A stretch of 64,000 nucleotides of DNA from Flavobacteriales bacterium (GTDB lineage Bacteria > Bacteroidota > Bacteroidia > Flavobacteriales > Schleiferiaceae): the NCBI GenBank assembly GCA_012269745.1, contig JAAXJR010000032.1:1-64000 (forward strand). The letters run 5' to 3'. Of this stretch, positions 1-64,000 are shown piece by piece; position 1 is the stretch's first letter; the number at the start of each line of letters is the position of its first letter. The translations under genes and the position numbers were made by a program. The notes under the pieces are model-generated. The model saw only the letters and a list, made by a program, of their open reading frames with translations, was not told the origin of the DNA and did no database searches.

Positions 1-57
1 TAGAGCAATGGATTGAAAATCCATGTGTCGGCGGTTCGATTCCGTCCATCACCACCA
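1..57 (+). tRNA. tRNA-Phe (GAA), 5' part outside the window
   Basis: The anticodon stem pairs 8-12 with 20-24 around the 7-nt loop 13-19, which places GAA at 15-17. The T stem pairs 30-34 with 42-46 around loop TTCGATT (35-41). The 3' acceptor strand is 47-53, the discriminator A is 54 and an encoded CCA follows at 55-57. The variable loop has only 5 nt, which excludes tRNA-Ser. The 5' acceptor strand and most of the D arm lie before base 1. Confidence 0.93.
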
Positions 58-59
58 CC

Positions 60-94
60 AAAAGCCTCTTGGGACTCCAAGGGGCTTTTTTTTG
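60..94 (+). terminator. Rho-independent terminator after tRNA-Phe
   Basis: A 12-bp stem (61-72 with 77-88, one G-T pair) with a 4-nt loop is followed by an eight-base T run ending at 93. It lies directly after the tRNA CCA end. Confidence 0.85.
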
Positions 95-139
95 CCAATA
101 ATTTCAAGACTGCTGAAATCCTACCTGCTTCTAAGCACC

Positions 140-173
140 AAACTGGTAACCACAGATTTTTGGTTACCAGTTT
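140..173. repeat. Perfect 12-bp inverted repeat in intergenic DNA
   Basis: Arm AAACTGGTAACC (140-151) and its exact complement (162-173) flank a 10-nt loop ending in five T. No T run follows the second arm, so a simple terminator is not obvious. It lies in the 222-bp gap between the tRNA terminator and the first protein gene. Role unknown. Confidence 0.6.
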
Positions 174-316
174 AAAGATGTGCGGCAATTACAACAAACA
201 CCTTTTCCACTGTTTATCAGACCTTTAACTGTTAAAAAGTAATTCACCGGGATGCTGCACCCCCTATTTATTGCACGATATTTGTAACTGAAAACCCAAC
301 CACAAACAAGCGTGTT

Positions 317-529
317 ATGCATCCTTTGAAAAAAGATGAATTTGCTCTAATCAACAAGATGAAGTTCGAGACGAAGAATGTGCTTGAGCACTTGAATCGT
401 GTTAGTGATCAGAGTAAAAAAATCAATCGCGAAGAGATTGAACGTCGTTTGACTGAGCTTTCTCGATACTCTAAAAAGCTGGCCCTTCTACAGCGTGAAA
501 TTGATCTAGAAATAGAACGCCAAATTTAA
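317..529 (+). CDS. Small conserved-looking coiled-coil protein
   Basis: A 70-residue, highly charged, helical protein without signal peptide or membrane segment. The region from about residue 10 to 68 is rich in Glu, Lys, Arg and Leu in a heptad-like pattern, which suggests a small alpha-helical or coiled-coil cytoplasmic protein. It starts with ATG at 317 after an AT-rich leader. It stands alone, 69 bp before the pirin gene on the same strand. I do not recognise the family and assign no function. Coding status rests on the amino-acid composition and the start context. Confidence 0.6.
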   Translation: MHPLKKDEFALINKMKFETKNVLEHLNRVSDQSKKINREEIERRLTELSRYSKKLALLQREIDLEIERQI

Positions 530-567
530 AATTTGGAAAAGTGTTGAACTTTTTTGAATCTTTGATT

Positions 568-581
568 GTTGTTATAACAAC
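568..581. promoter_or_regulatory. Perfect 14-bp palindrome upstream of pirin
   Basis: GTTGTTATAACAAC is self-complementary and ends 17 bp before the pirin start codon. The size and position fit a dimeric repressor operator. That role is inference. Confidence 0.4.
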
Positions 582-598
582 TAATTCAATTTAGCATT

Positions 599-1318
599 AT
601 GAAACAAGTACTCCACCCGGCAGGCCAACGCGGCGCAGCGAATCACGGATGGCTAAATAGCCATCACAGCTTCAGCTTCGCGAATTACTACAACCCTCAG
701 AAAATGAACTTCGGTATGTTGCGCGTCCTTAATGATGATACAGTAGCACCAGGCATGGGCTTCGGGAAGCACCCACACGACAACATGGAGATAATCTCTA
801 TTCCGTTAAGCGGTGATCTCGAACATGAGGACAGCATGGGTAATAAAGCCATTATTAAAGAGGGTGAAATTCAAGCCATGAGCGCAGGAACAGGGATTTT
901 CCATAGTGAGTATAACGCAAGTAAGACGAATGAAGTGAAATTCTTACAGATTTGGATTTTCCCTCGCGAAAAAGATGTCACGCCGCGCTATGATCAAATA
1001 CTTCTTCCGGATTTATCAAAAGCAAACACCCTTCATCAAGTATTGAGCCCTAATCCGGATGATGCAGGAATCTGGGTGCACCAGGACACTTGGTTTAATA
1101 TGGGAACTTTTGACCAAGGCAAAAGCCAGTCCTACGATGTTCAGAAAGCACAAAATGGTGTTTATGCTTTTGTGATAGACGGATCTTTTGAGATCGAAGG
1201 CCAGACACTTGGCAAGCGGGATGCAATTGGTCTTTGGGAAACAGATAAAATTGACTTTAAAAGCTTAGAAGCAGGAAGCCGATTACTACTGATCGACGTT
1301 CCTATGAATTTCAACTGA
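599..1318 (+). CDS. Pirin family protein
   Basis: A 239-residue bicupin of the pirin / YhhW type. The N-terminal cupin carries the metal-binding pattern of the family: a GKHPHDN stretch near residue 60, a Glu shortly after (NMEII), and His-Ser-Glu (GIFHSEYNAS) near residue 105. The C-terminal cupin is more divergent. Bacterial pirins are cytosolic metal-dependent proteins, and some have quercetin 2,3-dioxygenase activity in vitro; the physiological substrate is generally unknown. The gene ends in TGATG, so its stop overlaps the start of the next gene by one base and the two are probably translationally coupled. Confidence 0.9.
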   Translation: MKQVLHPAGQRGAANHGWLNSHHSFSFANYYNPQKMNFGMLRVLNDDTVAPGMGFGKHPHDNMEIISIPLSGDLEHEDSMGNKAIIKEGEIQAMSAGTGIFHSEYNASKTNEVKFLQIWIFPREKDVTPRYDQILLPDLSKANTLHQVLSPNPDDAGIWVHQDTWFNMGTFDQGKSQSYDVQKAQNGVYAFVIDGSFEIEGQTLGKRDAIGLWETDKIDFKSLEAGSRLLLIDVPMNFN

Positions 1319-1635
1319 TGCTTCATACCCCTATAAATTTTGTAGCATTCAACACCAATGCCCCCATTCTCAGGATACTCGTGCGCATTTTAAAGCGCGG
1401 AGCATCCTGGGAGTGCATCGGTGTATCTGAAATAGAAAAGTTGCAAACCACACTTCAAAACACCCCTACTGATGTCTTGGTCATTGGAGTAGGTGGAAAA
1501 GAACCCTATTTGAGTGAATTGGAAGCCTATTGTGCCAACAATGACATTCACATCATTCATCATTATGGAGGCGGAAGTGGATTACTCTTTAATAGTATTC
1601 AGGCATACTTGGACCAAAAAGAACAAACCAGGTAG
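1318..1635 (+). CDS. Receiver-like small protein lacking the phospho-Asp
   Basis: A 105-residue protein with alternating hydrophobic strands and helices, as in a response-regulator receiver. A strand reading DVLVIGVG (about residues 52-59) stands where a receiver would have the phosphorylated Asp, but Gly is found there, and the usual N-terminal acidic pair is missing. It could therefore be a pseudo-receiver or another Rossmann-like fold. The start overlaps the pirin stop by one base, so it is co-translated with pirin. No DNA-binding domain follows. The fold is inference; function unknown. Confidence 0.6.
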   Translation: MLHTPINFVAFNTNAPILRILVRILKRGASWECIGVSEIEKLQTTLQNTPTDVLVIGVGGKEPYLSELEAYCANNDIHIIHHYGGGSGLLFNSIQAYLDQKEQTR

Positions 1636-1643
1636 AAAGGCGT

Positions 1644-1651
1644 TAACTTTG
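1644..1651 (+). promoter_or_regulatory. -7 box (TAACTTTG) for HMG-CoA reductase
   Basis: An exact TAnnTTTG match ends 21 nt before the start codon at 1673, the spacing seen at several genes of this window. No clear -33 TTTG lies upstream. Confidence 0.5.
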
Positions 1652-1672
1652 CAAACGCAAATCTAAATCGTC

Positions 1673-3004
1673 ATGAAGGAGCCCATTAAAGGATTCTCAA
1701 AACTCAGCAAGGCTGCGAAACTGGAATGGTTGACGCAGAACAACTTCGACAATCCCGAAGAAACTCTAGATTTATTCCAAGGTTACTGGCACAATGATGA
1801 GAATGTTCAGCGCAAGCACGACGACTTCATCGAGAACACCATGACCAACTACTACATGCCATTTGGGGTAGCGCCAAACTTCCAAATTAATGGCAAGCTT
1901 TACACCTTGCCTATGGCCATCGAGGAGAGTTCTGTCGTAGCAGCGGCTGCAAAAAGCGCGAGCTATTGGATGGCTCGTGGCGGATTCAAAACCGAAGTAG
2001 TAAGCACTGAAAAGATTGGTCACGTTCATTTCATGTACGAGGGAGATGCAAATGCACTTTTCAGAGATTTCGAATCTCTAGAGATTGAATTGCGTGAAGC
2101 TACCAAAGAGCTTACAGCGAATATGGAGGCTAGAGGTGGCGGTATAACGTCCATTGAATTGGTTGACAAAACTGCCGATCTAGATCATTATTACCAGTTG
2201 GAAGTATGTTTTGAAACCTGTGATTCCATGGGGGCCAATTTCATCAACTCCAACCTCGAAGAAATGGCCAAGCGCCTTGAAAGCTTTGCTGCTTCGCACG
2301 ACGAGCTAGAGGAAAGCAAACTAGAGGTAGTGATGCGCATCTTAAGCAACTACACCCCTAAATGTATCGTTCGTGCTTCTGTAAGCTGCCCAGTTTCAGA
2401 CCTCGCAAGCGAAGGAACTTCAGGAGAAGATTTCGCACGTAAATTCAAACGTGCCATTGATATTGCAAATGCGGAACCGTATCGCGCCACCACACATAAT
2501 AAAGGCATTATGAACGGTATAGATGCCCTTATCATTGCTACCGGAAATGACTTCCGTGCGGTGGAAGCGGCGTGTCATACCTATGCCTCTAAATCTGGTC
2601 AGTACCGCAGCCTGACGCATTGTAAAGTGGAGGACGGCATTTTTACGTACTGGATCGAAATCCCATTGGCATTAGGTGTTGTTGGAGGATTAACGAAGCT
2701 TCACCCGCTTGTTGTAAAGGCGTTGGAAATGTTAGGTAAACCAAATGCAGAAGAGCTCATGGGCATAGTAGCCGTCAGTGGTTTAGCTCAGAATTTTGCA
2801 GCATTGCGCGCTTTGGTAACCACAGGAATTCAGAAAGGACACATGAAAATGCACTTGATGAACATCTTGAATCAATTGGAAGCCACAGCAGAAGAAAAAG
2901 TACATATTGCAGAATACTTTAAAGATAAGGTACCGCACCACAGAGAAGTTGTGAATTACTTCTGTAATTTGCGCGGAGTGCCTGTCCCTAAGGTAGGCAG
3001 CTAG
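1673..3004 (+). CDS. mvaA: Hydroxymethylglutaryl-CoA reductase, class II
   Basis: A 443-residue cytosolic enzyme of the class II family (usual length about 430), interconverting HMG-CoA and mevalonate; in Bacteroidota it feeds isoprenoid synthesis. Visible catalytic elements are the IENT motif with Glu54, Lys277 in NKGIMNGIDA, Asp293 in GNDFRA, and His390 in the QKGH motif. The EESSVVAAA stretch near residue 84 matches the substrate-binding region. There are no N-terminal membrane segments, unlike class I enzymes. A GHMP kinase starts 6 bp downstream, which supports a mevalonate-pathway operon. A TAACTTTG box lies 21 nt upstream. Confidence 0.93.
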   Translation: MKEPIKGFSKLSKAAKLEWLTQNNFDNPEETLDLFQGYWHNDENVQRKHDDFIENTMTNYYMPFGVAPNFQINGKLYTLPMAIEESSVVAAAAKSASYWMARGGFKTEVVSTEKIGHVHFMYEGDANALFRDFESLEIELREATKELTANMEARGGGITSIELVDKTADLDHYYQLEVCFETCDSMGANFINSNLEEMAKRLESFAASHDELEESKLEVVMRILSNYTPKCIVRASVSCPVSDLASEGTSGEDFARKFKRAIDIANAEPYRATTHNKGIMNGIDALIIATGNDFRAVEAACHTYASKSGQYRSLTHCKVEDGIFTYWIEIPLALGVVGGLTKLHPLVVKALEMLGKPNAEELMGIVAVSGLAQNFAALRALVTTGIQKGHMKMHLMNILNQLEATAEEKVHIAEYFKDKVPHHREVVNYFCNLRGVPVPKVGS

Positions 3005-3010
3005 AAAACC

Positions 3011-3913
3011 ATGCTGAATTACCGCGCCAACGGAAAACTATTATTGACCTCGGAATACGCCATTACTCAAGGCGCAAAAGGTCTTGCTATACCTACCCGT
3101 TACGGCCAAAAGCTCAACTATACACCGAATCCGGAGGGCTCTTGCATCAAGTGGTCCTCGTTACGACATGACGGTCAAGAGTGGTTTTGGGCAGATTTTA
3201 GTCAAACGCTAGAGATTTTAGGTACTTCAAACGAAATCATCGCCCGACGACTGATTAAAAATCTTGAGGTTGTAAAAGCAAACACCGCCCTACTAGATCG
3301 CCCAGGCAACTTTGTTACGGATCTTGAATTCCCTGCAGAATGGGGGCTAGGATCTTCTAGTACCCTCGCAAGTTTGCTTGCTCAATGTGCGGGAACCAAC
3401 CCTTTGGCCACTTTCCGAGAAGTACACGGCGGCAGTGGTTACGACCTGGCATGTGCAACGGCAAACGGACCTATTATATATCAACTCCAAGACGACCAAC
3501 CTGCTTGCAGCGAAGTCGATATTCCTTTTGAATTCAAACACGATATTGGATTCGTGTATCGGGGGAATAAACAACTCACTTCCGAGAGCCTTAATCTCAT
3601 TCAAAAGAAACCGTTTTCTGATACGCAGATAGACCAGTTTAATGAGCTTACGGATGCCTTCTTGGAGTGTAAAACCATTTTAGAACTGGAAGAGGTAATC
3701 ATTAAGCACGAAAGCCTTCTGTCCGAACATTTAGGTCTACCAAAGGTTAAAGACGAACTATTCTCCGAATTCCCAGGTCAAGTCAAAAGCCTTGGTGGCT
3801 GGGGCGGAGATTTTGTCATGGTTACACGTCTAGCAGCATCTAAAAAATGGCTCAGGAACAACGGTTACAAAGTCATCTTCCCGTTCAAAAGTTTGGGGCT
3901 CTTCCGCCCTTAG
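3011..3913 (+). CDS. GHMP kinase family protein (GYDIA type), probably mevalonate pathway
   Basis: A 300-residue small-molecule kinase. The glycine/serine-rich ATP loop of GHMP kinases is WGLGSSS (residues 111-117), and a GSGYDLA motif (141-147) matches the GYDIA subgroup I know from Flavobacteriia. A conserved GGWGGDF stretch near residue 260 corresponds to the third GHMP motif. It starts 6 bp after HMG-CoA reductase, so the two are very likely one transcript. This suggests phosphorylation of mevalonate or phosphomevalonate, but the exact substrate cannot be read from sequence. The 300-residue length is normal for the subgroup. Confidence 0.85.
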   Translation: MLNYRANGKLLLTSEYAITQGAKGLAIPTRYGQKLNYTPNPEGSCIKWSSLRHDGQEWFWADFSQTLEILGTSNEIIARRLIKNLEVVKANTALLDRPGNFVTDLEFPAEWGLGSSSTLASLLAQCAGTNPLATFREVHGGSGYDLACATANGPIIYQLQDDQPACSEVDIPFEFKHDIGFVYRGNKQLTSESLNLIQKKPFSDTQIDQFNELTDAFLECKTILELEEVIIKHESLLSEHLGLPKVKDELFSEFPGQVKSLGGWGGDFVMVTRLAASKKWLRNNGYKVIFPFKSLGLFRP

Positions 3914-3945
3914 AAATGGGCATAATATTTGGTAGATTTACCACG

Positions 3946-6126
3946 ATGCGTAAGATCTATATTTTCATCGCCTTTCTTCTCTTATCACTCCCTTCAAATG
4001 CCGCGCATTTGGTAGGTGGTGAAATCTCATACAGGTGTGTTGGATCGAACACTAATGGAAATGTTTACCAGATCACACTGACTATTTACCGCGATTGTAA
4101 TTCCTCGGGAGCACCCTTTGATCAAAGCGCACCTATCACCATTTACGGAGGAGCCGCTCAAAACGTGGCTGTACAAACTTTAAATGTTGCTCGTGGTCAA
4201 ATAGTAGGGATACCCGCGGTAGTGGCCAACCCTTGTCTTCAAACGCCCCCCAATGTCTGTACGGAGAAAGCCACCTACAGAGCAAATGTGACCTTGCAAC
4301 CAAGCACACATGGCTATACAATAGTGTATCAGCGTTGTTGTCGTAATAACACCATTACCAATGTAACGAACTCTGGTGCTTGGGGATCCACCTACCACAT
4401 TACCATTCCACCTTTAGACAGCACCTGCAACGGATCTGCACGCTTCCAATCGGACCCGCCTATAGTTCTTTGTAAAGACGATAGTTTGAATTTAGACTTC
4501 TCGGTACTTGAAGACAACGGAGATTCTATTTACTATTCACTTTGCCAACCTCTGACAGGGGGAAGCCAAAACAACCCTGCACCCAACCCACCGAGTGCCC
4601 CACCCTATAGTGCAGTACCATTTACCTTCCCTTATTCCTCTGGATACCCGCTCCCGTCTAATCCTCAAATATCATTGGATCCCAATACTGGAATTTTAAC
4701 AGGCACACCAAACGGCACAGGACAATTTGTGTTTGCAGTTTGTGCCTCAGAGTATGACACAAATGGCGTTCTGCTGTCTACGTTGAGACGTGATTACCAG
4801 TTTAATGTAACCACATGTCAAAGCAATGTATTGTCTAATCCAACGCCTCAGATTTACCAGCCGAATACCCTGTGTAATGGAACTACGGTTACCATACCAG
4901 ATAGCTCGTTAAACGGAACAAACTACTTATGGATTTGGAACGACCCGACAAATCCTGGCGCTACATCTACTGGCCAAAACCCGACCTATACTTACGGGGA
5001 TACGGGCACCTACACTATTCAACTGGTGATCAATGTAGGATGGCCTTGTACGGATACTGCAGAGGTCACTTATGAGTTGTACAATCCCATCAATGCTGGC
5101 TACACCTTTAATGGTCCCGTTTGTTTCGACGAAAACCTTATCACCTTTCAAAATCAAAGCTCCAATGGAGGCCTGGCAGAAGCCACTTGGGATTTTGGAC
5201 CGAACGGCTCTATTACCTCCTTCAACGGCTGGAACCCTCCTCCGGTAAGCTTTTCAACATGGGGCGACCAAATTGTCTCTTTAACCGTCACTGAACAAGG
5301 CTGTGAAGAGACTTACATAGATACCGTTCGAATTTACCGCCGTCCTGAGACCGATGTAAGTGTGCAAAATCAGATTGGCTGTGCACCGTTCACTGTAGAG
5401 TTCTGGGACAGCACCATAACTGATGGCCAAGTCATTTACAACTGGGACTTTGGCGACGGAGTACTGAGCAACGACAGTGCGCCAGTATACACCTATACTG
5501 ACCCTGGTACTTATGATTTAACCTTGACTGTTTATTTCATAGAAGGCTGTTTGGACACTATCACTGTTTACTACGATGATTTTATCACCGTATATCCATC
5601 ACCTACTTCATCTTTTATCGCCGATCCAACCTCAGCTACGATTTACACGAGCAATATTGAGATTACAGACCTCGCTTCGGACCCTTCGGATGATATCATC
5701 ACTTCCATGGGAGACGGTAGCATCTATTACAACCAGCGTTCACTCAACCATGCCTACAGCGATACCGGATGGTTCCAAGTAGAGCACGTGGTCATCAATA
5801 CCTTCGATTGTCCTGATACTTCGACCGCTATGATTCGGATAAATCCTGAGACGCTCATTTTTGTCCCCAATGCGTTTACACCGGATGGCGATGGGAACAA
5901 TGAGATTTTCCAGCCAACGGCAGTTGGAATCAAGACTTACGAGCTCAGAATTTTCAACAGATGGGGCGAAGAAATCTTCTTTAGCGACACCCCTGAGACT
6001 GGCTGGGACGGCAATCTACCTAATGGTCAACAAGCACCCTTTGGGGCCTATACGTGGTCGGTATTCTCTAAGGGACAAAACGACAAGCTCATAAAGCGCA
6101 CGGGGATTGTGAATCTTATTAGATAA
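3946..6126 (+). CDS. Secreted PKD-domain protein with T9SS type B sorting domain
   Basis: A 726-residue secreted protein. The chosen ATG at 3946 gives a clean signal peptide (MRKIY, hydrophobic core to about residue 18, Ala-Ala cleavage); the frame is open for 33 codons upstream but that extension overlaps the GHMP kinase gene. The mature N-terminus begins HLVGGEISYRC, common in gliding-associated Bacteroidota proteins. PKD-like repeats follow, with a WDFGDG core near residue 500. The last ~90 residues, beginning VPNAFTPDGDGNNE and including FNRWGEEIF, form the CHU_C / type B C-terminal domain used for export by the type IX system. Likely a surface adhesin or matrix protein. Confidence 0.88.
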   Translation: MRKIYIFIAFLLLSLPSNAAHLVGGEISYRCVGSNTNGNVYQITLTIYRDCNSSGAPFDQSAPITIYGGAAQNVAVQTLNVARGQIVGIPAVVANPCLQTPPNVCTEKATYRANVTLQPSTHGYTIVYQRCCRNNTITNVTNSGAWGSTYHITIPPLDSTCNGSARFQSDPPIVLCKDDSLNLDFSVLEDNGDSIYYSLCQPLTGGSQNNPAPNPPSAPPYSAVPFTFPYSSGYPLPSNPQISLDPNTGILTGTPNGTGQFVFAVCASEYDTNGVLLSTLRRDYQFNVTTCQSNVLSNPTPQIYQPNTLCNGTTVTIPDSSLNGTNYLWIWNDPTNPGATSTGQNPTYTYGDTGTYTIQLVINVGWPCTDTAEVTYELYNPINAGYTFNGPVCFDENLITFQNQSSNGGLAEATWDFGPNGSITSFNGWNPPPVSFSTWGDQIVSLTVTEQGCEETYIDTVRIYRRPETDVSVQNQIGCAPFTVEFWDSTITDGQVIYNWDFGDGVLSNDSAPVYTYTDPGTYDLTLTVYFIEGCLDTITVYYDDFITVYPSPTSSFIADPTSATIYTSNIEITDLASDPSDDIITSMGDGSIYYNQRSLNHAYSDTGWFQVEHVVINTFDCPDTSTAMIRINPETLIFVPNAFTPDGDGNNEIFQPTAVGIKTYELRIFNRWGEEIFFSDTPETGWDGNLPNGQQAPFGAYTWSVFSKGQNDKLIKRTGIVNLIR

Positions 6127-6193
6127 TTGTTCAAGAATTCCACTTTTGGATAAGACTGAGATATCGTGACAACAATCACGTTATCTTTCGCTC

Positions 6194-7387
6194 ATGACTT
6201 CAGAAAAGTTTATAGACAAATACTTTTATCTGATCAACTGTCTAGGGCTCTTAGGGTCATTAGTGGCTTTTATAGACGGACTAGTAAGTGCTGAATTTAT
6301 GGTGATAATCGCAGTTAGAATTGCTGGTTTTATCCTCACAGCAGCATCCATTTACTTCTACAGAAAAGGATATTTCCGAAGAGCAGTTTTGCTTTTTCTT
6401 TTCGTTGGCATCGTTCTTTTTACCATTGACAACTTCCGCTTTGCTGAAAGCTATATGTTTTTATTCAGCGCGGTCATAAACTCTTTCAATGCGGTAATTC
6501 TAATGCCAAAAACCACCATAAAATTCAAGACTTTCACTATTGCGACTCTTTGGTTAGTGGCAATTTCGGCTTTTGGATACCACCAAGTTTTTGAAGCAAA
6601 CTATCCCGAACTAATTATCATTTCGCCGACAGCCAAGCTTATCTTCCAGTTCACTTTTGTAGGGTCTATTACCATGTTTGCGGTACTAAAAACTTCGAAT
6701 GATTTGATGCGTACGAATGAAGAATTAGAAACTGAGAAAGCAAATTTAGAGAGAACAATAGCTCTTAGTAAAAGCTATATACATGATCTAAGGCAACCGC
6801 TTTCTTCTTTATCACTTCTCACAGAGATTGAAAGATTAAGCATTTCCAAGGAAATCGTCTCCGAGACTTACCAAAGAAGAGCAGTAGCTGTAAGAAACAC
6901 TTTGAATATTGTTGATGAATTCGACAAATCCGTTGAGTCGATAGGTAAGAGAGAGAAAGGATTCTTATTGAGTGAAATAGTCACTCATATCACAACCAAT
7001 CTGTACGAGGATTCCGATCTCATTAAACCGAATACCATCCAAATTATTGAAGACGGGTACATACCGCTAAGTTTGGCGGATTGCTATATTTTCGTAAGAA
7101 ACCTCATTGGAAATTCAATCAAGTACCAAAACGAGGATAGACCTTTGAGAATTATGTGTTCTTGGAGCGAGAGAAACCAGACTCTAGTATTCAGTGATAA
7201 CGGGAAGGGCGTTCAACAACAGAACATCGAGTTATTAGGAAAGCAATCAATTAGAGAGAATCAAGAAATCTTCGGTACTGGTAATGGCCTGCTAAATTTG
7301 GCCAAGATTGCTAAACTCAACAATGGCTCTTTAGGCTTTCAGAATAACGACAAACACGGGTTAAGGGTCAGTCTCTCCTTTAATTAA
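6194..7387 (+). CDS. Orphan membrane sensor histidine kinase
   Basis: A 397-residue kinase. About six hydrophobic membrane segments occupy residues 10-165, then a short coiled linker (EELETEKANLERT). The phospho-acceptor is His197 in the H box SYIHDLRQPL. The ATPase domain shows an N box (NLIGNSIKY, 303-311), a G1 box (SDNGKGV, 334-340) and a G2 box (GTGNGL, 361-366). No response regulator gene is adjacent, so the partner is elsewhere. No extracellular sensor domain is visible, so the signal may be sensed within the membrane. A near-consensus TATCTTTC lies just upstream of the ATG. Confidence 0.88.
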   Translation: MTSEKFIDKYFYLINCLGLLGSLVAFIDGLVSAEFMVIIAVRIAGFILTAASIYFYRKGYFRRAVLLFLFVGIVLFTIDNFRFAESYMFLFSAVINSFNAVILMPKTTIKFKTFTIATLWLVAISAFGYHQVFEANYPELIIISPTAKLIFQFTFVGSITMFAVLKTSNDLMRTNEELETEKANLERTIALSKSYIHDLRQPLSSLSLLTEIERLSISKEIVSETYQRRAVAVRNTLNIVDEFDKSVESIGKREKGFLLSEIVTHITTNLYEDSDLIKPNTIQIIEDGYIPLSLADCYIFVRNLIGNSIKYQNEDRPLRIMCSWSERNQTLVFSDNGKGVQQQNIELLGKQSIRENQEIFGTGNGLLNLAKIAKLNNGSLGFQNNDKHGLRVSLSFN

Positions 7388-7400
7388 GTAGAGGTAGAAA

Positions 7401-7763
7401 TTACTTAACAAGCAAGCAAATAGCCGCAAAAGCCACGGTCACACTGGCAAGCACATAGGCCGCTGCCTCGAGCTCTCTACCCTGTTGGATCAATCGGACT
7501 GTTTCGTGACTAAAGGTGCTAAAAGTGGACCATCCCCCGCAAATACCCGTAGCCACGAAAAGCTGTAATGTGCTTTTTTCAGGAGTGAACTTATAGGCAT
7601 ATACTAAGGCAATTGAGGCCATAATGTTGATGATGAACGTCGCCCAGTGTAAACGGCTCTCCATCATTCCCAAAGCAAGCATTCCTTTCGTACTGCCGTA
7701 TCGCAACGATGCACCTATGCCTCCACCAAGAAAAACTGCTACTAAAGCTGAGATTGAATTCAT
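7401..7763 (-). CDS. crcB: Fluoride-specific ion channel FluC/CrcB
   Basis: A 120-residue, four-helix membrane protein that exports fluoride as a dual-topology dimer. The diagnostic GGWSTFSTF stretch (residues 76-84) and a conserved pore Asn near residue 46 are present. The reading frame is open for 97 codons further upstream, but ATG at 7763 gives the normal family length and start. That ATG overlaps the stop of the PAP2 phosphatase by 4 bp, so the two genes are co-translated. There is no leader between them, so no fluoride riboswitch of its own can fit here. Confidence 0.92.
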   Translation of the reverse strand: MNSISALVAVFLGGGIGASLRYGSTKGMLALGMMESRLHWATFIINIMASIALVYAYKFTPEKSTLQLFVATGICGGWSTFSTFSHETVRLIQQGRELEAAAYVLASVTVAFAAICLLVK

Positions 7764-8302
7764 GAGAATTGTTGGTCGATGCGCACTAAAATAGTGGAAA
7801 TAAGTATTCCCCACAGGCCGCCGAAAACAAGATCCAAAGGATAATGCACGCCAAGGTGTATTCTTGAAAAACTTTGAAGCAGTGCTACTACTAATAATAT
7901 GGGGAACCACGAAGGCTTGAGCCACTTGCGCATTAAAAAGGTCAACCCAAAAGCATTTGCCGCATGTGCTGAGAAAAATCCATAGGGTGAGCAATGCGCC
8001 AGAACGCGCATTCCCTCCATCTCTTCCTGACAAGGCCTCGGTCGAGCGATCCATTCTTTAAACAACCCAGCACCTTGGTCCCATAAAACCACTCCAATAA
8101 TGGTCAGTGCTATTCGAAACAGCCAAGTACTATGATTAGGTGCTATTTTAATCAATCGTGCAAGGACGACCACATACAAGGGAACCCAAGTAATCGTCTT
8201 AGTAACTGCCAACCAAATAGTATCTGTGGAAGCAGGGAAGAAAGTATTCAGGCTCAGAAAAACCTGTTTATCCAACTCTAGTATTCCTGCCAGCAAGCTC
8301 AT
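7760..8302 (-). CDS. PAP2 superfamily membrane phosphatase
   Basis: A 180-residue integral membrane phosphatase. The three motifs of the acid phosphatase family are visible: KEWIARPRP (Lys82, Arg87), SAH with catalytic His113, and SRIHLGVHYPLD (146-157) with the second catalytic His. Members dephosphorylate undecaprenyl-PP, phosphatidylglycerophosphate or similar lipids; the substrate here is not known. It lies between obgE (1-bp overlap at its start) and crcB (4-bp overlap at its end) in a minus-strand operon. Confidence 0.9.
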   Translation of the reverse strand: MSLLAGILELDKQVFLSLNTFFPASTDTIWLAVTKTITWVPLYVVVLARLIKIAPNHSTWLFRIALTIIGVVLWDQGAGLFKEWIARPRPCQEEMEGMRVLAHCSPYGFFSAHAANAFGLTFLMRKWLKPSWFPILLVVALLQSFSRIHLGVHYPLDLVFGGLWGILISTILVRIDQQFS

Positions 8303-9300
8303 TAGGCTTCTGCGTTAAGCGCGGACCAAATTTGATCTTTTAGCGCCATAATATTCATTCCGGTTACCGAAGAGATGAATAAGTGAGGGATATCCGATGG
8401 TAGCTGCGCTGCAATTTCAACTTGCATTTCCTCGTCCAACATATCGGACTTTGTAATAGCTAAAATTCTGTCTTTATCTGCCAGTTCCGGATTGTAGGCG
8501 ACCAATTCATTGAGCAATATCTCGTACTCTTTCTTATAGTCTTCCGCATCAGCAGGGACCATGAAGAGCAGGAGTGCATTGCGCTCAATGTGACGTAAGA
8601 ATCGGTACCCTAGTCCTTTACCCTCTGAAGCACCTTCGATAATCCCCGGGATATCCGCCATTACAAACGAGCGGTAATCACGGTAGTTCACCATACCTAG
8701 GTTCGGAACCAAAGTGGTAAATGGATAATTAGCAATCTCAGGCTTTGCTGCACTTACGACGCTGAGCAAAGTACTCTTCCCAGCATTTGGAAATCCTACG
8801 AGACCGACATCGGCGAGAACTTTAAGCTCTAAGATGAACCAACCCTCTACAGGATCTTCTCCAGGCTGCGCGAAGCGTGGTGTTTGAAACGTGGCCGATT
8901 TAAAATGCACATTTCCCAGACCGCCTCGGCCACCTTTCACGAGAATCTTCTCTTCGCCGTCTTCGGTGATTTCAAAAAGCACCTCGCCAGTTTCCTCGTC
9001 TTTAGCCACCGTACCCAGAGGGACGTCGATGTACCTGTCCTCACCGTTGGCACCGGTTTTTTCTTGACCAGCACCGTTTTCACCGGATGAGGCCTTGATG
9101 TGCTTTTGGTATTTCAACGGAAGTAACGTCCACATTTGCGCATTTCCACGCACAATTACGTGGCCACCGCGACCGCCGTCACCGCCGTCTGGACCTCCCT
9201 TGGAAGTCATACGGTTTCTCAAGAGGTGAGTGGATCCTTTTCCACCACGACCGCTCTTGCAGTAGATTTTTACGTAATCAATGAAGTTGCTACCTGACAT
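8302..9300 (-). CDS. obgE: GTPase Obg
   Basis: A 332-residue essential ribosome-associated GTPase. The N-terminal glycine-rich Obg fold (residues 1-156, with repeated GG pairs) is followed by the G domain: P-loop GFPNAGKST (169-177), G3 DIPG (216-219) and G4 TKSD (283-286). There is no C-terminal OCT or long acidic tail, as in many Bacteroidota. The ATG at 9300 begins the Obg fold directly; the 13 extra upstream codons run into a hairpin and are unlikely to be translated. It follows adk on the same strand. Confidence 0.95.
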
Positions 9301-9340
9301 AATAAAAGAGCAGCTTGCCATGGGGCAGCTGCTCTGCAAA
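9300..9340 (-). terminator. Terminator-like hairpin directly before obgE start
   Basis: On the minus strand AGAGCAGCT and its complement (9327-9335 with 9307-9315), extended by three more pairs around a bulge, form a GC-rich stem followed by TTTTATT and then the obgE ATG. It looks like an adk terminator or an obgE attenuator. Confidence 0.6.
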
Positions 9341-9373
9341 AGTACAATTAGTAAGTGGGTCTAGAAAAACCGA

Positions 9374-9946
9374 TTACAATGATTCAATAACCGCTACTAG
9401 ACGCTCTGTAATTTCTTCGATAGAACCTACACCGTCCACACCGCGGTACTTGCCTTGACCGTCGTAGAAATCTTTTACCGGGGCAGTCTCTTTGTTGTAG
9501 GTATTGATTCTGTTTTGGATTACTGCCGGATCGGCATCATCAGCACGACCAGAAGTCTTACCGCGCTCGAGCAAACGTACCTTCAGCTCCTCTTCTGCGA
9601 CCTCCAAAGCAATCATGCTTGTAATTGCCGTGCCACGTCCTTCTAGGAAAGTGTCTAGTGCTGCAGCTTGCGCATTTGTGCGAGGGAAACCGTCGAAAAT
9701 GAAACCTTTTGCATCTGGATTCTTGTTTACCGCATCCTCTAACATGGAGATGGTTACTGAATCCGGGACCAAGGCACCTTTGTCAATGTAAGATTTAGCC
9801 AAAAGGCCCAATTCTGTTTCATTCTTAATGTTGAATCGGAACAGATCGCCTGTACTTAAATGCACAAGAGAATAGCGCTTTACTAAGAATTCACTTTGGG
9901 TTCCTTTACCAGCCCCTGGAGGGCCGAATAATACGAGATTTAACAT
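9374..9946 (-). CDS. adk: Adenylate kinase
   Basis: A 190-residue cytosolic enzyme catalysing ATP + AMP = 2 ADP. The P-loop GPPGAGKGT is at residues 8-16, the AMP-binding LSTGDLFR motif near residue 30, the FDGFPRT motif near residue 84, and the short lid around GRADDAD near residue 135. It is the short form without the zinc-type lid insertion. The length is normal for Bacteroidota. Upstream (9947-10061) lies a divergent gap shared with the mannose-1-P guanylyltransferase gene. obgE follows after 73 bp that contain a hairpin. Confidence 0.96.
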   Translation of the reverse strand: MLNLVLFGPPGAGKGTQSEFLVKRYSLVHLSTGDLFRFNIKNETELGLLAKSYIDKGALVPDSVTISMLEDAVNKNPDAKGFIFDGFPRTNAQAAALDTFLEGRGTAITSMIALEVAEEELKVRLLERGKTSGRADDADPAVIQNRINTYNKETAPVKDFYDGQGKYRGVDGVGSIEEITERLVAVIESL

Positions 9947-10061
9947 TTCGATAGTTTTTAATTCCGTGTACGAAGATACCTACCAAAGTGAGAAATCCGT
10001 ACTATTGTATCCGATTTGAGCAAGTTTCTTGTTTCCAATCGATAAACCAACACACTGAAGT

Positions 10062-11144
10062 ATGAGAACGCCTTACTGTGTCATCATGGCTGGTGGAATC
10101 GGTAGCCGATTCTGGCCCATGTCGACAGAAGAGACCCCTAAGCAATTCTTAGATTTCCTTGACACAGGTGAGAGCTTAATCCAGCAAACTTACAATCGTG
10201 TCCGCCGCATTTTCAGTCCTGAAAACATTATTGTGGTGACCCACACGAACTACCGCCTTCAAACCATAAAGCACCTACCGGAATTGCCTGAAAGCAATAT
10301 CATTCTGGAACCGCTTCGTCGCAATACTGCACCTTGTATCGCCTATGCGGCACTCAAGATTAAGAAACGTGACCCGAAGGCCAACATCTTTATCACACCC
10401 GCAGATCACTTGATTTCGGACGAGGATGCCTTTGAAGCGCAGATTCGCAAAGGCCTCGAGAAGACTGAAAACTCAGATTGTTTTGTGACTATAGGCATCA
10501 AGCCACACAAACCCGAAACGGGGTACGGCTACATCCAATACGATGAGCTGAAGAGCGAGGGAGATGTTTATGCTGTTAAAGCCTTTACTGAAAAGCCGGA
10601 TATAGAGCACGCCAAACTCTTCATTGAGAGCGGCGATTTCCTTTGGAACGCAGGTATGTTCATTTGGAATATTGATGCACTCAGTGCTGGACTGGACAAG
10701 CATTTACCTGATCTCATGAGTACACTAGGTCGAGCATGGAACGACCTCGATACCAAATACGAAGAAGATGCAGTTTCTAAGGTGTACGCAGAATGTGATA
10801 ACATCAGCATCGATTATGGCTTAATGGAGCGCGCAGATCAAGTCTGTGTTATCCCAACCGTGATGGGATGGTCAGACCTGGGAAACTGGGGGGCCGTATA
10901 CGAGCTTAGCGATAAAGACGAAAACGGCAATGCGGTCATTGGTCGCAATATCCTTGCAAAAAATTGTAAAAACTGTCTCATCGTTAATGCTGCTGAAGAT
11001 AGAGCTCTGGTTGTGGATGAGCTGGAAGGAAAATTTGTCGTGCAAACTGATAAAACTTCATTAACTTTTCCTCTAGGAAACGATCAAGCCATCAAACAGA
11101 TCGCGAAAGCTGTTCGCGTAGAATTGGGAGAGGACTTCGTTTAG
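10062..11144 (+). CDS. manC: Mannose-1-phosphate guanylyltransferase
   Basis: A 360-residue nucleotidyltransferase making GDP-mannose from GTP and mannose-1-phosphate for capsule, glycan or lipid synthesis. The N-terminal signature MAGGIGSRFWPMS followed by TPKQF (residues 10-27) is diagnostic, and EPLRRNTAPCIAYAA near residue 85 and the FVTIGIKPHKPETGYGY region near residue 145 fit the family. There is no C-terminal cupin-type phosphomannose isomerase domain, so it is the single-function form. It stands 19 bp before the DUF389 gene on the same strand. Confidence 0.92.
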   Translation: MRTPYCVIMAGGIGSRFWPMSTEETPKQFLDFLDTGESLIQQTYNRVRRIFSPENIIVVTHTNYRLQTIKHLPELPESNIILEPLRRNTAPCIAYAALKIKKRDPKANIFITPADHLISDEDAFEAQIRKGLEKTENSDCFVTIGIKPHKPETGYGYIQYDELKSEGDVYAVKAFTEKPDIEHAKLFIESGDFLWNAGMFIWNIDALSAGLDKHLPDLMSTLGRAWNDLDTKYEEDAVSKVYAECDNISIDYGLMERADQVCVIPTVMGWSDLGNWGAVYELSDKDENGNAVIGRNILAKNCKNCLIVNAAEDRALVVDELEGKFVVQTDKTSLTFPLGNDQAIKQIAKAVRVELGEDFV

Positions 11145-11163
11145 AACTCTAGAATTTGACTAC

Positions 11164-12558
11164 GTGGAAAATACCAATAAACCGCAGGGACTAATCGGTG
11201 CCGCCATCACCAAATGGCCCGTAATCACACCTATACTTAGTTTTTTAAAGGACCGATTCTCCATCATCGATCTCGCCAATCCCAATGCGACCGTTGATGG
11301 GATTAAAAAGGACATAGAATTCCGTGGGTTCAGCCTATGGATTCTCATTTTCTCCATCTTCATCGCCTCCATCGGCCTCAATGTCGATTCCACCGCAGTG
11401 GTCATCGGAGCCATGCTCATCTCACCTTTAATGGGTCCTATCATGGGATTAGGCCTCAGCTTAGGTATTAATGACTTCAAGCTTCTTACCAAATCGTTGA
11501 AGAACCTTGGTGTGGCTGTAGGAATTGGACTTGTAGTCTCGGCCTTTTACTTCCTCATTTCTCCCATTTCAGCACCATCAAACGAGCTCTTCGCACGAAC
11601 CAACCCAACCCTACTGGACGTACTCGTGGCTTTCTTCGGGGGTCTCGCGGGTATACTCGCCGGTTCACGTAAGGAAAAATCAAATGTAATCCCAGGGGTT
11701 GCTATCGCTACAGCTTTGATGCCCCCGCTCTGCACGGCAGGCTATGGTCTAGCTCATGGTGAATGGCACTACTTCTTTGGCGCCCTATACCTCTTCTTAA
11801 TCAATGCAGTGCTCATCGCTACATCGACCACCTTGATCGTACGCTACCTGCGTTTCCCTTTAGTTGAAATTGTCGATCCAATACGCGCAAAAAAGACCAG
11901 CCGTTGGTTCTCCATAGGCCTTGTAGTGATCATCGTACCTTCCATCTACATTATGTACCGTACGGTAACCGATTCCATCAACCAACGCAAGATTGAAACC
12001 TACCTCACTGAAACTGTCGTATACCCTGGCACCGAAATTTTAAAAGAAGAAATTGCCTTTAACGGAGGAACACCCGAAGTCACCCTAGTACTCTTCGGTG
12101 ATCGCGTACCCAATGGGCTCACCGGACAATGGTCCACAGCTTTTAGCCAAGAGTTCGGCGGCTCGCTCTCCATTGTCCAAGACGAAAAAGAGGCCCAGGG
12201 ACTTGAGGAGATGTCCAAAATGGTGCAGCTCTATTCTGAGGGTCGCGACGAAGCGCGCTCCTACCAAGAGAAAATCACCACACTTGAGGGTCAGCTTGGC
12301 CAGCTCGAAAACCAACTTATCCCTGCCAATCTCAGTGCAGAAATTCGCATCAATTATCCTGATCTCGAGAGTTTCTCTATTGGAACCATGCAGTACGGAC
12401 TAGATAGCATTTCAGACGGTGCACTCATCGCTGTAGCCTTTGTAGATTGGAAATCAGAGGTAGATTCAACACTCGTTCCACGCAGAAACAAACAGCTCGA
12501 AGATTGGCTCAAATTGCGCCTCAATAAAGACCAAGTCTTGGTGCAGCCGATGCCTTAA
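11164..12558 (+). CDS. DUF389 membrane protein
   Basis: A 464-residue protein of the DUF389 (hydrophobic domain) family. Several membrane segments occupy roughly residues 50-275, with the conserved GAMLISPLMGPIMGLGLSLG region near residue 82 and IATALMPPLCTAGYGLA near residue 180. The soluble C-terminus (280-464) contains a coiled coil (SYQEKITTLEGQLGQLENQL). It begins with GTG at 11164, 19 bp after manC. The transported or sensed molecule of this family is unknown to me. A bidirectional terminator follows. Confidence 0.85.
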   Translation: MENTNKPQGLIGAAITKWPVITPILSFLKDRFSIIDLANPNATVDGIKKDIEFRGFSLWILIFSIFIASIGLNVDSTAVVIGAMLISPLMGPIMGLGLSLGINDFKLLTKSLKNLGVAVGIGLVVSAFYFLISPISAPSNELFARTNPTLLDVLVAFFGGLAGILAGSRKEKSNVIPGVAIATALMPPLCTAGYGLAHGEWHYFFGALYLFLINAVLIATSTTLIVRYLRFPLVEIVDPIRAKKTSRWFSIGLVVIIVPSIYIMYRTVTDSINQRKIETYLTETVVYPGTEILKEEIAFNGGTPEVTLVLFGDRVPNGLTGQWSTAFSQEFGGSLSIVQDEKEAQGLEEMSKMVQLYSEGRDEARSYQEKITTLEGQLGQLENQLIPANLSAEIRINYPDLESFSIGTMQYGLDSISDGALIAVAFVDWKSEVDSTLVPRRNKQLEDWLKLRLNKDQVLVQPMP

Positions 12559-12587
12559 TACTAGAAGCTGAAAAAAATTGCATCAAA

Positions 12588-12626
12588 AAGAACCCCCGCG
12601 AGCTGCGCCCGCGGGGGTTTGTTTTA
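12588..12626. terminator. Bidirectional terminator between DUF389 gene and fumC
   Basis: AACCCCCGCG (12591-12600) pairs with CGCGGGGGTT around a short loop. An A run precedes and a T-rich run follows, so it can end transcripts from both strands. Confidence 0.85.
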
Positions 12627-12655
12627 TCAAAATTTTCTGCCCTTCGGTCAGAAAA

Positions 12656-14050
12656 CTACAGCTTACCTACCATAGTCTCCGGACGCACCCACTGATCGAA
12701 CTCTTCAGCAGTGAGATAGCCTAGATTGACGGCCTCTTGTTTCAAAGTAGTTCCGTTCTCATGTGCAGTCTTCGCAATCTTCGCAGCCTTCTCGTAACCA
12801 ATCTTGGTATTAAGAGCAGTAACGAGCATTAACGAGTTGTTCAAATGGTTTTCGATCGCCTTGTAATTAGGCTCGATACCCACCGCACAGTTGTTGTTGA
12901 AGCTCACACACGCATCGCCGATGAGCTCAGCACTTTGCAATACGTTATACGCCATCACTGGCTTGAATACGTTGAGCTCGTAGTGGCCTTGAGCACCTGC
13001 CACAGTAACTGTAGTGTGGTTCCCCATTACCTGTGCACATACCATAGTCATCGCCTCAGCCTGTGTAGGGTTCACCTTTCCTGGCATGATTGACGATCCT
13101 GGCTCGTTCGCTGGAATGATCAACTCGCCAATTCCTGAGCGCGGACCTGAAGCCAACAAGCGAATGTCATTTGCAATCTTATTCAAGCTTACTGCCAACT
13201 GGTTCAATGCACCGTGTGTCTCCACCAAGGCATCATGGGCGGCAAGAGCTTCAAACTTGTTTTCAGCAGTACGGAACGGCATACCAGTGAATTCTGCGAT
13301 GTATTTCGCCACCGTTTCTGAATAGCCTTCAGGCGTATTAATTCCTGTACCCACAGCAGTACCGCCTAGTGCGATCTCACTCATGTGGTCCAAGGTGTTT
13401 CTTAGTGCTTTTAGTCCATGGTTCAATTGGCTCACATAACCAGAAAACTCCTGACCTACGGTAAGCGGCGTCGCATCCATAAGGTGCGTACGACCAATCT
13501 TCACCACCTTCCAGAACTCTTTGCTCTTTGCCTCCAAAGTATCACGGAGCAATTCCACCGAAGGAATCGTGTTCTCAATCACCTTCTTATAGATGGCAAT
13601 GTGCATGCCTGTTGGGAAGGTATCGTTCGAGCTCTGGCTCTTGTTCACATCGTCGTTCGGGTGGATCAATCGATCGCCTTCGCCAAGCGTGTTTCCAGCT
13701 AGCACGTGGGCACGATTCGCAATCACCTCGTTCGTGTTCATATTGCTCTGTGTACCTGAACCTGTCTGCCAAACCACCAATGGGAATTGGTCGTTGTGCT
13801 TACCTTCTAGAATCTCGTCACATACAGCACCAATAAGGTCGCGCTTCTCCTCTGTCAAGACACCCGCATCGCAATTCGCGTATGCAGCTGCTTTTTTCAA
13901 ATACGCAAAACCTTCAATGATTTCAAGCGGCATAGTACCCGCAGGACCAATCTTAAAGTTGTTGCGCGAACGCTCTGTCTGTGCACCCCAGTACTTATCT
14001 GCCGGTACTTTCACTTCACCCATGGTGTCGTGCTCAATTCTGTATTCCAT
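12656..14050 (-). CDS. fumC: Fumarate hydratase, class II
   Basis: A 464-residue iron-independent fumarase of the TCA cycle, converting fumarate to malate as a cytosolic tetramer. The fumarase/aspartase superfamily signature [11 protein letters not shown] is near residue 320, the [16 protein letters not shown] substrate-binding stretch near residue 95, and SSNDTFPT and [10 protein letters not shown] further along. The length equals the family's usual 460-467. It is a monocistronic-looking minus-strand gene with a terminator downstream. Confidence 0.96.
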
Positions 14051-14188
14051 CGTAATAATGACTAATTGATTCTCAGTTCTTGAATTACAAATTTAGGGCA
14101 CAGAAATTCTGCAGCATCATCTTCGCCTGCTATCTTGGTAGCTATCAATTTTTAGCTTAAAAGTTGAATCTAAATCAATTCCGCTCCT

Positions 14189-14196
14189 TATCTTTA
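14189..14196 (+). promoter_or_regulatory. -7-like box (TATCTTTA) for the 57-aa membrane peptide
   Basis: Seven of eight positions fit TAnnTTTG, ending 21 nt before the ATG at 14218, the same distance as at mvaA, rplU and purK. Confidence 0.4.
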
Positions 14197-14217
14197 CCGC
14201 CACTTAAACGAACACTT

Positions 14218-14391
14218 ATGAAATTTTTAGGTTTCCTCGTATTCTTAGTTGTAGCCCTTATGGGATTCTCAATGCTCGCTTTCTTGGGTCTATTCGTAGG
14301 CTACTGGTTGACATTGATTGGCTTGGAATCTGTTAATCCAAAGATTGCTCACGCGATTATTGGTCACAAAGAAGAAGAATCTGCAGAGTAA
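14218..14391 (+). CDS. Small membrane protein, 57 aa
   Basis: A 57-residue protein with one or two hydrophobic segments (residues 3-37) and a short charged C-terminus ending in Glu-rich residues. ATG at 14218 is preferred over an upstream TTG at 14164 because a TATCTTTA promoter-like box ends 21 nt before it, and the extension lies over that box. A clean terminator follows its stop. It stands alone between fumC and arsC. Function unknown. Confidence 0.6.
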   Translation: MKFLGFLVFLVVALMGFSMLAFLGLFVGYWLTLIGLESVNPKIAHAIIGHKEEESAE

Positions 14392-14412
14392 TTCTGAAGA
14401 TCATTAATATTG

Positions 14413-14445
14413 AAAAAGCCCGAGCTCACGCTCGGGCTTTTTTGT
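14413..14445. terminator. Bidirectional terminator between convergent genes
   Basis: A 12-bp stem built on AAGCCCGAG and its complement, with an A run before and a T run after, lies between the 57-aa gene and arsC, which converge here. Confidence 0.88.
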
Positions 14446-14457
14446 TTGATATAGTTT

Positions 14458-14805
14458 CTAAAGCACCTCCTCAGCTTTCTCAGCCGGACGCGCCACAACA
14501 GCCTTGTCGCCGTTCAGAATGATGGGACGTTCCATCAAGCGCGGGTTTTCAATCATCGCTAAGATGATCTCATCTTCTCCCAGTTCTAGGTCGCGGTATT
14601 CTTCCTTCCACAACGTCTCGTTCTTGCGTACAAGGTCGAGCGCGTCCATATTTAGGGCATCAAGCACTTCCTCTAGCTCAGAAGGGGTCATACTTTCCTC
14701 GTCCTTCATGTAGTGGCGCACTTCGAAAGAGACGCCTTTCTCTTCCAAGTAAGCCAAGGCTTCACGTGATTTTCTACAGCGCGGATTGTGGTATACTTTG
14801 ATCAT
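14458..14805 (-). CDS. ArsC/Spx-type (arsenate reductase family) protein
   Basis: A 115-residue thioredoxin-fold protein of the ArsC/YffB family. Catalytic Cys lies in NPRCRKSREAL (about residues 8-18), and the ENPRLMERPII region near residue 88 with Arg is typical of glutaredoxin-linked arsenate reductases. Single-Cys members outside ars operons are often general redox proteins, and no ars genes are near, so true arsenate reduction is unproven. It starts one base after the stop of the 1083-residue T9SS protein, so they may share a transcript. Confidence 0.85.
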   Translation of the reverse strand: MIKVYHNPRCRKSREALAYLEEKGVSFEVRHYMKDEESMTPSELEEVLDALNMDALDLVRKNETLWKEEYRDLELGEDEIILAMIENPRLMERPIILNGDKAVVARPAEKAEEVL

Positions 14806-14806
14806 T

Positions 14807-17800
14807 CTAATAGATTATGTGCAGGACGCCATCCTCAGTAATGTCGCCACAGCGGTTGGTTGCTTTGAGTTGGTAAAAATACACACCCGGAGTGAGAATC
14901 TTGTCGTCGTAATCGGCCTGCCATTCAAAGCTGACCACGTTGGTTTCAAAAACCTTAACGCCCCATCGATTGTGGACAATGAGGTGAAAATCGTCCCAAT
15001 TCTCGCTCGTATTCACCAAAAACGCATCGTTGATTCCGTCGTTATTTGGCGTAACAAAGTTGGGCACGGTGAATGCCTCTCCGGCAAAATAGACATCAAA
15101 GCTTTCGGTGAGTGTATCGCTGGTTCCACAAATGCTGTCGTACCCGACTATACTGATGTCATAGATGCCGCTCTGCGAAATCTGTAAAGGATTTGAATTT
15201 CCCGCCACTTGACCATCTACGAGCCATTCAAAACCTTGGTAAGTAGCGTTTAAAATGGCATTGAAATCTACCGATTCGCGCGTTTCACATTCCTCCAAGG
15301 AAGTATTGATCTGCATGAAAGGCGGTATCCGAAACACGAGGGTATCCTCAAAGAGTTGCGTGATGTTACAATTCGTATCTAGCACATTTAAGCTTACCGG
15401 ATTGGCACCGGGTACTGGCATGTTGAATTGGACCTGGGCGGAAGAAAAATTCACTCCGGCAAAATCCCATTCAAGCTCGTAATCCGTTACAATGGAACTA
15501 TCGCTGACCAAACGTGCAGTGGCGACCACTTGGCGGGAAGGATCGCAATAATCATAGCTGTAATCTATCCACACGCTGTCATAAGCCGGATTCACTTGGA
15601 GGGTAAAGGTGGTGGTGTCCCAAGTATCGCACACCGTGTCTTGGCCAATGACTTGGACATTGTAAGTGCCCGGCGTATCGTAGATGTGGGAAGTGATAAA
15701 ACCAGTATCTAAGCTAACATTCCCATCGTCCCAATCAATCGTATAGGCCTGAACATTGCTCGAGCTGTCGAGGATATTGAACGAATTTGGAATACAAAAC
15801 ACAGGAGGATCTGGGGTCAATTCCAAACGCGCATTCTGAATATCCATATCGATGACGGTCACCGCGAGGTTGCAATTCGTTGAATTGTTAGTCGTCGAAT
15901 AAGCCGTTGACGGGAAGGCCGGATAGGCACTATTTCCTCCACAACCGGCACAAACACCCTGGTAGATGCGTCCCTTTTTATCGAACCTGGAAGTCCCTCC
16001 ATCTACATGTTCTCTCGAAGATGAACCGTAATAGGTGGCCAATCGAGCGCTTCTCCAACTAGGATCTAAAACCAAAAAATAGAAATCTCGGCCGTCCGTA
16101 GTCGTTCGCACCGCATTTGGAGTCAACGCGAGACCGTTGGTGTTGCCCTCAGTATTTGGACTGCCGCCCCAACCACTGAAATAAGTATTACCACAATCGT
16201 CTATCAAAAGTGCCGTTGGACTTAAATCTACCGTGGTATGTGAGCTGTCCCCGAAGACAAGTGTCCTGTTATTTGTGAATGCGCCAGCGACACTGTCAAA
16301 GGTGAATTCCATGAAATATTGTGCACTCCCAGGCTGTCCCCAAAAGCTGGTATCTGAAGCAAGAAGCCCGCCTTTGTGCTGGCCAACAACGGTAAATACT
16401 GTAGTTGTATCGCCCGGAGTATTAGGCTCAATGAAGAAGTGTTGGTTGTAAGCGGTATCTGTTGAACTGTGAATGGCTTCAAGAATTGGCGCAGAATAAT
16501 CGCGCAGATCTATAGCGCCCAAAAGCGCACTGTGATTGCCAGAAGAGGTCAAAACAAGTGAATCACCAACTGCAGACAAATAGCTTTCCGAAGAATTAAT
16601 CGCACCTGCGACGAATACCCGTGAAGAGTTCTGTGCATTGCCCTCTTTCGAGGTTAAGGACAAGCTGTACAATGCCTCGTCCCCTTCGGTACCCACGTAG
16701 GTGCTGTAAAAAAGCGAGTCCATGTTTCTGCTGAATACAGAAAGTACGCCGTCCAATCCGCCTTGGTAATCTGTAGCACCAGGAGTAATTGGATACCCTG
16801 AAGAATCTGCCGTGGCTACCAAATATACCGGACCACCGCCGCGCTGTACCTCGATCTCTCCGCGGAAACTATCGCCATAATTAAAGCGCAGACTGTCGTT
16901 AAAGCCTTCGTTGTTCTCCCCGCCAAGGAAGGTCGAGCCTAATAGCTGGGTCCCATCTGCACTGATCGCACTAACGTACATATCTGAACCATTAGATAAC
17001 GTATAGTACTCCGCTACAGCGGAATTTCCACCTCCAAAAGAGGTGTCGTTAGCATTTGCTGTCACCGCAAAATCTGAAGAACCCGTCAGGCCCATCACGT
17101 AGAGGTTTCCGTTCTCATCACAGTCCATACTGTGGGGCTGATCTAGATTGTTTCCTCCGAGGTAGGCAGACCAAAGCAACTGTGAACCGTCTGCGCTAAA
17201 TTTTGAAATAGCACCGTCAAAGAACCCGCCGTTATAGCTAATATCATAGCTCCCTAAAACCACTGGATACCCCGTACCAAAGACAATCCCGCCGCCAAAA
17301 GCATTTCCATTATCGTCAAAGGTGGCAGTGTACCCAAAATTGTCCGCCTGAGAACCAGAATAAGTACTGAAGATGTAGACAGGGTCGATAGTAAGCGTTT
17401 GACTTTGGTCGTAAGCTCCGAGGTTAATTCGAACCTCGTCCTTTCCTCTTAGGTAGCGCGCACGAACTTCCTTACTTCCTTGATAAGCATAAGGCATCTC
17501 CTCCTCCAAAGTACCTATGGCCGTTCGAATCTTCACTTTCTTAGGCAAGACATCTAGCCCTTGAACACCACCATATTCTTGAACAATCACTGAAGGATCT
17601 GCACCAGGATGAACGATCCAATCGTACTTCATACCTCCAGTAGCAGAATACACTTTTAAGTCAATGCCGGGATAAACATCTTGTGCAATTATCCCGTAAA
17701 AAGAAGGCACACTAGTTCTCCACCGTGAGCGATGACCGAGGTAGAAATGATTCTTGTGATCGAAGGCCTCACCACCTTTCCAATTCAATTTGTTCGCCCC

Positions 17801-18058
17801 GGCAAACTTCAGCGAGAAATTGGCGTAATGCAGCGTATCTGAATAATGATGCTTTTCAGGAGCACTATGGTTGTGCTGATCGTCGGGATCGAGGATACTA
17901 AATACAATCGAATCGCCAGTTAGAAAAATAGCATTCGCACCAAAGCGATACACAAATTCTGAAGGGTCCTCCCACTGGCCGTCATTGCGCACGAAACCCT
18001 GCTGGGCACTAAGCCCAAGGCTCCATAAGACAGCCGCGAAAAGAAGGATTTTGCGCAT
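14807..18058 (-). CDS. Large secreted PKD/beta-repeat protein with T9SS type B sorting domain
   Basis: A 1083-residue secreted protein. The signal peptide (MRKILLFAAVLWSLGLSAQQ) is followed by an N-terminal domain beginning FVRNDGQW, typical of Bacteroidota surface proteins with SBBP-like repeats. Residues about 230-720 contain repeated beta-propeller-like units (for example FSTYSGSQADNFGYTATFDDNGN and LLWSAYLGGNNLDQ). PKD-like domains follow at about 745-830. The C-terminus from VPNFVTPNNDGINDAF with VHNRWG is a CHU_C / type B T9SS sorting domain. Probably a cell-surface or gliding-related adhesin. An ArsC-like gene follows after one base. Confidence 0.87.
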   Translation of the reverse strand: MRKILLFAAVLWSLGLSAQQGFVRNDGQWEDPSEFVYRFGANAIFLTGDSIVFSILDPDDQHNHSAPEKHHYSDTLHYANFSLKFAGANKLNWKGGEAFDHKNHFYLGHRSRWRTSVPSFYGIIAQDVYPGIDLKVYSATGGMKYDWIVHPGADPSVIVQEYGGVQGLDVLPKKVKIRTAIGTLEEEMPYAYQGSKEVRARYLRGKDEVRINLGAYDQSQTLTIDPVYIFSTYSGSQADNFGYTATFDDNGNAFGGGIVFGTGYPVVLGSYDISYNGGFFDGAISKFSADGSQLLWSAYLGGNNLDQPHSMDCDENGNLYVMGLTGSSDFAVTANANDTSFGGGNSAVAEYYTLSNGSDMYVSAISADGTQLLGSTFLGGENNEGFNDSLRFNYGDSFRGEIEVQRGGGPVYLVATADSSGYPITPGATDYQGGLDGVLSVFSRNMDSLFYSTYVGTEGDEALYSLSLTSKEGNAQNSSRVFVAGAINSSESYLSAVGDSLVLTSSGNHSALLGAIDLRDYSAPILEAIHSSTDTAYNQHFFIEPNTPGDTTTVFTVVGQHKGGLLASDTSFWGQPGSAQYFMEFTFDSVAGAFTNNRTLVFGDSSHTTVDLSPTALLIDDCGNTYFSGWGGSPNTEGNTNGLALTPNAVRTTTDGRDFYFLVLDPSWRSARLATYYGSSSREHVDGGTSRFDKKGRIYQGVCAGCGGNSAYPAFPSTAYSTTNNSTNCNLAVTVIDMDIQNARLELTPDPPVFCIPNSFNILDSSSNVQAYTIDWDDGNVSLDTGFITSHIYDTPGTYNVQVIGQDTVCDTWDTTTFTLQVNPAYDSVWIDYSYDYCDPSRQVVATARLVSDSSIVTDYELEWDFAGVNFSSAQVQFNMPVPGANPVSLNVLDTNCNITQLFEDTLVFRIPPFMQINTSLEECETRESVDFNAILNATYQGFEWLVDGQVAGNSNPLQISQSGIYDISIVGYDSICGTSDTLTESFDVYFAGEAFTVPNFVTPNNDGINDAFLVNTSENWDDFHLIVHNRWGVKVFETNVVSFEWQADYDDKILTPGVYFYQLKATNRCGDITEDGVLHIIY

Positions 18059-18125
18059 AACTCAATATACTGACTATTTAACCCCTACGGGCTCATTTTG
18101 TGCACTGAGTCAGCGCGTTTGCTAA

Positions 18126-19232
18126 TTAATATTCATCAGCATTGGCACTCTCCCCTTGTTGCATGAGGAATGCCTTTAAGAATTTATCAATATTTCCGTT
18201 CATCACGCCGTCCACATCCGAAGTCTCTTCCGCCGTGCGGACGTCCTTGACCAGCTTATAGGGGTGCATTACGTAATTACGGATTTGCGAACCCCACTCA
18301 ATCTTCTTCTTACCGGCCTCAATCTCTGCACGCTTGGCATTGCGCGCCTCAATCTCCATCTCGTACAATTGAGACTTCAAGAGCTGAATAGCTTTCTCCT
18401 TATTACCCAACTGAGATCGGGTTTCCGTATTTTCAATGATGATTCCAGTAGGCTTGTGACGCAGACGCACCCCAGTTTCTACCTTATTTACGTTCTGACC
18501 ACCGGCACCCGAACTACGGAAGGTATCCCATTCTATATCGCTCAAATTGATCTGGATATCAATAGTATCGTCTACCAACGGGAACACATACACAGATACG
18601 AAGGAAGTATGGCGCTTGGCATTCGAATCGAACGGGGAAATACGCACTAGTCGATGTACCCCATTCTCGCCTTTCAAGAAACCGAAAGCATAATCGCCCT
18701 CAATCTCAATAGTCACTGTTTTAATTCCGGCAACATCACCTTCTTGAAGGACCAATTCCTTAGTCTTGAACCCCTGCTTCTCAGCATACATCAAATACAT
18801 GCGCATCAACATGCTTGCCCAATCACAGCTCTCCGTACCACCGGCACCCGCTGTAATCTGTAACACCGCGCTCAGCTTATCTTCCTCGCCGCTCAGCATG
18901 TTCTTGAATTCAAGCTCCTCTATCCAATCCTCACATTCACTGTAGGCTGTTTGAACATCACTCTCCTCAAGCTCGCCTTCCTTATAGAATTCTAGGCTTA
19001 GCTCAGCCTCGCCAAAAAGGGTTTCTGCCTTCTCGTAACCTTCTACCCAGTACTTCACACCGCGCAGGGCCTTCATGGTTTTCTCAGCCTCCTTGGGATC
19101 GTTCCAAAATTCAGGAGAGGCAGTTTTCTCCTCTTCATTGATGATGTGAATACGCTTCTGTTCGAGGTTTAAATAACTCTTTAATCGCTCGAGGCGCTCA
19201 CCCAAAGATTTAATTTGTTCAGCTGTTACCAT
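18126..19232 (-). CDS. prfB: Peptide chain release factor 2, without programmed frameshift
   Basis: A 368-residue factor that ends translation at UGA and UAA. The RF2-specific SPF tripeptide is at residues 199-201 and the catalytic GGQ loop at 244-246. The frame is open from residue 1: at the place where many RF2 genes carry the in-frame UGA frameshift site (after the Tyr-Leu of the YL motif, residues 20-21), the codons read TAT TTA AAC. The autoregulatory +1 frameshift is therefore absent. A TAACTTTG box lies on the minus strand 7 nt before the start. Confidence 0.95.
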
Positions 19233-19239
19233 AGACGAG

Positions 19240-19247
19240 CAAAGTTA
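19240..19247 (-). promoter_or_regulatory. -7 box (TAACTTTG, minus strand) before prfB
   Basis: Exact TAnnTTTG on the minus strand, ending 7 nt before the prfB ATG. If used, the transcript would have almost no leader. Confidence 0.35.
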
Positions 19248-19291
19248 AGCATCACTTGCTATCTTCACGAAGATTATAAAGTACTGCTCCA

Positions 19292-20311
19292 ATGTTGAAA
19301 ATCGACCTCCGTAGCGACACCGTCACTCGCCCTAGCCAGGCCATGTTAAATGCGATGATTAGCAGCCCTGTAGGCGACGATGTTTGGGGCGATGACCCAA
19401 CTATCTTGAAGCTTGAGGCCATGGTCGCTGAACGATTCGGCACAGAAAAAGCACTTTTTTGTGTGAGCGGTACACAGGCAAATCAAATCGCACTGATGTC
19501 ACATTTAAGCCCCGGCGACGAAGTCATCTGTCACCCCTACGCCCACATCTACAACTATGAGGGCGGTGGTATTGCCGCTAATGCTCATGCTTCCGTCACA
19601 TTTACTGGCGACGATCGCGGTATCATGCACCCAGAAGGAGTACTCGGTTGTATTAAAGCCGACGATGTCCATTACCCAAAATCTCGCGTACTTGCACTAG
19701 AAAACACCTCCAATAAAGGCGGCGGAACGTGCTACGAATGGGAAGAGATAGAGGCACTTAGAGCAGTGGCTTCGAAACATGGGCTGACCTTCCACCTCGA
19801 TGGTGCACGCCTATACAACGCCCTTGTCGCCAAAAATCAGAGTGAAAGCGATTACGGCACCGCATTCGATTCCATTTCCATTTGTCTCTCCAAAGGTCTT
19901 GGCGCACCGGTAGGCTCTGTGCTTTTAGGGAGCGAAGAATTCATTCACCACAGCCGCAGGATACGCAAACGCATTGGCGGCGGATGGCGACAAGCAGGCC
20001 TTTTGGCCGGTGCTGCCATTTATGCACTAGAAAATAACGTAGACCGATTGGCTGATGACCACGCCGCTGCCAAGGATATGGCGGAATTTTTAGCACAACA
20101 ATCTTGGGTTAAAAACGTGGTGGCTCCTGAGACCAACATCTTGATTTTTGGATTGAACAAGGATATGGACCAAGAGGCATTCATAGGCAACCTAGCGGAT
20201 AAGGGAATTGGCATCAGCCAAATGGGCCCCGGTAAATGCCGCATGGTCTTCCACCTTGATATCACTCCGGAACACATTAAAGAGGTGAAATCTGTATTGG
20301 CAGCACTATGA
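19292..20311 (+). CDS. ltaE: Low-specificity L-threonine aldolase
   Basis: A 339-residue PLP enzyme of the aspartate aminotransferase fold, cleaving L-(allo-)threonine to glycine and acetaldehyde. The N-terminal motif DLRSDTVTRP is diagnostic. The cofactor site includes Asp170 (HLDGAR, with Arg173) and the Schiff-base Lys201 in LSKGLGAPVGS. The length is normal. It overlaps the next gene by 4 bp (ATGA), so the TrpF-like protein is probably translated with it. Confidence 0.92.
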   Translation: MLKIDLRSDTVTRPSQAMLNAMISSPVGDDVWGDDPTILKLEAMVAERFGTEKALFCVSGTQANQIALMSHLSPGDEVICHPYAHIYNYEGGGIAANAHASVTFTGDDRGIMHPEGVLGCIKADDVHYPKSRVLALENTSNKGGGTCYEWEEIEALRAVASKHGLTFHLDGARLYNALVAKNQSESDYGTAFDSISICLSKGLGAPVGSVLLGSEEFIHHSRRIRKRIGGGWRQAGLLAGAAIYALENNVDRLADDHAAAKDMAEFLAQQSWVKNVVAPETNILIFGLNKDMDQEAFIGNLADKGIGISQMGPGKCRMVFHLDITPEHIKEVKSVLAAL

Positions 20312-20964
20312 CGCGAATCAAGGTCTGCTGCATCAGTTCGCTAGAAGAAGCAAGAACGGCTATTGGTATGGGCGCCCATGCTCTAGGATTGGTCGGCCCT
20401 ATGCCCTCTGGGCCAGGCATTATCTCAAACGAGCTTATCGCTGAAATCGCTCTTGCAGTGCGCGAAGAGGATGTTCAAACGTTTCTATTGACCAGTGAGA
20501 CGGAGGCTGAAGCCATCATTGCCCATTACCGCAAGTGTAGGACAACCACCATTCAATTAGTCGATGCCGTAGAGAATGAAGTCTACGCGAAGCTTCGTAG
20601 CAGCCTGCCCGAAGTGGAATTGGTCCAAGTCATCCATGTATTAGATGAAAACAGCATCAATGAGGCATTGGAGAAAGCTGCATTCGTTGATTACATCTTA
20701 CTAGATAGCGGCAATCCCAATCTTCAAACCAAGGAATTAGGCGGCACCGGTCGAACGCACAACTGGAGCATTTCAAAAACCATTGTTGAGAAGAGCCCTG
20801 TACCGGTATTCCTGGCCGGCGGATTACATCCTGGAAACATTGCCGAAGCAAAATCCATGGTTGGCCCTTATGGGTTTGATCTCTGTAGCGGGATACGCAG
20901 CGAAGGAAAATTGGACCTAGAGAAAATCAATGAATTCTTTACTAGCGCAAATGGCTCGAACTAA
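20308..20964 (+). CDS. Phosphoribosylanthranilate isomerase (TrpF)-like protein, divergent N-terminus
   Basis: A 218-residue TIM barrel of the TrpF family. Catalytic Cys7 (KVCCIS) and Asp133 (ILLDSG) of the isomerase are present, with the phosphate-binding GGTG (145-148), LAGGLHPGN (169-177) and the SGIRSEGKLD end. The canonical KICGIT motif is altered, and the region at 30-40 (GPMPSGPG) replaces the usual SPR loop. No other trp gene is near; it is coupled to a threonine aldolase instead. It may be the sole TrpF or a paralogue with another sugar-phosphate substrate. Confidence 0.8.
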   Translation: MTRIKVCCISSLEEARTAIGMGAHALGLVGPMPSGPGIISNELIAEIALAVREEDVQTFLLTSETEAEAIIAHYRKCRTTTIQLVDAVENEVYAKLRSSLPEVELVQVIHVLDENSINEALEKAAFVDYILLDSGNPNLQTKELGGTGRTHNWSISKTIVEKSPVPVFLAGGLHPGNIAEAKSMVGPYGFDLCSGIRSEGKLDLEKINEFFTSANGSN

Positions 20965-21118
20965 AAACTGCCCAAACTGCAAACAGGACCATTCGATCAT
21001 GTTCAGGGTGCAATACAAACCTGCTGACAAAACATGGTATTTCCTCTGCGAAAAGTGCGTTTTAGAGGTTAAACCTGAAAACAGTCACTACCGTTACGGT
21101 GGGACTTGGAAGGGTTAA
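20951..21118 (+). CDS. Small zinc-ribbon-like protein
   Basis: A 55-residue protein with two CxxC pairs (Cys7/Cys10 and Cys33/Cys36), spaced like a zinc ribbon, and a basic C-terminus YRYGGTWKG. ATG at 20951 lies inside the end of the TrpF-like gene (14-bp overlap); seven more codons are open upstream. The compact metal-binding pattern supports a real protein. Its stop overlaps the recX stop on the other strand within a shared TTAA. Function unknown. Confidence 0.75.
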   Translation: MARTKNCPNCKQDHSIMFRVQYKPADKTWYFLCEKCVLEVKPENSHYRYGGTWKG

Positions 21119-21567
21119 AGCGAACTTTTACGCTCCTCCTCTACCCTTAGATACGCCGTATTAATCAATTCAAAAGAATACCCTCGTCGTTGCATCGCGG
21201 CGGTGAGTTGTTCTTTGGTTTTTGAGCTGAACCAACGGTCGGCCAGATACATGGCGTTCTTTTCTATCAGCTCAGGGTCTATTTGATTCAAAATCCTATT
21301 AATGGTCACGCTAGGGATGCGATGTTCTTGCAAGCCCATTCTGATGCGCTTTGGTGCCCAATGCTTTTGATTGAGTTTTCCTCTGGTGAATGTCTCAGCA
21401 AAACGGTACTCATCTAAGAAGTTCTCTTCCATCAAGGTGGCAATGACTTCTTCGTGACGTTCCTTGGGAAGTTTTAAAAGGCCGAGCTTGCGCTTAACCT
21501 CAAAAGGGCTGCGTTCTTGGTAGGCGCAATAATGCTGCAGTTTCTGTAATGCTTCTGAGGTTGTCAT
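21115..21567 (-). CDS. recX: Regulatory protein RecX
   Basis: A 150-residue all-helical protein of the RecX family, which binds RecA filaments and limits recombination and SOS activity. The three tandem helical repeats are visible: an N-terminal repeat with ERSPFEVKRKL, a middle repeat with FLDEYRFAETFTRGKLNQKHW, and a C-terminal repeat. recA is not adjacent. It converges with the zinc-ribbon gene, and a strong hairpin separates it from RNase G upstream. Confidence 0.88.
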   Translation of the reverse strand: MTTSEALQKLQHYCAYQERSPFEVKRKLGLLKLPKERHEEVIATLMEENFLDEYRFAETFTRGKLNQKHWAPKRIRMGLQEHRIPSVTINRILNQIDPELIEKNAMYLADRWFSSKTKEQLTAAMQRRGYSFELINTAYLRVEEERKSSL

Positions 21568-21582
21568 GGTCCAATTTTAACG

Positions 21583-21622
21583 AAAAAACCCCGAGGCTCG
21601 CATGCGAGCCTCGGGGTTTTCT
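21583..21622. terminator. Perfect palindromic terminator between rng and recX
   Basis: Sixteen bases of CCCCGAGGCTCG type pair exactly around CATG, with an A run before and a T run after. On the minus strand it ends the rng transcript. It lies 18 bp after the rng stop. Confidence 0.9.
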
Positions 21623-21639
21623 TTACACTGCTTCTTCTA

Positions 21640-23160
21640 TCAAATCGGATTGTTATCCTTATCCATCAGCTTCCACTCCAACATAGTGAAAGCATCACGA
21701 GGAACGACCACAATCTTCTTAGAGTATTGTTTCTGCCATTGCTTCTTCACACTCTTAAAGATGCCTTTGGTGATGTAAGCCTCAATAAACGGATGTACAT
21801 GTACAAAGATTTCTTTTTGAGCGCTAGCACTAATCTTACTAGCAATGGTATCAATCACTTGGATTGGCGCCTCTACAAGGTTATCAGGATTCTCCTCACG
21901 CGTAGTAATGTTCGTCTCAGGACGTACACGTTGACGCGTCAATTCCATCAAACCAAATCTCGAGATTGGCAGAATCTTGTGACGAGCACGATCGCGCTTC
22001 ATCTCATCGCGCATCTTTTCATAAATCGCGCGGCGATTCTCAGCACTGTTCATATCGATAAAATCGACAACGACAATACCACCCATATCTCTCAATCTCA
22101 ACTGACGAGCAACTTCTTCAGCAGCAAGCAAGTTTACCTGTAAGGCATTCGCTTCCTGATTCTCTGCTGTATTCGTACGGTTACCAGAGTTCACGTCCAC
22201 CACGTGCATGGCTTCGGTGTGTTCGATAATCAGATAAGCACCCTTCGGCATGCTCACTGAACGTCCGAACGCTCCTTTGATTTGACGATCCACGTTGGCA
22301 AACTGGAACAACGGCATCTGACCATTGTAATACTTCACCATTTTAGACGCACCTGGCTTGATTGCCTCGATGTAATCCTTCACCTCCTCAAAGAGATCCT
22401 GATCATCAACAGTAATTCCAACAAAGTTGTCGTTGAATACATCGCGCAAGAATGCACTCGCACGATTCATTTCACGGAAAATTCTTACTGGCTTGTTAGA
22501 TCTTTTAACACCCTTGTGGAGTGATTTCCACTTGCGCATTAATGAATCTAAATCTGCCTGTAGGTCTTCCGCGGTCTGTCCTTTTGCGACAGTACGTATA
22601 ATAACACCAAAGCCTTTTGGCTTGATGCCTCTGACCAATTTTTTCAGCCTATCCTTTTCTTCGCGGTCGCGAATTTTTTGGCTAACGCTTACGCGATTAG
22701 AAAATGGAACAAGCACTACGAATCGACCGGCAATACTCAACTCTGCTGTTATACGAGGCCCTTTCGTTGAGATGGGCTCCTTCGTAATCTGCACAAGGAT
22801 TTGATCTCCTTGCTTCAGCACATCACCAATATTCCCTTCTTTCTCAATGTTCGAGGAAGTCTGAAAATTGGAGATATCAGCTTGTTGCTTGCCTTTGAGA
22901 GTTTTACGCAAGTAGCTCTGCCAGGAATTTATCTGCGGCCCGAGGTCGTGGTAGTGCAAAAATGCATCTTTTTCATAACCAACGTCTACGAAGGCAGCGT
23001 TTAGGCCAGTGGCCAATTTTTTGACGGTCCCTAAATAGACATCGCCAACGGAGAAGCTATCATCCCCTTTTTCCTTAATGAGCTCTTGTAATCTCCCGTC
23101 TTCAAGTAGCGCTATATCAGCACGGTCAGAACTAGCACTAATGACTAATTCTGTTTTCAT
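21640..23160 (-). CDS. rng: Ribonuclease G/E family endoribonuclease
   Basis: A 506-residue single-strand RNA endonuclease used in rRNA maturation and mRNA decay. The S1 domain is at about residues 35-130 (VGDVYLGTVKKLATGLNAAFVDVG). The catalytic Asp residues lie in VVDVNSG (Asp322) and VVDFIDMN (Asp366/369). The zinc-link CxxC of RNase E/G is not seen after LTRQRVRPETNI, as in other Bacteroidota I know. It has no long degradosome tail. It follows a 29-codon gene for a ribosomal-type protein. Confidence 0.93.
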   Translation of the reverse strand: MKTELVISASSDRADIALLEDGRLQELIKEKGDDSFSVGDVYLGTVKKLATGLNAAFVDVGYEKDAFLHYHDLGPQINSWQSYLRKTLKGKQQADISNFQTSSNIEKEGNIGDVLKQGDQILVQITKEPISTKGPRITAELSIAGRFVVLVPFSNRVSVSQKIRDREEKDRLKKLVRGIKPKGFGVIIRTVAKGQTAEDLQADLDSLMRKWKSLHKGVKRSNKPVRIFREMNRASAFLRDVFNDNFVGITVDDQDLFEEVKDYIEAIKPGASKMVKYYNGQMPLFQFANVDRQIKGAFGRSVSMPKGAYLIIEHTEAMHVVDVNSGNRTNTAENQEANALQVNLLAAEEVARQLRLRDMGGIVVVDFIDMNSAENRRAIYEKMRDEMKRDRARHKILPISRFGLMELTRQRVRPETNITTREENPDNLVEAPIQVIDTIASKISASAQKEIFVHVHPFIEAYITKGIFKSVKKQWQKQYSKKIVVVPRDAFTMLEWKLMDKDNNPI

Positions 23161-23171
23161 ACACTAGAAGA

Positions 23172-23261
23172 TTACTTCTTCTTGTGACGATTCTTTCTTA
23201 GACGCTTCTTACGCTTGTGCGTAGCAATCTTATGTCTTTTACGTTTTTTACCGCTTGGCAT
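23172..23261 (-). CDS. Tiny basic ribosomal-type protein (AURKAIP1/COX24-like)
   Basis: A 29-residue protein starting MPSGKKRKRHK and ending in a run of Lys, with 18 Lys or Arg residues. It matches the short AURKAIP1/COX24-domain proteins of Bacteroidota that I know, related to mitochondrial mS38 and mycobacterial bS22. It probably binds 16S rRNA on the small subunit. It lies between the TPR gene and RNase G on the same strand, 11 bp before the latter, so probably in one transcript. Too short for standard gene-length cut-offs. Confidence 0.82.
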   Translation of the reverse strand: MPSGKKRKRHKIATHKRKKRLRKNRHKKK

Positions 23262-23288
23262 AATGCAAGTATTTAAAAGTTATTAATT

Positions 23289-23753
23289 CTATAAACCTTC
23301 AGCGAAATCCTTAACGCGATCCGCTTCGGGGTATGTGTTTATGTACTCGTTTGCAACCTCTAAGGCCGTCGTTGTATCTCCAGTCTGAAGCAAAGCCTGC
23401 GCCTTGTTCAAGGAATACATCTCATTCTCTGGGTGCAGCTGGCTAAGCTGATGGAATCTATCCACTGCTTTGTCCCACTGACCACTCATCATAGAAAAGT
23501 TCCCCAACCACATCAAAGCCTTCTCGTGATTTGGCTCTTCACGAAGAACTTCTAGGAGCATACCAATGGCAACCATAGGTGCACCTTCTCCACTTTGAAT
23601 AATGGCTACGGCTTCATCCACTTTTACATCCAAAGCACTTGCACCTTCAGTTTCCTCCACTACTGGCTCCTGATATAGAGTCCTCGGAAGATTGAAGATG
23701 GCTACTGCAGCGATAACAGCTACAGCCAATGCTATGTATGTATTACGTGACAA
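23289..23753 (-). CDS. Membrane-anchored TPR protein
   Basis: A 154-residue protein with one N-terminal membrane anchor (residues 6-23) and a periplasmic part with two to three TPR units (for example EKALMWLGNFSMMSGQWDKAVDRF and NKAQALLQTGDTTTALEVAN). TPR domains mediate protein contacts. Translation must start with TTG at 23753, one base after the HU gene stop; no other start keeps the anchor. It lies between HU and the 29-aa basic protein on the same strand. Partner unknown. Confidence 0.75.
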   Translation of the reverse strand: MSRNTYIALAVAVIAAVAIFNLPRTLYQEPVVEETEGASALDVKVDEAVAIIQSGEGAPMVAIGMLLEVLREEPNHEKALMWLGNFSMMSGQWDKAVDRFHQLSQLHPENEMYSLNKAQALLQTGDTTTALEVANEYINTYPEADRVKDFAEGL

Positions 23754-23754
23754 A

Positions 23755-24048
23755 TTACCCTTCTACTGGAACGTTTTCTTTTACGCCTTCAACGAAAACT
23801 TTCGCAGGCTTAAATGCTGGGATGTAATGAGCTGGAATAACGATGGTAGTATTCTTAGAGATGTTTCTACCTGTCTTCTGAGCGCGCTTCTTTACGATGA
23901 AAGAACCGAACCCACGCAAGTAAACATTGTTACCGTCTTCGAGGCTGTGCTTGATCTCCTTCATGAAGCTCTCTACAACTGCTTGAACTTCACCTCTCTC
24001 CATTCCTGTTTTATCAGAAATTTTAGTAACGATATCCGCTTTAGTCAT
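23755..24048 (-). CDS. HU/IHF family DNA-binding protein
   Basis: A 97-residue nucleoid protein. The N-terminal helices begin MTKADIVTKIS, and the beta-arm signature GFGSFIVKKRAQKTGRN (about residues 47-63) is diagnostic of HU/IHF. The ATG at 24048 is chosen because it gives the family start; the frame is open 24 codons upstream, but that covers the promoter. A TATATTTG box lies on the minus strand 44 nt upstream. The C-terminal extension of about 7 residues is ordinary. Confidence 0.92.
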   Translation of the reverse strand: MTKADIVTKISDKTGMERGEVQAVVESFMKEIKHSLEDGNNVYLRGFGSFIVKKRAQKTGRNISKNTTIVIPAHYIPAFKPAKVFVEGVKENVPVEG

Positions 24049-24092
24049 TTGCTCTTTATTTTTAGGTCTCCTAGACCGGTTATTGAGGGGCG

Positions 24093-24100
24093 CAAATATA
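24093..24100 (-). promoter_or_regulatory. -7 box (TATATTTG, minus strand) for HU
   Basis: Exact TAnnTTTG on the minus strand, 44 nt before the HU ATG. A short inverted repeat (GGTCT/AGACC, 24066-24078) lies in the leader. Confidence 0.5.
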
Positions 24101-24156
24101 TGGCTATTCTCCTTATTCACAGCTTGTAATAAATAAAAAAATCACACAACCTTAGG

Positions 24157-25158
24157 ATGGGCACCGATTCACTTAACACCTTTAGAATCAGTATTGAAGA
24201 CTATTACCGGTCCAACAAACGATCTCTACCTTGGCGCAGAGAAGTCCCTGTACCCTATGAAGTATGGCTTAGCGAAATCATCCTTCAACAAACGAGAGTT
24301 GCGCAAGGCACACCTTATTGGGTCAAAATCTTAAAAGCCTTCCCTACCATAGAAGCATTGGCCAATGCAGAGGAAGATAAGCTCATGTCGCTATGGACTG
24401 GGCTTGGCTACTATAATAGAGCCAGGAACTTGCAGAAAGGTGCCAAACAAGTGGTGGCTGACTTCGGCGGTGAACTACCTTCCACTTACGAAGGACTATT
24501 GACCATAACAGGAATTGGCCCCTACACTGCCGCAGCTATAGCAAGCATTTGCTTCAACCAAAAGGTGGGTGTGGTAGATGGAAACGTATACCGTGTATTG
24601 AGCCGATTCTTTGGTATCTCCACCCCAATCAACCAAACTGCAGGCATCAAAGAATTTCAAATCTTAGCCAACGAAATCATCAAAAGCAGTTCAGACCCTG
24701 CCTCGTACAACCAAGGCATTATGGAGTTTGGCGCCCTTCACTGTACGCCCAAAAAGCCGCTATGTATGATGTGCGATTTAGCCGATATCTGCAGTGCATT
24801 CAATGATGGAAAGGTGGACCAATTACCCGTTAAGGTGAAGAAAGGAAAGCGCACTGCTGAAGAAATCCATTACGCAGTAGTCCAAACTAAAGATGGTATT
24901 GCTTTGCGAAAAAGAGGGACTGATGGCATCTGGGCTGGTCTTTATGAGCCCCCACGCCTAAGCGAGGCTCCTGAAAATGGAAAAGAAGTGACCTCGACAA
25001 TTGTGCATAAACTAAGTCACAAAGATTTAAAATGTCATTTCTGGGACGTGCCTAAGGAGATGCTTAATGAGCCAACAACCTATTATACAAAGGATGAGGC
25101 GGCAGAATTAGGCATGCCAATAATTATCGCAAAGCTTGTTGAAAACATAAAGATGTAA
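24157..25158 (+). CDS. mutY: A/G-specific adenine glycosylase MutY
   Basis: A 333-residue base-excision repair enzyme that removes A opposite 8-oxoG. The LPWRR motif near residue 24, catalytic-region SEIILQQTRV, helix-hairpin-helix TITGIGPYTAAAI near residue 115 and the VDGNVYRVLSR Asp loop are visible. Four Cys in CX6CX2CX5C (CTPKKPLCMMCDLADIC) bind the 4Fe-4S cluster. The C-terminal MutT-like domain is shorter than usual but present. It begins the mutY-ssb-gldE-gldD block common in Flavobacteriia. Confidence 0.95.
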   Translation: MGTDSLNTFRISIEDYYRSNKRSLPWRREVPVPYEVWLSEIILQQTRVAQGTPYWVKILKAFPTIEALANAEEDKLMSLWTGLGYYNRARNLQKGAKQVVADFGGELPSTYEGLLTITGIGPYTAAAIASICFNQKVGVVDGNVYRVLSRFFGISTPINQTAGIKEFQILANEIIKSSSDPASYNQGIMEFGALHCTPKKPLCMMCDLADICSAFNDGKVDQLPVKVKKGKRTAEEIHYAVVQTKDGIALRKRGTDGIWAGLYEPPRLSEAPENGKEVTSTIVHKLSHKDLKCHFWDVPKEMLNEPTTYYTKDEAAELGMPIIIAKLVENIKM

Positions 25159-25174
25159 GCGAGTTGAAAATGCC

Positions 25175-25182
25175 TAACTTTG
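25175..25182 (+). promoter_or_regulatory. -7 box (TAACTTTG) for ssb
   Basis: Exact TAnnTTTG, 30 nt before the ssb start, in the gap after mutY. Confidence 0.45.
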
Positions 25183-25212
25183 AATGTATACAACGCATAA
25201 TAATAAGTTAGA

Positions 25213-25686
25213 ATGGCTGGTACATTGAACAAAGTGATGCTGATCGGAAACTTGGGTAAAGACCCTGAGATCATGCATTTTGACAACGGGGGTTCTTTGG
25301 TAAAATTTCCTATCGCAACATCTGAAACCTACACAAATCGTGAAGGTCAGCGAGTTACAAACACAGAATGGCACAACGTCGTAATCAACGCTAAAGGCTT
25401 GGTTGACGTGGCCCATAAATACCTCAAAAAGGGACACAAAGTGTACCTTGAGGGACGTATTAAAACGCGCAAATGGCAAGACCAAACTGGAGCGGATAGA
25501 TACACCACTGAAATTCAAGTAAATCAAATGACTATGCTCACTTCGCGCGCCGAGAGCGAAGGCATGTCTTCGGATCATAGCGGAGGTTACGCCCAGCAAC
25601 CGCAGGCAGCGACTGCTCCTGCAGCTCCAATGCCGGCAGCACCTGCGATGAATAATTCACAGGAAGAGGACGACCTCCCCTTCTAA
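25213..25686 (+). CDS. ssb: Single-stranded DNA-binding protein
   Basis: A 157-residue protein. The OB fold (residues 1-110) begins with MLIGNLGKDPEI and includes TEWHNVV and KVYLEGRIKTRKW. A flexible Gln/Ala/Pro linker (about 117-148) follows, then the acidic protein-interaction tip EEDDLPF. It binds ssDNA as a tetramer in replication and repair. gldE follows after 22 bp. Confidence 0.96.
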   Translation: MAGTLNKVMLIGNLGKDPEIMHFDNGGSLVKFPIATSETYTNREGQRVTNTEWHNVVINAKGLVDVAHKYLKKGHKVYLEGRIKTRKWQDQTGADRYTTEIQVNQMTMLTSRAESEGMSSDHSGGYAQQPQAATAPAAPMPAAPAMNNSQEEDDLPF

Positions 25687-25708
25687 TTGTTTCACGAAAT
25701 AGCAGAAA

Positions 25709-27034
25709 TTGGACCCGGATCCTTCCAGTATAATTAGCACTGTTTTTCTCAGTTCTGCCAACGGTATGGCTGGATTAGCTATGCTCGTTGTCGTCCTAGT
25801 TCTCCTACTCATTTGCTCTGCCCTTATTTCGGGTAGCGAAGTAGCTTTTTTCTCATTTAACGCGGCCGATTTGGAGGCCTTAGAGGAAAGCAATGCAGAA
25901 AACGATAAAATCAACGGATTACTTCAGCAGCCTGAAGAGCTTCTAGGTACCATACTTATTGCAAACAACTTTGTGAATGTGGGGATAGTCATCTTATCCT
26001 CCTTCTTGTTGAACGAGTATTTCTCACCGGAGAATTGGTCGCCACTCATAGTTTTTCTAGTTGAAATACTGGCTATCACAGCGGTACTATTACTGTTTGG
26101 AGAGATCCTACCAAAGGTATATGCCCGAAGCTCCCGCTTGCGCTTCGCCAAGATGGTTGCCACCTTCCTTGGCGGTATACACAAAGTGCTTCTTCCATTA
26201 AGTAGCCGCTTGAGTAAAACAGTAAACAGGCTGTCTATCGAGGGCAAAGGGCCAAGTCTAAGTGTGGACGATCTTGAACAAGCTTTAGAGCTGACCAGTG
26301 ACGAAAGTACTTCTGAAGACGAACAACGTATTCTTCAAGGTATCGTACGCTTTGGATCTACCTCTGTAAAAGAGGTGATGACACCCCGCACTTCGGTTGT
26401 AGCTATTGAACAGCGGACAGGCTATCATGAAGCGCTCACAAGAATGACCGAGAGCGGCTATTCAAGAATTCCAGTTTTTGAAGAGAATCTAGACCAGATC
26501 AAAGGACTCCTGTATGTCAAGGACTTGCTCCCGTACATGGATGCGAGCGAGAGTTTTGGATGGCAAGACCTCATGCGTCAACCTTTCTTTGTCCCCGAGA
26601 GCAAAAAAATTGATGATCTATTGGGAGAGTTCCAGAAACGCCGAGTTCACTTGGCCATCGTAGTAGATGAATTCGGAGGCACTTCTGGAGTTATTACCCT
26701 CGAAGATGTTCTTGAGGAAATTGTCGGTGAAATCTCGGATGAATTCGACGATGACGACCTGAGTTATAGTAAACTAGACGAGCACAATTTCGTTTTTGAA
26801 GCATCCATTCCACTTATTGATTTATGCCGGGTTTTAGATTTACCAAAGGATAGGTTTGACGCTGTCGACGGTGAGAGTGATACGCTAGCCGGTTTGGTAT
26901 TGGAACTTGCCGGTAAGTTCCTAGAGAAGGGAGAAGAAATAAGTCACGATGAGTTTACCTTTAAAGTGGAAAGTGTAGACCAGCGTAAAATCATTCGCGT
27001 GAAGGTGACCATTACACCAACTGAAGAAGATTAA
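25709..27034 (+). CDS. gldE: Gliding motility-associated protein GldE
   Basis: A 441-residue CorC/HlyC-family membrane protein. Hydrophobic segments at about residues 22-45, 80-105 and 115-140 form the N-terminal DUF21-like domain. A CBS-domain pair follows (VMTPRTSVVAIEQ and the RRVHLAIVVDEFGGTSGVITLEDVLEEIVGE stretch), then a CorC-HlyC domain. Position between ssb and gldD identifies it as GldE, needed for gliding in Flavobacterium. The start must be TTG at 25709 (giving MDPDPSS) or ATG at 25766; the TTG is favoured because MDPDP-type beginnings are usual for GldE, as I recall. Confidence 0.88.
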   Translation: MDPDPSSIISTVFLSSANGMAGLAMLVVVLVLLLICSALISGSEVAFFSFNAADLEALEESNAENDKINGLLQQPEELLGTILIANNFVNVGIVILSSFLLNEYFSPENWSPLIVFLVEILAITAVLLLFGEILPKVYARSSRLRFAKMVATFLGGIHKVLLPLSSRLSKTVNRLSIEGKGPSLSVDDLEQALELTSDESTSEDEQRILQGIVRFGSTSVKEVMTPRTSVVAIEQRTGYHEALTRMTESGYSRIPVFEENLDQIKGLLYVKDLLPYMDASESFGWQDLMRQPFFVPESKKIDDLLGEFQKRRVHLAIVVDEFGGTSGVITLEDVLEEIVGEISDEFDDDDLSYSKLDEHNFVFEASIPLIDLCRVLDLPKDRFDAVDGESDTLAGLVLELAGKFLEKGEEISHDEFTFKVESVDQRKIIRVKVTITPTEED

Positions 27035-27595
27035 ATGAAAAAATTCGCCCTGTTTTTTGCACTTATAGTCTTGGCCTCGTGTGCCTCGGATCCTATTGCG
27101 AGGCCCAATGGCCATATGAGAATTGGCCTACCTGAAAAGGAATATGCTCCATTAACTCTTGAAGGCTGTTCCTTTCAAAGCAGTATTAATGAAGAAGCCA
27201 AAGTCCTTTACAAGGATTCAGCAAACTGTTGGATAGATATCGTATACCCATCTATTCGCTCTACCATACAACTCACTTACAAGCCCGTAAACGACAACCT
27301 TGAAGCGCTATTTATTGATGCGCAGAAATTGGCTTACAAGCATACTGTTAAGGCCTCTGGTATGCGCGAGCAACTCTTCACCTATGACAGCGCAAGGGTC
27401 TACGGCATGTATTACGAAATGTCTGGAGCCTCTGCAGCCACCACTCAGTTTTACGCTACTGATAGCACGAATCACTTTTTAAGAGGGGTGCTTTATCACT
27501 ACAGCGCACCAAACCCAGACAGTCTTGCTCCAGTCACTGCATTTATGCGTGAGGAGATGCTAGAGCTTATTGCAAATTTGAGTTGGAATGAGTAG
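27035..27595 (+). CDS. gldD: Gliding motility lipoprotein GldD
   Basis: A 186-residue lipoprotein. The signal peptide ends in the lipobox LASC (Cys16), followed by the GldD-typical PRPNG-like stretch (ARPNGHMRI). It starts directly after the gldE stop codon and overlaps the next gene by 8 bp. GldD is a membrane component required for gliding motility and T9SS function in Flavobacterium. The exact biochemical role is unknown. Confidence 0.9.
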   Translation: MKKFALFFALIVLASCASDPIARPNGHMRIGLPEKEYAPLTLEGCSFQSSINEEAKVLYKDSANCWIDIVYPSIRSTIQLTYKPVNDNLEALFIDAQKLAYKHTVKASGMREQLFTYDSARVYGMYYEMSGASAATTQFYATDSTNHFLRGVLYHYSAPNPDSLAPVTAFMREEMLELIANLSWNE

Positions 27596-27818
27596 TCGCA
27601 AACTTCTTTTCGTCGCCTCTACACCCACCGAGGCCAATCTAGTAGCCAGTTTTTTGGAAGGCAACAGTATTCGAGTTGAACTTGAACACCTCACTATGGC
27701 TTCGGTTCTGCCTGTAGGAGGGAATCTAAGCGTTAAAGTTTTTGTGTTCGAAGCACAATGGGATCGTGCTCTGGATTTGCTTAAGACTTACGTAGAGCGA
27801 GAAAGAGAGGATAGCTAA
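27588..27818 (+). CDS. DUF2007-like putative signal-transducing protein
   Basis: A 76-residue soluble protein with the ferredoxin-like pattern of DUF2007: an N-terminal strand (KLLFVASTPTEANLVASFLEGNSIRVEL), a VGGNLSVKVFVFEAQWDRAL second half. It overlaps gldD by 8 bp, so it is translationally linked to the gliding block. Its last 38 bp overlap the end of the heme A synthase gene on the other strand. Function unknown; family members are only named putative signalling proteins. Confidence 0.78.
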   Translation: MSSRKLLFVASTPTEANLVASFLEGNSIRVELEHLTMASVLPVGGNLSVKVFVFEAQWDRALDLLKTYVEREREDS

Positions 27819-28794
27819 TTGAAGCTAAAATCCCGATACTTAAAACAAGATGCACAGGTTGCATGGCCTTAGGCAATCCAAGGAAGTATAGAACAACACC
27901 AATTGCCCATTCTAAGCCTATGGCAAAAACAAGTGCAGAGAATCCTGGAATCACCACAGCTTTGACTCTACGCAGGTAGAACAACACACTTGTTAGGATG
28001 ATTACAATCCAAGCAAATGATCTATGGATACGCGGCATTGCCTCCCCGATACTTGGAATAATTTCTAATCGGTCCGTAACACCATGATCTACAGCCGCAT
28101 CAACAAGCTCTCTAGTTTGTGTCCCTAAAAATATCTGTACAACTACAGCAACTAATAGTGCAACTAACACCCTTAAAATAGACTTCGGAAGTTCCTGGGA
28201 GCCTTCGTCGTTTCTTGCTCTCAGAGCTAGAAGCAGCAACACAATGGCAACAGAACCCATCATGTGAATGGTGATTTGGTTAGGAACTAAGTTTCCATCA
28301 ACTACCAACTTCCCCAACCAAGCTTCAAACCCTAATAGGAACAACACACCAAATGATAGAATTGCGTTCCAGGTGCTTTTTCTGATCTGGATAAATGCTA
28401 TAACAGTCATCAAAAGAATAGGTAAACCTGAAAGGGCACCGATCAATCGATTGATAAATTCAATCCAAGTATGAACTGGGTTGAAAATGGTGTATTCGTG
28501 ACGGTCAAAAACGCTCCAATTGCTTTGCTCAAAAACCTCAGCAGTGACAATATCTCCGGTGGCAACCCAGAATTTATTATCCAAAAGAATCATCTGACCT
28601 TCCTCGAAAGACTTACCAGGGCGCCAAGTCAGCGTTTCTATATCTGAAGGTGGGATATTGTAACCAAAACACTGTGGCCAATCCGGACACCCCATACCAG
28701 AGCCGGTAGCACGAACCACAGACCCAGCAAGGATCACTAAGAAAATGAAGACCAATGAGGTGGTCGCAAGTTTTTTAATCAAGGGACTGGCCAT
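27781..28794 (-). CDS. ctaA: Heme A synthase (COX15/CtaA)
   Basis: A 337-residue membrane enzyme that oxidises the methyl group of heme O to give heme A for cytochrome c oxidase. Eight hydrophobic segments are seen. The N-terminal GSVVRATGSGMGCPDWPQCFG motif is diagnostic. Candidate heme-ligand His residues lie in NPVHTWIEFINR, QITIHMMG, IHRSFAW and QPVHLVLS. The C-terminus overlaps the DUF2007-like gene by 38 bp. An HMA lipoprotein gene lies 9 bp upstream. Confidence 0.93.
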   Translation of the reverse strand: MASPLIKKLATTSLVFIFLVILAGSVVRATGSGMGCPDWPQCFGYNIPPSDIETLTWRPGKSFEEGQMILLDNKFWVATGDIVTAEVFEQSNWSVFDRHEYTIFNPVHTWIEFINRLIGALSGLPILLMTVIAFIQIRKSTWNAILSFGVLFLLGFEAWLGKLVVDGNLVPNQITIHMMGSVAIVLLLLALRARNDEGSQELPKSILRVLVALLVAVVVQIFLGTQTRELVDAAVDHGVTDRLEIIPSIGEAMPRIHRSFAWIVIILTSVLFYLRRVKAVVIPGFSALVFAIGLEWAIGVVLYFLGLPKAMQPVHLVLSIGILASISYPLFLALRKS

Positions 28795-28803
28795 AACCGT
28801 ATG

Positions 28804-29151
28804 TTACTTCAGAACCGTAGCTGAGTACAAATCGCCTCCACCTACGGCAGCAATACGCTCTGTAATTTCTTTGGCACTAACTAAGGTAGAATCAAAGCTT
28901 ACTACAGCAGTACTATCAGCGAAGGTGATTTGAAAATCTACTACGCCTTCACTCTTACCTAATTTACTTTCAATAGCACCTTTACAGCCCATTTCACAAG
29001 TCATGCCCGATACAAACAATGATGCTTCAGCGTTTGCTGTTGCTTGAGCGATTGACTGATTTTGAGCCGCCGGAATAGTTACGACCTCTGGCTCCGGGGT
29101 TGAACAAGACCCGAGAACTAATGTTGCTGCTACTAGGATAGAGTATTTCAT
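28804..29151 (-). CDS. HMA-domain (copper-type) lipoprotein
   Basis: A 115-residue lipoprotein: signal peptide to the lipobox LGSC, a short Pro/Ala/Gln-rich linker, then a heavy-metal-associated domain with GMTCEMGCKGAIE (about residues 50-62). The metal Cys are spaced CxxxC rather than the usual CxxC. The HMA fold normally carries Cu(I) or Zn. ATG at 29151 is used rather than the adjoining GTG. It lies 9 bp upstream of heme A synthase, which suggests a role in cytochrome oxidase assembly (inference). Confidence 0.82.
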   Translation of the reverse strand: MKYSILVAATLVLGSCSTPEPEVVTIPAAQNQSIAQATANAEASLFVSGMTCEMGCKGAIESKLGKSEGVVDFQITFADSTAVVSFDSTLVSAKEITERIAAVGGGDLYSATVLK

Positions 29152-29220
29152 CACTTTATTTTTTTACAAAATTAAGGGCGGTCCGCACATAGACTGTGCT
29201 TTTTGTTACAAATTTGCCGC

Positions 29221-30120
29221 ATGAGCACCACAAAAGAAAACAACCCTCTACTGCCTTGGTTCATTTTTATCGGACTTGCCTTGATCTGGGGCTCATCTTT
29301 CATCCTAATGAAGCGCGGTCTGCAGAGCTTTACCTATACCCAAGTTGGGACACTTCGGGTGAGCATTGCGGCTATTTTCATGACGGTCATTGGTTTTCGT
29401 CACTTTCGATTCTTTCAAAAGAAAGACCTCATCCCATTACTCATTGTAGGCTTCTTAGGAAATGCTATTCCTTACGTACTATTTCCGCTAGCGGTTAACC
29501 ACCTTGATAGCGGTGTAGTTGGGATTATCAACTCTCTAGTACCGCTATTTACTGTACTCATAGGAGGGTGGTTTTTTGGTCAAAAAGCAGGCAGAACTGC
29601 TTGGCAGGGAGTAGGCGTCGGTTTATTGGGGGCGGCACTACTTATCCTCCCTATGAACAGCATATTACAAGGTGCTTTTGAGATGGAAGGCGAACTGGCT
29701 TATGGTTTGTTCGGTGTGCTTGCTACAATGATGTACGGAACGTCTGTGAACACTCTTAAGATGCAACTACCTCATCTACGCGCCCTCACAGTGACAACGC
29801 TGAGCTTGGCAAGCGCTGCGCCATTTACCATTATCTACAGCTTGAGTTCAGGAGTTTTTAACGTCTTCGAAACCGATCCAAATGCCCTGCAAAATTTTGG
29901 ATATATCTGCATTCTCGGAATCTTAGGAAGTGGACTAGCTGTGATTATGTTTAACCGATTGATCCAAATGACTAGCGCTCTTTTCAGCTCATCTGTCACC
30001 TATGCAATTCCTATTGTAGCAGTGCTGTGGGGAATTTGGGACGGGGAGCAAATACTTTGGAATCACTTAGCTGGGTTGCTAATTATCGTTACGGGTATAT
30101 ACCTGATCAATAAACGATGA
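29221..30120 (+). CDS. EamA/DMT family transporter
   Basis: A 299-residue membrane protein with ten hydrophobic segments in two repeated EamA halves (ALIWGSSFILMK near residue 20 and SALFSSSVTYAIPIVAVLWG near residue 260). The ATG at 29221 starts MSTTKENN; six upstream codons are also open but without a better start. Substrates of this family are varied metabolites and cannot be told here. The end overlaps the histidine kinase gene on the other strand by 42 bp. Confidence 0.85.
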   Translation: MSTTKENNPLLPWFIFIGLALIWGSSFILMKRGLQSFTYTQVGTLRVSIAAIFMTVIGFRHFRFFQKKDLIPLLIVGFLGNAIPYVLFPLAVNHLDSGVVGIINSLVPLFTVLIGGWFFGQKAGRTAWQGVGVGLLGAALLILPMNSILQGAFEMEGELAYGLFGVLATMMYGTSVNTLKMQLPHLRALTVTTLSLASAAPFTIIYSLSSGVFNVFETDPNALQNFGYICILGILGSGLAVIMFNRLIQMTSALFSSSVTYAIPIVAVLWGIWDGEQILWNHLAGLLIIVTGIYLINKR

Positions 30121-31359
30121 TGGCATAGGCTGCATCCCTCTTTTATCCTTGTGTGAGCAGGAAATTACATTTGTTGGCCAATTCTCGAGAAGATTTGACT
30201 CAATGGTGTGACAATCTTTACCAAAAAAAACAACTGTCCCTAGTCCCAATCTGCTCTGATAAACTATGGTAAACCCATTCATATCTGCCAATTCCTTGGT
30301 CAACATTAAACCGATACCCAATCCACCTGATTTTGATTCCAGTTTTTGACCCAATTGACTAAGCGTTTTAACACTCATACCTACACCATCGTCAGCAATT
30401 TTGATGACCCAATCACTTGAATCTCCAATTAAACTGAACCTTACCTTGCCTTGGGTATGCTTGAGTGCATTACCTACAAAATTCTGAATACCGTAAAACA
30501 CTCCGCGAAAATCAGATGTTATAAAGTTGCTACTAGGTACGGACTCTATTTGAATCCGATCAGAAATGTTCGCCACTTTCTTCACGATATCATTAGAGTC
30601 AATTTGATTGATGTCTGCATTAAATGCCATCATATCCTCAGTGGTTTGAATCAAGGCAAATACCGCGGATTCGTAACGCTCAACATCCACACCTTTTATC
30701 CTATCTATTTCCAACTGCATTTGAAGCGTCGCTAATGGGGAGCGCAAATTATGCGCAATCATCTTGTTCAATCTATCCAAAACGCCTTTGGTCTTCGTTT
30801 CCAATTCAAATTGATGTTGAAATTCCAATCGACTAAAATGACTTAAAGTTAACAGAACACCAACTGAAAGCACAGCATAAGATTCTGATATCACATAACC
30901 AAGCCCCATATCCTTGTAATTGAAAAACGCGGAAGTATCCACTCTATTCAACTCGATAAGACCAAGAACAAAAACTACAACTGTCAATATGGACCAAAAA
31001 ACGACTGAAGCGCCTACCTTTTTATAGTTTGGTATAAGAGTTGTCAGTGACATCAAAATATTGGCAATGAGCGGCTTTAGAACTAGAGTATTTTCAATTC
31101 CTTCAATAATACCATGACCTATAGAAGCGAAGGCCAGAACATACATTAAAGCGTGCTCAAGTTTACCTATGCTTTGCGAGCCTCGTTTCTCTTCAATCAA
31201 CCTGTATATCCCCGCAGTTATCCAAAACCAAGCAGCCAAAAAGATTGGCGACCAAAACGCCTCAGCGAGCATTCCATTATCCCAAATGAGTTGAGATAAT
31301 AGAAATAGCCCCGTTAGCAGAATAATCCGTGATTGTATTTGGTAGGTATTCCTTTTCAT
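30079..31359 (-). CDS. Orphan membrane sensor histidine kinase
   Basis: A 426-residue kinase with about six to eight membrane segments (15-170), then the H box MIAHNLRSPLATL with His203, an N box (GIQNFVGNALKH), G1 (ADDGVGM) and G2 (GGLGIGL). ATG at 31359 is taken instead of an upstream TTG. No response regulator is adjacent. The last ~14 residues are encoded opposite the end of the EamA transporter gene, so this tail may be a recent extension. Distinct from the kinase at 6194. Confidence 0.86.
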   Translation of the reverse strand: MKRNTYQIQSRIILLTGLFLLSQLIWDNGMLAEAFWSPIFLAAWFWITAGIYRLIEEKRGSQSIGKLEHALMYVLAFASIGHGIIEGIENTLVLKPLIANILMSLTTLIPNYKKVGASVVFWSILTVVVFVLGLIELNRVDTSAFFNYKDMGLGYVISESYAVLSVGVLLTLSHFSRLEFQHQFELETKTKGVLDRLNKMIAHNLRSPLATLQMQLEIDRIKGVDVERYESAVFALIQTTEDMMAFNADINQIDSNDIVKKVANISDRIQIESVPSSNFITSDFRGVFYGIQNFVGNALKHTQGKVRFSLIGDSSDWVIKIADDGVGMSVKTLSQLGQKLESKSGGLGIGLMLTKELADMNGFTIVYQSRLGLGTVVFFGKDCHTIESNLLENWPTNVISCSHKDKRGMQPMPSSFIDQVYTRNDN

Positions 31360-31428
31360 CTTCGGTAAAAGTAGCAACTAGTGGAGCGTGTTATACCCTA
31401 TTTTAAAGTATAGGTATGTTTCAAAGTA

Positions 31429-31468
31429 ATACACCCCGCGGAACGCGGTCCCGCGGGGTGTATTTGAA
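31429..31468. terminator. Strong hairpin after the M16 peptidase pair
   Basis: A perfect 13-bp stem (ATACACCCCGCGG, 31429-31441, with 31451-31463) and 9-nt loop follow the minus-strand M16 genes. T runs are only moderate on both sides, so efficiency is uncertain. Confidence 0.65.
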
Positions 31469-31486
31469 ATTATACATAATCGAAGC

Positions 31487-33550
31487 TTACTTGAAAAGCT
31501 TGTCTTTTACCTCGCCATTGAACTCGATAGAGTCTACAATGATCGTGAATGTTTGCTGACCCGCACTTTGTACGGTCTTACTTGGCATTTTCACGCCGGC
31601 GAACTCACCCCATTCTTCAACAGTTGTGGTTACCGCCATATCGCCCTGAGGTGTTTCTGTAGTTTCAGTGCTCTTGTAGAACAAACCGGTAGCCACGTCG
31701 AAATACATGGTCTTATCACCTTCGGAAACTTGGTAAACTGCTTTACCGTCCATCAACGTTTGACCGTCAAAGGTGAACGAACCTAGATCGTCCATCCAAG
31801 CCAATTCATCGACAACATAAGCTGCTTGCTCCTTCAACTCTTCAAGCTCCTCCCCTTCGAGATCTTTATTGCCTTGCATTCCGCTTTGTTTACCTACGCC
31901 ATCCACGTAAGTCATTTTCATTACGGTCATGCCTTGCATGCTCTGCTCCATCATGAATTTGCCAGGAATCATTTTTGCCGTACGCATCTTGATTTTACCC
32001 GGCATACCTGGGATCTCAAGGTGGGCTTTCATGTCGATTGCGCTTAATTCTTTTAGCGCTTCAACACCTCCCATGGCCTCGTAGTAGTTGCCGAAAACCG
32101 TTTCGAGGGTCACACCTTCTGGCATGAACAAGAATGTTGGCGCATCTGTAGGTTGACCTTCCGCATTGAAGTACTCAACCGTACCAAAGGCAGCCAATCC
32201 TGCAGCCACATCTTGCGCCTTACCAACAACAGAGATGGTAAGATTCTCGGTACGCATGTATTCTTTAGATACGCGCATCACATCTTCAGCTGTTACTGCT
32301 TCTAGACGAGCGAGATAGTTGTTGTAGTAATCTGTAGGTAGACCGTAACGTGCAATGTTAAGCGCGAAGTTCGCAGCACTTGATGTGCTCTCTAGGGAAC
32401 GTCCAAAAGCACCGCTCAAAGAAGCCTTTGCAGCGATGAGATCTTCCTCGCTTACTGGTTCAGTACGCATTCTTCCGATCTCGTACAAGAATTCAACGAT
32501 GGCTGAATCTGTTACTTCATTACGCACCTTGGCAGATGCACCGAATGTTGAATTTAACTGATCAACGCCGAAGCTTGAGTATGCACCATAGGTGAATGCT
32601 TTGTCCTCGCGGAGGTTAGTGAACAATCGGCCCGACATACCGCCACCGAGAATCTGATTCGCAACGCGCAATGGCTCAATATCAGGGTGTCCTTGTGGAA
32701 GGTCGATTACATTACCTAACCATACCACAGATTGCACCGCAGATGGCTTATCCACCATCACAATACGTCCTGCCGCAGGTACTGCTGTTTTCTCATAGTC
32801 GTGCGACGGCACCTCAGCAGCCTTCCAGCCCTTTAATGCTTTGCTCAACTTCTTCTTAGCGTCCTTTGTAGTGATATCACCAATCACCACCATGTAGGCG
32901 ATGTTTGGACGGAAATACGTTGAGAAGTAGTTCTTACAATCTTCGAGCGTCACAGCTTCAACGGTTGATTCTGTCATCACCTCACCATAAGGGTGCTCTA
33001 AGCCATATAGAGTGGCACCACGAAGGTTACCAGAGATTGCATCTGGATCATCAGCGTTTGCCTTCAACCCTGAAGTCATTTGTGATTTCAGCTTGTCAAA
33101 CTCTTCAGCTGGGAAGCTAGGGTTCAACAATACATCCGCCATGATTTCAATGAGGTTATCTGTGTACTTACTCAAACCGCCAACATTCATCGACGACGCT
33201 GAAGTTGAGAATCTAGCACCCATAAAATCTACCTCTTCGTCCAGCTCAGCTTTTGTTCTATTTGCTGTACCTGCACCTAAAAGGTCACCGGCGATACTTA
33301 CATAACCTGCTTTATCTCCTTCCACGATAGGATCGCGGTCAAGGATGAGCGACATAGAAATACGTGGCAATTTGTGGTCTTCAACCACGAATACTTTCAA
33401 TCCATTCTTCAATTCAAAGCTTTCGTACGAAGCAATGGTTGGAACACGAGCAGGACCTGGAGTAGGTGCGCTCGAGCGATCGATGGTAGTCTGGGCCGTC
33501 AAAGTGAAGGCCGCTACTACTGCTATAAGGGAATAAATGTACTTTTTCAT
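31487..33550 (-). CDS. M16-family peptidase-like subunit without zinc ligands
   Basis: A 687-residue secreted or periplasmic protein with signal peptide (MKKYIYSLIAVVAAFTLTAQ). Two M16 domains cover about residues 35-460 (ending before EGQPTDAP). The position where M16 enzymes have HxxEH reads SIAGD here, so zinc cannot bind and this is the inactive partner. A C-terminal module (about 480-687: EAMGGVEALKELSAIDM, then a beta-rich region) resembles LolA/LolB-type lipoprotein-carrier folds. It follows the catalytic M16 gene by 8 bp, so the two likely form a heterodimeric peptidase. Confidence 0.88.
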   Translation of the reverse strand: MKKYIYSLIAVVAAFTLTAQTTIDRSSAPTPGPARVPTIASYESFELKNGLKVFVVEDHKLPRISMSLILDRDPIVEGDKAGYVSIAGDLLGAGTANRTKAELDEEVDFMGARFSTSASSMNVGGLSKYTDNLIEIMADVLLNPSFPAEEFDKLKSQMTSGLKANADDPDAISGNLRGATLYGLEHPYGEVMTESTVEAVTLEDCKNYFSTYFRPNIAYMVVIGDITTKDAKKKLSKALKGWKAAEVPSHDYEKTAVPAAGRIVMVDKPSAVQSVVWLGNVIDLPQGHPDIEPLRVANQILGGGMSGRLFTNLREDKAFTYGAYSSFGVDQLNSTFGASAKVRNEVTDSAIVEFLYEIGRMRTEPVSEEDLIAAKASLSGAFGRSLESTSSAANFALNIARYGLPTDYYNNYLARLEAVTAEDVMRVSKEYMRTENLTISVVGKAQDVAAGLAAFGTVEYFNAEGQPTDAPTFLFMPEGVTLETVFGNYYEAMGGVEALKELSAIDMKAHLEIPGMPGKIKMRTAKMIPGKFMMEQSMQGMTVMKMTYVDGVGKQSGMQGNKDLEGEELEELKEQAAYVVDELAWMDDLGSFTFDGQTLMDGKAVYQVSEGDKTMYFDVATGLFYKSTETTETPQGDMAVTTTVEEWGEFAGVKMPSKTVQSAGQQTFTIIVDSIEFNGEVKDKLFK

Positions 33551-33558
33551 CTTAGGTC

Positions 33559-34878
33559 TTATTCAGCTGGTTCTTCACTCTTTGGCAAATAGCGCAATAC
33601 CACTCGGTTGTCCTTTACAAGGTACTTTTGAGCAACGCGCTGGATATCCTCACGAGTTACACTGCGGTAACGCTCAATCTCTGTATTGATGTAGTTCGCA
33701 TCACCATAGTAGGTGTGGTAATCTGCCAACGATTCCGCAATACCTGCCATCTTCGAGTTGCTTTGGATAAAGTTGCTCTCCATCTGGTTTTGAATCTTCT
33801 GGAACTCACGCTCAGAGATCAATTCATTTTGAAGCTTTGAAATCTCTTCTTCCAATGCAGGAACCATATCATCAATAGTCTTTCCAGCGTTTGCCAAAGA
33901 GAAAGTGATAAAGGCACCGCCCTGCTCTAAAGAGAATGGGAAGGCAAAAACCTGCAATGCAGTTTGATCTTGATCTACTAACCGCTTGTACATGCGTGAA
34001 GAAGGGCCTCCACTTAGTACTGAGCTCGCCATCTGAAGCGCATACGCATCATCCGAAGTCTGCGGAGGCATGCGGTAGCCCATCATGATTGCCGGCAACT
34101 GGATGTTGTCATAGATAGTCGCAGTCTTTTCACCGCCCAAGGCTGGTTCCTTAACTGTAGGTTGGATGACATCCGCGCCGCGAGGAATCTCTGCGAAGTA
34201 CGCTGCAATAAGCTCTTTGGTTTTTTCAACGTCGATATCTCCAGCAATACTCAATGTCGCATTGTTTGGAACGTAGAATTTCTTGTAGAAGGCCATGAAC
34301 TCGTCCAATTGGGCCGCATTTAAATGGTCCATAGAACCAATAGGCACCCAGTTGTAAGGATGTTCTGTGTACAAACGCTTCATCATGTTTTCCAACCAAG
34401 AACCGTAAGGCTGGTTATCTACACGCTGACGCTTTTCTTCTTTTACTACCTCACGTTGTGTTTCTACACCAATGTTCTGGATGTTGGCATGAAGCATTCT
34501 TTCGCTTTCAAGCCACAAGCCCAATTCCATTTGGTTCGACGGCAACAATTCAAAGTAGAATGTACGGTCTTGAGAGGTGTTGGCATTCAATGCGCCACCT
34601 GCGTTAGTCACGTAGCTATCAAATTCACCGCGCTCTATGTTTTCACTACCCTCGAACAACAAGTGCTCAAAGAAATGCGCGAAACCTGTGCGCTCTGGGT
34701 CTTCGTTTTTACTACCTACGTGGTAGAGAACTGTCACAGCGACGATAGGGGTACTGTGATCTTCATGAAGAATGACGTGCAGACCATTGTCTAGATCGTA
34801 TTCTTCAAAATCGATTTTGTTCTGGGCGCTCAGGGCAGTTGAAAGTGCCAATGCACCCAGGATCATGAAGTTTTTCAT
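33559..34878 (-). CDS. M16-family zinc peptidase, catalytic subunit
   Basis: A 439-residue secreted or periplasmic peptidase with a signal peptide ending near Ala18. Zinc-binding HFFEH (His68, Glu71, His72) and the downstream Glu in TQREVVKEEKRQR form the inverted zinc site of pitrilysins. Two M16 domains are present. ATG at 34878 gives the signal peptide; 13 further codons are open upstream. It precedes the inactive M16 subunit by 8 bp. Substrate unknown. A TATATTTG box lies 24 nt upstream on the minus strand. Confidence 0.92.
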   Translation of the reverse strand: MKNFMILGALALSTALSAQNKIDFEEYDLDNGLHVILHEDHSTPIVAVTVLYHVGSKNEDPERTGFAHFFEHLLFEGSENIERGEFDSYVTNAGGALNANTSQDRTFYFELLPSNQMELGLWLESERMLHANIQNIGVETQREVVKEEKRQRVDNQPYGSWLENMMKRLYTEHPYNWVPIGSMDHLNAAQLDEFMAFYKKFYVPNNATLSIAGDIDVEKTKELIAAYFAEIPRGADVIQPTVKEPALGGEKTATIYDNIQLPAIMMGYRMPPQTSDDAYALQMASSVLSGGPSSRMYKRLVDQDQTALQVFAFPFSLEQGGAFITFSLANAGKTIDDMVPALEEEISKLQNELISEREFQKIQNQMESNFIQSNSKMAGIAESLADYHTYYGDANYINTEIERYRSVTREDIQRVAQKYLVKDNRVVLRYLPKSEEPAE

Positions 34879-34902
34879 TAATGATATATTTGGATGGTGG
34901 CT

Positions 34903-34910
34903 CAAATATA
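34903..34910 (-). promoter_or_regulatory. -7 box (TATATTTG, minus strand) for the M16 pair
   Basis: Exact TAnnTTTG, ending 24 nt before the M16 ATG. It lies in the divergent gap shared with rplU. Confidence 0.5.
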
Positions 34911-34976
34911 AGCGCACTGCGGCGGTCAGCCCTAGAATTGGACCGCAAGTTTTTGAAATCTTCCCTCTTTTAACGC

Positions 34977-35006
34977 TTTGTTATTAAATGAGTTGTTTTA
35001 TATTTG
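34977..35006 (+). promoter_or_regulatory. Bacteroidota sigma-A promoter for rplU-rpmA
   Basis: TTTG (34977-34980), 18-nt spacer, TATATTTG (34999-35006), then 21 nt to the ATG. This is the clearest full match to the Bacteroidota -33/-7 consensus in the window. Confidence 0.75.
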
Positions 35007-35027
35007 CAGCCCTTAAAAACAAGTATA

Positions 35028-35498
35028 ATGTACGCAATTGTAGAGATAGCAGGGCTTCAATACAAAGTTGAGAAAGACCAACGCTTGTACGTAAACCGCT
35101 TGAATGTTGAGGCAGGGAAGAAAGTAAAATTCGACCGTGTACTTCTCATTGAAGATAAAGGTGATGTAAAAGTTGGCGCCCCAGTTATAGACGGAGCTAA
35201 AGTAGAAGCTACCGTAAACGGCGAAGTGAAAGGCGATAAAGTTCTTGTATTCAAGAAGAAGCGTCGTAAAGGTTACCAAAAGATGAACGGTCACCGTCAG
35301 TTGTTCACTTCTATTACTATTAATAAAATCACTGCTAAAGCTCCAGCTAAGAAGGCTGCAGCAAAAGCAACTGAAGAAAAGGAAGCAGCGCCTAAGAAAG
35401 CAGCAGCTAAAAAGCCAGCAGCAAAGAAAACTGCAGCTAAGAAGCCAGCAGCGAAAAAAGCAGCTCCTAAGAAAACAGAAGCTAAAGCAGAAAAATAA
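35028..35498 (+). CDS. rplU: 50S ribosomal protein L21 with Lys/Ala-rich tail
   Basis: A 156-residue large-subunit protein. Residues 1-103 are a normal L21 (MYAIVEIAGLQYKVEKDQRLYV, FKKKRRKGYQKMNGHRQ). A tail of about 53 residues (104-156) consists of Ala, Lys, Pro and Glu in repeats such as AAKKPAAKKTA. Such tails occur in Flavobacteriales L21 and may contact rRNA or neighbouring proteins (inference). ATG at 35028 is fixed by homology and the promoter; eight codons upstream are open. rpmA follows after 7 bp. Confidence 0.96.
   Translation: MYAIVEIAGLQYKVEKDQRLYVNRLNVEAGKKVKFDRVLLIEDKGDVKVGAPVIDGAKVEATVNGEVKGDKVLVFKKKRRKGYQKMNGHRQLFTSITINKITAKAPAKKAAAKATEEKEAAPKKAAAKKPAAKKTAAKKPAAKKAAPKKTEAKAEK
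35337..35495 (+). repeat. Imperfect repeats encoding the L21 Lys/Ala tail
   Basis: The DNA for residues 104-156 repeats units coding for AAKKPAAKK with small changes, a low-complexity tract. It could change length by slippage. Confidence 0.6.
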
Positions 35499-35505
35499 GT
35501 AAGAT

Positions 35506-35763
35506 ATGGCTCACAAGAAAGGTGTCGGTAGTTCGAAAAACGGACGCGAATCAGCAAGTAAACGATTGGGTATCAAAATCTTTGGTGGCCAAGAAGCAAT
35601 CGCAGGAAACATCATCGTACGTCAACGTGGTACGAAGCACAATCCTGGTGAGAACGTAGGTGTAGGTAAAGACCACACTTTGTTCGCACTAGTTGACGGC
35701 AAGGTTGAGTTCCGCAAGAAAAAAGATAACAAGAGCTACGTTAGCGTTGTACCAAACGCTTAA
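35506..35763 (+). CDS. rpmA: 50S ribosomal protein L27
   Basis: An 85-residue ribosomal protein with the family N-terminus [16 protein letters not shown] (no Firmicutes-type cleaved leader) and the [15 protein letters not shown] core. Its N-terminus reaches the peptidyl-transferase centre. It follows rplU by 7 bp in the usual L21-L27 operon. Confidence 0.97.
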
Positions 35764-35784
35764 TAGCAAACTCGTTTAGACTCA

Positions 35785-35820
35785 GAAAAGAGCTGTGCCT
35801 TTGGTGCAGCTCTTTTTTTA
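35785..35820. terminator. Terminator after rpmA
   Basis: AAAGAGCTG (35787-35795) pairs with 35807-35815 and is followed by a seven-T run that overlaps the stop codon of the convergent SDR gene. A T-rich run on the other strand lets it act both ways. Confidence 0.85.
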
Positions 35821-36903
35821 TCTCCAAGCTTTTTGGAGGTAGCGGCCAAAATCATCGATGGTTTCACTCACGTTTCGATAAGGAACCAATTCAGCACCAC
35901 TCCCACCGTCGTATTTCGTTTTGGAGAACAGCATGATTCGCACCTGCGGGGTAAAAAACTTCCCAATCACAGGAACCCTTCTTAAAAAGCCAACAGCACG
36001 CATGCGATCTAACCAAGGCTCGGCATGGAATACAGTCACCTTGTTTTCATTACCCATTACAGTATTCATCTTTTCGATCAATTCGTAAAAAGGCAGATTT
36101 TCAGCCACGGCAATAGTGGGTCCCTGAATTCGCTCACGATGTGCTTTCACTGCAATAGCAGCTACATCTCTCACATCCACTACCCCTGAGGAGCCGTCTG
36201 TGGCAATTGGGCGTTTGGAATTCATCGCACGTAGCCATAATTCTTGAGGCGCATTTGCCTTTGGCCCCATTCCCAAAATCACTCCTGGACGGACGATAGA
36301 AATAGAAATTCCCTCGGCCTGAGCCGCCCAAACTCTCAGCTCACCGGCTATTTTTCCCAAGGCATAGTTTGATAAAAATGCATCCGACCTGTTGGGGTGA
36401 AAGTGCTCCGGACCGATAGTTTCTTCCTCTCCCAGAGGTGCCGTGCCACCCATCACCGCGATGGAGCTAATGTGGGTGAAATGTTTAACTCCTAGCAATT
36501 CGCCCAAAAGCACCATCTGATCAGCCAACTGCTCATTGTTTGTGGTTTGAGGTGCTGAAGGACTAATGTTGATAGTCGCAGCCGCATGAATCATTTCCGT
36601 CGGAAGGTCGAGATTATTTGTTTGACAGTATTCTTCAATAACATCCTGGACCTGATGCGCATCGCTGATATCACATTCCACCCAGTGAACATTAGAAGCA
36701 CTGGTGAGCTCACCGGGTTGCAGACCAAGGAAATGCTCGGTCAAGTCAAGCTGCTGAGTAGAGGAGGTGGAACGTTTTGCACAGAGAATTGGACCGGAAT
36801 GACCCTCGGAAGAGAGGTGACTAAGGAGCTCAGCAAGGATAAAGGAACCTAACTGGCCTGTGGCGCCGGTAATAAATAAAGTATCCGTGGAATCCATGGG
36901 CAT
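35818..36903 (-). CDS. NAD(P)-dependent epimerase/SDR-type protein
   Basis: A 361-residue extended short-chain dehydrogenase. The dinucleotide motif TGATGQLG is at residues 12-19, the catalytic Tyr180-x3-Lys184 in SNYALGK, and Ser146-147 in HISSIAVMG. A substrate-side region (HFHPNRSD) precedes it. The middle resembles thioester-reductase or NAD-dependent epimerase subfamilies. The exact substrate is unknown. It stands alone, converging on rpmA and divergent from mrp. The stop overlaps the rpmA terminator. Confidence 0.82.
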   Translation of the reverse strand: MPMDSTDTLFITGATGQLGSFILAELLSHLSSEGHSGPILCAKRSTSSTQQLDLTEHFLGLQPGELTSASNVHWVECDISDAHQVQDVIEEYCQTNNLDLPTEMIHAAATINISPSAPQTTNNEQLADQMVLLGELLGVKHFTHISSIAVMGGTAPLGEEETIGPEHFHPNRSDAFLSNYALGKIAGELRVWAAQAEGISISIVRPGVILGMGPKANAPQELWLRAMNSKRPIATDGSSGVVDVRDVAAIAVKAHRERIQGPTIAVAENLPFYELIEKMNTVMGNENKVTVFHAEPWLDRMRAVGFLRRVPVIGKFFTPQVRIMLFSKTKYDGGSGAELVPYRNVSETIDDFGRYLQKAWR

Positions 36904-36931
36904 TGAACGATGTGGTGAATGTAGTGGTTAT

Positions 36932-36939
36932 TACTTTTG
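36932..36939 (+). promoter_or_regulatory. -7 box (TACTTTTG) for mrp
   Basis: Exact TAnnTTTG ending 18 nt before the ATG at 36958. Confidence 0.45.
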
Positions 36940-36957
36940 CAACAGAATTCTTTGAGC

Positions 36958-38082
36958 ATGAAAAAATCTGATATCCAAAAGGCACTGGAAAAGGTAAGCA
37001 CCACCAAAGCAGAAAACATTGTTGCTGCAGGGTTGGTTCGCAACATCCAAGTTTTCGGTGACGAGGTAATCATCGATGCAGAAAGCATCAGCCCTACCCT
37101 ACAGGCGAAAAAGAAATTGGAGGTAGATATCATGAAAGCCATCCACGACGAAGTAAATGTCAAGGCAAAGGTGGTTGTGAATGTTACCGTGAGCGAAAAA
37201 GCGAAGGAAGAAGCTTCCAACGTGATCAAAGGGGCTCCAATACCTGGTGTTCAGAACATTATTGCCATTGCCTCTGGTAAAGGCGGCGTAGGTAAGAGCA
37301 CAGTGACCGCGAACCTTGCTATTGCTTTGAAGAAGATGGGTTTCAAGGTCGGTTTGATCGATGCAGACATTTATGGGCCTTCGGCGCCGTTGATGTTTGA
37401 CATCCAGCACGCCAAACCAATGACTGTTAATGTAGACGGCAAAAACAAGATGGGGCCTGTAGATGGCTATGGCATTAAAATCATGTCTATTGGGTTCTTT
37501 GCAAACATGGACCAAGCAGTCGTTTGGCGCGGGGCCATGGCAACGAAGGCGTTGACGCAGATGATTCACGATACACATTGGGGAGAATTGGACTTTTTGT
37601 TGATCGATTTGCCTCCTGGCACCGGTGATATTCATTTGAGTATGGTTCAGAACGTACCGGTGACAGGCGCTGCGATTGTAAGTACCCCTCAGAAAGTAGC
37701 TCTTGCGGATTGCCGCAAAGGAGTGGCGATGTTCCAAATGGATCAGATCAATGTTCCTGTATTGGGCATCCTGGAAAATATGAGCTATTTCACACCACCA
37801 GAATTGCCAGATAATAAATACTACTTGTTTGGAAAGGAAGGCGCAAGAAATATGGCTAAATCTTTAGACGTGCCATTCTTGGGAGAATTGCCATTGATCC
37901 AAAGCATTCGTGAAGCAGGTGATGTAGGCCGTCCGGCAGCACTTCAAGAGGGAACGAATATTCCGTTGGCTTTTGAGGAAATCGCTCGTAATATTGTAAG
38001 CGAAGTTGCCAAGCGCAACGAGAATTTACCGCCAACTGAGATTGTCCGCATCACAACGATGGCTGGATGCTCAACTAAATAG
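36958..38082 (+). CDS. Mrp/ApbC-type iron-sulfur carrier ATPase
   Basis: A 374-residue P-loop protein. A DUF59/MIP18-like domain (residues 1-85) is followed by the deviant Walker A SGKGGVGKST (106-115), then IDADIYGPSAP and DLPPGTGD. These proteins bind and pass on 4Fe-4S clusters. At the place where E. coli ApbC has a CxxC pair after the MSY motif, this protein reads MSYFTPPELP with no Cys; only a late Cys in GCSTK remains. It starts at ATG 36958 (a TTG frame extends 7 codons upstream). A NifU-like gene follows after 8 bp. Confidence 0.9.
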   Translation: MKKSDIQKALEKVSTTKAENIVAAGLVRNIQVFGDEVIIDAESISPTLQAKKKLEVDIMKAIHDEVNVKAKVVVNVTVSEKAKEEASNVIKGAPIPGVQNIIAIASGKGGVGKSTVTANLAIALKKMGFKVGLIDADIYGPSAPLMFDIQHAKPMTVNVDGKNKMGPVDGYGIKIMSIGFFANMDQAVVWRGAMATKALTQMIHDTHWGELDFLLIDLPPGTGDIHLSMVQNVPVTGAAIVSTPQKVALADCRKGVAMFQMDQINVPVLGILENMSYFTPPELPDNKYYLFGKEGARNMAKSLDVPFLGELPLIQSIREAGDVGRPAALQEGTNIPLAFEEIARNIVSEVAKRNENLPPTEIVRITTMAGCSTK

Positions 38083-38090
38083 CAAAGAGA

Positions 38091-38324
38091 GTGAGTACGC
38101 TAACAGAAAAGATTGAAAAAGCCTTGGACGAGGTTCGTCCATTCTTAGCCAACGATGGCGGGGATGTAAGCCTTGTAAAAGTGGATGGAAGCACCGTAGA
38201 GGTGAAGTTCCACGGCGCTTGTGTCGGCTGCAAAGTAAGCGACTTCACCCTTAAAGGCGGTATTGAAACAACGATTAAAAAATATGCGCCCGAGATAGAG
38301 CGCGTCATAGCCGTAGAGGCCTAA
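38091..38324 (+). CDS. NifU C-terminal-like Fe-S scaffold protein
   Basis: A 77-residue protein with the NifU/NfuA C-terminal domain, including the cluster-binding GACVGC (Cys44, Cys47) and VRPFLANDGGDV. Starts with GTG at 38091, 8 bp after mrp. It probably assembles a cluster that Mrp then delivers. serS follows after 11 bp. Confidence 0.9.
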   Translation: MSTLTEKIEKALDEVRPFLANDGGDVSLVKVDGSTVEVKFHGACVGCKVSDFTLKGGIETTIKKYAPEIERVIAVEA

Positions 38325-38335
38325 ACCCAGAGATT

Positions 38336-39607
38336 ATGCTGCAGATTCAGCGCATTAGACAAGAGCCAGAGGCAATCATTGAAGGACTGAAGAAAAGAGG
38401 TATTGACGCCACTCAGACCGTTGGTGATCTCATAGATATTGATGCCCAGCGCCGTGCTATCCGCCATCAAATGGAGGAAAAGCAGGCAACTAGTAATTCG
38501 TTGGCAAAAGAAATTGGCCAGTTATTCAAATCTGGAAAAGGTGCCGAGGCTAATGACCTCAAGGCACAAACGGGTGTATTGAAGCAGGAAATCAAATCTT
38601 TGAGCGAAGAGCTTCAAGGCTTAGAAGACAAAGAGCACGAGCTCATTCTTACCCTCCCTAATGTTCCTCATGAGAGCGTTCCAGCCGGGAAGGATGAAAA
38701 CGACAACGAAGAGATTAGCCGCAAAGGCGAAATCCCAACCTTGCACGAGGGTGCGAAGCCGCACTGGGATTTGGCCTCTGAGTACAACCTCATCGACTTT
38801 GAACTAGGTGTAAAGATTAGCGGTGCTGGCTTCCCAGTTTATGTGAATCACGGGGCACGTCTTCAACGCGCTATGATCAATTTCTTCCTGGATGAAAACA
38901 GAGCTGCCGGGTACACAGAATATCAGCCGCCGCATTTTGTGAATGCTGCCTCTGGTTACGGAACAGGTCAGCTTCCAGATAAAGAAGGCCAGATGTACGA
39001 GATGCCGTTGGACGGTTTGTATGCTATTCCAACTGCCGAGGTACCAATCACTAACATCTTCCGTGACGAGATCGTAAAAGCTGCAGATTTCCCAATCAAG
39101 AGCACCGGTTATACACCATGTTTCCGCCGAGAAGCAGGTTCTTACGGAAAAGATGTACGTGGTCTAAACAGATTGCACCAATTCGACAAAGTAGAAATCG
39201 TCAGCATCACCGATCCTCAAAGCTCTTATACTCTATTGGAAGAGATGGTAGAGCACGTGGCGAGTCTTTTGGACAAGCTAGAGTTGCCGTACCGCATTCT
39301 TCGCCTTTGTGGTGGAGATGCTGGTTTTACTTCAGCATTGACCTATGACTTTGAAGTATACAGTGCTGCACAAGAACGTTGGTTAGAAGTGAGCTCTGTG
39401 TCCAATTTTGAAACCTTCCAAGCCAACCGTCTCAAGCTCCGTTACAAGGACGAGAACGGGAAAACACAACTTTGCCACACGCTTAACGGATCCGCTATGG
39501 CACTTCCGAGAGTTTTGGCAGCATTATTGGAGAATCACCAAACGCCGGAGGGGATTAAGATTCCTAAGGCGTTAGTTTCATACACAGGATTTGATATTAT
39601 AAAATAA
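38336..39607 (+). CDS. serS: Serine-tRNA ligase
   Basis: A 423-residue class II aminoacyl-tRNA synthetase that charges tRNA-Ser. An N-terminal two-helix arm (about residues 28-105, with Lys/Glu-rich heptads) precedes the catalytic core: TAEVPITN substrate motif, class II motif 2 (CFRREAGSYGKDVRGLNRLHQF) and motif 3 (NGSAMALPRVLAALLENHQ). The length is normal. The stop TAATG overlaps the next gene's ATG by one base. Confidence 0.97.
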   Translation: MLQIQRIRQEPEAIIEGLKKRGIDATQTVGDLIDIDAQRRAIRHQMEEKQATSNSLAKEIGQLFKSGKGAEANDLKAQTGVLKQEIKSLSEELQGLEDKEHELILTLPNVPHESVPAGKDENDNEEISRKGEIPTLHEGAKPHWDLASEYNLIDFELGVKISGAGFPVYVNHGARLQRAMINFFLDENRAAGYTEYQPPHFVNAASGYGTGQLPDKEGQMYEMPLDGLYAIPTAEVPITNIFRDEIVKAADFPIKSTGYTPCFRREAGSYGKDVRGLNRLHQFDKVEIVSITDPQSSYTLLEEMVEHVASLLDKLELPYRILRLCGGDAGFTSALTYDFEVYSAAQERWLEVSSVSNFETFQANRLKLRYKDENGKTQLCHTLNGSAMALPRVLAALLENHQTPEGIKIPKALVSYTGFDIIK

Positions 39608-40173
39608 TGCGCAACCTATTCTTTCTAGCTCTTCTTTCTCTTGGAATAACCTCTTGCTCACAGCAGGAACCTTGGCAAGTTGAGATGGTCAGTAGGTTAG
39701 ATTCAATGGTTGTCCTTAGCGAGAGCCATGAAGCGGTTATTTCCAGTATCGACAGTGCGCGCGTTACAGAAGCATATCTCGAAATGGGAGACCTCCAAGT
39801 CTTTTTCCTCGCTCAGGTTGATGAGATGATTGAGCTCGGTGTTCCTAAAAAGATGTTTACCGGTCCCCTCTTTCAAATGGACGAATGTGTAAAGTACTAC
39901 GGACGCGTGGTAGGCAGCTACACCAGCGAATTGGACCCAAAGTTCAACAGTACGCAACTCTCTACCCTCCGCTCTACTGTAGAAAGCGGAAATATTGATA
40001 GTGCCAGTGCTGTGAAGTATTTTAACGATGAGGCGTTTGCATTGAGAGATGCGGACCGCCGTGTAAACAAGAGCTATGGTGCCTGCTTTGAATGCTTGCG
40101 CAAGCACGACGATCTTGTAGCAGAATTAGACTCGCTGAAGAACTATATCTTAGCGACTAATGTGCCTAAATAG
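39607..40173 (+). CDS. Uncharacterised lipoprotein
   Basis: A 188-residue lipoprotein (signal MRNLFFLALLSLGITSC, Cys17 lipobox ITSC). The mature part is helical and acidic, with two Cys in ACFECLRKH near residue 160. No domain recognised. It overlaps serS by one base and the next gene by 14 bp, so all are in one transcript. Function unknown. Confidence 0.72.
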   Translation: MRNLFFLALLSLGITSCSQQEPWQVEMVSRLDSMVVLSESHEAVISSIDSARVTEAYLEMGDLQVFFLAQVDEMIELGVPKKMFTGPLFQMDECVKYYGRVVGSYTSELDPKFNSTQLSTLRSTVESGNIDSASAVKYFNDEAFALRDADRRVNKSYGACFECLRKHDDLVAELDSLKNYILATNVPK

Positions 40174-41938
40174 ATTCTTACTACTCTTACTTATTCCCCT
40201 ATTCGGTTGGGCTCAAAAGTCTCAGCCTAGGATGAATATTCGCTTTTGCGACACCCTTGTCATGCAGGGGAAATATGAAGAGGCCGTCCAATGTTTGGAA
40301 CCCATTTATGCCGCCAATCCGCAAGGACCGGCTTACGAGAAATTGCTCGATGCGCATTTGCTGAGTAATGATACTACAGGGGCCTTGAAGGTAGTTCGCA
40401 AACAGAGTAAGCGATTTGGAGATGCACGACCGCAATACACGGTCGATTACTGGGTACTGAGTCAAAAACTAGGAAAACGCGGACCGGATTGGGAAGACAT
40501 CGAGCTTCAGGTAGTTAAAAATCCCTACTCTTCACGCGCCGTGGCAAGAGTATTGGAAAAATATGGCTTGCTACAAGAGGCTGTGGGTATATATGAATTG
40601 GCCGAGCAGCGTCAACCCAAACTGAATGTTTCCTTCGAACGTGCCGGGCTCTACGCACAGCTTGGTGATATCGATGCGCAATATGCCGCCTACTTAAAAG
40701 CGATTGATGAGAACCGAGGTTATTTGAACAACATCAAATTACGCATCACCCAAAATATTGGTGACGACGAAGCAGGCAACCATGCAGCAGCTGCAAAATC
40801 TGCCCTTATTTCACGCATCCAAGCAGGCGGTAACGTCGGTGTGTTCGAGAGCCTTTTACTGTTCGTCTACAGAGAACTGGGAGAATATGACCGTGTATTT
40901 AGATGGCTCAGAGCCAAAGCTAAAAGCGATGATTTCCGTGCGAATGAGTTCATTAGTATTGCTCGTGATCTCCGTGAAGCCGACAACTACTCCCTGGCGG
41001 CCGAAGTCTACGATTTTATGATTTACTCCCGCCCAAGTGCGATGCAGGGTGGCTGGTTGAACCAAGCGCTCCAAGAGCAGCTTGTGATTTTAGCCATCGT
41101 AGATCCGGCGAAGGCCCAAACCCTTGTTTCAGATTTCGGCGGCAATGAATGTGGCAATTGTTTCGGATGGGAATTGGCTCGAGAGGAATACAAAATGCGT
41201 CTACAAGCTATAGACAGTACTTCCGTTGAAGAGTATGCTAAAATAATGGCGAACCTACGCGCTCGATACCCTCGTCCACTCATGGAAGGACTTACCTACA
41301 AGAGCTATGCTGGGATGCTTCAAGTGTTGGGCAACTTTGACCGAGCTCTTATTGAATATGCACGTGCGGAAACTTTGTTAGGAGATTCTAAGGAAGGTGA
41401 TGCGAGCCGATTAGCCAGAGCCATGTGTGCCTTTTACGATGGGGACATCCCATGGGCGAAGACGCAGCTCGAAGTGTTGCTAAAATCTACTTCCAAGGAG
41501 ATTGCCAATGACGCGCTTGAAAATGCGCTTTTGATAGCCGCTAATTCCGTGGAAGACACTCTTTACGAAGGTTTGCAAATCATTCGTGGACCAATGCTGC
41601 TAGAGGTGATAGGCCAAAAGGAGGAAGCACTACAAGCCTACCAGCGCGCTGAGAAAATCTTGCTCGCCAACGAAGTTTATGACGACCTTTTATTGAAGAA
41701 GGGGAAGCTAGAATTGGAATTGGGCCAAGATAAAAATGCAGCGAATACCTTTCTTACCCTACAAAATGCAGCTGGCGAAGGCATGTGGAAGCAGGAAGCC
41801 TATTTCTATTATGCTAAAGCGCTATTCAACCTTCAATCTGTGCAGGCCAAAGAGGCTGTGGAAAGCTATCTGCTGAAATATCCCAATGGATTTTATACCG
41901 AGAAAGCACGTACAATGTATCGTACCTTTGCCCCATGA
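40160..41938 (+). CDS. Secreted or periplasmic TPR-repeat protein
   Basis: A 592-residue protein with a signal peptide (FLLLLLIPLFGWAQ). Tandem TPR units are seen from the N-terminus (GKYEEAVQCLEPIYAANPQG) to the C-terminus (QKEEALQAYQRAEKILLAN and AKEAVESYLLKYPNGFYTEKARTMY). The TPR domains suggest an envelope scaffold. It overlaps the lipoprotein gene before it by 14 bp and the DUF4286 gene after it by 4 bp, so is co-transcribed. Confidence 0.82.
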   Translation: MCLNRFLLLLLIPLFGWAQKSQPRMNIRFCDTLVMQGKYEEAVQCLEPIYAANPQGPAYEKLLDAHLLSNDTTGALKVVRKQSKRFGDARPQYTVDYWVLSQKLGKRGPDWEDIELQVVKNPYSSRAVARVLEKYGLLQEAVGIYELAEQRQPKLNVSFERAGLYAQLGDIDAQYAAYLKAIDENRGYLNNIKLRITQNIGDDEAGNHAAAAKSALISRIQAGGNVGVFESLLLFVYRELGEYDRVFRWLRAKAKSDDFRANEFISIARDLREADNYSLAAEVYDFMIYSRPSAMQGGWLNQALQEQLVILAIVDPAKAQTLVSDFGGNECGNCFGWELAREEYKMRLQAIDSTSVEEYAKIMANLRARYPRPLMEGLTYKSYAGMLQVLGNFDRALIEYARAETLLGDSKEGDASRLARAMCAFYDGDIPWAKTQLEVLLKSTSKEIANDALENALLIAANSVEDTLYEGLQIIRGPMLLEVIGQKEEALQAYQRAEKILLANEVYDDLLLKKGKLELELGQDKNAANTFLTLQNAAGEGMWKQEAYFYYAKALFNLQSVQAKEAVESYLLKYPNGFYTEKARTMYRTFAP

Positions 41939-42252
41939 GTGAACACATATACAATGTAACTGTAGTGGTGAATCCGGTCGTTGAAGAGCGCTGGATCAAA
42001 TGGATGAAAGAAGAACACATACCAGAAGTCATGCAGACAGGGATGTTCAAATCTTACCTTTTCACTCAGGTCTTTCCAGAACAAGAACAAGATCACCCAA
42101 GCTATAGCATTCAATACCGCGCCGCCGATTTAGAGAGCATCAAACTCTACATGCAGATGTATGCTGAAGAGCTCCGCAAGAAAAGCGCAAAAGCCTGGGG
42201 TGAACACGCCCTTGCCTTCCGAACAGTGCTTGAAGTATTGGATCAAGGCTGA
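41935..42252 (+). CDS. DUF4286 family protein
   Basis: A 105-residue cytosolic protein of the DUF4286 family, which has an NxTVVVNPxVxxxWxxWMxxEHIPxVM start. Function unknown. It overlaps both neighbours (4 bp and 1 bp), indicating translational coupling within the operon. Confidence 0.82.
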   Translation: MSEHIYNVTVVVNPVVEERWIKWMKEEHIPEVMQTGMFKSYLFTQVFPEQEQDHPSYSIQYRAADLESIKLYMQMYAEELRKKSAKAWGEHALAFRTVLEVLDQG

Positions 42253-43481
42253 TGAAATCTAACCAAATATTTAACCTTCCTAACGGACTTCAGTGCTCTT
42301 TTCAGTACAAGAAAAGCACAGTTGCCCATATTGCTGTAGCCATCAAGGCAGGTTCTAGAGACGAGCTCGAGCACCAACAAGGTCTTGCGCACTTCATAGA
42401 GCACAACCTTTTCAAGGGCACTAAAAACCGAAAAGCATATCACGTCTTGAGTCGGCTGGACGATGTTGGTGGGGAGCTCAATGCCTACACCACGAAGGAG
42501 GAAACCATCATCCACGCAAGTTTTTTGAAAGGCGATGTCCGCAGAGCTATGGATCTTCTCAGCGATGTTTTGATAGAAAGCACATTCCCAGAGAAGGAGC
42601 TCGTGAAGGAAAAGGAGGTCATTAAAGACGAAATATTCAGTTACAAGGACAGCCCCTCAGAACGCATCTTCGACGATTTTGAAGACCTCGTATTCAAAGG
42701 AGATGGTTTGGGTAGAAATATTTTGGGAACTCCTGAAAGCGTAGACTGTCTTGGAAAAGAAGATATTGTCGAGTTTAGATCGAGAACCTATACAGCAGAC
42801 CGCATCAAGGTTGCCATCACTGGACCGTTCGGAGTAGAGAGAATGGAGGCTATGCTACATCAATATTTTGGCCAGTGGACTCCTTCAAATAGTGATTGGC
42901 AAGCATCTTACCAGCCCAGCAATAAAGCGGAGCGTTTAGTAAGTCCTGAAGCACAATTCCAGGATCACTTCATGACCGGATGGCGCATTCCAGGCATCCA
43001 CTCCAAAGACCGCAGAGCCTTGTTGCTATTGAACAACGTACTAGGAGGTCCTGCTATGAACAGTCGACTAGGTTTGAATATTCGAGAGAAGCATGGCATT
43101 GCCTACAACATCGAAAGCTACATGAACCTATACAGCGACGTAGGTATGCTTGGAATCTACCTTGGCTGTGACCCTCAACAAACAAAAAAGGCAGAATCTT
43201 TGGTGTTTAAGGAAATTGAGAAGTTTCAGCAAAGGCCCTTAGGCACATTGCAGTTAAGTAAGGCCAAAAACCAATTCATAGGTCAAATGGCCTTAGCAGA
43301 GGAGAATGGCTTGAATAGTGCTATTGGCGCAGCTCGTGCCTTACTTCATTTTGGCAAGGTGAGCACTTTTGAATTTGTTGCCGAGCAAATTCGCAGCTTA
43401 AATACTGATGACCTCATGCGAGTAGCCAATGCCTACCTCGACAGAGACAAAGCATTTACTCTGATTTATACTAAAGCGTAA
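42252..43481 (+). CDS. M16-family zinc peptidase (single cytosolic-type)
   Basis: A 409-residue pitrilysin-like peptidase. Zinc ligands lie in HFIEH (residues 47-51) with the distal Glu in VKEKEVIKDEIF. No signal peptide is visible, unlike the pair at 31487-34878. The two M16 halves are present. This class processes peptides. It precedes an O-methyltransferase gene by 4 bp. Confidence 0.9.
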   Translation: MKSNQIFNLPNGLQCSFQYKKSTVAHIAVAIKAGSRDELEHQQGLAHFIEHNLFKGTKNRKAYHVLSRLDDVGGELNAYTTKEETIIHASFLKGDVRRAMDLLSDVLIESTFPEKELVKEKEVIKDEIFSYKDSPSERIFDDFEDLVFKGDGLGRNILGTPESVDCLGKEDIVEFRSRTYTADRIKVAITGPFGVERMEAMLHQYFGQWTPSNSDWQASYQPSNKAERLVSPEAQFQDHFMTGWRIPGIHSKDRRALLLLNNVLGGPAMNSRLGLNIREKHGIAYNIESYMNLYSDVGMLGIYLGCDPQQTKKAESLVFKEIEKFQQRPLGTLQLSKAKNQFIGQMALAEENGLNSAIGAARALLHFGKVSTFEFVAEQIRSLNTDDLMRVANAYLDRDKAFTLIYTKA

Positions 43482-43485
43482 GGCC

Positions 43486-44127
43486 ATGGAATTTCTAAGC
43501 GACGACCTCCACAAATACATCAGCGAGCACACCACGACAGCGCCAGAATTCTTGAACGAATTAGAACGTGAAACTTGGGTTAAGGTAATTATGCCTCGCA
43601 TGCTCAGCGGGCACGTTCAAGGCCAGATTCTCAAAATGTTTACCACTATGATGCGCCCAAAATTCATCCTTGAAGTAGGCACATTTACCGGTTATGCATC
43701 GCACTATTTAGTGGAAGGGTTAGCGGACCAAGGCGAGTTCCACGCAGTTGAGATCAACGAAGAATTAGAATCCATTATTCTTAAATATTGGAAGCTCAAT
43801 TCTAGATTCAACCAAATGAATCTTCACATAGGCCCTGCAGGGAACGTACTAAAGGAGCTCCAACGCCCTTGGGACTTCATCTTTTTGGATGCCGACAAGA
43901 GGGGGCTTATGGAGTACTATGAGCTGCTTGTTCCTCAAATGCTAAGCGGCGGTATCATGCTCGTTGACAACATCTTATGGTCCGGAAAAGTGGTGGAAGA
44001 ATTGGCACCTAATGACAAGGATACTAAAGCCATTTTAGCCTTAAATAAACACATCGCCGAAGATCCTCGAGTGGAGCAAGTCATATTGAGTGTACGCGAC
44101 GGAATAATGATGGTTCGCAAGCTCTAG
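43486..44127 (+). CDS. O-methyltransferase, family 3
   Basis: A 213-residue SAM-dependent methyltransferase of the catechol-O-methyltransferase type. SAM motif LEVGTFTGYASHYL (about residues 62-75) and the metal-binding Asp in FLDADKRGL are visible, with DNILWSG as the second metal site. The acceptor is unknown. It is the last gene of the long operon that begins at mrp. Confidence 0.88.
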   Translation: MEFLSDDLHKYISEHTTTAPEFLNELERETWVKVIMPRMLSGHVQGQILKMFTTMMRPKFILEVGTFTGYASHYLVEGLADQGEFHAVEINEELESIILKYWKLNSRFNQMNLHIGPAGNVLKELQRPWDFIFLDADKRGLMEYYELLVPQMLSGGIMLVDNILWSGKVVEELAPNDKDTKAILALNKHIAEDPRVEQVILSVRDGIMMVRKL

Positions 44128-44178
44128 TTCAGTGATGTTTTTCTATCTTAGGAGTTCAATTCAATTAAAGAACTACTT

Positions 44179-45450
44179 ATGAAAAAAGTTTTACTCCTTG
44201 CTGCTGTTGCATTCGGGTTGAACGGTTTCGCTCAAGATGCAATGGTGAATAAATTGTTGCAGACTGAAATCACCCCTGACGCTGCTGCTAAAGAAAAAAT
44301 TGAGGATATCATCCTTAAGAGAGGTGGTGCTATCGACAACAACTACGATTACACTGACTTCTTGTACCAGTTCTACAGCTCAGACATGGCTCTTGGTGCA
44401 ATTACAACGACTCCAGATTCTACAACGGTTATCGTATACTCTGACGGTACTCCTGGTTACTCTTTTAACCATGCTGTAGGTGCACTATACGACTTCAACT
44501 ACTACGGTTGGGGAGGTAACGAATTCAACGAAACTGATCAGATCAGCATTGATTCGTTGTACGTGATCGGTGGTTACGACATCTTTAACGGTAACAACTC
44601 TGATTCTATTCGTTTCACAATTTTCAAAGGCGCGAACGGTTTCTCTTCACCATTCTCAGGTGTTCAGTACAACGCAGGTACTTGGGCTGCCCTAGACCCA
44701 ACAGTACAGCCTACTGCTAAGACTATGGCTTACGCTGGTAGCTCTGACAACGGAAACGCTGGTGGTGTAACTGCTTCAAACACTGTGGTTATCGACTACG
44801 CTTTGAGCACTGCAGATAGTGGTGTTGCTGTTGTTGGTGTTGAAGTACCAAACGGTGGTCTATCAATGATGGGTGACGAGCTATTGGGTATCTTCGTTGA
44901 GTACCTGCCAGGTGGCGCGACTACTTCTGATACTATCGATTACTCTAACAACACTGGTGATATCAACCCGTTCTACTTCTACTACTACAGAGAAGGAAAC
45001 ACGTCTGCACCACAGGGCTACTTTATCCAAGATTTCGACAGTACTTCAACGAACTGTTCGAACTTCTTGTTTAACACTACTCGTTACGCTGCTTGGACTT
45101 CACCATCAGATTGGAGAAACGACCAAACGAGCATCAACATGAGCTACTCACACTTGATCTCTGTAACTGCTTCTGGTACTTCAACTATCGGTTTCGAAGA
45201 TGCAGAGTTGACTTCAGTATCTATCTTCCCTAACCCATCTAACGGTGTGGTGAATGTAGAGCTAGATGCAACTACTGATGCTACAGTTACTGTGGTTGAT
45301 GTATTGGGTCAAGTAGTTTACGCTTCAAACGAAAACTTCGTTGCAGGCGAGCGCAAAGTAATCGACCTAAGCAACAACGCCAAAGGGATGTACATCCTTT
45401 CAGTAGAAGGCGAAGGCGTGAACACCGTAGAGCGCATCACTATCAAGTAA
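44179..45450 (+). CDS. Secreted protein with T9SS type A sorting domain
   Basis: A 423-residue secreted protein. Signal peptide MKKVLLLAAVAFGLNGFAQ. The middle is low-complexity, Thr/Asn/Gly-rich beta structure (for example SDSIRFTIFKGANGFS) without recognised enzyme motifs. The C-terminus has the type A pattern SIFPNPSNGVVNVEL followed by VTVVDVLGQVVY and KGMYILSVEGEG, the T9SS type A sorting signal. It stands alone with a terminator after it. Probably a surface or secreted protein. Confidence 0.85.
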   Translation: MKKVLLLAAVAFGLNGFAQDAMVNKLLQTEITPDAAAKEKIEDIILKRGGAIDNNYDYTDFLYQFYSSDMALGAITTTPDSTTVIVYSDGTPGYSFNHAVGALYDFNYYGWGGNEFNETDQISIDSLYVIGGYDIFNGNNSDSIRFTIFKGANGFSSPFSGVQYNAGTWAALDPTVQPTAKTMAYAGSSDNGNAGGVTASNTVVIDYALSTADSGVAVVGVEVPNGGLSMMGDELLGIFVEYLPGGATTSDTIDYSNNTGDINPFYFYYYREGNTSAPQGYFIQDFDSTSTNCSNFLFNTTRYAAWTSPSDWRNDQTSINMSYSHLISVTASGTSTIGFEDAELTSVSIFPNPSNGVVNVELDATTDATVTVVDVLGQVVYASNENFVAGERKVIDLSNNAKGMYILSVEGEGVNTVERITIK

Positions 45451-45477
45451 TCCTTACTTGCTTAACACAATTTACCC

Positions 45478-45510
45478 AGCCGGGGCGCGCAAGCGTCCCG
45501 GTTTTTTTAT
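45478..45510 (+). terminator. Terminator after the T9SS type A gene
   Basis: A GC-rich stem (CCGGGGCGC with one G-T pair) and loop GCAA are followed by a seven-T run. Confidence 0.88.
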
Positions 45511-45544
45511 GCCTAAAAATTGAATTGATTAAAACGGCTTGCGA

Positions 45545-46300
45545 TTAACGAAGGGCCTGACGAACCTGTTTGAAGAGCTTTGATTTGAAGACGTATTCTT
45601 CAACATCAGCATTCGTAGATTTAAGCACCTCTGAGCTATTGCCTTCCCAAACCTTGTGTCCCTCTTTCATAAAGATAACGTGATCGCCAATCTCTAGGAC
45701 AGAGTTCATGTCATGGGTATTTACGATGGTCGTCATTCCAAATTCATGTGTAATCTCGTGTATGAGCTGATCAATGACAATGGCTGTCTCTGGATCCAAA
45801 CCTGAATTCGGCTCATCACAAAACAAATACTTTGGACTCATCGAAATGGCGCGTGCGATACTCACACGCTTCTGCATACCTCCAGAAATTTCACTGGGAA
45901 ACTTTGCATCTGCACCCTCAAGACGAACGCGATCCATCACAAACTTTACGCGCTGATCCATTTCATGCTCCGTCATGGTAGAAAACATCTCTAACGGAAA
46001 ACGAATGTTCTGAGCAACCGTCATACTATCAAACAAGGCACCGCCTTGAAAGACCATCCCGATCTCTTGACGCAGCTTCTTGAAGCGTTGCTTGGTCATT
46101 TCACCGAGTACCTCACCGTCATAGATGATCTCGCCTTTATCTGGCTGATGCAGACCTAGTATAGTTTTTAGAAACACGGTCTTTCCTGAACCAGAGCGTC
46201 CGATAATCAGGTTGGTTTCACCCTGATGAAAATCGACATCTACTCCTTTAAGGACGTGGTTGTCTCCGAAGCTTTTATGTATGCCTTTTGCTTGAATCAT
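45545..46300 (-). CDS. ABC transporter ATPase, MlaF-like
   Basis: A 251-residue ATPase. Walker A is GRSGSGKT (residues 34-41), the signature is SEISGGMQKRV, and Walker B is YLFCDEPNSGLDP. The pattern GGM in place of GGQ and the adjacent MlaE-type permease identify the Mla/Mce lipid-transport branch. ATG at 46300 is preferred over 18 further open codons because it lies one base from the permease stop and gives the normal start. No MCE (MlaD) gene follows within this window. Confidence 0.9.
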   Translation of the reverse strand: MIQAKGIHKSFGDNHVLKGVDVDFHQGETNLIIGRSGSGKTVFLKTILGLHQPDKGEIIYDGEVLGEMTKQRFKKLRQEIGMVFQGGALFDSMTVAQNIRFPLEMFSTMTEHEMDQRVKFVMDRVRLEGADAKFPSEISGGMQKRVSIARAISMSPKYLFCDEPNSGLDPETAIVIDQLIHEITHEFGMTTIVNTHDMNSVLEIGDHVIFMKEGHKVWEGNSSEVLKSTNADVEEYVFKSKLFKQVRQALR

Positions 46301-47052
46301 TAGTTGAGTAATAAATCGGTTAAGACATAATTTGAGAGAATAATCGTCAAACACGAGCGCACTACGGCATTTGTGCTAGCAACCCCAACTTCGACGGCAC
46401 CGCCTTTTACGGTGTAGCCACAATAGGCACTTACCGATCCTATAACGAAGGCGTACACGACCGATTTGATCAAGCCGTAAATAATATTTTCAAAGACTAT
46501 GAATTCTAATTGGTACCCGCTGATACTCTCTTGAAAAGCGATTAATCCGAGTAAATCACCGGCCATGGCTCCGCCCCACAAACCGAGGAACATTGACATT
46601 AGGATGAGTATAGGATTGAAGAACAGTTGGGCTACTATCTTCGGAAGAATGAGATAGCTAGCGCTATTAACTCCCATTACCTCGAGCGCATCAATCTGCT
46701 CGGAAACGCGCATGGTACCTAGACTTGAAGCGATATTCGAGCCTACCTTTCCTGCAAGAATGAGACTTACTACAGTTGGACTAAATTCCAGCGTAATAGA
46801 CTCTCTGGTCGCCATGGCAATGTAATAGGTAGGGATCAGAGGATCGTCGCTTAACTGAAAAGCCGTTTGGATAGTGACAATGGCTCCCATGAAAACAGAT
46901 AAGATCACTACGATACCAATGGAATCGATTCCCAAAAGCTGGATTTCTTTAATCGTAGAACGGTAGAAAAGATTCCAACGGTCAGGACGTCGAAATACTT
47001 TCGTCATTAAAACGCCGTAGGCACCAATTCCTTCGAAAAAGTTCGTGATCAT
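46300..47052 (-). CDS. MlaE-type ABC permease
   Basis: A 250-residue membrane protein with about five hydrophobic segments. The family motif LEVMGVNSASYLILPKIVAQ near residue 125 and the LILAGKVGSNIASSLGTMRVSEQIDALE stretch are typical of MlaE/YrbE. Together with the downstream ATPase it forms the core of a lipid transporter between membranes. The stop overlaps the ATPase start by one base. Confidence 0.9.
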   Translation of the reverse strand: MITNFFEGIGAYGVLMTKVFRRPDRWNLFYRSTIKEIQLLGIDSIGIVVILSVFMGAIVTIQTAFQLSDDPLIPTYYIAMATRESITLEFSPTVVSLILAGKVGSNIASSLGTMRVSEQIDALEVMGVNSASYLILPKIVAQLFFNPILILMSMFLGLWGGAMAGDLLGLIAFQESISGYQLEFIVFENIIYGLIKSVVYAFVIGSVSAYCGYTVKGGAVEVGVASTNAVVRSCLTIILSNYVLTDLLLN

Positions 47053-47094
47053 ATGGCTAATTTACAGTTTCTTTGAAGGACAAACTCCTATGTT

Positions 47095-47214
47095 ATGAAG
47101 AGAATTGCCACTATTTCTATCGTATTACTAGCACTTGCACTAAGCAGCTGTGGAACCGCTAAAGATTGCGATTGCCCATCATTCTCCGCAGTTGAAACTA
47201 CACAGGTAGGCTAA
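47095..47214 (+). CDS. Tiny lipoprotein, 39 aa
   Basis: A 39-residue protein: signal MKRIATISIVLLALALSSC with lipobox LSSC (Cys19), then a 20-residue tail with a CDC pair (KDCDCPSF). The reading frame ends TAATG, so its stop overlaps the SprT-like gene start by one base, suggesting translational coupling. Below usual length cut-offs but convincing because of the lipobox. Function unknown; small CxC lipoproteins of this type occur in other Bacteroidota as far as I recall. Confidence 0.75.
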   Translation: MKRIATISIVLLALALSSCGTAKDCDCPSFSAVETTQVG

Positions 47215-47816
47215 TGAATCTGGAGCCACTTTTGCCTTATTTGCCAACGGCAGAAGTGCTGCCCCTCTTGGACAAATGGCTCAAGGACGAGGCTTTTGAT
47301 TTAGCCGTACACCGGCCAAGAGCAACCAAGTTAGGAGATTTCCGTCCCCCAAGAAAGGGAGCTCGCGCCAAGATTACGCTTAACAGCAACTTAGGTAAGT
47401 ACCAATTCTTAACGACACTGGTCCACGAAATCGCACATCTCAAGGTGTGGAATGCCTACGGACGTAAAGCGGCACCGCACGGCATCGAATGGAAGAACAT
47501 GTTTGGGAAGATGCTTGTGGAGATGGTAGAACAATGTGATTTTCCCAGGGAGTACCGTTCTGCAATCTTAATTCATGCCGCAAGACCTAAGAGTGCTGTA
47601 GGAGGCGATCCACAATTGCAAAAAGTCGTGCTTCAATTAGATAGCGGCGAAAATATTTTACTACTGGGAGACCTAAAACCAGGTGCTCTATTCAGCTTCA
47701 AAGGACGCCAGTTTAAGAAGCTTGAAAAGCGAAGAACTCGAGCCCTGGTAGAAGAAGTAGGGTCAAAGAAACAATACACCATTCCTTTGGTCGCTCAAAT
47801 AGAACTTAGTCAATAA
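47214..47816 (+). CDS. SprT-like metalloprotease-domain protein
   Basis: A 200-residue protein. The zinc site HEIAH (VHEIAHLKVWNAYG) near residue 68 with a third His near residue 86 (PHGIEW) matches the SprT/SPRTN zincin fold. The C-terminal half is beta-rich and basic (RQFKKLEKRRTRA). SPRTN degrades DNA-protein crosslinks, but for the bacterial form activity is unproven. It is coupled to the tiny lipoprotein gene before it and overlaps the convergent gene after it by 11 bp. Confidence 0.85.
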   Translation: MNLEPLLPYLPTAEVLPLLDKWLKDEAFDLAVHRPRATKLGDFRPPRKGARAKITLNSNLGKYQFLTTLVHEIAHLKVWNAYGRKAAPHGIEWKNMFGKMLVEMVEQCDFPREYRSAILIHAARPKSAVGGDPQLQKVVLQLDSGENILLLGDLKPGALFSFKGRQFKKLEKRRTRALVEEVGSKKQYTIPLVAQIELSQ

Positions 47817-48447
47817 ACCAGCGGTACCTCAGTCCTATGCTACTCAAATGACGAGAGTCTGTTTCTGGAGCATTCAAATCAATCAACACATAATTTGACT
47901 CAAAGCGCCAATGTTTGGTAATGTTTACGCCGCCCATAATTCCAAAGTTCAATTTAGTAGTAACTGTACTGTGCCCTTGGTTCATTAAGGTTTGTAGTTT
48001 ATCAAAATCACTCAGGCGAACCAAGGGAGCATTGGGATCTCTCCATATACCCTGATTTCTAGACCATATGTTCCATTGATAATCCCAGGCATCATTACAC
48101 GTTTTTGTCACCTCTGAACACACTGCCCTATCTCGATTAAAAGAGAAGCCAGCGTAAAACCTTCTAGAAGGGTTGTACTGCACTAATCCCAGTTGATGCC
48201 CCAAAGTAAATTGCGTAGATACTTTGGTCCCAGCATCACCGAGACACACCAACTTTTGACCAAAAGACCCTTTATAGGTGTAAATGAGTTCTAGATTGTC
48301 GAATACATCTATTCCTAACCGAAGATAGGCTCCTTGGTTAGAACAATTAGTTTGAAAAGAACCAAAGCCTGCACTGACTGCTTTTTGAGCGAAACCCGCA
48401 ATTGGCATTTGAATAATAAAAAACAATAGAAGTAGTCGTTTACGCAT
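47806..48447 (-). CDS. Putative outer-membrane beta-barrel protein
   Basis: A 213-residue secreted protein with signal peptide (RLLLLFFIIQMPIAGFAQ). The mature part shows alternating polar and aromatic residues, and ends in a transmembrane-strand-like HLSSIGLRYRWF motif, as in 8-stranded outer-membrane barrels. Four to six Cys are unusual for such a barrel. Its 5' side is the GTCTC/GAGAC dyad region. Function unknown. Confidence 0.7.
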   Translation of the reverse strand: MRKRLLLLFFIIQMPIAGFAQKAVSAGFGSFQTNCSNQGAYLRLGIDVFDNLELIYTYKGSFGQKLVCLGDAGTKVSTQFTLGHQLGLVQYNPSRRFYAGFSFNRDRAVCSEVTKTCNDAWDYQWNIWSRNQGIWRDPNAPLVRLSDFDKLQTLMNQGHSTVTTKLNFGIMGGVNITKHWRFESNYVLIDLNAPETDSRHLSSIGLRYRWFID

Positions 48448-48596
48448 AGTTGTGAATTTGTGTTAGTGTAATTTCTACACTTACATCACAAACCACAAAC
48501 CTTAAAACATTCAATTTTAAATAGTTACATATCCTGAGCACAAAAAACTAGTGTTATTTCAGTCTTAAGCGATCGATTTTCTCACTTCTAGAAATA

Positions 48597-48610
48597 GTCT
48601 CAAACGAGAC
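48597..48610. promoter_or_regulatory. GTCTC/GAGAC dyad 1
   Basis: GTCTC-AAAC-GAGAC, perfect arms. Shares the 12-mer TCAAACGAGACA with dyad 2, offset by exactly 18 bp. Confidence 0.55.
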
Positions 48611-48614
48611 ATTG

Positions 48615-48628
48615 GTATCAAACGAGAC
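48615..48628. promoter_or_regulatory. GTCTC/GAGAC dyad 2
   Basis: GTATC-AAAC-GAGAC, one arm mismatch, 18 bp from dyad 1. Its right arm extends to GAGACACTTG, the complement of the left part of dyad 3. Confidence 0.5.
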
Positions 48629-48681
48629 ACTTGAAGCATACTTATAACTATCCCTTACCTATAAAAGCACTCTAAACAAGT

Positions 48682-48695
48682 GTCTCAATTGAGAC
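48682..48695. promoter_or_regulatory. GTCTC/GAGAC dyad 3
   Basis: GTCTC-AATT-GAGAC is a perfect 14-bp palindrome; its left side extends to CAAGTGTCTC. Confidence 0.55.
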
Positions 48696-48827
48696 TGTTA
48701 AGTGTTAACACTACACTAAGTGACTCATTAGATCTATTAATGGATATTGAGCGAATTATACCCCCTACATTAATTCTCGATTTAAGAATAGCGCACTTGA
48801 GCTTTACTGGACTGAGTCTTTTGCGCA

Positions 48828-48843
48828 GTCTCATATACGAGAC
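48828..48843. promoter_or_regulatory. GTCTC/GAGAC dyad 4 (6-nt spacer)
   Basis: GTCTC-ATATAC-GAGAC has perfect arms but a spacer two bases longer. It lies 50 bp before the purK -7 box. Confidence 0.4.
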
Positions 48844-48893
48844 CACCTCACTTTCAAGAAAAAAATGAAACTTTTTAGGCCATTAGTATTGTG

Positions 48894-48901
48894 TACCTTT
48901 G
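48894..48901 (+). promoter_or_regulatory. -7 box (TACCTTTG) for purK
   Basis: Exact TAnnTTTG ending 21 nt before the purK ATG. Confidence 0.55.
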
Positions 48902-48922
48902 GACCCTTAAACAAGGGCATTG

Positions 48923-50077
48923 ATGGCAAAGAATATTTTCTCTACGGATTACAAACTGGGAATATTAGGCGGTGGCCAATTGGGCAAAATGATGCTTTAC
49001 ACCACTCGCAAGTTTGACATTCGCACGAAAGTCCTAGACCCTTCGCCAGAGGCACCAGGGCAATATGGTGCAAATGAATTTCAGGTTGGATCTCTCCAAG
49101 ATTACGACACCGTCATGGCATTTGCTGCCGATTGTGATACCGTGTGTATTGAAATTGAATCCGTCAACGTACAAGCGTTGAGAGACCTACGCGCCCAGGG
49201 CAAGAAAGTACATCCGAACCCAGATAGCCTCGAGCTCATCCAGGACAAGACCAAGCAAAAACAATTCTACGCCGACCACAACATCCCTACCTCACGTTTT
49301 GAGATGGTCTCAGGCAAGGCTGAATTTGAAGCTGCTCGCGATCGTTGGCCCATCCCATTCGTATGGAAGGCTGCTACCGGTGGCTATGACGGTTTTGGCG
49401 TGGTGGTTTGCCGCAGCGAAGATGATATACAACATATCCCAGATGCCCCAGGCATGCTCGAAGCATTTGTGGACTTTGAACTAGAAGTAAGTGTGATTGT
49501 CGCCCGCAACGAAAGTGGCGAGGTGAAGACCTTCCCTGTAGCAGATCAAGAATTCCACCCTACGGCGAACCAAGTAGAATATGTGCTCTGCCCTTCTGTG
49601 CTCTCCCAAGAGATGCAGCACAAAGCAGAAGAGATTGCCATGCGTACTGCGGAAGCCTACGATATCTGCGGACTACTCGCAGTTGAGTTGTTCGTCACTG
49701 CCGACGGAGAGATCTTAGTCAACGAAGTAGCCCCACGTCCTCACAACAGTGGACACCAAACTATTGAAGCTTGTTACACGAGCCAATTCGAACAGCACGT
49801 TCGCGCCGTCCTCGACCTGCCCTTGGGCTCTACCGAACTCAAAGCAGCGGGCGTGATGGCGAACCTAGTAGGTGCAGAAGGGTATAGCGGGGATGTAGTG
49901 TATCAGGGGTACGACGAGTTGCTCGGGGAACCAGGGGTAAACATCCACATTTACGGCAAGGCGCAAACACGTCCATTCCGTAAAATGGGACACGTCACGG
50001 TAGTGGCAAAAGATAGAGATGAAGCCCGCAAGCGCGCCGAGTGGGCAAAGAATAGTATATTGGTCAAAAGCAAATAG
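48923..50077 (+). CDS. purK: N5-carboxyaminoimidazole ribonucleotide synthase PurK
   Basis: A 384-residue ATP-grasp enzyme of purine synthesis, making N5-CAIR from AIR, ATP and bicarbonate. The dinucleotide-like start LGILGGGQLGKM, the ATP-grasp loop VWKAATGGYDGFG near residue 148, and the ELFVTADGEILVNEVAPRPHNSGH catalytic region near residue 260 are present. The start is ATG 48923; a TTG in frame lies one codon before. purE follows after 2 bp, its product being the next enzyme. Confidence 0.95.
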   Translation: MAKNIFSTDYKLGILGGGQLGKMMLYTTRKFDIRTKVLDPSPEAPGQYGANEFQVGSLQDYDTVMAFAADCDTVCIEIESVNVQALRDLRAQGKKVHPNPDSLELIQDKTKQKQFYADHNIPTSRFEMVSGKAEFEAARDRWPIPFVWKAATGGYDGFGVVVCRSEDDIQHIPDAPGMLEAFVDFELEVSVIVARNESGEVKTFPVADQEFHPTANQVEYVLCPSVLSQEMQHKAEEIAMRTAEAYDICGLLAVELFVTADGEILVNEVAPRPHNSGHQTIEACYTSQFEQHVRAVLDLPLGSTELKAAGVMANLVGAEGYSGDVVYQGYDELLGEPGVNIHIYGKAQTRPFRKMGHVTVVAKDRDEARKRAEWAKNSILVKSK

Positions 50078-50079
50078 TC

Positions 50080-50571
50080 ATGATCGGAATCATTATGGGC
50101 AGCACTTCAGACCTGCCAGTTATGCAACAAGCTATCGATGTATTGGACGAATTGGGCCTCGCCTATGAAGTTGATATCGTGAGTGCCCACCGCACGCCAG
50201 AGAAGCTTATGGATTACGGTCAGAATGCGCACAAAAGAGGTATTAAAGCGATCATTGCCGGCGCTGGTGGTGCAGCACACCTGCCAGGTATGGTGGCTTC
50301 TGTTAGCCCGCTTCCAGTAATAGGTGTTCCCGTACACAGTTCAAATTCTATCGACGGTTGGGACAGCGTACTTTCTATTCTTCAAATGCCAGGCGGCGTT
50401 CCTGTAGCTACTGTAGCACTAGATGGTGCCAAGAACGCAGGTATCCTTGCCGCACAGATTGTAGGTTCTTCGGATGCAGCGGTATTGCAACGTGTCATTG
50501 ACTACAAAGAAGGCCTCAAAGCCAAAGTCCTAAAAGGCGCTGAAGAGGTTAAGGCGAAGTACGCTAAATAA
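50080..50571 (+). CDS. purE: N5-carboxyaminoimidazole ribonucleotide mutase PurE
   Basis: A 163-residue class I PurE that converts N5-CAIR to CAIR. The phosphate-binding start IMGSTSDLPVM (residues 5-15), SAHRTPEKL (catalytic His) and the GAGGAAHLPGMVAS stretch are typical. It starts 2 bp after purK. No terminator was found after it; the next gene is 26 bp away. Confidence 0.96.
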   Translation: MIGIIMGSTSDLPVMQQAIDVLDELGLAYEVDIVSAHRTPEKLMDYGQNAHKRGIKAIIAGAGGAAHLPGMVASVSPLPVIGVPVHSSNSIDGWDSVLSILQMPGGVPVATVALDGAKNAGILAAQIVGSSDAAVLQRVIDYKEGLKAKVLKGAEEVKAKYAK

Positions 50572-50597
50572 GGCAGAATTTTCGGTACCTTTTAGGT

Positions 50598-51323
50598 ATG
50601 CGAAGCCCCATCAATATTTCCATCCCTGAGCCATGCGGAGAAAGCTGGCAGAATATGACCTCAGTTCAAGGAGGTCGTCACTGCGATGTATGTGAAAAAT
50701 GCATTGTAGACTTCACCGATAAAAGTGATCGTGAGATTTACAAAGCGTATCAGGCCAACGAAATGTTGTGCGGAAAGTTTTCTGTCGATCAATTGGACCG
50801 TTTTATCTCAAAACCTGCCAAAAAAAGAGCTCCTTTAGGTATTGCAGCCGCAGCGGCTTTAGCTGTATCGGCACCAGTTCAGGCGGAATCTTCCATTCCT
50901 TCTATTGAAATTGTCGAAAATACTAGCGAGGCCAAAACCTCACACGCCGACCAAACGCGTGTATTACGCGGAAGAGTGTTCGATAATGAAACTAAAGAGC
51001 CTTTGTTTGGCGCTACCGTTGCGCTATATGAACAAGGAGAGATGATAGGTGGTGTAATGACAGATTTCGATGGATATTTCGCCGTTCAAGCCGAAGTAAT
51101 TGAATCTCATAAAGTGGATGCCATAGAGGTCCAGTATATCGGCTTCCAGACAGTGAGGAAAGAATTTGACCCGCCTCTCACCGCAGAAAATTTTGAAAAG
51201 TACACAGATGACCTTGCTATTGCTGTCACTGTGGATGAAGTAGTTCTTTTAGGCGATGTGGTTGTAATAGAAGTGCCTTGGTATAGACGGATTTGGTGGA
51301 AGATTAGGGGACTATTCAGATAG
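50598..51323 (+). CDS. Membrane protein with Cys-rich N-terminus and CarboxypepD-like domain
   Basis: A 241-residue protein. The N-terminal 70 residues contain Cys13, Cys29, Cys32, Cys35 and Cys58 in a conserved-looking pattern (EPCGESWQNM, then GGRHCDVCEKCIVDFTDKS), without signal peptide, so probably cytosolic. One hydrophobic segment (about 78-95) follows. The rest (about 115-200) has the CarboxypepD_reg / SusC-plug pattern, with LFGATVALYEQGEMIGGVMTDFDGYF. The basic end is WYRRIWWKIRGLF. The role could be redox or metal sensing across the membrane (inference). Possibly co-transcribed with purE. Confidence 0.75.
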   Translation: MRSPINISIPEPCGESWQNMTSVQGGRHCDVCEKCIVDFTDKSDREIYKAYQANEMLCGKFSVDQLDRFISKPAKKRAPLGIAAAAALAVSAPVQAESSIPSIEIVENTSEAKTSHADQTRVLRGRVFDNETKEPLFGATVALYEQGEMIGGVMTDFDGYFAVQAEVIESHKVDAIEVQYIGFQTVRKEFDPPLTAENFEKYTDDLAIAVTVDEVVLLGDVVVIEVPWYRRIWWKIRGLFR

Positions 51324-51324
51324 C

Positions 51325-51777
51325 CTAAGCCAAGCGCAGTTTGTCTTTGAGCGCACGTAAGATGAGCCAACCTGTAAGGCCGTAGCTGAATATCATCATC
51401 AAAATCCAAGGAAGTACCGTAAGCGCATTCGTAAGTGTGAATGCTGGGTAACTAAATCCGAAAACAGCTAGGATAAGTACTAGTAGTCCTACCACGTGGA
51501 CAAGAAGTGTTAGGAGGTATCGTCTTTTGAATTGGTTCCAGAAGACCTCAAAATTCTCTTTTTGAAAATTTCTGCTGTAATAAAGATTTAAGTGTCCCAC
51601 CCCAGGAATGCTCAGGAAGAAGGAATACAGCATGCTTAGGAGGAAGACCAAGCCTAGGCCGTCAAAATGAAGCGTCTGTTGGTAAACGTTGATCAATACA
51701 AAGGACAGAAATGTCATCACGACGCTGCCCAAAATTAGGCTGCCAAAGAAGTGAAGAAATGCATACCTCCAGGGCAT
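51325..51777 (-). CDS. Four-helix membrane protein downstream of LytTR regulator
   Basis: A 150-residue protein with four hydrophobic segments (about 8-30, 38-58, 88-110 and 120-140) and a charged middle (NFQKENFEVFWNQFKRRY). No recognised domain. Its start overlaps the stop of the response-regulator gene by one base, so it is the third member of the two-component operon and could be its target or modulator. Function unknown. Confidence 0.7.
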   Translation of the reverse strand: MPWRYAFLHFFGSLILGSVVMTFLSFVLINVYQQTLHFDGLGLVFLLSMLYSFFLSIPGVGHLNLYYSRNFQKENFEVFWNQFKRRYLLTLLVHVVGLLVLILAVFGFSYPAFTLTNALTVLPWILMMIFSYGLTGWLILRALKDKLRLA

Positions 51778-52505
51778 TACAATCGTTTAAGGTGACTGAC
51801 TAAAATTTCCTTTTTGCGATTACTTACGGGTACTGTTGAGCCCTCTTTAAGCAATACATAGCCACCGTCCGCGCTGATGTAGCGAGAGATCATCTCAAGA
51901 TTGACCAAGTGGCTTTTATGAACACGCTCGAAGCCAGCAGGTCGAAGCAATGTCTCGTATTCCTTCATGGTTTTTGAAGCCAAAACATTGGTTTTATCTG
52001 CCAGATAAAAAGTGGTATAGTTAGAACTGCTTTCACATCTTACAATATCTTCCACGTTGAGGATGTGCATGCCTTCCGTGGTCGGAATAACGAGTTTTTT
52101 CGGAGCGCCTTTGGCAGCCTCACTAACTACTGCACTGCGGTCAGCACCAACCTTTTCACCTGCTTTGCGAACTGCTTTGACTAATTCTTCCGCGTCGATA
52201 GGTTTAAGGAGGTAGTCTAAGGCGGCATGTTTGATGGCTTTTACCGCAAATTCGTCGTGGGCTGTGGTGAAAATGAGAGAGGGCAATTCTTCGCCTTCCC
52301 ATTTTTCCAATAAATCGAAGCCACTTTCGCCGTTGAGATTGACATCTAAGAAGACCACATCGATGGCTTCTTCTGAAAGGACAGCTATGGCCTGGTCTAC
52401 GCTATTGCATTGTGCAACGACGTTCACCTCTGGACAAAATAGGCCCAGTTTTCCAGCAAGGCTTTCCAACACAGGTTGTTCGTCGTCTAACAATAATGCG
52501 TTCAT
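51777..52505 (-). CDS. LytTR-type response regulator
   Basis: A 242-residue regulator. The receiver (1-120) has the acidic pair Asp7-Asp8 and the phospho-site Asp54 in VVFLDVNLNG, plus Thr and Lys of the switch (IFTTAHDEF, LLKPIDAEEL). The LytTR DNA-binding domain occupies the C-terminal ~100 residues (EDIVRCESSSNYTTFYLADKT and VHKSHLVNLEMISRY). It lies 30 bp downstream of its probable partner kinase. Confidence 0.93.
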   Translation of the reverse strand: MNALLLDDEQPVLESLAGKLGLFCPEVNVVAQCNSVDQAIAVLSEEAIDVVFLDVNLNGESGFDLLEKWEGEELPSLIFTTAHDEFAVKAIKHAALDYLLKPIDAEELVKAVRKAGEKVGADRSAVVSEAAKGAPKKLVIPTTEGMHILNVEDIVRCESSSNYTTFYLADKTNVLASKTMKEYETLLRPAGFERVHKSHLVNLEMISRYISADGGYVLLKEGSTVPVSNRKKEILVSHLKRL

Positions 52506-52534
52506 AGGTTTTTGGATTTACTTGAAGCTACAAT

Positions 52535-54541
52535 TTATTCTTCGCTCTCTGATGGAAGAATGAGTGAAACACGTGTCCCAAGAATTGAACCATTTTTCTC
52601 AATCGATTCCAATTTGAACGAATACTCCGCTTTATTCTTCTTCGACAACAAATCTAATCGCTCGCGAATAATGGCCAAACCGTGGCTCTTTGAAGCCTTT
52701 ACAATATCCTCAATTCCAGGGCCGTTGTCTTCTATAACGATATGAAGTGCATTTTCTTTCGCACTAATGATTGCGCTAATAGTGCCCGGTTTGCCATCGG
52801 CAAAATTTGGACGCATGGCATGTTGAACCGCATTTTCCACTAAGGGTTGGAGGAGCATTGGGGGCAGCTTGGTGTCGTAGAGATCGAGGTCGTCAGCTAG
52901 GTCAAGCTGCCAAGTGAAAGCGCCGTAACGCAAGATGCAGAGGTCAATGTATTTGTTGAGTAGATCAACCTCATCCGCTAGAACCATATGAGGGTTGCGG
53001 GAACTTTCGAGGGTGAGGCGCATCAGTTTGGCCAGTTTGCCCATGTAGAGCACGGCGTCTTTGGGTTGGTTTTTGAAGATGAAATTTGAGATTGCGTCTA
53101 GTGCGTTGAAGAGGAAATGTGGATTCATTTGACCGCGCTTGCTCTGAAGTTCAGCTTCTGCCAGGCGCTCTTGTAATTCCAAACGCTCGTTGGCGCGAAG
53201 ACGTTCACGGCGTTGCCAAAGGACGATAATAGCGGCCAATATGAAGACGATGATACCCCAAGATGCCGGGCGTTTGTACCAAAGTGCTTTGATGGTGTAC
53301 GTGTAGGTAGCTGGAGTACTCGAGGTGAAATCGGCGCGGGTATCTATTTGAATTTGGACCGTGTAGGCACCGGGAGCTGGGTATTCTAAGAGAATTGGCC
53401 CGCCTAAATCCCAAGACTCCCAAGGGCCATCATTGACCTTGTATCGGCCTAGAAGCGGCGAATTACTTTCCACATCCACGATAGCTGAAAATCCAATAGA
53501 ATTTGGCGCAGTTAATGCCCCAGAAAGGTCGGTTGAAGCAATACCGTCCACAAATGTATTCACAGTAGTGGTGTGTGGAATATTCGGTTCGCCTGCATTA
53601 TTGAAGGAGTACATCCCTGAAGGTGTGGCCAGATAAAGAGTATTTGCGATGAGTGCCACGTCGTAGTTGCCGGGGCGCAAATCTGGAAGCTCGCGGTGCG
53701 GATCTATGGTGTAGAGCAATTGGCTGTCGCGTTGGACGGCAACGCCTGAAGAAGAAAAGGTATAAGTGAGATCAGCCACAGAATCTACATCGTAGGCATC
53801 CTCATAAGATTCTCTGCTGTAAGCTATTCTTTCAAAATCTTCCGTGGTCCAATTCCCTTCTAAAAGCTTGTTGACCTCAATACTTCCCAGCGGCGTTCTT
53901 GCCATAGGGCCGTCAAAGGCGAAAATGGGCAGTCCTGCACCTACTTTCTTCCATGAAAACCTTTGGTTATCCCATTGATAATAGCCGCTTTCTGCGCTCA
54001 GCAATAGGCCATAATCTGTTGGTGCAAGGTCGAAAACTAAGCCTTTGAAGTTTTGCCTGTTGAGCTCTTTTCCATTTTGATCAAGGGTGACCAGTTCAGA
54101 GCCCATTCGCAGGAAGTTCAATCGATCTGAGCCTAAGATCATTCGCCAAATACCCGATGCTTTATCGCTGATCTGAGTGGCTGCGTCGCTGTATTTCACT
54201 TGCAGTCCATCTTCGTTAATGATAAATTCTGTGCCAAAGGAATTGGTAACGATTAGTGGGTAGGATTGAAGGTCACCGTTGAGCATTGGGACTAGCCCCG
54301 TATCACTCTGGGTAAAGTTGTAGACGGAGGAGCGATTGAAGTTTTGGAATCGGTCACTTGGACTTATGAAACCATCCATAAGCTCGTAAACACCGGATCC
54401 TTGGGTCCCCAAATACAATCGGTCGCCTTCGAAAGCAGCACTAATTACTGGATCAGAAGGAAACCCTTGAGCAGGTCCGAAAGTTTGTCCAAATGCAATG
54501 CTACTCAGGCAAAGGAATAATAGAAGCAGTGGTTTCTTCAT
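52535..54541 (-). CDS. LytS-type sensor histidine kinase with periplasmic sensor
   Basis: A 668-residue kinase. Signal peptide (MKKPLLLLFLCLSSIAFGQ), a periplasmic beta-propeller-like sensor (about 20-330) with a Y_Y_Y-type domain to about 418, and one membrane segment (about 427-443). The cytoplasmic part has His475 in QMNPHFLFNALDAI of the LytS/His_kinase branch, and an ATPase domain with VENAVQHAM and EDNGPGI. It phosphorylates the LytTR regulator downstream. The sensor may bind a glycan, as in hybrid propeller systems (inference). Confidence 0.88.
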   Translation of the reverse strand: MKKPLLLLFLCLSSIAFGQTFGPAQGFPSDPVISAAFEGDRLYLGTQGSGVYELMDGFISPSDRFQNFNRSSVYNFTQSDTGLVPMLNGDLQSYPLIVTNSFGTEFIINEDGLQVKYSDAATQISDKASGIWRMILGSDRLNFLRMGSELVTLDQNGKELNRQNFKGLVFDLAPTDYGLLLSAESGYYQWDNQRFSWKKVGAGLPIFAFDGPMARTPLGSIEVNKLLEGNWTTEDFERIAYSRESYEDAYDVDSVADLTYTFSSSGVAVQRDSQLLYTIDPHRELPDLRPGNYDVALIANTLYLATPSGMYSFNNAGEPNIPHTTTVNTFVDGIASTDLSGALTAPNSIGFSAIVDVESNSPLLGRYKVNDGPWESWDLGGPILLEYPAPGAYTVQIQIDTRADFTSSTPATYTYTIKALWYKRPASWGIIVFILAAIIVLWQRRERLRANERLELQERLAEAELQSKRGQMNPHFLFNALDAISNFIFKNQPKDAVLYMGKLAKLMRLTLESSRNPHMVLADEVDLLNKYIDLCILRYGAFTWQLDLADDLDLYDTKLPPMLLQPLVENAVQHAMRPNFADGKPGTISAIISAKENALHIVIEDNGPGIEDIVKASKSHGLAIIRERLDLLSKKNKAEYSFKLESIEKNGSILGTRVSLILPSESEE

Positions 54542-54581
54542 ACCACAATGTTAGGCAAAAAGAAGGACCACTGCTTCAGAT

Positions 54582-55535
54582 CTACGCAATTATTGATGCA
54601 TACAGGGGAATTCCCACCATGATGTTTACCGGGAAAGTAATCGCCAGCGCCATTGGGGTATAGAGCGCTGGATTTGCCTCCGGAATAGCAATCTTCATGG
54701 AGGCGGGCACTGCGATATAGGAGGCGCTGGCGATTAAAACTGTGAGTAATACTTTGTCACCGTAGGGCACGGAGAGGAATTGGATTAAAAAAGCCATGGC
54801 GGAACCAATGATTAGCGGCGCGAAAACGGCCCACAAAATGGGTGCAGGACCCCTTCTCCAAAGGCTTCCAATTTCCTTACCACTTTTGATACCCATATCA
54901 AGGAGGAACAGCACCAAGAAGCCCTTGAAAATATCGGTGGTGAATGGCGCGATACCTTGGGCAGCTTCCTCTGAGGCAATAAAACCAATGATGGTGGCTC
55001 CGAGCAGTAGGAATACAGAGCCGTTGGTCACCGCATGTTTGAGCAAATCGCCCAACTTCTGCTTTAGACCGTTGTTCCCAAATACCTTCATCAATAGTAC
55101 GCCAACAATTATTGCAGGGGCTTCCATCATGGCCATAAGTGCTACCATGTGCCCACCAAAGGCCTGCCCTCGTTGCTCTAAAAAGGCTATAGCAGTAATA
55201 AAGGTCACTGCACTTACAGAACCATAAGAGGCAGCAATAGCGCTGGCATTAGGTATGCCGACCTTTGTCCTCAAAATGAAGAACGTAAGTATAGGAATCA
55301 AGGCTGCACTGAGTAAACCAATACTTATGACCTGCAACATCTCACCATTGATGGTCCCGTGACTGAGTTCTTGCCCTCCTTTGAAACCTATGGAAAACAA
55401 CAGGTAAATGGATATAAATTTTGAGGATCCTTCCGGTAAGCTAAGTGTAGATTTTACTCGAACGGCAACGATGCCCATGAAGAAAAACAACAGGGCTGGG
55501 TTGGTCAAATTAGTTAATAGAGTATCAAGATTCAT
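54582..55535 (-). CDS. sbtA: SbtA-type sodium-dependent bicarbonate transporter
   Basis: A 317-residue membrane protein of the SbtA family with about ten hydrophobic segments. Recognised motifs are SIGFKGGQELSHG (about residues 50-62), ASYGSVSAVTFITA (about 103-116), ALMAMMEAPAI and the second-half repeat LLDMGIKSGKE near residue 212. It imports HCO3- with Na+ in cyanobacteria; in a heterotroph it may supply anaplerotic carboxylation. It lies 3 bp after an 87-codon gene and near a divergent LysR gene. No PII-like SbtB is seen. Confidence 0.85.
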   Translation of the reverse strand: MNLDTLLTNLTNPALLFFFMGIVAVRVKSTLSLPEGSSKFISIYLLFSIGFKGGQELSHGTINGEMLQVISIGLLSAALIPILTFFILRTKVGIPNASAIAASYGSVSAVTFITAIAFLEQRGQAFGGHMVALMAMMEAPAIIVGVLLMKVFGNNGLKQKLGDLLKHAVTNGSVFLLLGATIIGFIASEEAAQGIAPFTTDIFKGFLVLFLLDMGIKSGKEIGSLWRRGPAPILWAVFAPLIIGSAMAFLIQFLSVPYGDKVLLTVLIASASYIAVPASMKIAIPEANPALYTPMALAITFPVNIMVGIPLYASIIA

Positions 55536-55538
55536 AGG

Positions 55539-55802
55539 CTACAGTTCTAATGGTTCAACTTCAAGATCACCTGTCACTTTGACCATGCCGTCTTCTGTCT
55601 CAAAAATCATATCGTAGAGTTGACCCCGTTGTTCCATGAGTAAAGCTTGCCGTGCTTCGAAGTGAACCGTATCGAGTCCGCGCTCAATATTGGAGGCAAT
55701 CTTCTTGGTTAAAAAGTCAATTTTGACCTCAATCAATTGATTTATCAGTTCAAAACATTCCTCTTTCTGGTAGGATGAATCGATCAAGCTAAACTTTATC
55801 AT
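55539..55802 (-). CDS. Small helical protein linked to sbtA
   Basis: An 87-residue soluble protein, beginning MIKFSLIDSSYQKEE and rich in Glu, Lys and Leu, with an acidic C-terminus. It is predicted helical in the first 65 residues. It stands in the place of SbtB in cyanobacterial pairs but has no PII features (no T-loop or ferredoxin-like pattern). ATG at 55802 is preferred; 13 further codons upstream reach into the promoter region. It is translated just before sbtA (3-bp gap). Role unknown, possibly a regulator of SbtA. Confidence 0.72.
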   Translation of the reverse strand: MIKFSLIDSSYQKEECFELINQLIEVKIDFLTKKIASNIERGLDTVHFEARQALLMEQRGQLYDMIFETEDGMVKVTGDLEVEPLEL

Positions 55803-55826
55803 AAAAATTAGGTTATTAAGGATGTG

Positions 55827-55854
55827 ACAAATATCAACCAATGTTTATATTTGT
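55827..55854. promoter_or_regulatory. Inverted repeat carrying divergent -7 boxes (sbtA side and lysR side)
   Basis: ACAAATAT (55827-55834) and ATATTTGT (55847-55854) form a perfect 8-bp repeat. The right arm is a TATATTTG -7 box for the LysR gene. The left arm on the minus strand reads GATATTTG (7/8 match), 25 nt before the small gene. The two promoters thus overlap. Confidence 0.55.
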
Positions 55855-55880
55855 AAAAATTAATCTTTAATAAGATAGCA

Positions 55881-55896
55881 ATAAGCTAAAGCTTAT
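55881..55896. promoter_or_regulatory. Dyad ATAAGCT-AA-AGCTTAT over the lysR start
   Basis: A perfect 16-bp dyad whose right end covers the lysR ATG at 55895. It includes TAA-N8-TTA, a spacing similar to that of LysR/CbbR sites, so it may be an autoregulatory operator (inference). Confidence 0.45.
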
Positions 55897-56791
55897 GAAC
55901 TATACCCTTCGCCAACTCCAAGTCTTCCACGCGATAGCTACCCACGGCAGCATTACCAAGGCAGCTAGACACCTACACCTCACGCAACCCGCTGTAAGTC
56001 TTCAGTTTAAATCCTTTTCGGAACAGTTCGATTTTCCACTGATTGAATACCAAGGAAAAAAGCTCATCATTACTCCGCTTGGCAAAGAAGTTAAAATTCA
56101 TGCTGAGCGCATTTTAGATCAGGCGAACGAGCTCAAATTGATGAACGAATCCCTGAAGGAAGAGCTAACGGGGACCCTACTGCTTTCTATTGTAAGCACT
56201 GGTAAATATGTTATGCCTTTCCTGCTTGGAGAATTTCTCGAAAAGTATCCTTCGACCGATCTCATCATGGATGTAACCAACAGAAGCACTGTGGTCGATC
56301 ACCTCTTAGACAACAGTACAGACTTCGCTTTGGTAAGCGTGGTACCTCCAAAACCAGATCTTAACGCATTACCTCTCATTGATAATGAACTCATTCTTGT
56401 TGGGAACGAAATCTACGCACAACGCGCTCGTAAAAATCTAGATGAATGTCGGTTCCTTTTACGCGAAACTGGAAGTGCTACAAGATTGGCGATGGAAGAA
56501 TTTATTGCTAACAATAACATCAACGCAGACCGCGTTCTTGAACTCACCTCCAACGAAGCTATCAAGCAAAGTGTCATGGCTGGTTTAGGGGTTTCTTTAA
56601 TGCCTAAAATTGGGATCAAAAGAGAGCTAGAGCAAGGTCTTATTCATGCTATTGACCATCCAGCGCTACCTGTGACCACACAATGGAACCTGGTTTGGCG
56701 TAAGAATAAAAAGCTTGGCCCCGTAGCTGCAGGGTACTTAGAGTTCTTGGAAAGTAAACTTTCTCATTTCACTTCTAAGTTCAATCGCTAA
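55895..56791 (+). CDS. LysR family regulator, divergent to sbtA
   Basis: A 298-residue LysR-type regulator. The winged HTH is residues 1-60 (LRQLQVFHAIATHGSITKAARHLHLTQPAVSLQFKSF). The effector domain (about 90-290) follows. It resembles the CbbR/CmpR branch of CO2-responsive regulators by layout and neighbourhood. It is divergently transcribed from the small protein and sbtA, so it is a good candidate for their regulator. Confidence 0.88.
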   Translation: MNYTLRQLQVFHAIATHGSITKAARHLHLTQPAVSLQFKSFSEQFDFPLIEYQGKKLIITPLGKEVKIHAERILDQANELKLMNESLKEELTGTLLLSIVSTGKYVMPFLLGEFLEKYPSTDLIMDVTNRSTVVDHLLDNSTDFALVSVVPPKPDLNALPLIDNELILVGNEIYAQRARKNLDECRFLLRETGSATRLAMEEFIANNNINADRVLELTSNEAIKQSVMAGLGVSLMPKIGIKRELEQGLIHAIDHPALPVTTQWNLVWRKNKKLGPVAAGYLEFLESKLSHFTSKFNR

Positions 56792-56796
56792 ATTTG
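56789..56796 (+). promoter_or_regulatory. -7 box (TAAATTTG) at the end of lysR
   Basis: Exact TAnnTTTG that includes the lysR stop and ends 6 nt before the FKBP start. A transcript from it would be almost leaderless. Confidence 0.3.
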
Positions 56797-56802
56797 CAGT
56801 CT

Positions 56803-57252
56803 ATGAAAAGATTGTTTGCCCTTACCATTACTGGATTCCTATTGTTCAATTGCACCTCTGATAAGAAGCGTCTGGAAATGCAAATGGACGCGATTCTTGA
56901 ATGGATTGATGCTTCAGGCCTAGACTTCACGGCAAGTGGTACTGGCTTATACTACCATATAGAAGAGGCAGGCAACCCCAATAGAATTCCGGACAGCACG
57001 AACCAAGTAAGCTTTAAGCACGTCGGGTATCTTCTAGATTCAAGCATCTTCTCTAACGGGTGGGCAGCATCAAACTACGTTCCCCTTCCAGCATTAGTTC
57101 AAGGTTTTCAAGAAGGACTAAAAATCGCCGGGGAAGGCGGTCGTGCCGTAGTTATTTTCCCTTCAACATTAGGTTACGGAGACAACGAGCGCCCAACTAT
57201 TCCGGCTTATAGTCCTCTTATCTTCCGCCTTGAGTTAGTGAGCTACTACTAA
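56803..57252 (+). CDS. FKBP-type peptidyl-prolyl isomerase-like lipoprotein
   Basis: A 149-residue lipoprotein: signal peptide with FNC lipobox (Cys18), then an FKBP domain with VSFKHVGYLLDSSIF, LVQGFQEGLKIAGEGGRAVVIFPSTLGYGD and PLIFRLELVSY. It likely catalyses prolyl isomerisation of envelope proteins. Catalytic aromatic residues seem partly replaced. It starts at ATG 56803; the frame extends three codons. GldI-type FKBP lipoproteins occur in Flavobacterium gliding, but assignment as GldI is not supported. Confidence 0.78.
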   Translation: MKRLFALTITGFLLFNCTSDKKRLEMQMDAILEWIDASGLDFTASGTGLYYHIEEAGNPNRIPDSTNQVSFKHVGYLLDSSIFSNGWAASNYVPLPALVQGFQEGLKIAGEGGRAVVIFPSTLGYGDNERPTIPAYSPLIFRLELVSYY

Positions 57253-57333
57253 AGAGCAGTTGACAACTTTTAGTTCTTCACATTCTTTGCGGGCCAATTC
57301 CACCCGCACCATCTTTCATGGAAAACACGCCCC

Positions 57334-57960
57334 ATGTTTTCCAAGCTCCCAACCGTCCTGCTGTACTCCAGCATACCCTTCATCTTCTGTCCATCCAACC
57401 TCAGCACATTAGGATTTAGCGGATACAGTCTCTCTAGTTTCCACAACTACACACTGAACTACACACACCCCAAAGGGCTTGGACTTTCCTTTAACCAACG
57501 CTTATTCGACGCTTATTCAGCACACGAAGGAGGTATAAACAGCACTTTATCTCTTAATAAAAATCTCACTATCGCCCCCGGGCTCACTTTGGCAAACCAT
57601 AGACATCAAGCGCTTTCTCGCTCCACTATCGACTTAAATTTAGCGACCACCTTTACCCAACCAAAAACGCAATCGCTCCTTTACCTCAACTACGACCTTC
57701 AGCATTCCCAGTTACAATTCTCCGCCATCCACCTTTATAGGCTCGACCCCAATTTTCTCCTTGGAGCCTCTTGGTATTCTTATCAAAACACCCTCGATCT
57801 TCACGCTCATTATCACTTCCAAAACAACCTGTTTTCCCTGCGGCAGAATAGGCATTTCCTAGCCTTATCCTACGCCATACAAAAGAAGAATTTCTGGCTT
57901 CAAATTACCCTAAATACCGGCAATCTCATCGCGCCCCCACTCTTTCTTGCCCAATGGTAA
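57334..57960 (+). CDS. Uncharacterised outer-membrane-like protein
   Basis: A 208-residue protein with a hydrophobic N-terminus (MFSKLPTVLLYSSIPFIFC, weak signal). The rest alternates polar and hydrophobic residues as in a beta-barrel (NFLLGASWYSYQNTLDLHAHYHF, ending FLAQW). It overlaps the next gene by 7 bp. No domain recognised. Probably a partner of the helix-hairpin-helix protein. Confidence 0.6.
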   Translation: MFSKLPTVLLYSSIPFIFCPSNLSTLGFSGYSLSSFHNYTLNYTHPKGLGLSFNQRLFDAYSAHEGGINSTLSLNKNLTIAPGLTLANHRHQALSRSTIDLNLATTFTQPKTQSLLYLNYDLQHSQLQFSAIHLYRLDPNFLLGASWYSYQNTLDLHAHYHFQNNLFSLRQNRHFLALSYAIQKKNFWLQITLNTGNLIAPPLFLAQW

Positions 57961-59300
57961 GGTTGCTCTTATTTCTTATTCTACCCCTTTCTTCGTGGGC
58001 ACAGGTCCCTCAAGAAGAGCTCACTCTAGAAGCCCAGGAACTCCTAGACACCTCCTCTATCAATACCATATCAGCCCACCACCTCTGGCAAGTACTTGGC
58101 CTGCCTAAAGACCTCATCTACTCCTTGAGCGAATACCGTAGTGCTTTCGGTCATCTCGACCACCCCGATGAACTCTATTACATTTCAGGCATGGATTCCT
58201 CCATTGCACATTACCTCCTCGACCTTCTTCCAATCAAACGCACTACAACGACAACTTCCAACAATATCATCTCAAAAGCACGCCTCAGTGCAGCTGGCCC
58301 TAAATCCACCCATTCTTTAATTCACCGTTCAGGGGGGCAAAGCGCAGCGCTGCACATCACCCAAGACTCTGGCAGTCTTGACGGCTCGGGCTTTCTTGCT
58401 GACCAAAGAAACAATACCACTTTACTTTTAGGTCAATACTCCCTGCACTTCGGCCAAGGTCTACTGTTCGGACGCGACGGGTTCAATTCCCCCACCACCT
58501 CAGAATATTTCCGCTCTGGTATCAAGGGACAAACAGGTGCCTCCTCCTCTGGTATGCTCAAAGGCTTCGCAGTGCACCACATCTTAGGGAATCACACACT
58601 AACCCTTGCCCATGACGGCACCTTTCCACTCTACGCGTGGACGACAACCTCAAGCCAAATCGCCTATGGGATTGCGGGCCGTGGACCAACCTTGTCCACC
58701 TTCGCCAAATACTCCCACGGCCCGCTCCGCCTCTTCGGTGAAGCAACCGTGGAGGCACAGAAAATAGGCGGCAATGTGTTCTTCAGGGACGTTCTTTATG
58801 AATTGGCCCTTGAACATAAAGAGCGATTAATCATGAAACATTACCTCAGCTGGAGAGACCGCTACGGCAGCTGGAATGTATTGGTGAACGACGGGAAACT
58901 AAGGCTAGGTATTCAGCACAAAAAATATGGGCTAATCATCGCACAGCACGAAAGCGCTGAAGGGCAAAATAGCTTTCGAGTCCGCTACCGCCAACCTGTG
59001 AATGCCATGGTTTATGATTTCCATTGGCACAGCGGCACCTATGGTTGGAGTGGCCGTAGAAATTGGAAGATGGGTGCTTTCGAGCTTCAATTTATGGCTG
59101 CAATGATCTCCTCCAACGGACAACCCATTTGGCTCAGCTCGCCCTCGGCAAGAGGATATATCGGCGCCATTGCTGTGTACGACGACTTTATTGGAATAGC
59201 AGGAAAAACTACTTGGGGTCCGGTCTCAATGAGCATGAGTTTCAATGCCGCTCACCCAGAAAAAAGCCAATTGCAAATGAGCTACTTCCGCAACCTATAA
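57954..59300 (+). CDS. Outer-membrane helix-hairpin-helix protein (ComEA-like N-terminus)
   Basis: A 448-residue protein with signal peptide (MVRLLLFLILPLSSWAQ). Residues about 40-95 resemble helix-hairpin-helix DNA-binding units of ComEA (LWQVLGLPKDLIYSLSEYRSAFGHLDHPDELYYISGM). The rest has the beta-strand pattern of an outer-membrane barrel (GQYSLHFGQGLLFGRDGF and WKMGAFELQFMAAM). Similar Bacteroidota proteins I know are longer (about 600-700), so this is a short form. Its end overlaps the aroA gene on the other strand by 6 bp. A role in DNA uptake is only inference. Confidence 0.7.
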   Translation: MVRLLLFLILPLSSWAQVPQEELTLEAQELLDTSSINTISAHHLWQVLGLPKDLIYSLSEYRSAFGHLDHPDELYYISGMDSSIAHYLLDLLPIKRTTTTTSNNIISKARLSAAGPKSTHSLIHRSGGQSAALHITQDSGSLDGSGFLADQRNNTTLLLGQYSLHFGQGLLFGRDGFNSPTTSEYFRSGIKGQTGASSSGMLKGFAVHHILGNHTLTLAHDGTFPLYAWTTTSSQIAYGIAGRGPTLSTFAKYSHGPLRLFGEATVEAQKIGGNVFFRDVLYELALEHKERLIMKHYLSWRDRYGSWNVLVNDGKLRLGIQHKKYGLIIAQHESAEGQNSFRVRYRQPVNAMVYDFHWHSGTYGWSGRRNWKMGAFELQFMAAMISSNGQPIWLSSPSARGYIGAIAVYDDFIGIAGKTTWGPVSMSMSFNAAHPEKSQLQMSYFRNL

Positions 59301-60521
59301 CTGGGAAAAATGGTCCCAAAATTCTGGATAGCTCTTCTCAACCACCTCTGGACGATCGATAGATAATGGGAATTTTAACGATACAGGTGCAAGCGACATG
59401 GCGACCCTATGATCTTCGAGTGAATCGAAAATATTCTGAGCCAGCTGCAGGTGCTCAGGATAACCCTCACAAATTAAGCTGTCCTTAGTAGCACGCACAG
59501 CCACGCCAAGCCTCTCTGCCAAATTCACTAGCGCTCCAATGCGATCAGTCTCCTTGCGTTTCAAGGTCTGCAACCCGTGTATTTCGAACGGTATTTTTTG
59601 GAGTAATAGTGTTGTAATGAGCGCCTGAGCCAAATCCGGTTCAGAGATCAAATTAGCCGTAAATTTCCCTAAATCAAGGACTGACTTTTTTGAAAGAAAG
59701 AGCGAATCATTTTTGAATTGACTCCTCACGCCCAAAGGCTCAAAATAATCGAGCACTCGACTATCCCCCTGAAGGCTTTCCTCCTTAAACCCGACCAATT
59801 CTATCTCCGCATCTTCCGCCAACGCTACCACTTCACACCAAAAAGCTACTGCGGACCAATCGCGCTCCATAAAAAGCTCGACTTTTTTGGGCATTTGACC
59901 AGGTGCTATTCTAAATTCTTCATTGGTGAGCAACACCTCAAATCCTGATTCTCGAAGCAAGGCCGCCGTCATCACCAAGTACGGCTGAGAAGGGACACTA
60001 TCCCAAGTCAGGTGCAATCCCTCTTCCATTTTTGGACTAATGAGCATGAGTGCTGTAATGAACTGGGAACTTTCTACATGTCCCATATGGTAGCTACCGC
60101 CTTTTATTTTCTTCCCCTTGACCAGCAATGGGGCTTGACCCTCTACTTTCGAATAGCGCACATCGCCGCCAAGGACATTCAGTGCCTCCACCAACGGTGC
60201 AATTGGCCGCTTATTCAAAGTCTCTGTTCCATACAACTCTTGGCTAGCTCCTTCCTTGCAGGCCCAATATGCCGTGGCAAAGCGAAGGGTGGTCCCACCG
60301 GCTCCGACCATTGCACTATCACCTAAATAGCCATCAAGCACTTGCTGCAAATATTGACTATCGCTGGAACTGCTCATTCCGCTAAGCGTGATCTCAGGGA
60401 ATAGCGCAGCTAAAAGCAAGGCCCTATTGACCATACTCTTACTTAGCGGCAATTCGAAAGTGCCATTGAGCGCTCCCTTCTTCGGAGCTAGGTCTATCCT
60501 ATTTCCCATTGCCTCTTTCAT
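59295..60521 (-). CDS. aroA: 3-phosphoshikimate 1-carboxyvinyltransferase (EPSP synthase)
   Basis: A 408-residue enzyme that joins shikimate-3-P and PEP. Active-site features: PLSKSMVNR (Lys and Arg of the substrate site), GAGGTTLRF, KRPIAPLVEAL (Arg), VESSQFITALML, EPDLAQAL (Asp), RKETDRIGAL (Glu) and DHRVAMSLA. The GGTT form, in place of the usual NAGTA, and the length near 410 are typical of Bacteroidota. It overlaps aroB by 23 bp, so both come from one transcript. Start ATG 60521 or 60509. Confidence 0.93.
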   Translation of the reverse strand: MKEAMGNRIDLAPKKGALNGTFELPLSKSMVNRALLLAALFPEITLSGMSSSSDSQYLQQVLDGYLGDSAMVGAGGTTLRFATAYWACKEGASQELYGTETLNKRPIAPLVEALNVLGGDVRYSKVEGQAPLLVKGKKIKGGSYHMGHVESSQFITALMLISPKMEEGLHLTWDSVPSQPYLVMTAALLRESGFEVLLTNEEFRIAPGQMPKKVELFMERDWSAVAFWCEVVALAEDAEIELVGFKEESLQGDSRVLDYFEPLGVRSQFKNDSLFLSKKSVLDLGKFTANLISEPDLAQALITTLLLQKIPFEIHGLQTLKRKETDRIGALVNLAERLGVAVRATKDSLICEGYPEHLQLAQNIFDSLEDHRVAMSLAPVSLKFPLSIDRPEVVEKSYPEFWDHFSQL

Positions 60522-61530
60522 TGAGCCAAAGAATACATGCGGACCAAGTCTCTATGTTTACGGCCGTCCCGTATGTTGCATTTCCTAAAGAAGAGAGCAA
60601 AACAAACTGAACTTCGCCGCTCTCGTTCTTTTTATCGGCGAGCTGAAAAGTCCAAAGCTGCGCTAGATCTTCTGGATCTACAACTAGCCAAGGATATGTG
60701 CGTGCGACTTCACGCTGAAGGTGCACCTGCTCGCTCAGTACTAAAGCAAGATGAAGCCCTTGTATTACCGCCCTTCCGTGTGATACAGGCGTTCCTTTTT
60801 GCTGCATCAAACTCTCCCAAGCATGGCCAAAGGTGTGACCTAAGTTCAAGGTTTTGCGCAATCCACTTTCTTTGAAATCGGCGTCAACCACTCTTGATTT
60901 AATACGAATCGAGCGTTGGATTTCATCTGTACTATCAAACTCTGGGGTCAATTGAAGAATAAACGGCCAATCGCTACCGGTAAGCAAACAATGCTTGATC
61001 ATTTCCCCATGACCACTCTCCCATTCTTCTTTGGGGAGCGTTTTTAAGAATTCTGGCTCCACAAGCACCAAATCAGGCTCATTGAAGGTACCAATCTGGT
61101 TTTTCAATCCACCGAAATTAATACCCGTCTTCCCGCCAACAGAGGCGTCTACCATGGCAAGAAGTGAGGTAGGCACTTGAACGAAGGAAATACCTCGCTT
61201 GTAGGTCGAGGCTACAAAACCACCAAGATCTCCAACAACGCCGCCACCGAGATTAATCATCAGCGCATTGCGGTCGGCACCGTAATCTAACAGTGTCGCC
61301 CACAGCTGTGCAGCTATTTCCAAATCCTTGCTCTGCTCTCCAGCAGGGACCTCAAGGATCTCAAATTCGCCATCAAGATTGCTTAATCGCTGCGCAAAAT
61401 TCGGCACAAGAGTGGCCGTGTTTTCGTCGACTAAAACAAAGGTCTTGGAAGGCTGTTTATTTTCTAAGAATTGGTCCAAGGCATTAAAACCCTCGGCACC
61501 GAAAAAAATGGTGGATGCTGTTGTACTCAC
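60499..61530 (-). CDS. aroB: 3-dehydroquinate synthase
   Basis: A 343-residue NAD- and metal-dependent enzyme that makes 3-dehydroquinate. The NAD-binding region is NLGGGVVGDLGGFVAST, and metal ligands are in ESGHGEMIKH (Glu), NLGHTFGHAWES (His) and VSHGRAVIQG (His). It starts with GTG at 61530; no other start preserves the fold. It overlaps aroA by 23 bp downstream. It diverges from proline dehydrogenase. Confidence 0.95.
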   Translation of the reverse strand: MSTTASTIFFGAEGFNALDQFLENKQPSKTFVLVDENTATLVPNFAQRLSNLDGEFEILEVPAGEQSKDLEIAAQLWATLLDYGADRNALMINLGGGVVGDLGGFVASTYKRGISFVQVPTSLLAMVDASVGGKTGINFGGLKNQIGTFNEPDLVLVEPEFLKTLPKEEWESGHGEMIKHCLLTGSDWPFILQLTPEFDSTDEIQRSIRIKSRVVDADFKESGLRKTLNLGHTFGHAWESLMQQKGTPVSHGRAVIQGLHLALVLSEQVHLQREVARTYPWLVVDPEDLAQLWTFQLADKKNESGEVQFVLLSSLGNATYGTAVNIETWSACILWLNERGNGK

Positions 61531-61534
61531 ACTT

Positions 61535-61542
61535 CAAAAATA
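61535..61542 (-). promoter_or_regulatory. -7-like box (TATTTTTG, minus strand) before aroB
   Basis: Exact TAnnTTTG on the minus strand, only 4 nt before the aroB GTG. A transcript from it would be leaderless or nearly so. Confidence 0.3.
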
Positions 61543-61556
61543 ACACTTCTCAGCAC

Positions 61557-61564
61557 TATATTTG
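61557..61564 (+). promoter_or_regulatory. -7 box (TATATTTG) for proline dehydrogenase
   Basis: Exact TAnnTTTG, ending 19 nt before the ATG at 61584. Confidence 0.55.
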
Positions 61565-61583
61565 AGTTCCCAAAACACAGAGC

Positions 61584-62747
61584 ATGATCGACTTTTCTAA
61601 TACGGAGATCGCCTTTAAAATGAAGACCAACATGGACTTGCGCCAAAGCAAGCTGTTGTTCTCTACGTTGAGCTCACCGTCAGTGGTCAGCGCTCTAAAA
61701 TCCTTAACTCTAGCCTCTTTAGCACTACGACTTCCCATCAAAGGTATCGTTAAAGCAACCGTATTCCGCCAGTTCTGTGGTGGAGAAAGTGTGGCGGAGT
61801 GTACCCCGCAAATCGCACGCTTAGCAGAAGGCAAGGTTGGTGCTATCCTCGATTATAGCGTGGAAGGAAAGGCGCGTGAAGAAGATTTCGACCGCACACT
61901 TGCCACCACTATTGAAACCTTAGTGTACGCTCAGAATAACGCCGATGTCCCTTTTGGTGTATTCAAGCCTACTGGCGTTGGAAGTATCGATATCTACGAA
62001 AAGGTGAGCCTTGGAAAGGAGTTGACCCCGGCTGAACAAAAATCTTGGGAACTAACTCTGGGTCGTTGGAAACAAATTATTGAGAAGGCGAATGAACTGG
62101 GTGTTCCGGTGATGGTGGATGCGGAAGAAAGCTGGATTCAACCTGCGGTGGACGAATTGGTCATCCAATACATGCGCACTTACAACCAAGGAAAAGCCAT
62201 AGTTTATAATACGGCCCAATTGTACCGTCATGATCGTCTAGCACAGCTAGAAGGTGCCCTAGAGCTAGCAAAGAAAGACAACTTCGTTTATGCGGTTAAA
62301 ATTGTCCGTGGAGCATATATGGAAAAGGAAAGAGAACGTGCACAGAAAATGGGCTATCCATCTCCTATCCAACCGACCAAAGCAGCAACTGACAAAGATT
62401 ACAATGCGGCACTCACCCTCATTTTAAGCAACCTTGACCACATGGCAGTGGTCATAGGAACACACAATGAGCAAAGTGTGCAGTTAGCCGCAAAGGTCTT
62501 GAATGACAAAGGATTAGAATTAGCGCACCCTAGAGTGCATGTTGCTCAGCTTTTCGGCATGAGTGACCATATCAGCTTCAATGCTGCTGCGGCAGGATTA
62601 AACACTGCAAAATATTTGCCTTTTGGCCCAGTTCGCGATGTACTACCCTATCTGTTTAGACGCGCTGAAGAAAACACCTCAGTGGAAGGTCAGACGGGAA
62701 GAGAACTAGGGTTGATCCAGAAAGAAGTGCAACGCAGACGCGCTTAA
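61584..62747 (+). CDS. Proline dehydrogenase family protein
   Basis: A 387-residue FAD enzyme of the PRODH (TIM-barrel) family, oxidising L-proline to pyrroline-5-carboxylate. Visible are the FAD/substrate motifs VKIVRGAYMEKERERAQ near residue 240, VVIGTHNEQS, and the C-terminal PVRDVLPYLFRRAEEN, which binds proline carboxylate. It is the single-domain form without the P5C dehydrogenase. Its stop shares TTAA with the convergent gene. Confidence 0.92.
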   Translation: MIDFSNTEIAFKMKTNMDLRQSKLLFSTLSSPSVVSALKSLTLASLALRLPIKGIVKATVFRQFCGGESVAECTPQIARLAEGKVGAILDYSVEGKAREEDFDRTLATTIETLVYAQNNADVPFGVFKPTGVGSIDIYEKVSLGKELTPAEQKSWELTLGRWKQIIEKANELGVPVMVDAEESWIQPAVDELVIQYMRTYNQGKAIVYNTAQLYRHDRLAQLEGALELAKKDNFVYAVKIVRGAYMEKERERAQKMGYPSPIQPTKAATDKDYNAALTLILSNLDHMAVVIGTHNEQSVQLAAKVLNDKGLELAHPRVHVAQLFGMSDHISFNAAAAGLNTAKYLPFGPVRDVLPYLFRRAEENTSVEGQTGRELGLIQKEVQRRRA

Positions 62748-63112
62748 TCGATATCCTTTTCTAAGCTGAGCACCCGAACTGTATCGCAGTTTTCAAGCAC
62801 CATTTTGTACGCGTAACTGGCGTGAGAAAATCTCAGTAGGTATTCACCACAAGGCTCTTTACGAGGCTCGCTACTACCAAAAGCAACGCGACCATTTACC
62901 ACAGCCTGGAAATAGATACTATCCTTGCTCATATCTAGCAAGGGCTGAACCAAAGATGTAGAATCAACGGGCTTCGTTCTAAAGTTTTTCTTCACTCGTG
63001 CCTGTGGACCGTACGCGTAATCAAAATCTCTGTCCCCAAAAAAGGCGAGAACGATTAAGATTCCAAGACCAATTCCGATTGCGTAAAATAGTAGTCGACG
63101 TAAAAATGCCAT
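62744..63112 (-). CDS. Small membrane-anchored protein (possibly DUF4258)
   Basis: A 122-residue protein with one N-terminal membrane helix (residues 6-24) and a soluble domain containing YAYGPQARVKKNFRTKP and a Cys-containing EPCGEYLLRF. The pattern resembles the Bacteroidota DUF4258 proteins (about 130 residues), but this is not certain. It lies 12 bp downstream of the alanine dehydrogenase gene on the same strand. Function unknown. Confidence 0.65.
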   Translation of the reverse strand: MAFLRRLLFYAIGIGLGILIVLAFFGDRDFDYAYGPQARVKKNFRTKPVDSTSLVQPLLDMSKDSIYFQAVVNGRVAFGSSEPRKEPCGEYLLRFSHASYAYKMVLENCDTVRVLSLEKDID

Positions 63113-63124
63113 TTGTTAGTGCGG

Positions 63125-64000
63125 TTAAAGGTTCCCAAACAACAAGGCATCACTAGAATACGGTAAATCAAAATGCTCACCCAGATGACGCTTTGTCAAA
63201 AGACCGCGGTAAAGATACAGCCCAGCACGTATGTTCAAATCATAATGAAGACTGTCTTGTACACCACCATTGTCCGAAAGCTGCTGTAACAGTGGACCTA
63301 CAATATTGCTCATGGCAATACTAGAGGTGTTCCCAACAGCGCTGTTCATATTAGGCACACAGTAATGCAATACATCATGTTTTACAAACGTTGGCGCATG
63401 GTGCGAAGTAATCTCAGAAGTTTCAAAGCAACCACCGCTATCAATGCTAATATCAATGATCACAGAACCAATAGGCATCTGCTCTACCATTTCCTCAGTA
63501 ACTACCATTGGCGTGCGCCCTTCTACTGGAGCAAGCGCCCCAATAACAACATCCGCCGTAGCCAATCTATTCTTTAAAACCACATCTTGGATAAGCTCTG
63601 TAGTAACGGCCTGTCCAAGCTGTTCGGTGGCAAAGCGAAGTTTACTGATGTTCTGATCTAGCATCACTACCGACGCCCCCATACCATAGGCTACGCGTGC
63701 AGCTGCTAATGCTGCTACCCCGGCACCAATGATCACCACTGAAGCAGGTGCTACTCCAGGGACTCCTCCCATAAGTTTTCCTTTGCGTTTGCCTGTCAAT
63801 CCATCGGCGAGAAGATTTGCGCCCAAGCGTGCAGCCTGCTGACCGGCAATCTCACTCATGGCAATACGCAGTGCGCTTTGGTCTTCCGCATCACGCACCT
63901 CTTCTAAGGCAATTCCGGTAATCTTTTTGTCCGCTAGGGCCTTGAAAAACGCCTTATCTCTTGTTCTTAACTGCAGCGCACTAATGAGGGTCTGATTCCC
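63125..64000 (-). CDS. ald: Alanine dehydrogenase, N-terminal part beyond the window
   Basis: The C-terminal 291 residues of an alanine dehydrogenase (reductive amination of pyruvate or oxidation of alanine). The Rossmann motif GAGVAALAAARVAYGMGA, with LDQNISKLR after it, binds NAD, and GSVIIDISIDSGGCFET is the family signature. Its reading frame runs unbroken to base 64000, so the start lies outside. An in-frame GTG at 63898 would only give a fragment without the N-terminal catalytic domain. Confidence 0.9.
   Translation of the reverse strand, partial: GNQTLISALQLRTRDKAFFKALADKKITGIALEEVRDAEDQSALRIAMSEIAGQQAARLGANLLADGLTGKRKGKLMGGVPGVAPASVVIIGAGVAALAAARVAYGMGASVVMLDQNISKLRFATEQLGQAVTTELIQDVVLKNRLATADVVIGALAPVEGRTPMVVTEEMVEQMPIGSVIIDISIDSGGCFETSEITSHHAPTFVKHDVLHYCVPNMNSAVGNTSSIAMSNIVGPLLQQLSDNGGVQDSLHYDLNIRAGLYLYRGLLTKRHLGEHFDLPYSSDALLFGNL

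Follow-up and report, generated by a model that had tools for sequence, protein, structure and literature searches.

Organization of the Locus

The window, namely, the whole 64-kb stretch of DNA analyzed here, contains an SprT-like gene (47214-47816, plus strand; assigned by Pfam SprT-like and by synteny) and, on the other side of an insertion, the purK gene (48923-50077, plus strand; Pfam PurK ATP-grasp and PurK_C), which has orthologues in the genus. A species-specific inserted segment (47817-48893), approximately 1.05 kb, separates the SprT-like gene from the purK promoter and accommodates an orphan gene and the dyad region. This segment was found in the source species only and was absent from relatives with flanks up to 88% identical, in which the purK promoter follows the SprT-like gene after a few dozen bases (approximately 23 bp from the SprT stop codon to the purK -7 element in species G007). 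Alignment of the dyad region with relatives gave no match beyond the purK start, by which the insertion was recognized. The purK -7 element, TACCTTTG (48894-48901, plus strand), was aligned with those of the relatives and has been kept from the ancestral promoter. The inserted segment is AT-richer than its surroundings. An imperfect 16-nt direct repeat (81%) flanks it (47784-47799 and 48896-48911); its left copy belongs to the ancestral coding region of the SprT-like gene, and the repeat may be either a coincidence or a trace of the insertion.

The orphan gene (47806-48447, minus strand), which is the presumed target of the operator cluster considered below, encodes a protein of 213 aa with an N-terminal signal-peptide-like stretch. 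A homologue of this protein was found in none of the 24 other genomes of the genus, in no other of the 396 genomes of the order and nowhere in the wider genome contig collection; the protein had no Pfam match, and its structure model was uninformative (pLDDT 32). By sequence reading, a weak -7-like element of this gene, TAAAATTG, was located at 48512-48519 on the minus strand.

All dyad sequences quoted in the initial annotation were confirmed in place. They form a cluster of 247 bp (48597-48843), in which three dyads have exact arms and one has a mismatch. Palindrome 1, GTCTCAAACGAGAC (48597-48610), is an exact match to the strict consensus GTCTC-RWWY-GAGAC and belongs to the type that is in excess genome-wide. 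Palindrome 2, GTATCAAACGAGAC (48615-48628), starts 18 bp after palindrome 1 and has a single arm mismatch, GTATC, the same arm being present at the small RNA locus sRNA-A (see below) of species G006. Palindrome 3, GTCTCAATTGAGAC (48682-48695), is a perfect 14-bp palindrome identical to the sRNA-A site of species G018 and G022. The remaining dyad, GTCTCATATACGAGAC (48828-48843), has a 6-base spacer and is a doubtful member. Two extended half-sites, GAGACACTTG (48624-48633, plus strand) and CAAGTGTCTC (48677-48686, plus strand), face each other, the former showing the flank preference GAGAC-W-N-T-T. When the gene-free stretches between ORFs of at least 100 aa were measured, the dyads were found to lie in the largest internal gap (48448-48919, 472 bp), which is exceeded only by the one at the window edge. 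A hidden ORF in the dyad region (48680-48868, 62 aa) had no Pfam match, and the Rfam search of this region likewise gave no match.

Distribution of the Palindrome in the Genome and in the Genus

The pattern GTCTC-N(2-8)-GAGAC occurred three times in the window against 0.34 expected, and none of 100 shuffles reached three. In whole-genome pattern searches (2.27 Mb, 87 contigs) with the reversed motif as the control, GTCTC-N4-GAGAC was found 10 times versus once for the control, that is, well above the chance frequency that would have spoken against a functional motif. The other spacings from 2 to 8, when pooled, gave 5 occurrences versus 5, so that the dyad with the 6-base spacer at 48828 is left without support as a member; of the four dyads originally grouped together, the N4 dyads are retained. 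According to stem statistics based on 460 kb of the genome, GTCTC was the most over-represented GC-rich 5-bp stem at N4 (6 versus 0.08 expected), and no such stem was found there at N3 or N5. Over-representation with a fixed spacer, as is characteristic of an operator, was thus observed for N4 only.

The consensus for the genus was 14 bp in length, GTCTC-RWWY-GAGAC, with the spacer R-W-W-Y. The strict motif GTCTCRWWYGAGAC was found 31 times versus once for the control in 25 genomes of the genus and 4 times versus 3 in the 63 genomes that represented the remaining genera of the family; comparison of the genomes shows that the palindrome is restricted to one genus of Schleiferiaceae, where it is conserved as an island. 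The flank GAGAC-W-N-T-T was the preferred one in the 31 distinct strict sites, and ACTTTT follows the palindrome at sRNA-A in several species. Since this flank is shared by the sites, the complementarity of GAGACACTTG and CAAGTGTCTC, reported initially as a long-range feature, needs no RNA pairing; the complementarity is present and is what arises when half-sites lengthened by the flank GAGAC-A-C-T-T face each other.

As for the question whether such sites always stand beside one gene, they were found at several loci; a small set of targets is nevertheless marked, of which purK is no conserved part. The locus itself is not conserved in close relatives, being a species-specific insertion, whereas the motif is conserved at other loci of the genus. 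Because the segment is present in one species only, local conservation cannot explain the dyads.

In 18 of 22 species, a palindrome also directly follows the stop codon of a gene for a glycosyltransferase (e.g., G000:C42:128088; L087, L137), at the junction with a SUI1-like gene, where the gene ends are convergent and no obvious promoter is seen. In four species (L023, L069, L084, L082), a palindrome lies 138-139 bp upstream of the ATG of a gene for a large secreted protein, which is TonB-receptor-like by eye.

Two Putative Sibling Small RNAs

An unannotated RNA of approximately 65 nt, sRNA-A, is located between uvrA and a SpoU-type methyltransferase gene (G000:C42:126770-126840; L137, about 1421-1490), while its sibling, sRNA-B (G000:C65:32392-32411; L197), has the same core and a different terminator. 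The sRNA-A gene is composed of a -7 element TAnnTTTG, a 5' mini-hairpin, an invariant single-stranded core of 20 nt, GCTTAGGTTTATTGGTTTGG, and a strong terminator; the -7 elements of both sRNAs have the form TAnnTTTG/A, and the sRNA starts were deduced from conserved edges. The RNA alignment mixing A and B types revealed no structure, and in the A-only alignment used instead, five compensatory pairs were found in the terminator. With up to three mismatches allowed, the core was detected in 24 of the 25 genus genomes, usually in two or more places; exact copies were present in other Schleiferiaceae, including Phaeocystidibacter luteus, and none was found in viral contigs. Neither sRNA matched an Rfam family, and in a library of 5.4 million papers no match was found for Schleiferiaceae in combination with small RNA. 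A conserved promoter of their own, a single-stranded core and a Rho-independent terminator with covariation, as expected of trans-acting sRNAs, were all found; sRNA-A and sRNA-B are accordingly described here as putative trans-acting sRNAs which, as far as the searches show, had not been described previously. In several species (e.g., G001, G004, G006, G013, G016 and G020), sRNA-B was observed approximately 6-7 kb from the HTH/atpG region considered in the next section.

Sixteen species have the palindrome, with no more than one mismatch, centered at -110 to -115 relative to the sRNA-A start, and a 17th species has the site with two mismatches. This position, approximately 114 bp upstream, is kept while the distance to the uvrA stop codon varies between species, so that an island conserved at a fixed distance from a promoter, another characteristic of operators, was found at sRNA-A in the 16 species. 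In the alignment of 17 species, the palindrome was the best-conserved 14-mer upstream of sRNA-A (0.92 versus a mean of 0.57). A second site is present at -38 to -40 of sRNA-A in seven species. For sRNA-B, 9 of 14 loci, that of the source genome among them, have a half-degenerate site with an intact right arm GAGAC about 77 bp upstream (-76 to -79).

A Small HTH Gene Downstream of atpG

Downstream of atpG lies a gene encoding an HTH protein of 58 aa (Pfam HTH_17, E = 4e-7), which is followed by a kinase gene. In ten species, a palindrome with at most one mismatch is located 81-90 bp upstream of the ATG of this gene; comparison between species thus places the palindrome at set distances upstream of the two putative sibling sRNAs as well as upstream of the HTH gene. 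The predicted fold of the protein is a winged HTH (wHTH), and its best PDB matches were BldC chains (TM 0.66-0.77 by target length), with weak Foldseek E-values of 0.09 and above. The family trait of BldC, a short free-standing MerR-like wHTH with no dimerization or effector domain, was found in the 58-aa protein; since the candidate element is an inverted repeat and BldC reads direct repeats, the protein is named BldC-like and is not filed as a BldC member.

Close orthologues of the HTH protein are confined to the genus, as is the motif. In species G003 and G011, no HTH gene stands between atpG and the kinase gene, which has itself been retained, and no palindromes were found at the places examined; at these places, G012 also had no palindrome. 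In G004, the HTH gene and its palindrome have both decayed, and the site after the glycosyltransferase gene is still present. G010 and G020 keep the HTH gene and have no recognizable sites, whereas G018 and G022 have sites and no HTH gene was found in them; atpG was likewise not found in these two, and their assemblies may be incomplete. The co-occurrence of the HTH gene and the palindrome (Fisher p = 0.08, or 0.02 with G012 counted) is only suggestive, and the losses may represent a single event on the tree.

Predicted Pairing of the sRNA Core and Putative Sponge RNAs

In 14 of 18 species, the predicted pairing between the sRNA core and the HTH mRNA leader was better than that of dinucleotide shuffles (at most 13 of 200 as good), with -21.7 kcal/mol in G021 and -20.3 kcal/mol in G001 (0 of 200 shuffles in each). 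Pairing of the core with the palindrome-bearing secreted-protein gene of G017 reached -31.5 kcal/mol (0 of 200 shuffles). A gene whose product starts with MLSQKEVERL has a leader complementary to the core just before the ATG in two species (L315, G009:C13; L317, G024:C145) and is probably a conserved sRNA target, as judged by this complementarity.

Short terminator-ended transcripts with at least two stretches complementary to the core, designated putative sponges, were found in the source genome (C69), G017 and G024. In the loci concerned (L198:1-160, minus strand; L073/L322, about 3000-3160, minus strand; L309, G024:C32), two or three such stretches are followed by a terminator, and palindrome-like sites lie upstream. 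In the source genome, a cluster of three palindrome-like sites is common to the C69 sponge and to an adhesin-like gene that diverges from it; hence, the cluster in the window is not the only one in this genome.

Relation of the Sites to the Genes of the Window

The center of palindrome 2 lies 109.5 bp upstream of the end of TAAAATTG, the counterpart at sRNA-A being 110; given three sites and several allowed distances, this match is not significant, and neither the orphan promoter nor the purK promoter has a convincing distance to a site. No conserved site-promoter relation was found for the window's own genes, the segment being present in one species only, which limits the claim on the target gene of the window and not that on the motif. 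The mRNA leaders of the orphan gene and of purK were not convincing sRNA targets. In the dyad region, the sRNA core was absent at up to three mismatches, and so were sRNA-complementary seeds of at least 10 nt; a loose same-sense resemblance of the orphan leader to the core (TTAAGGTTTGTGGTTT) was not counted. As purK retains the ancestral promoter and is not accompanied by a site in relatives, it was treated as a neighbor, and it is probably a mere neighbor of the operator cluster.

Evaluation of Alternative Explanations

The main rival to the small HTH protein is a different dimeric regulator acting at the same operators, for example a Crp/Fnr-like protein or the response regulator belonging to the kinase whose gene follows the HTH gene, with the HTH gene as a mere target; this is considered unlikely, although it is the alternative that deserves most attention. 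Sites of Crp/Fnr-like proteins have the same 5-4-5 geometry as the palindrome, the HTH gene carries its upstream site as a plain target would, and G010 and G020 have the gene and no sites. It should also be noted that the 58-aa wHTH has no evident dimerization domain and that BldC reads direct repeats (PMC5859096). However, HTH orthologues and the motif end at the same genus limit, and in G003 and G011 the kinase gene is kept while the palindromes and the HTH gene are gone.

The dyads could instead act as short RNA hairpins, namely, as bidirectional terminators or as a leader switch in which a 10-bp GAGACACTTG/CAAGTGTCTC stem alternates with local hairpins. Convergent gene ends are indeed where several of the conserved sites lie, and a terminator-like character was assigned to two dyads. 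Compared with shuffles, folding of the region was somewhat better for the minus strand (z = -2.8) and no better for the plus strand (z = -1.7). A strong stem followed by a U tract, as in an intrinsic terminator, was not found: the stem is weak (-5 kcal/mol), with no consistent U tract and mostly with none. Moreover, the loop is strictly of four bases, the arms conserve sequence and not just pairing, conserved variants break the pairing (GGCTC...GAGAC, GTTGC...GAGAC), and separate strong terminators are present at atpG and at the sRNAs. The hairpin explanation is thus quite improbable, and its terminator or attenuator form was rejected in view of the hairpin strength and the mismatch variants. 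It is also improbable that the cluster merely came along with the inserted element, as repeats used in recombination or located at the termini of a small mobile cassette, and has no local regulatory role; the species specificity and AT-richness of the segment would fit such an origin, but the dyads lie away from the segment ends, no transposase or recombinase is encoded, and in many species the same palindrome precedes RNAs and genes that are conserved in the chromosome. That short palindromes clustered by chance, to which the chance-level frequency of the N6 member would correspond, is hardly conceivable and was rejected in view of the shuffles, the genome-wide excess, the excess of the strict motif in the genus and the conserved positions. 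A partition or replication site, the other function proposed initially, was rejected as well: no par or rep genes, such as parAB, were recognized beside those sites that were examined, and it is with promoters and gene ends that the sites are associated.

Proposed Model

Thus, the palindromes are likely to be operators at which a dimeric regulator acts. This regulator is probably the small HTH protein, and the cluster in the window would control the orphan gene. The initial proposal of a binding site for a dimeric regulator is upheld by the strict 5-4-5 palindrome, its over-representation, its conservation as an island and its fixed distance from the predicted sRNA promoters. The inferred steps are given in order of falling strength, from the operator through the identity of the HTH protein and the sRNA circuit to the control of the orphan gene. 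The motif, with the consensus GTCTC-RWWY-GAGAC flanked by A/T and then TT, would be bound by one dimeric (or symmetrically bound) transcription factor and would act on the sRNA and HTH promoters. The regulator may be the BldC-like HTH protein encoded after atpG, which would then regulate its own gene; the prospects of this small protein being the regulator at the palindromes are put at slightly less than even. The sRNAs would pair with the leader of the regulator mRNA, and the sponges of some species would pair with the sRNAs, forming a feedback circuit. The inserted 1.05-kb segment may have brought or acquired the three-operator cluster, by which the regulator would control the orphan gene; the operators at 48597, 48615 and 48682 would serve this gene, which came with the segment, and their spacing of 18 and 67 bp would allow cooperative binding. 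A more complete scheme is advanced tentatively: a BldC-type wHTH would read a strict 14-bp palindrome within a closed circuit, activating two sRNAs that silence its own mRNA, while sponges under the same palindrome titrate the sRNAs; loss of the regulator would lead to loss of the operators, and an inserted cluster could recruit new genes such as the orphan.

Very little is known about regulation in the Schleiferiaceae, a marine and mostly uncultured family. The present findings offer a defined putative operator of 14 bp, a candidate regulator small enough to be synthesized, two putative sRNAs absent from Rfam and a set of predicted targets, which makes the circuit testable in vitro without culturing. 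Such a system would also make it possible to examine if inverted repeats are recognized by single-domain proteins of the BldC-like type, and a BldC-like protein acting on an inverted repeat, if confirmed, would be a new variant.

Comparison with Known Systems

BldC of Streptomyces gave its name to the BldC family, of which it is the founding member and which consists of free-standing wHTH proteins resembling MerR; BldC is a monomer in solution and binds AT-rich direct repeats head-to-tail (PMC5859096). The 58-aa protein resembles BldC, which gave the best PDB matches to its predicted fold, in being a very small single-domain wHTH, the sequence identity being about 20-24%; unlike the direct repeats of BldC, the conserved element that is its predicted target is a strict inverted repeat.

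Taken singly, operators, sibling sRNAs and sponges belong to known kinds, sibling sRNAs being known in Bacteroides (PMC11697453). The paralogous sRNAs FopS and GibS of Bacteroides thetaiotaomicron (PMC11697453, PMC7366714) are, like those described here, multicopy sRNAs of Bacteroidota with a common single-stranded core that pairs near start codons (predicted in the present case), whereas sRNA-A and sRNA-B differ from them in sequence and in length (about 65 nt). The known targets of FopS are SusC-type transporters, while the best-supported predicted target here is the mRNA of the candidate regulator itself. In other phyla, sibling sRNAs under one regulator are represented by Qrr of Vibrio, the Cia-dependent sRNAs of Streptococcus and OmrA/B (PMC11697453). 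As in those systems, several near-identical sRNAs here would depend on one, in this case putative, transcription factor. The regulator class and the operator of Qrr, the Cia-dependent sRNAs and OmrA/B are unrelated to those considered here, and, in contrast to these systems, the regulator gene and the sponge transcripts appear to carry the operator too. As far as the searches show, the operator, the putative sRNAs and the suggested circuit are new.
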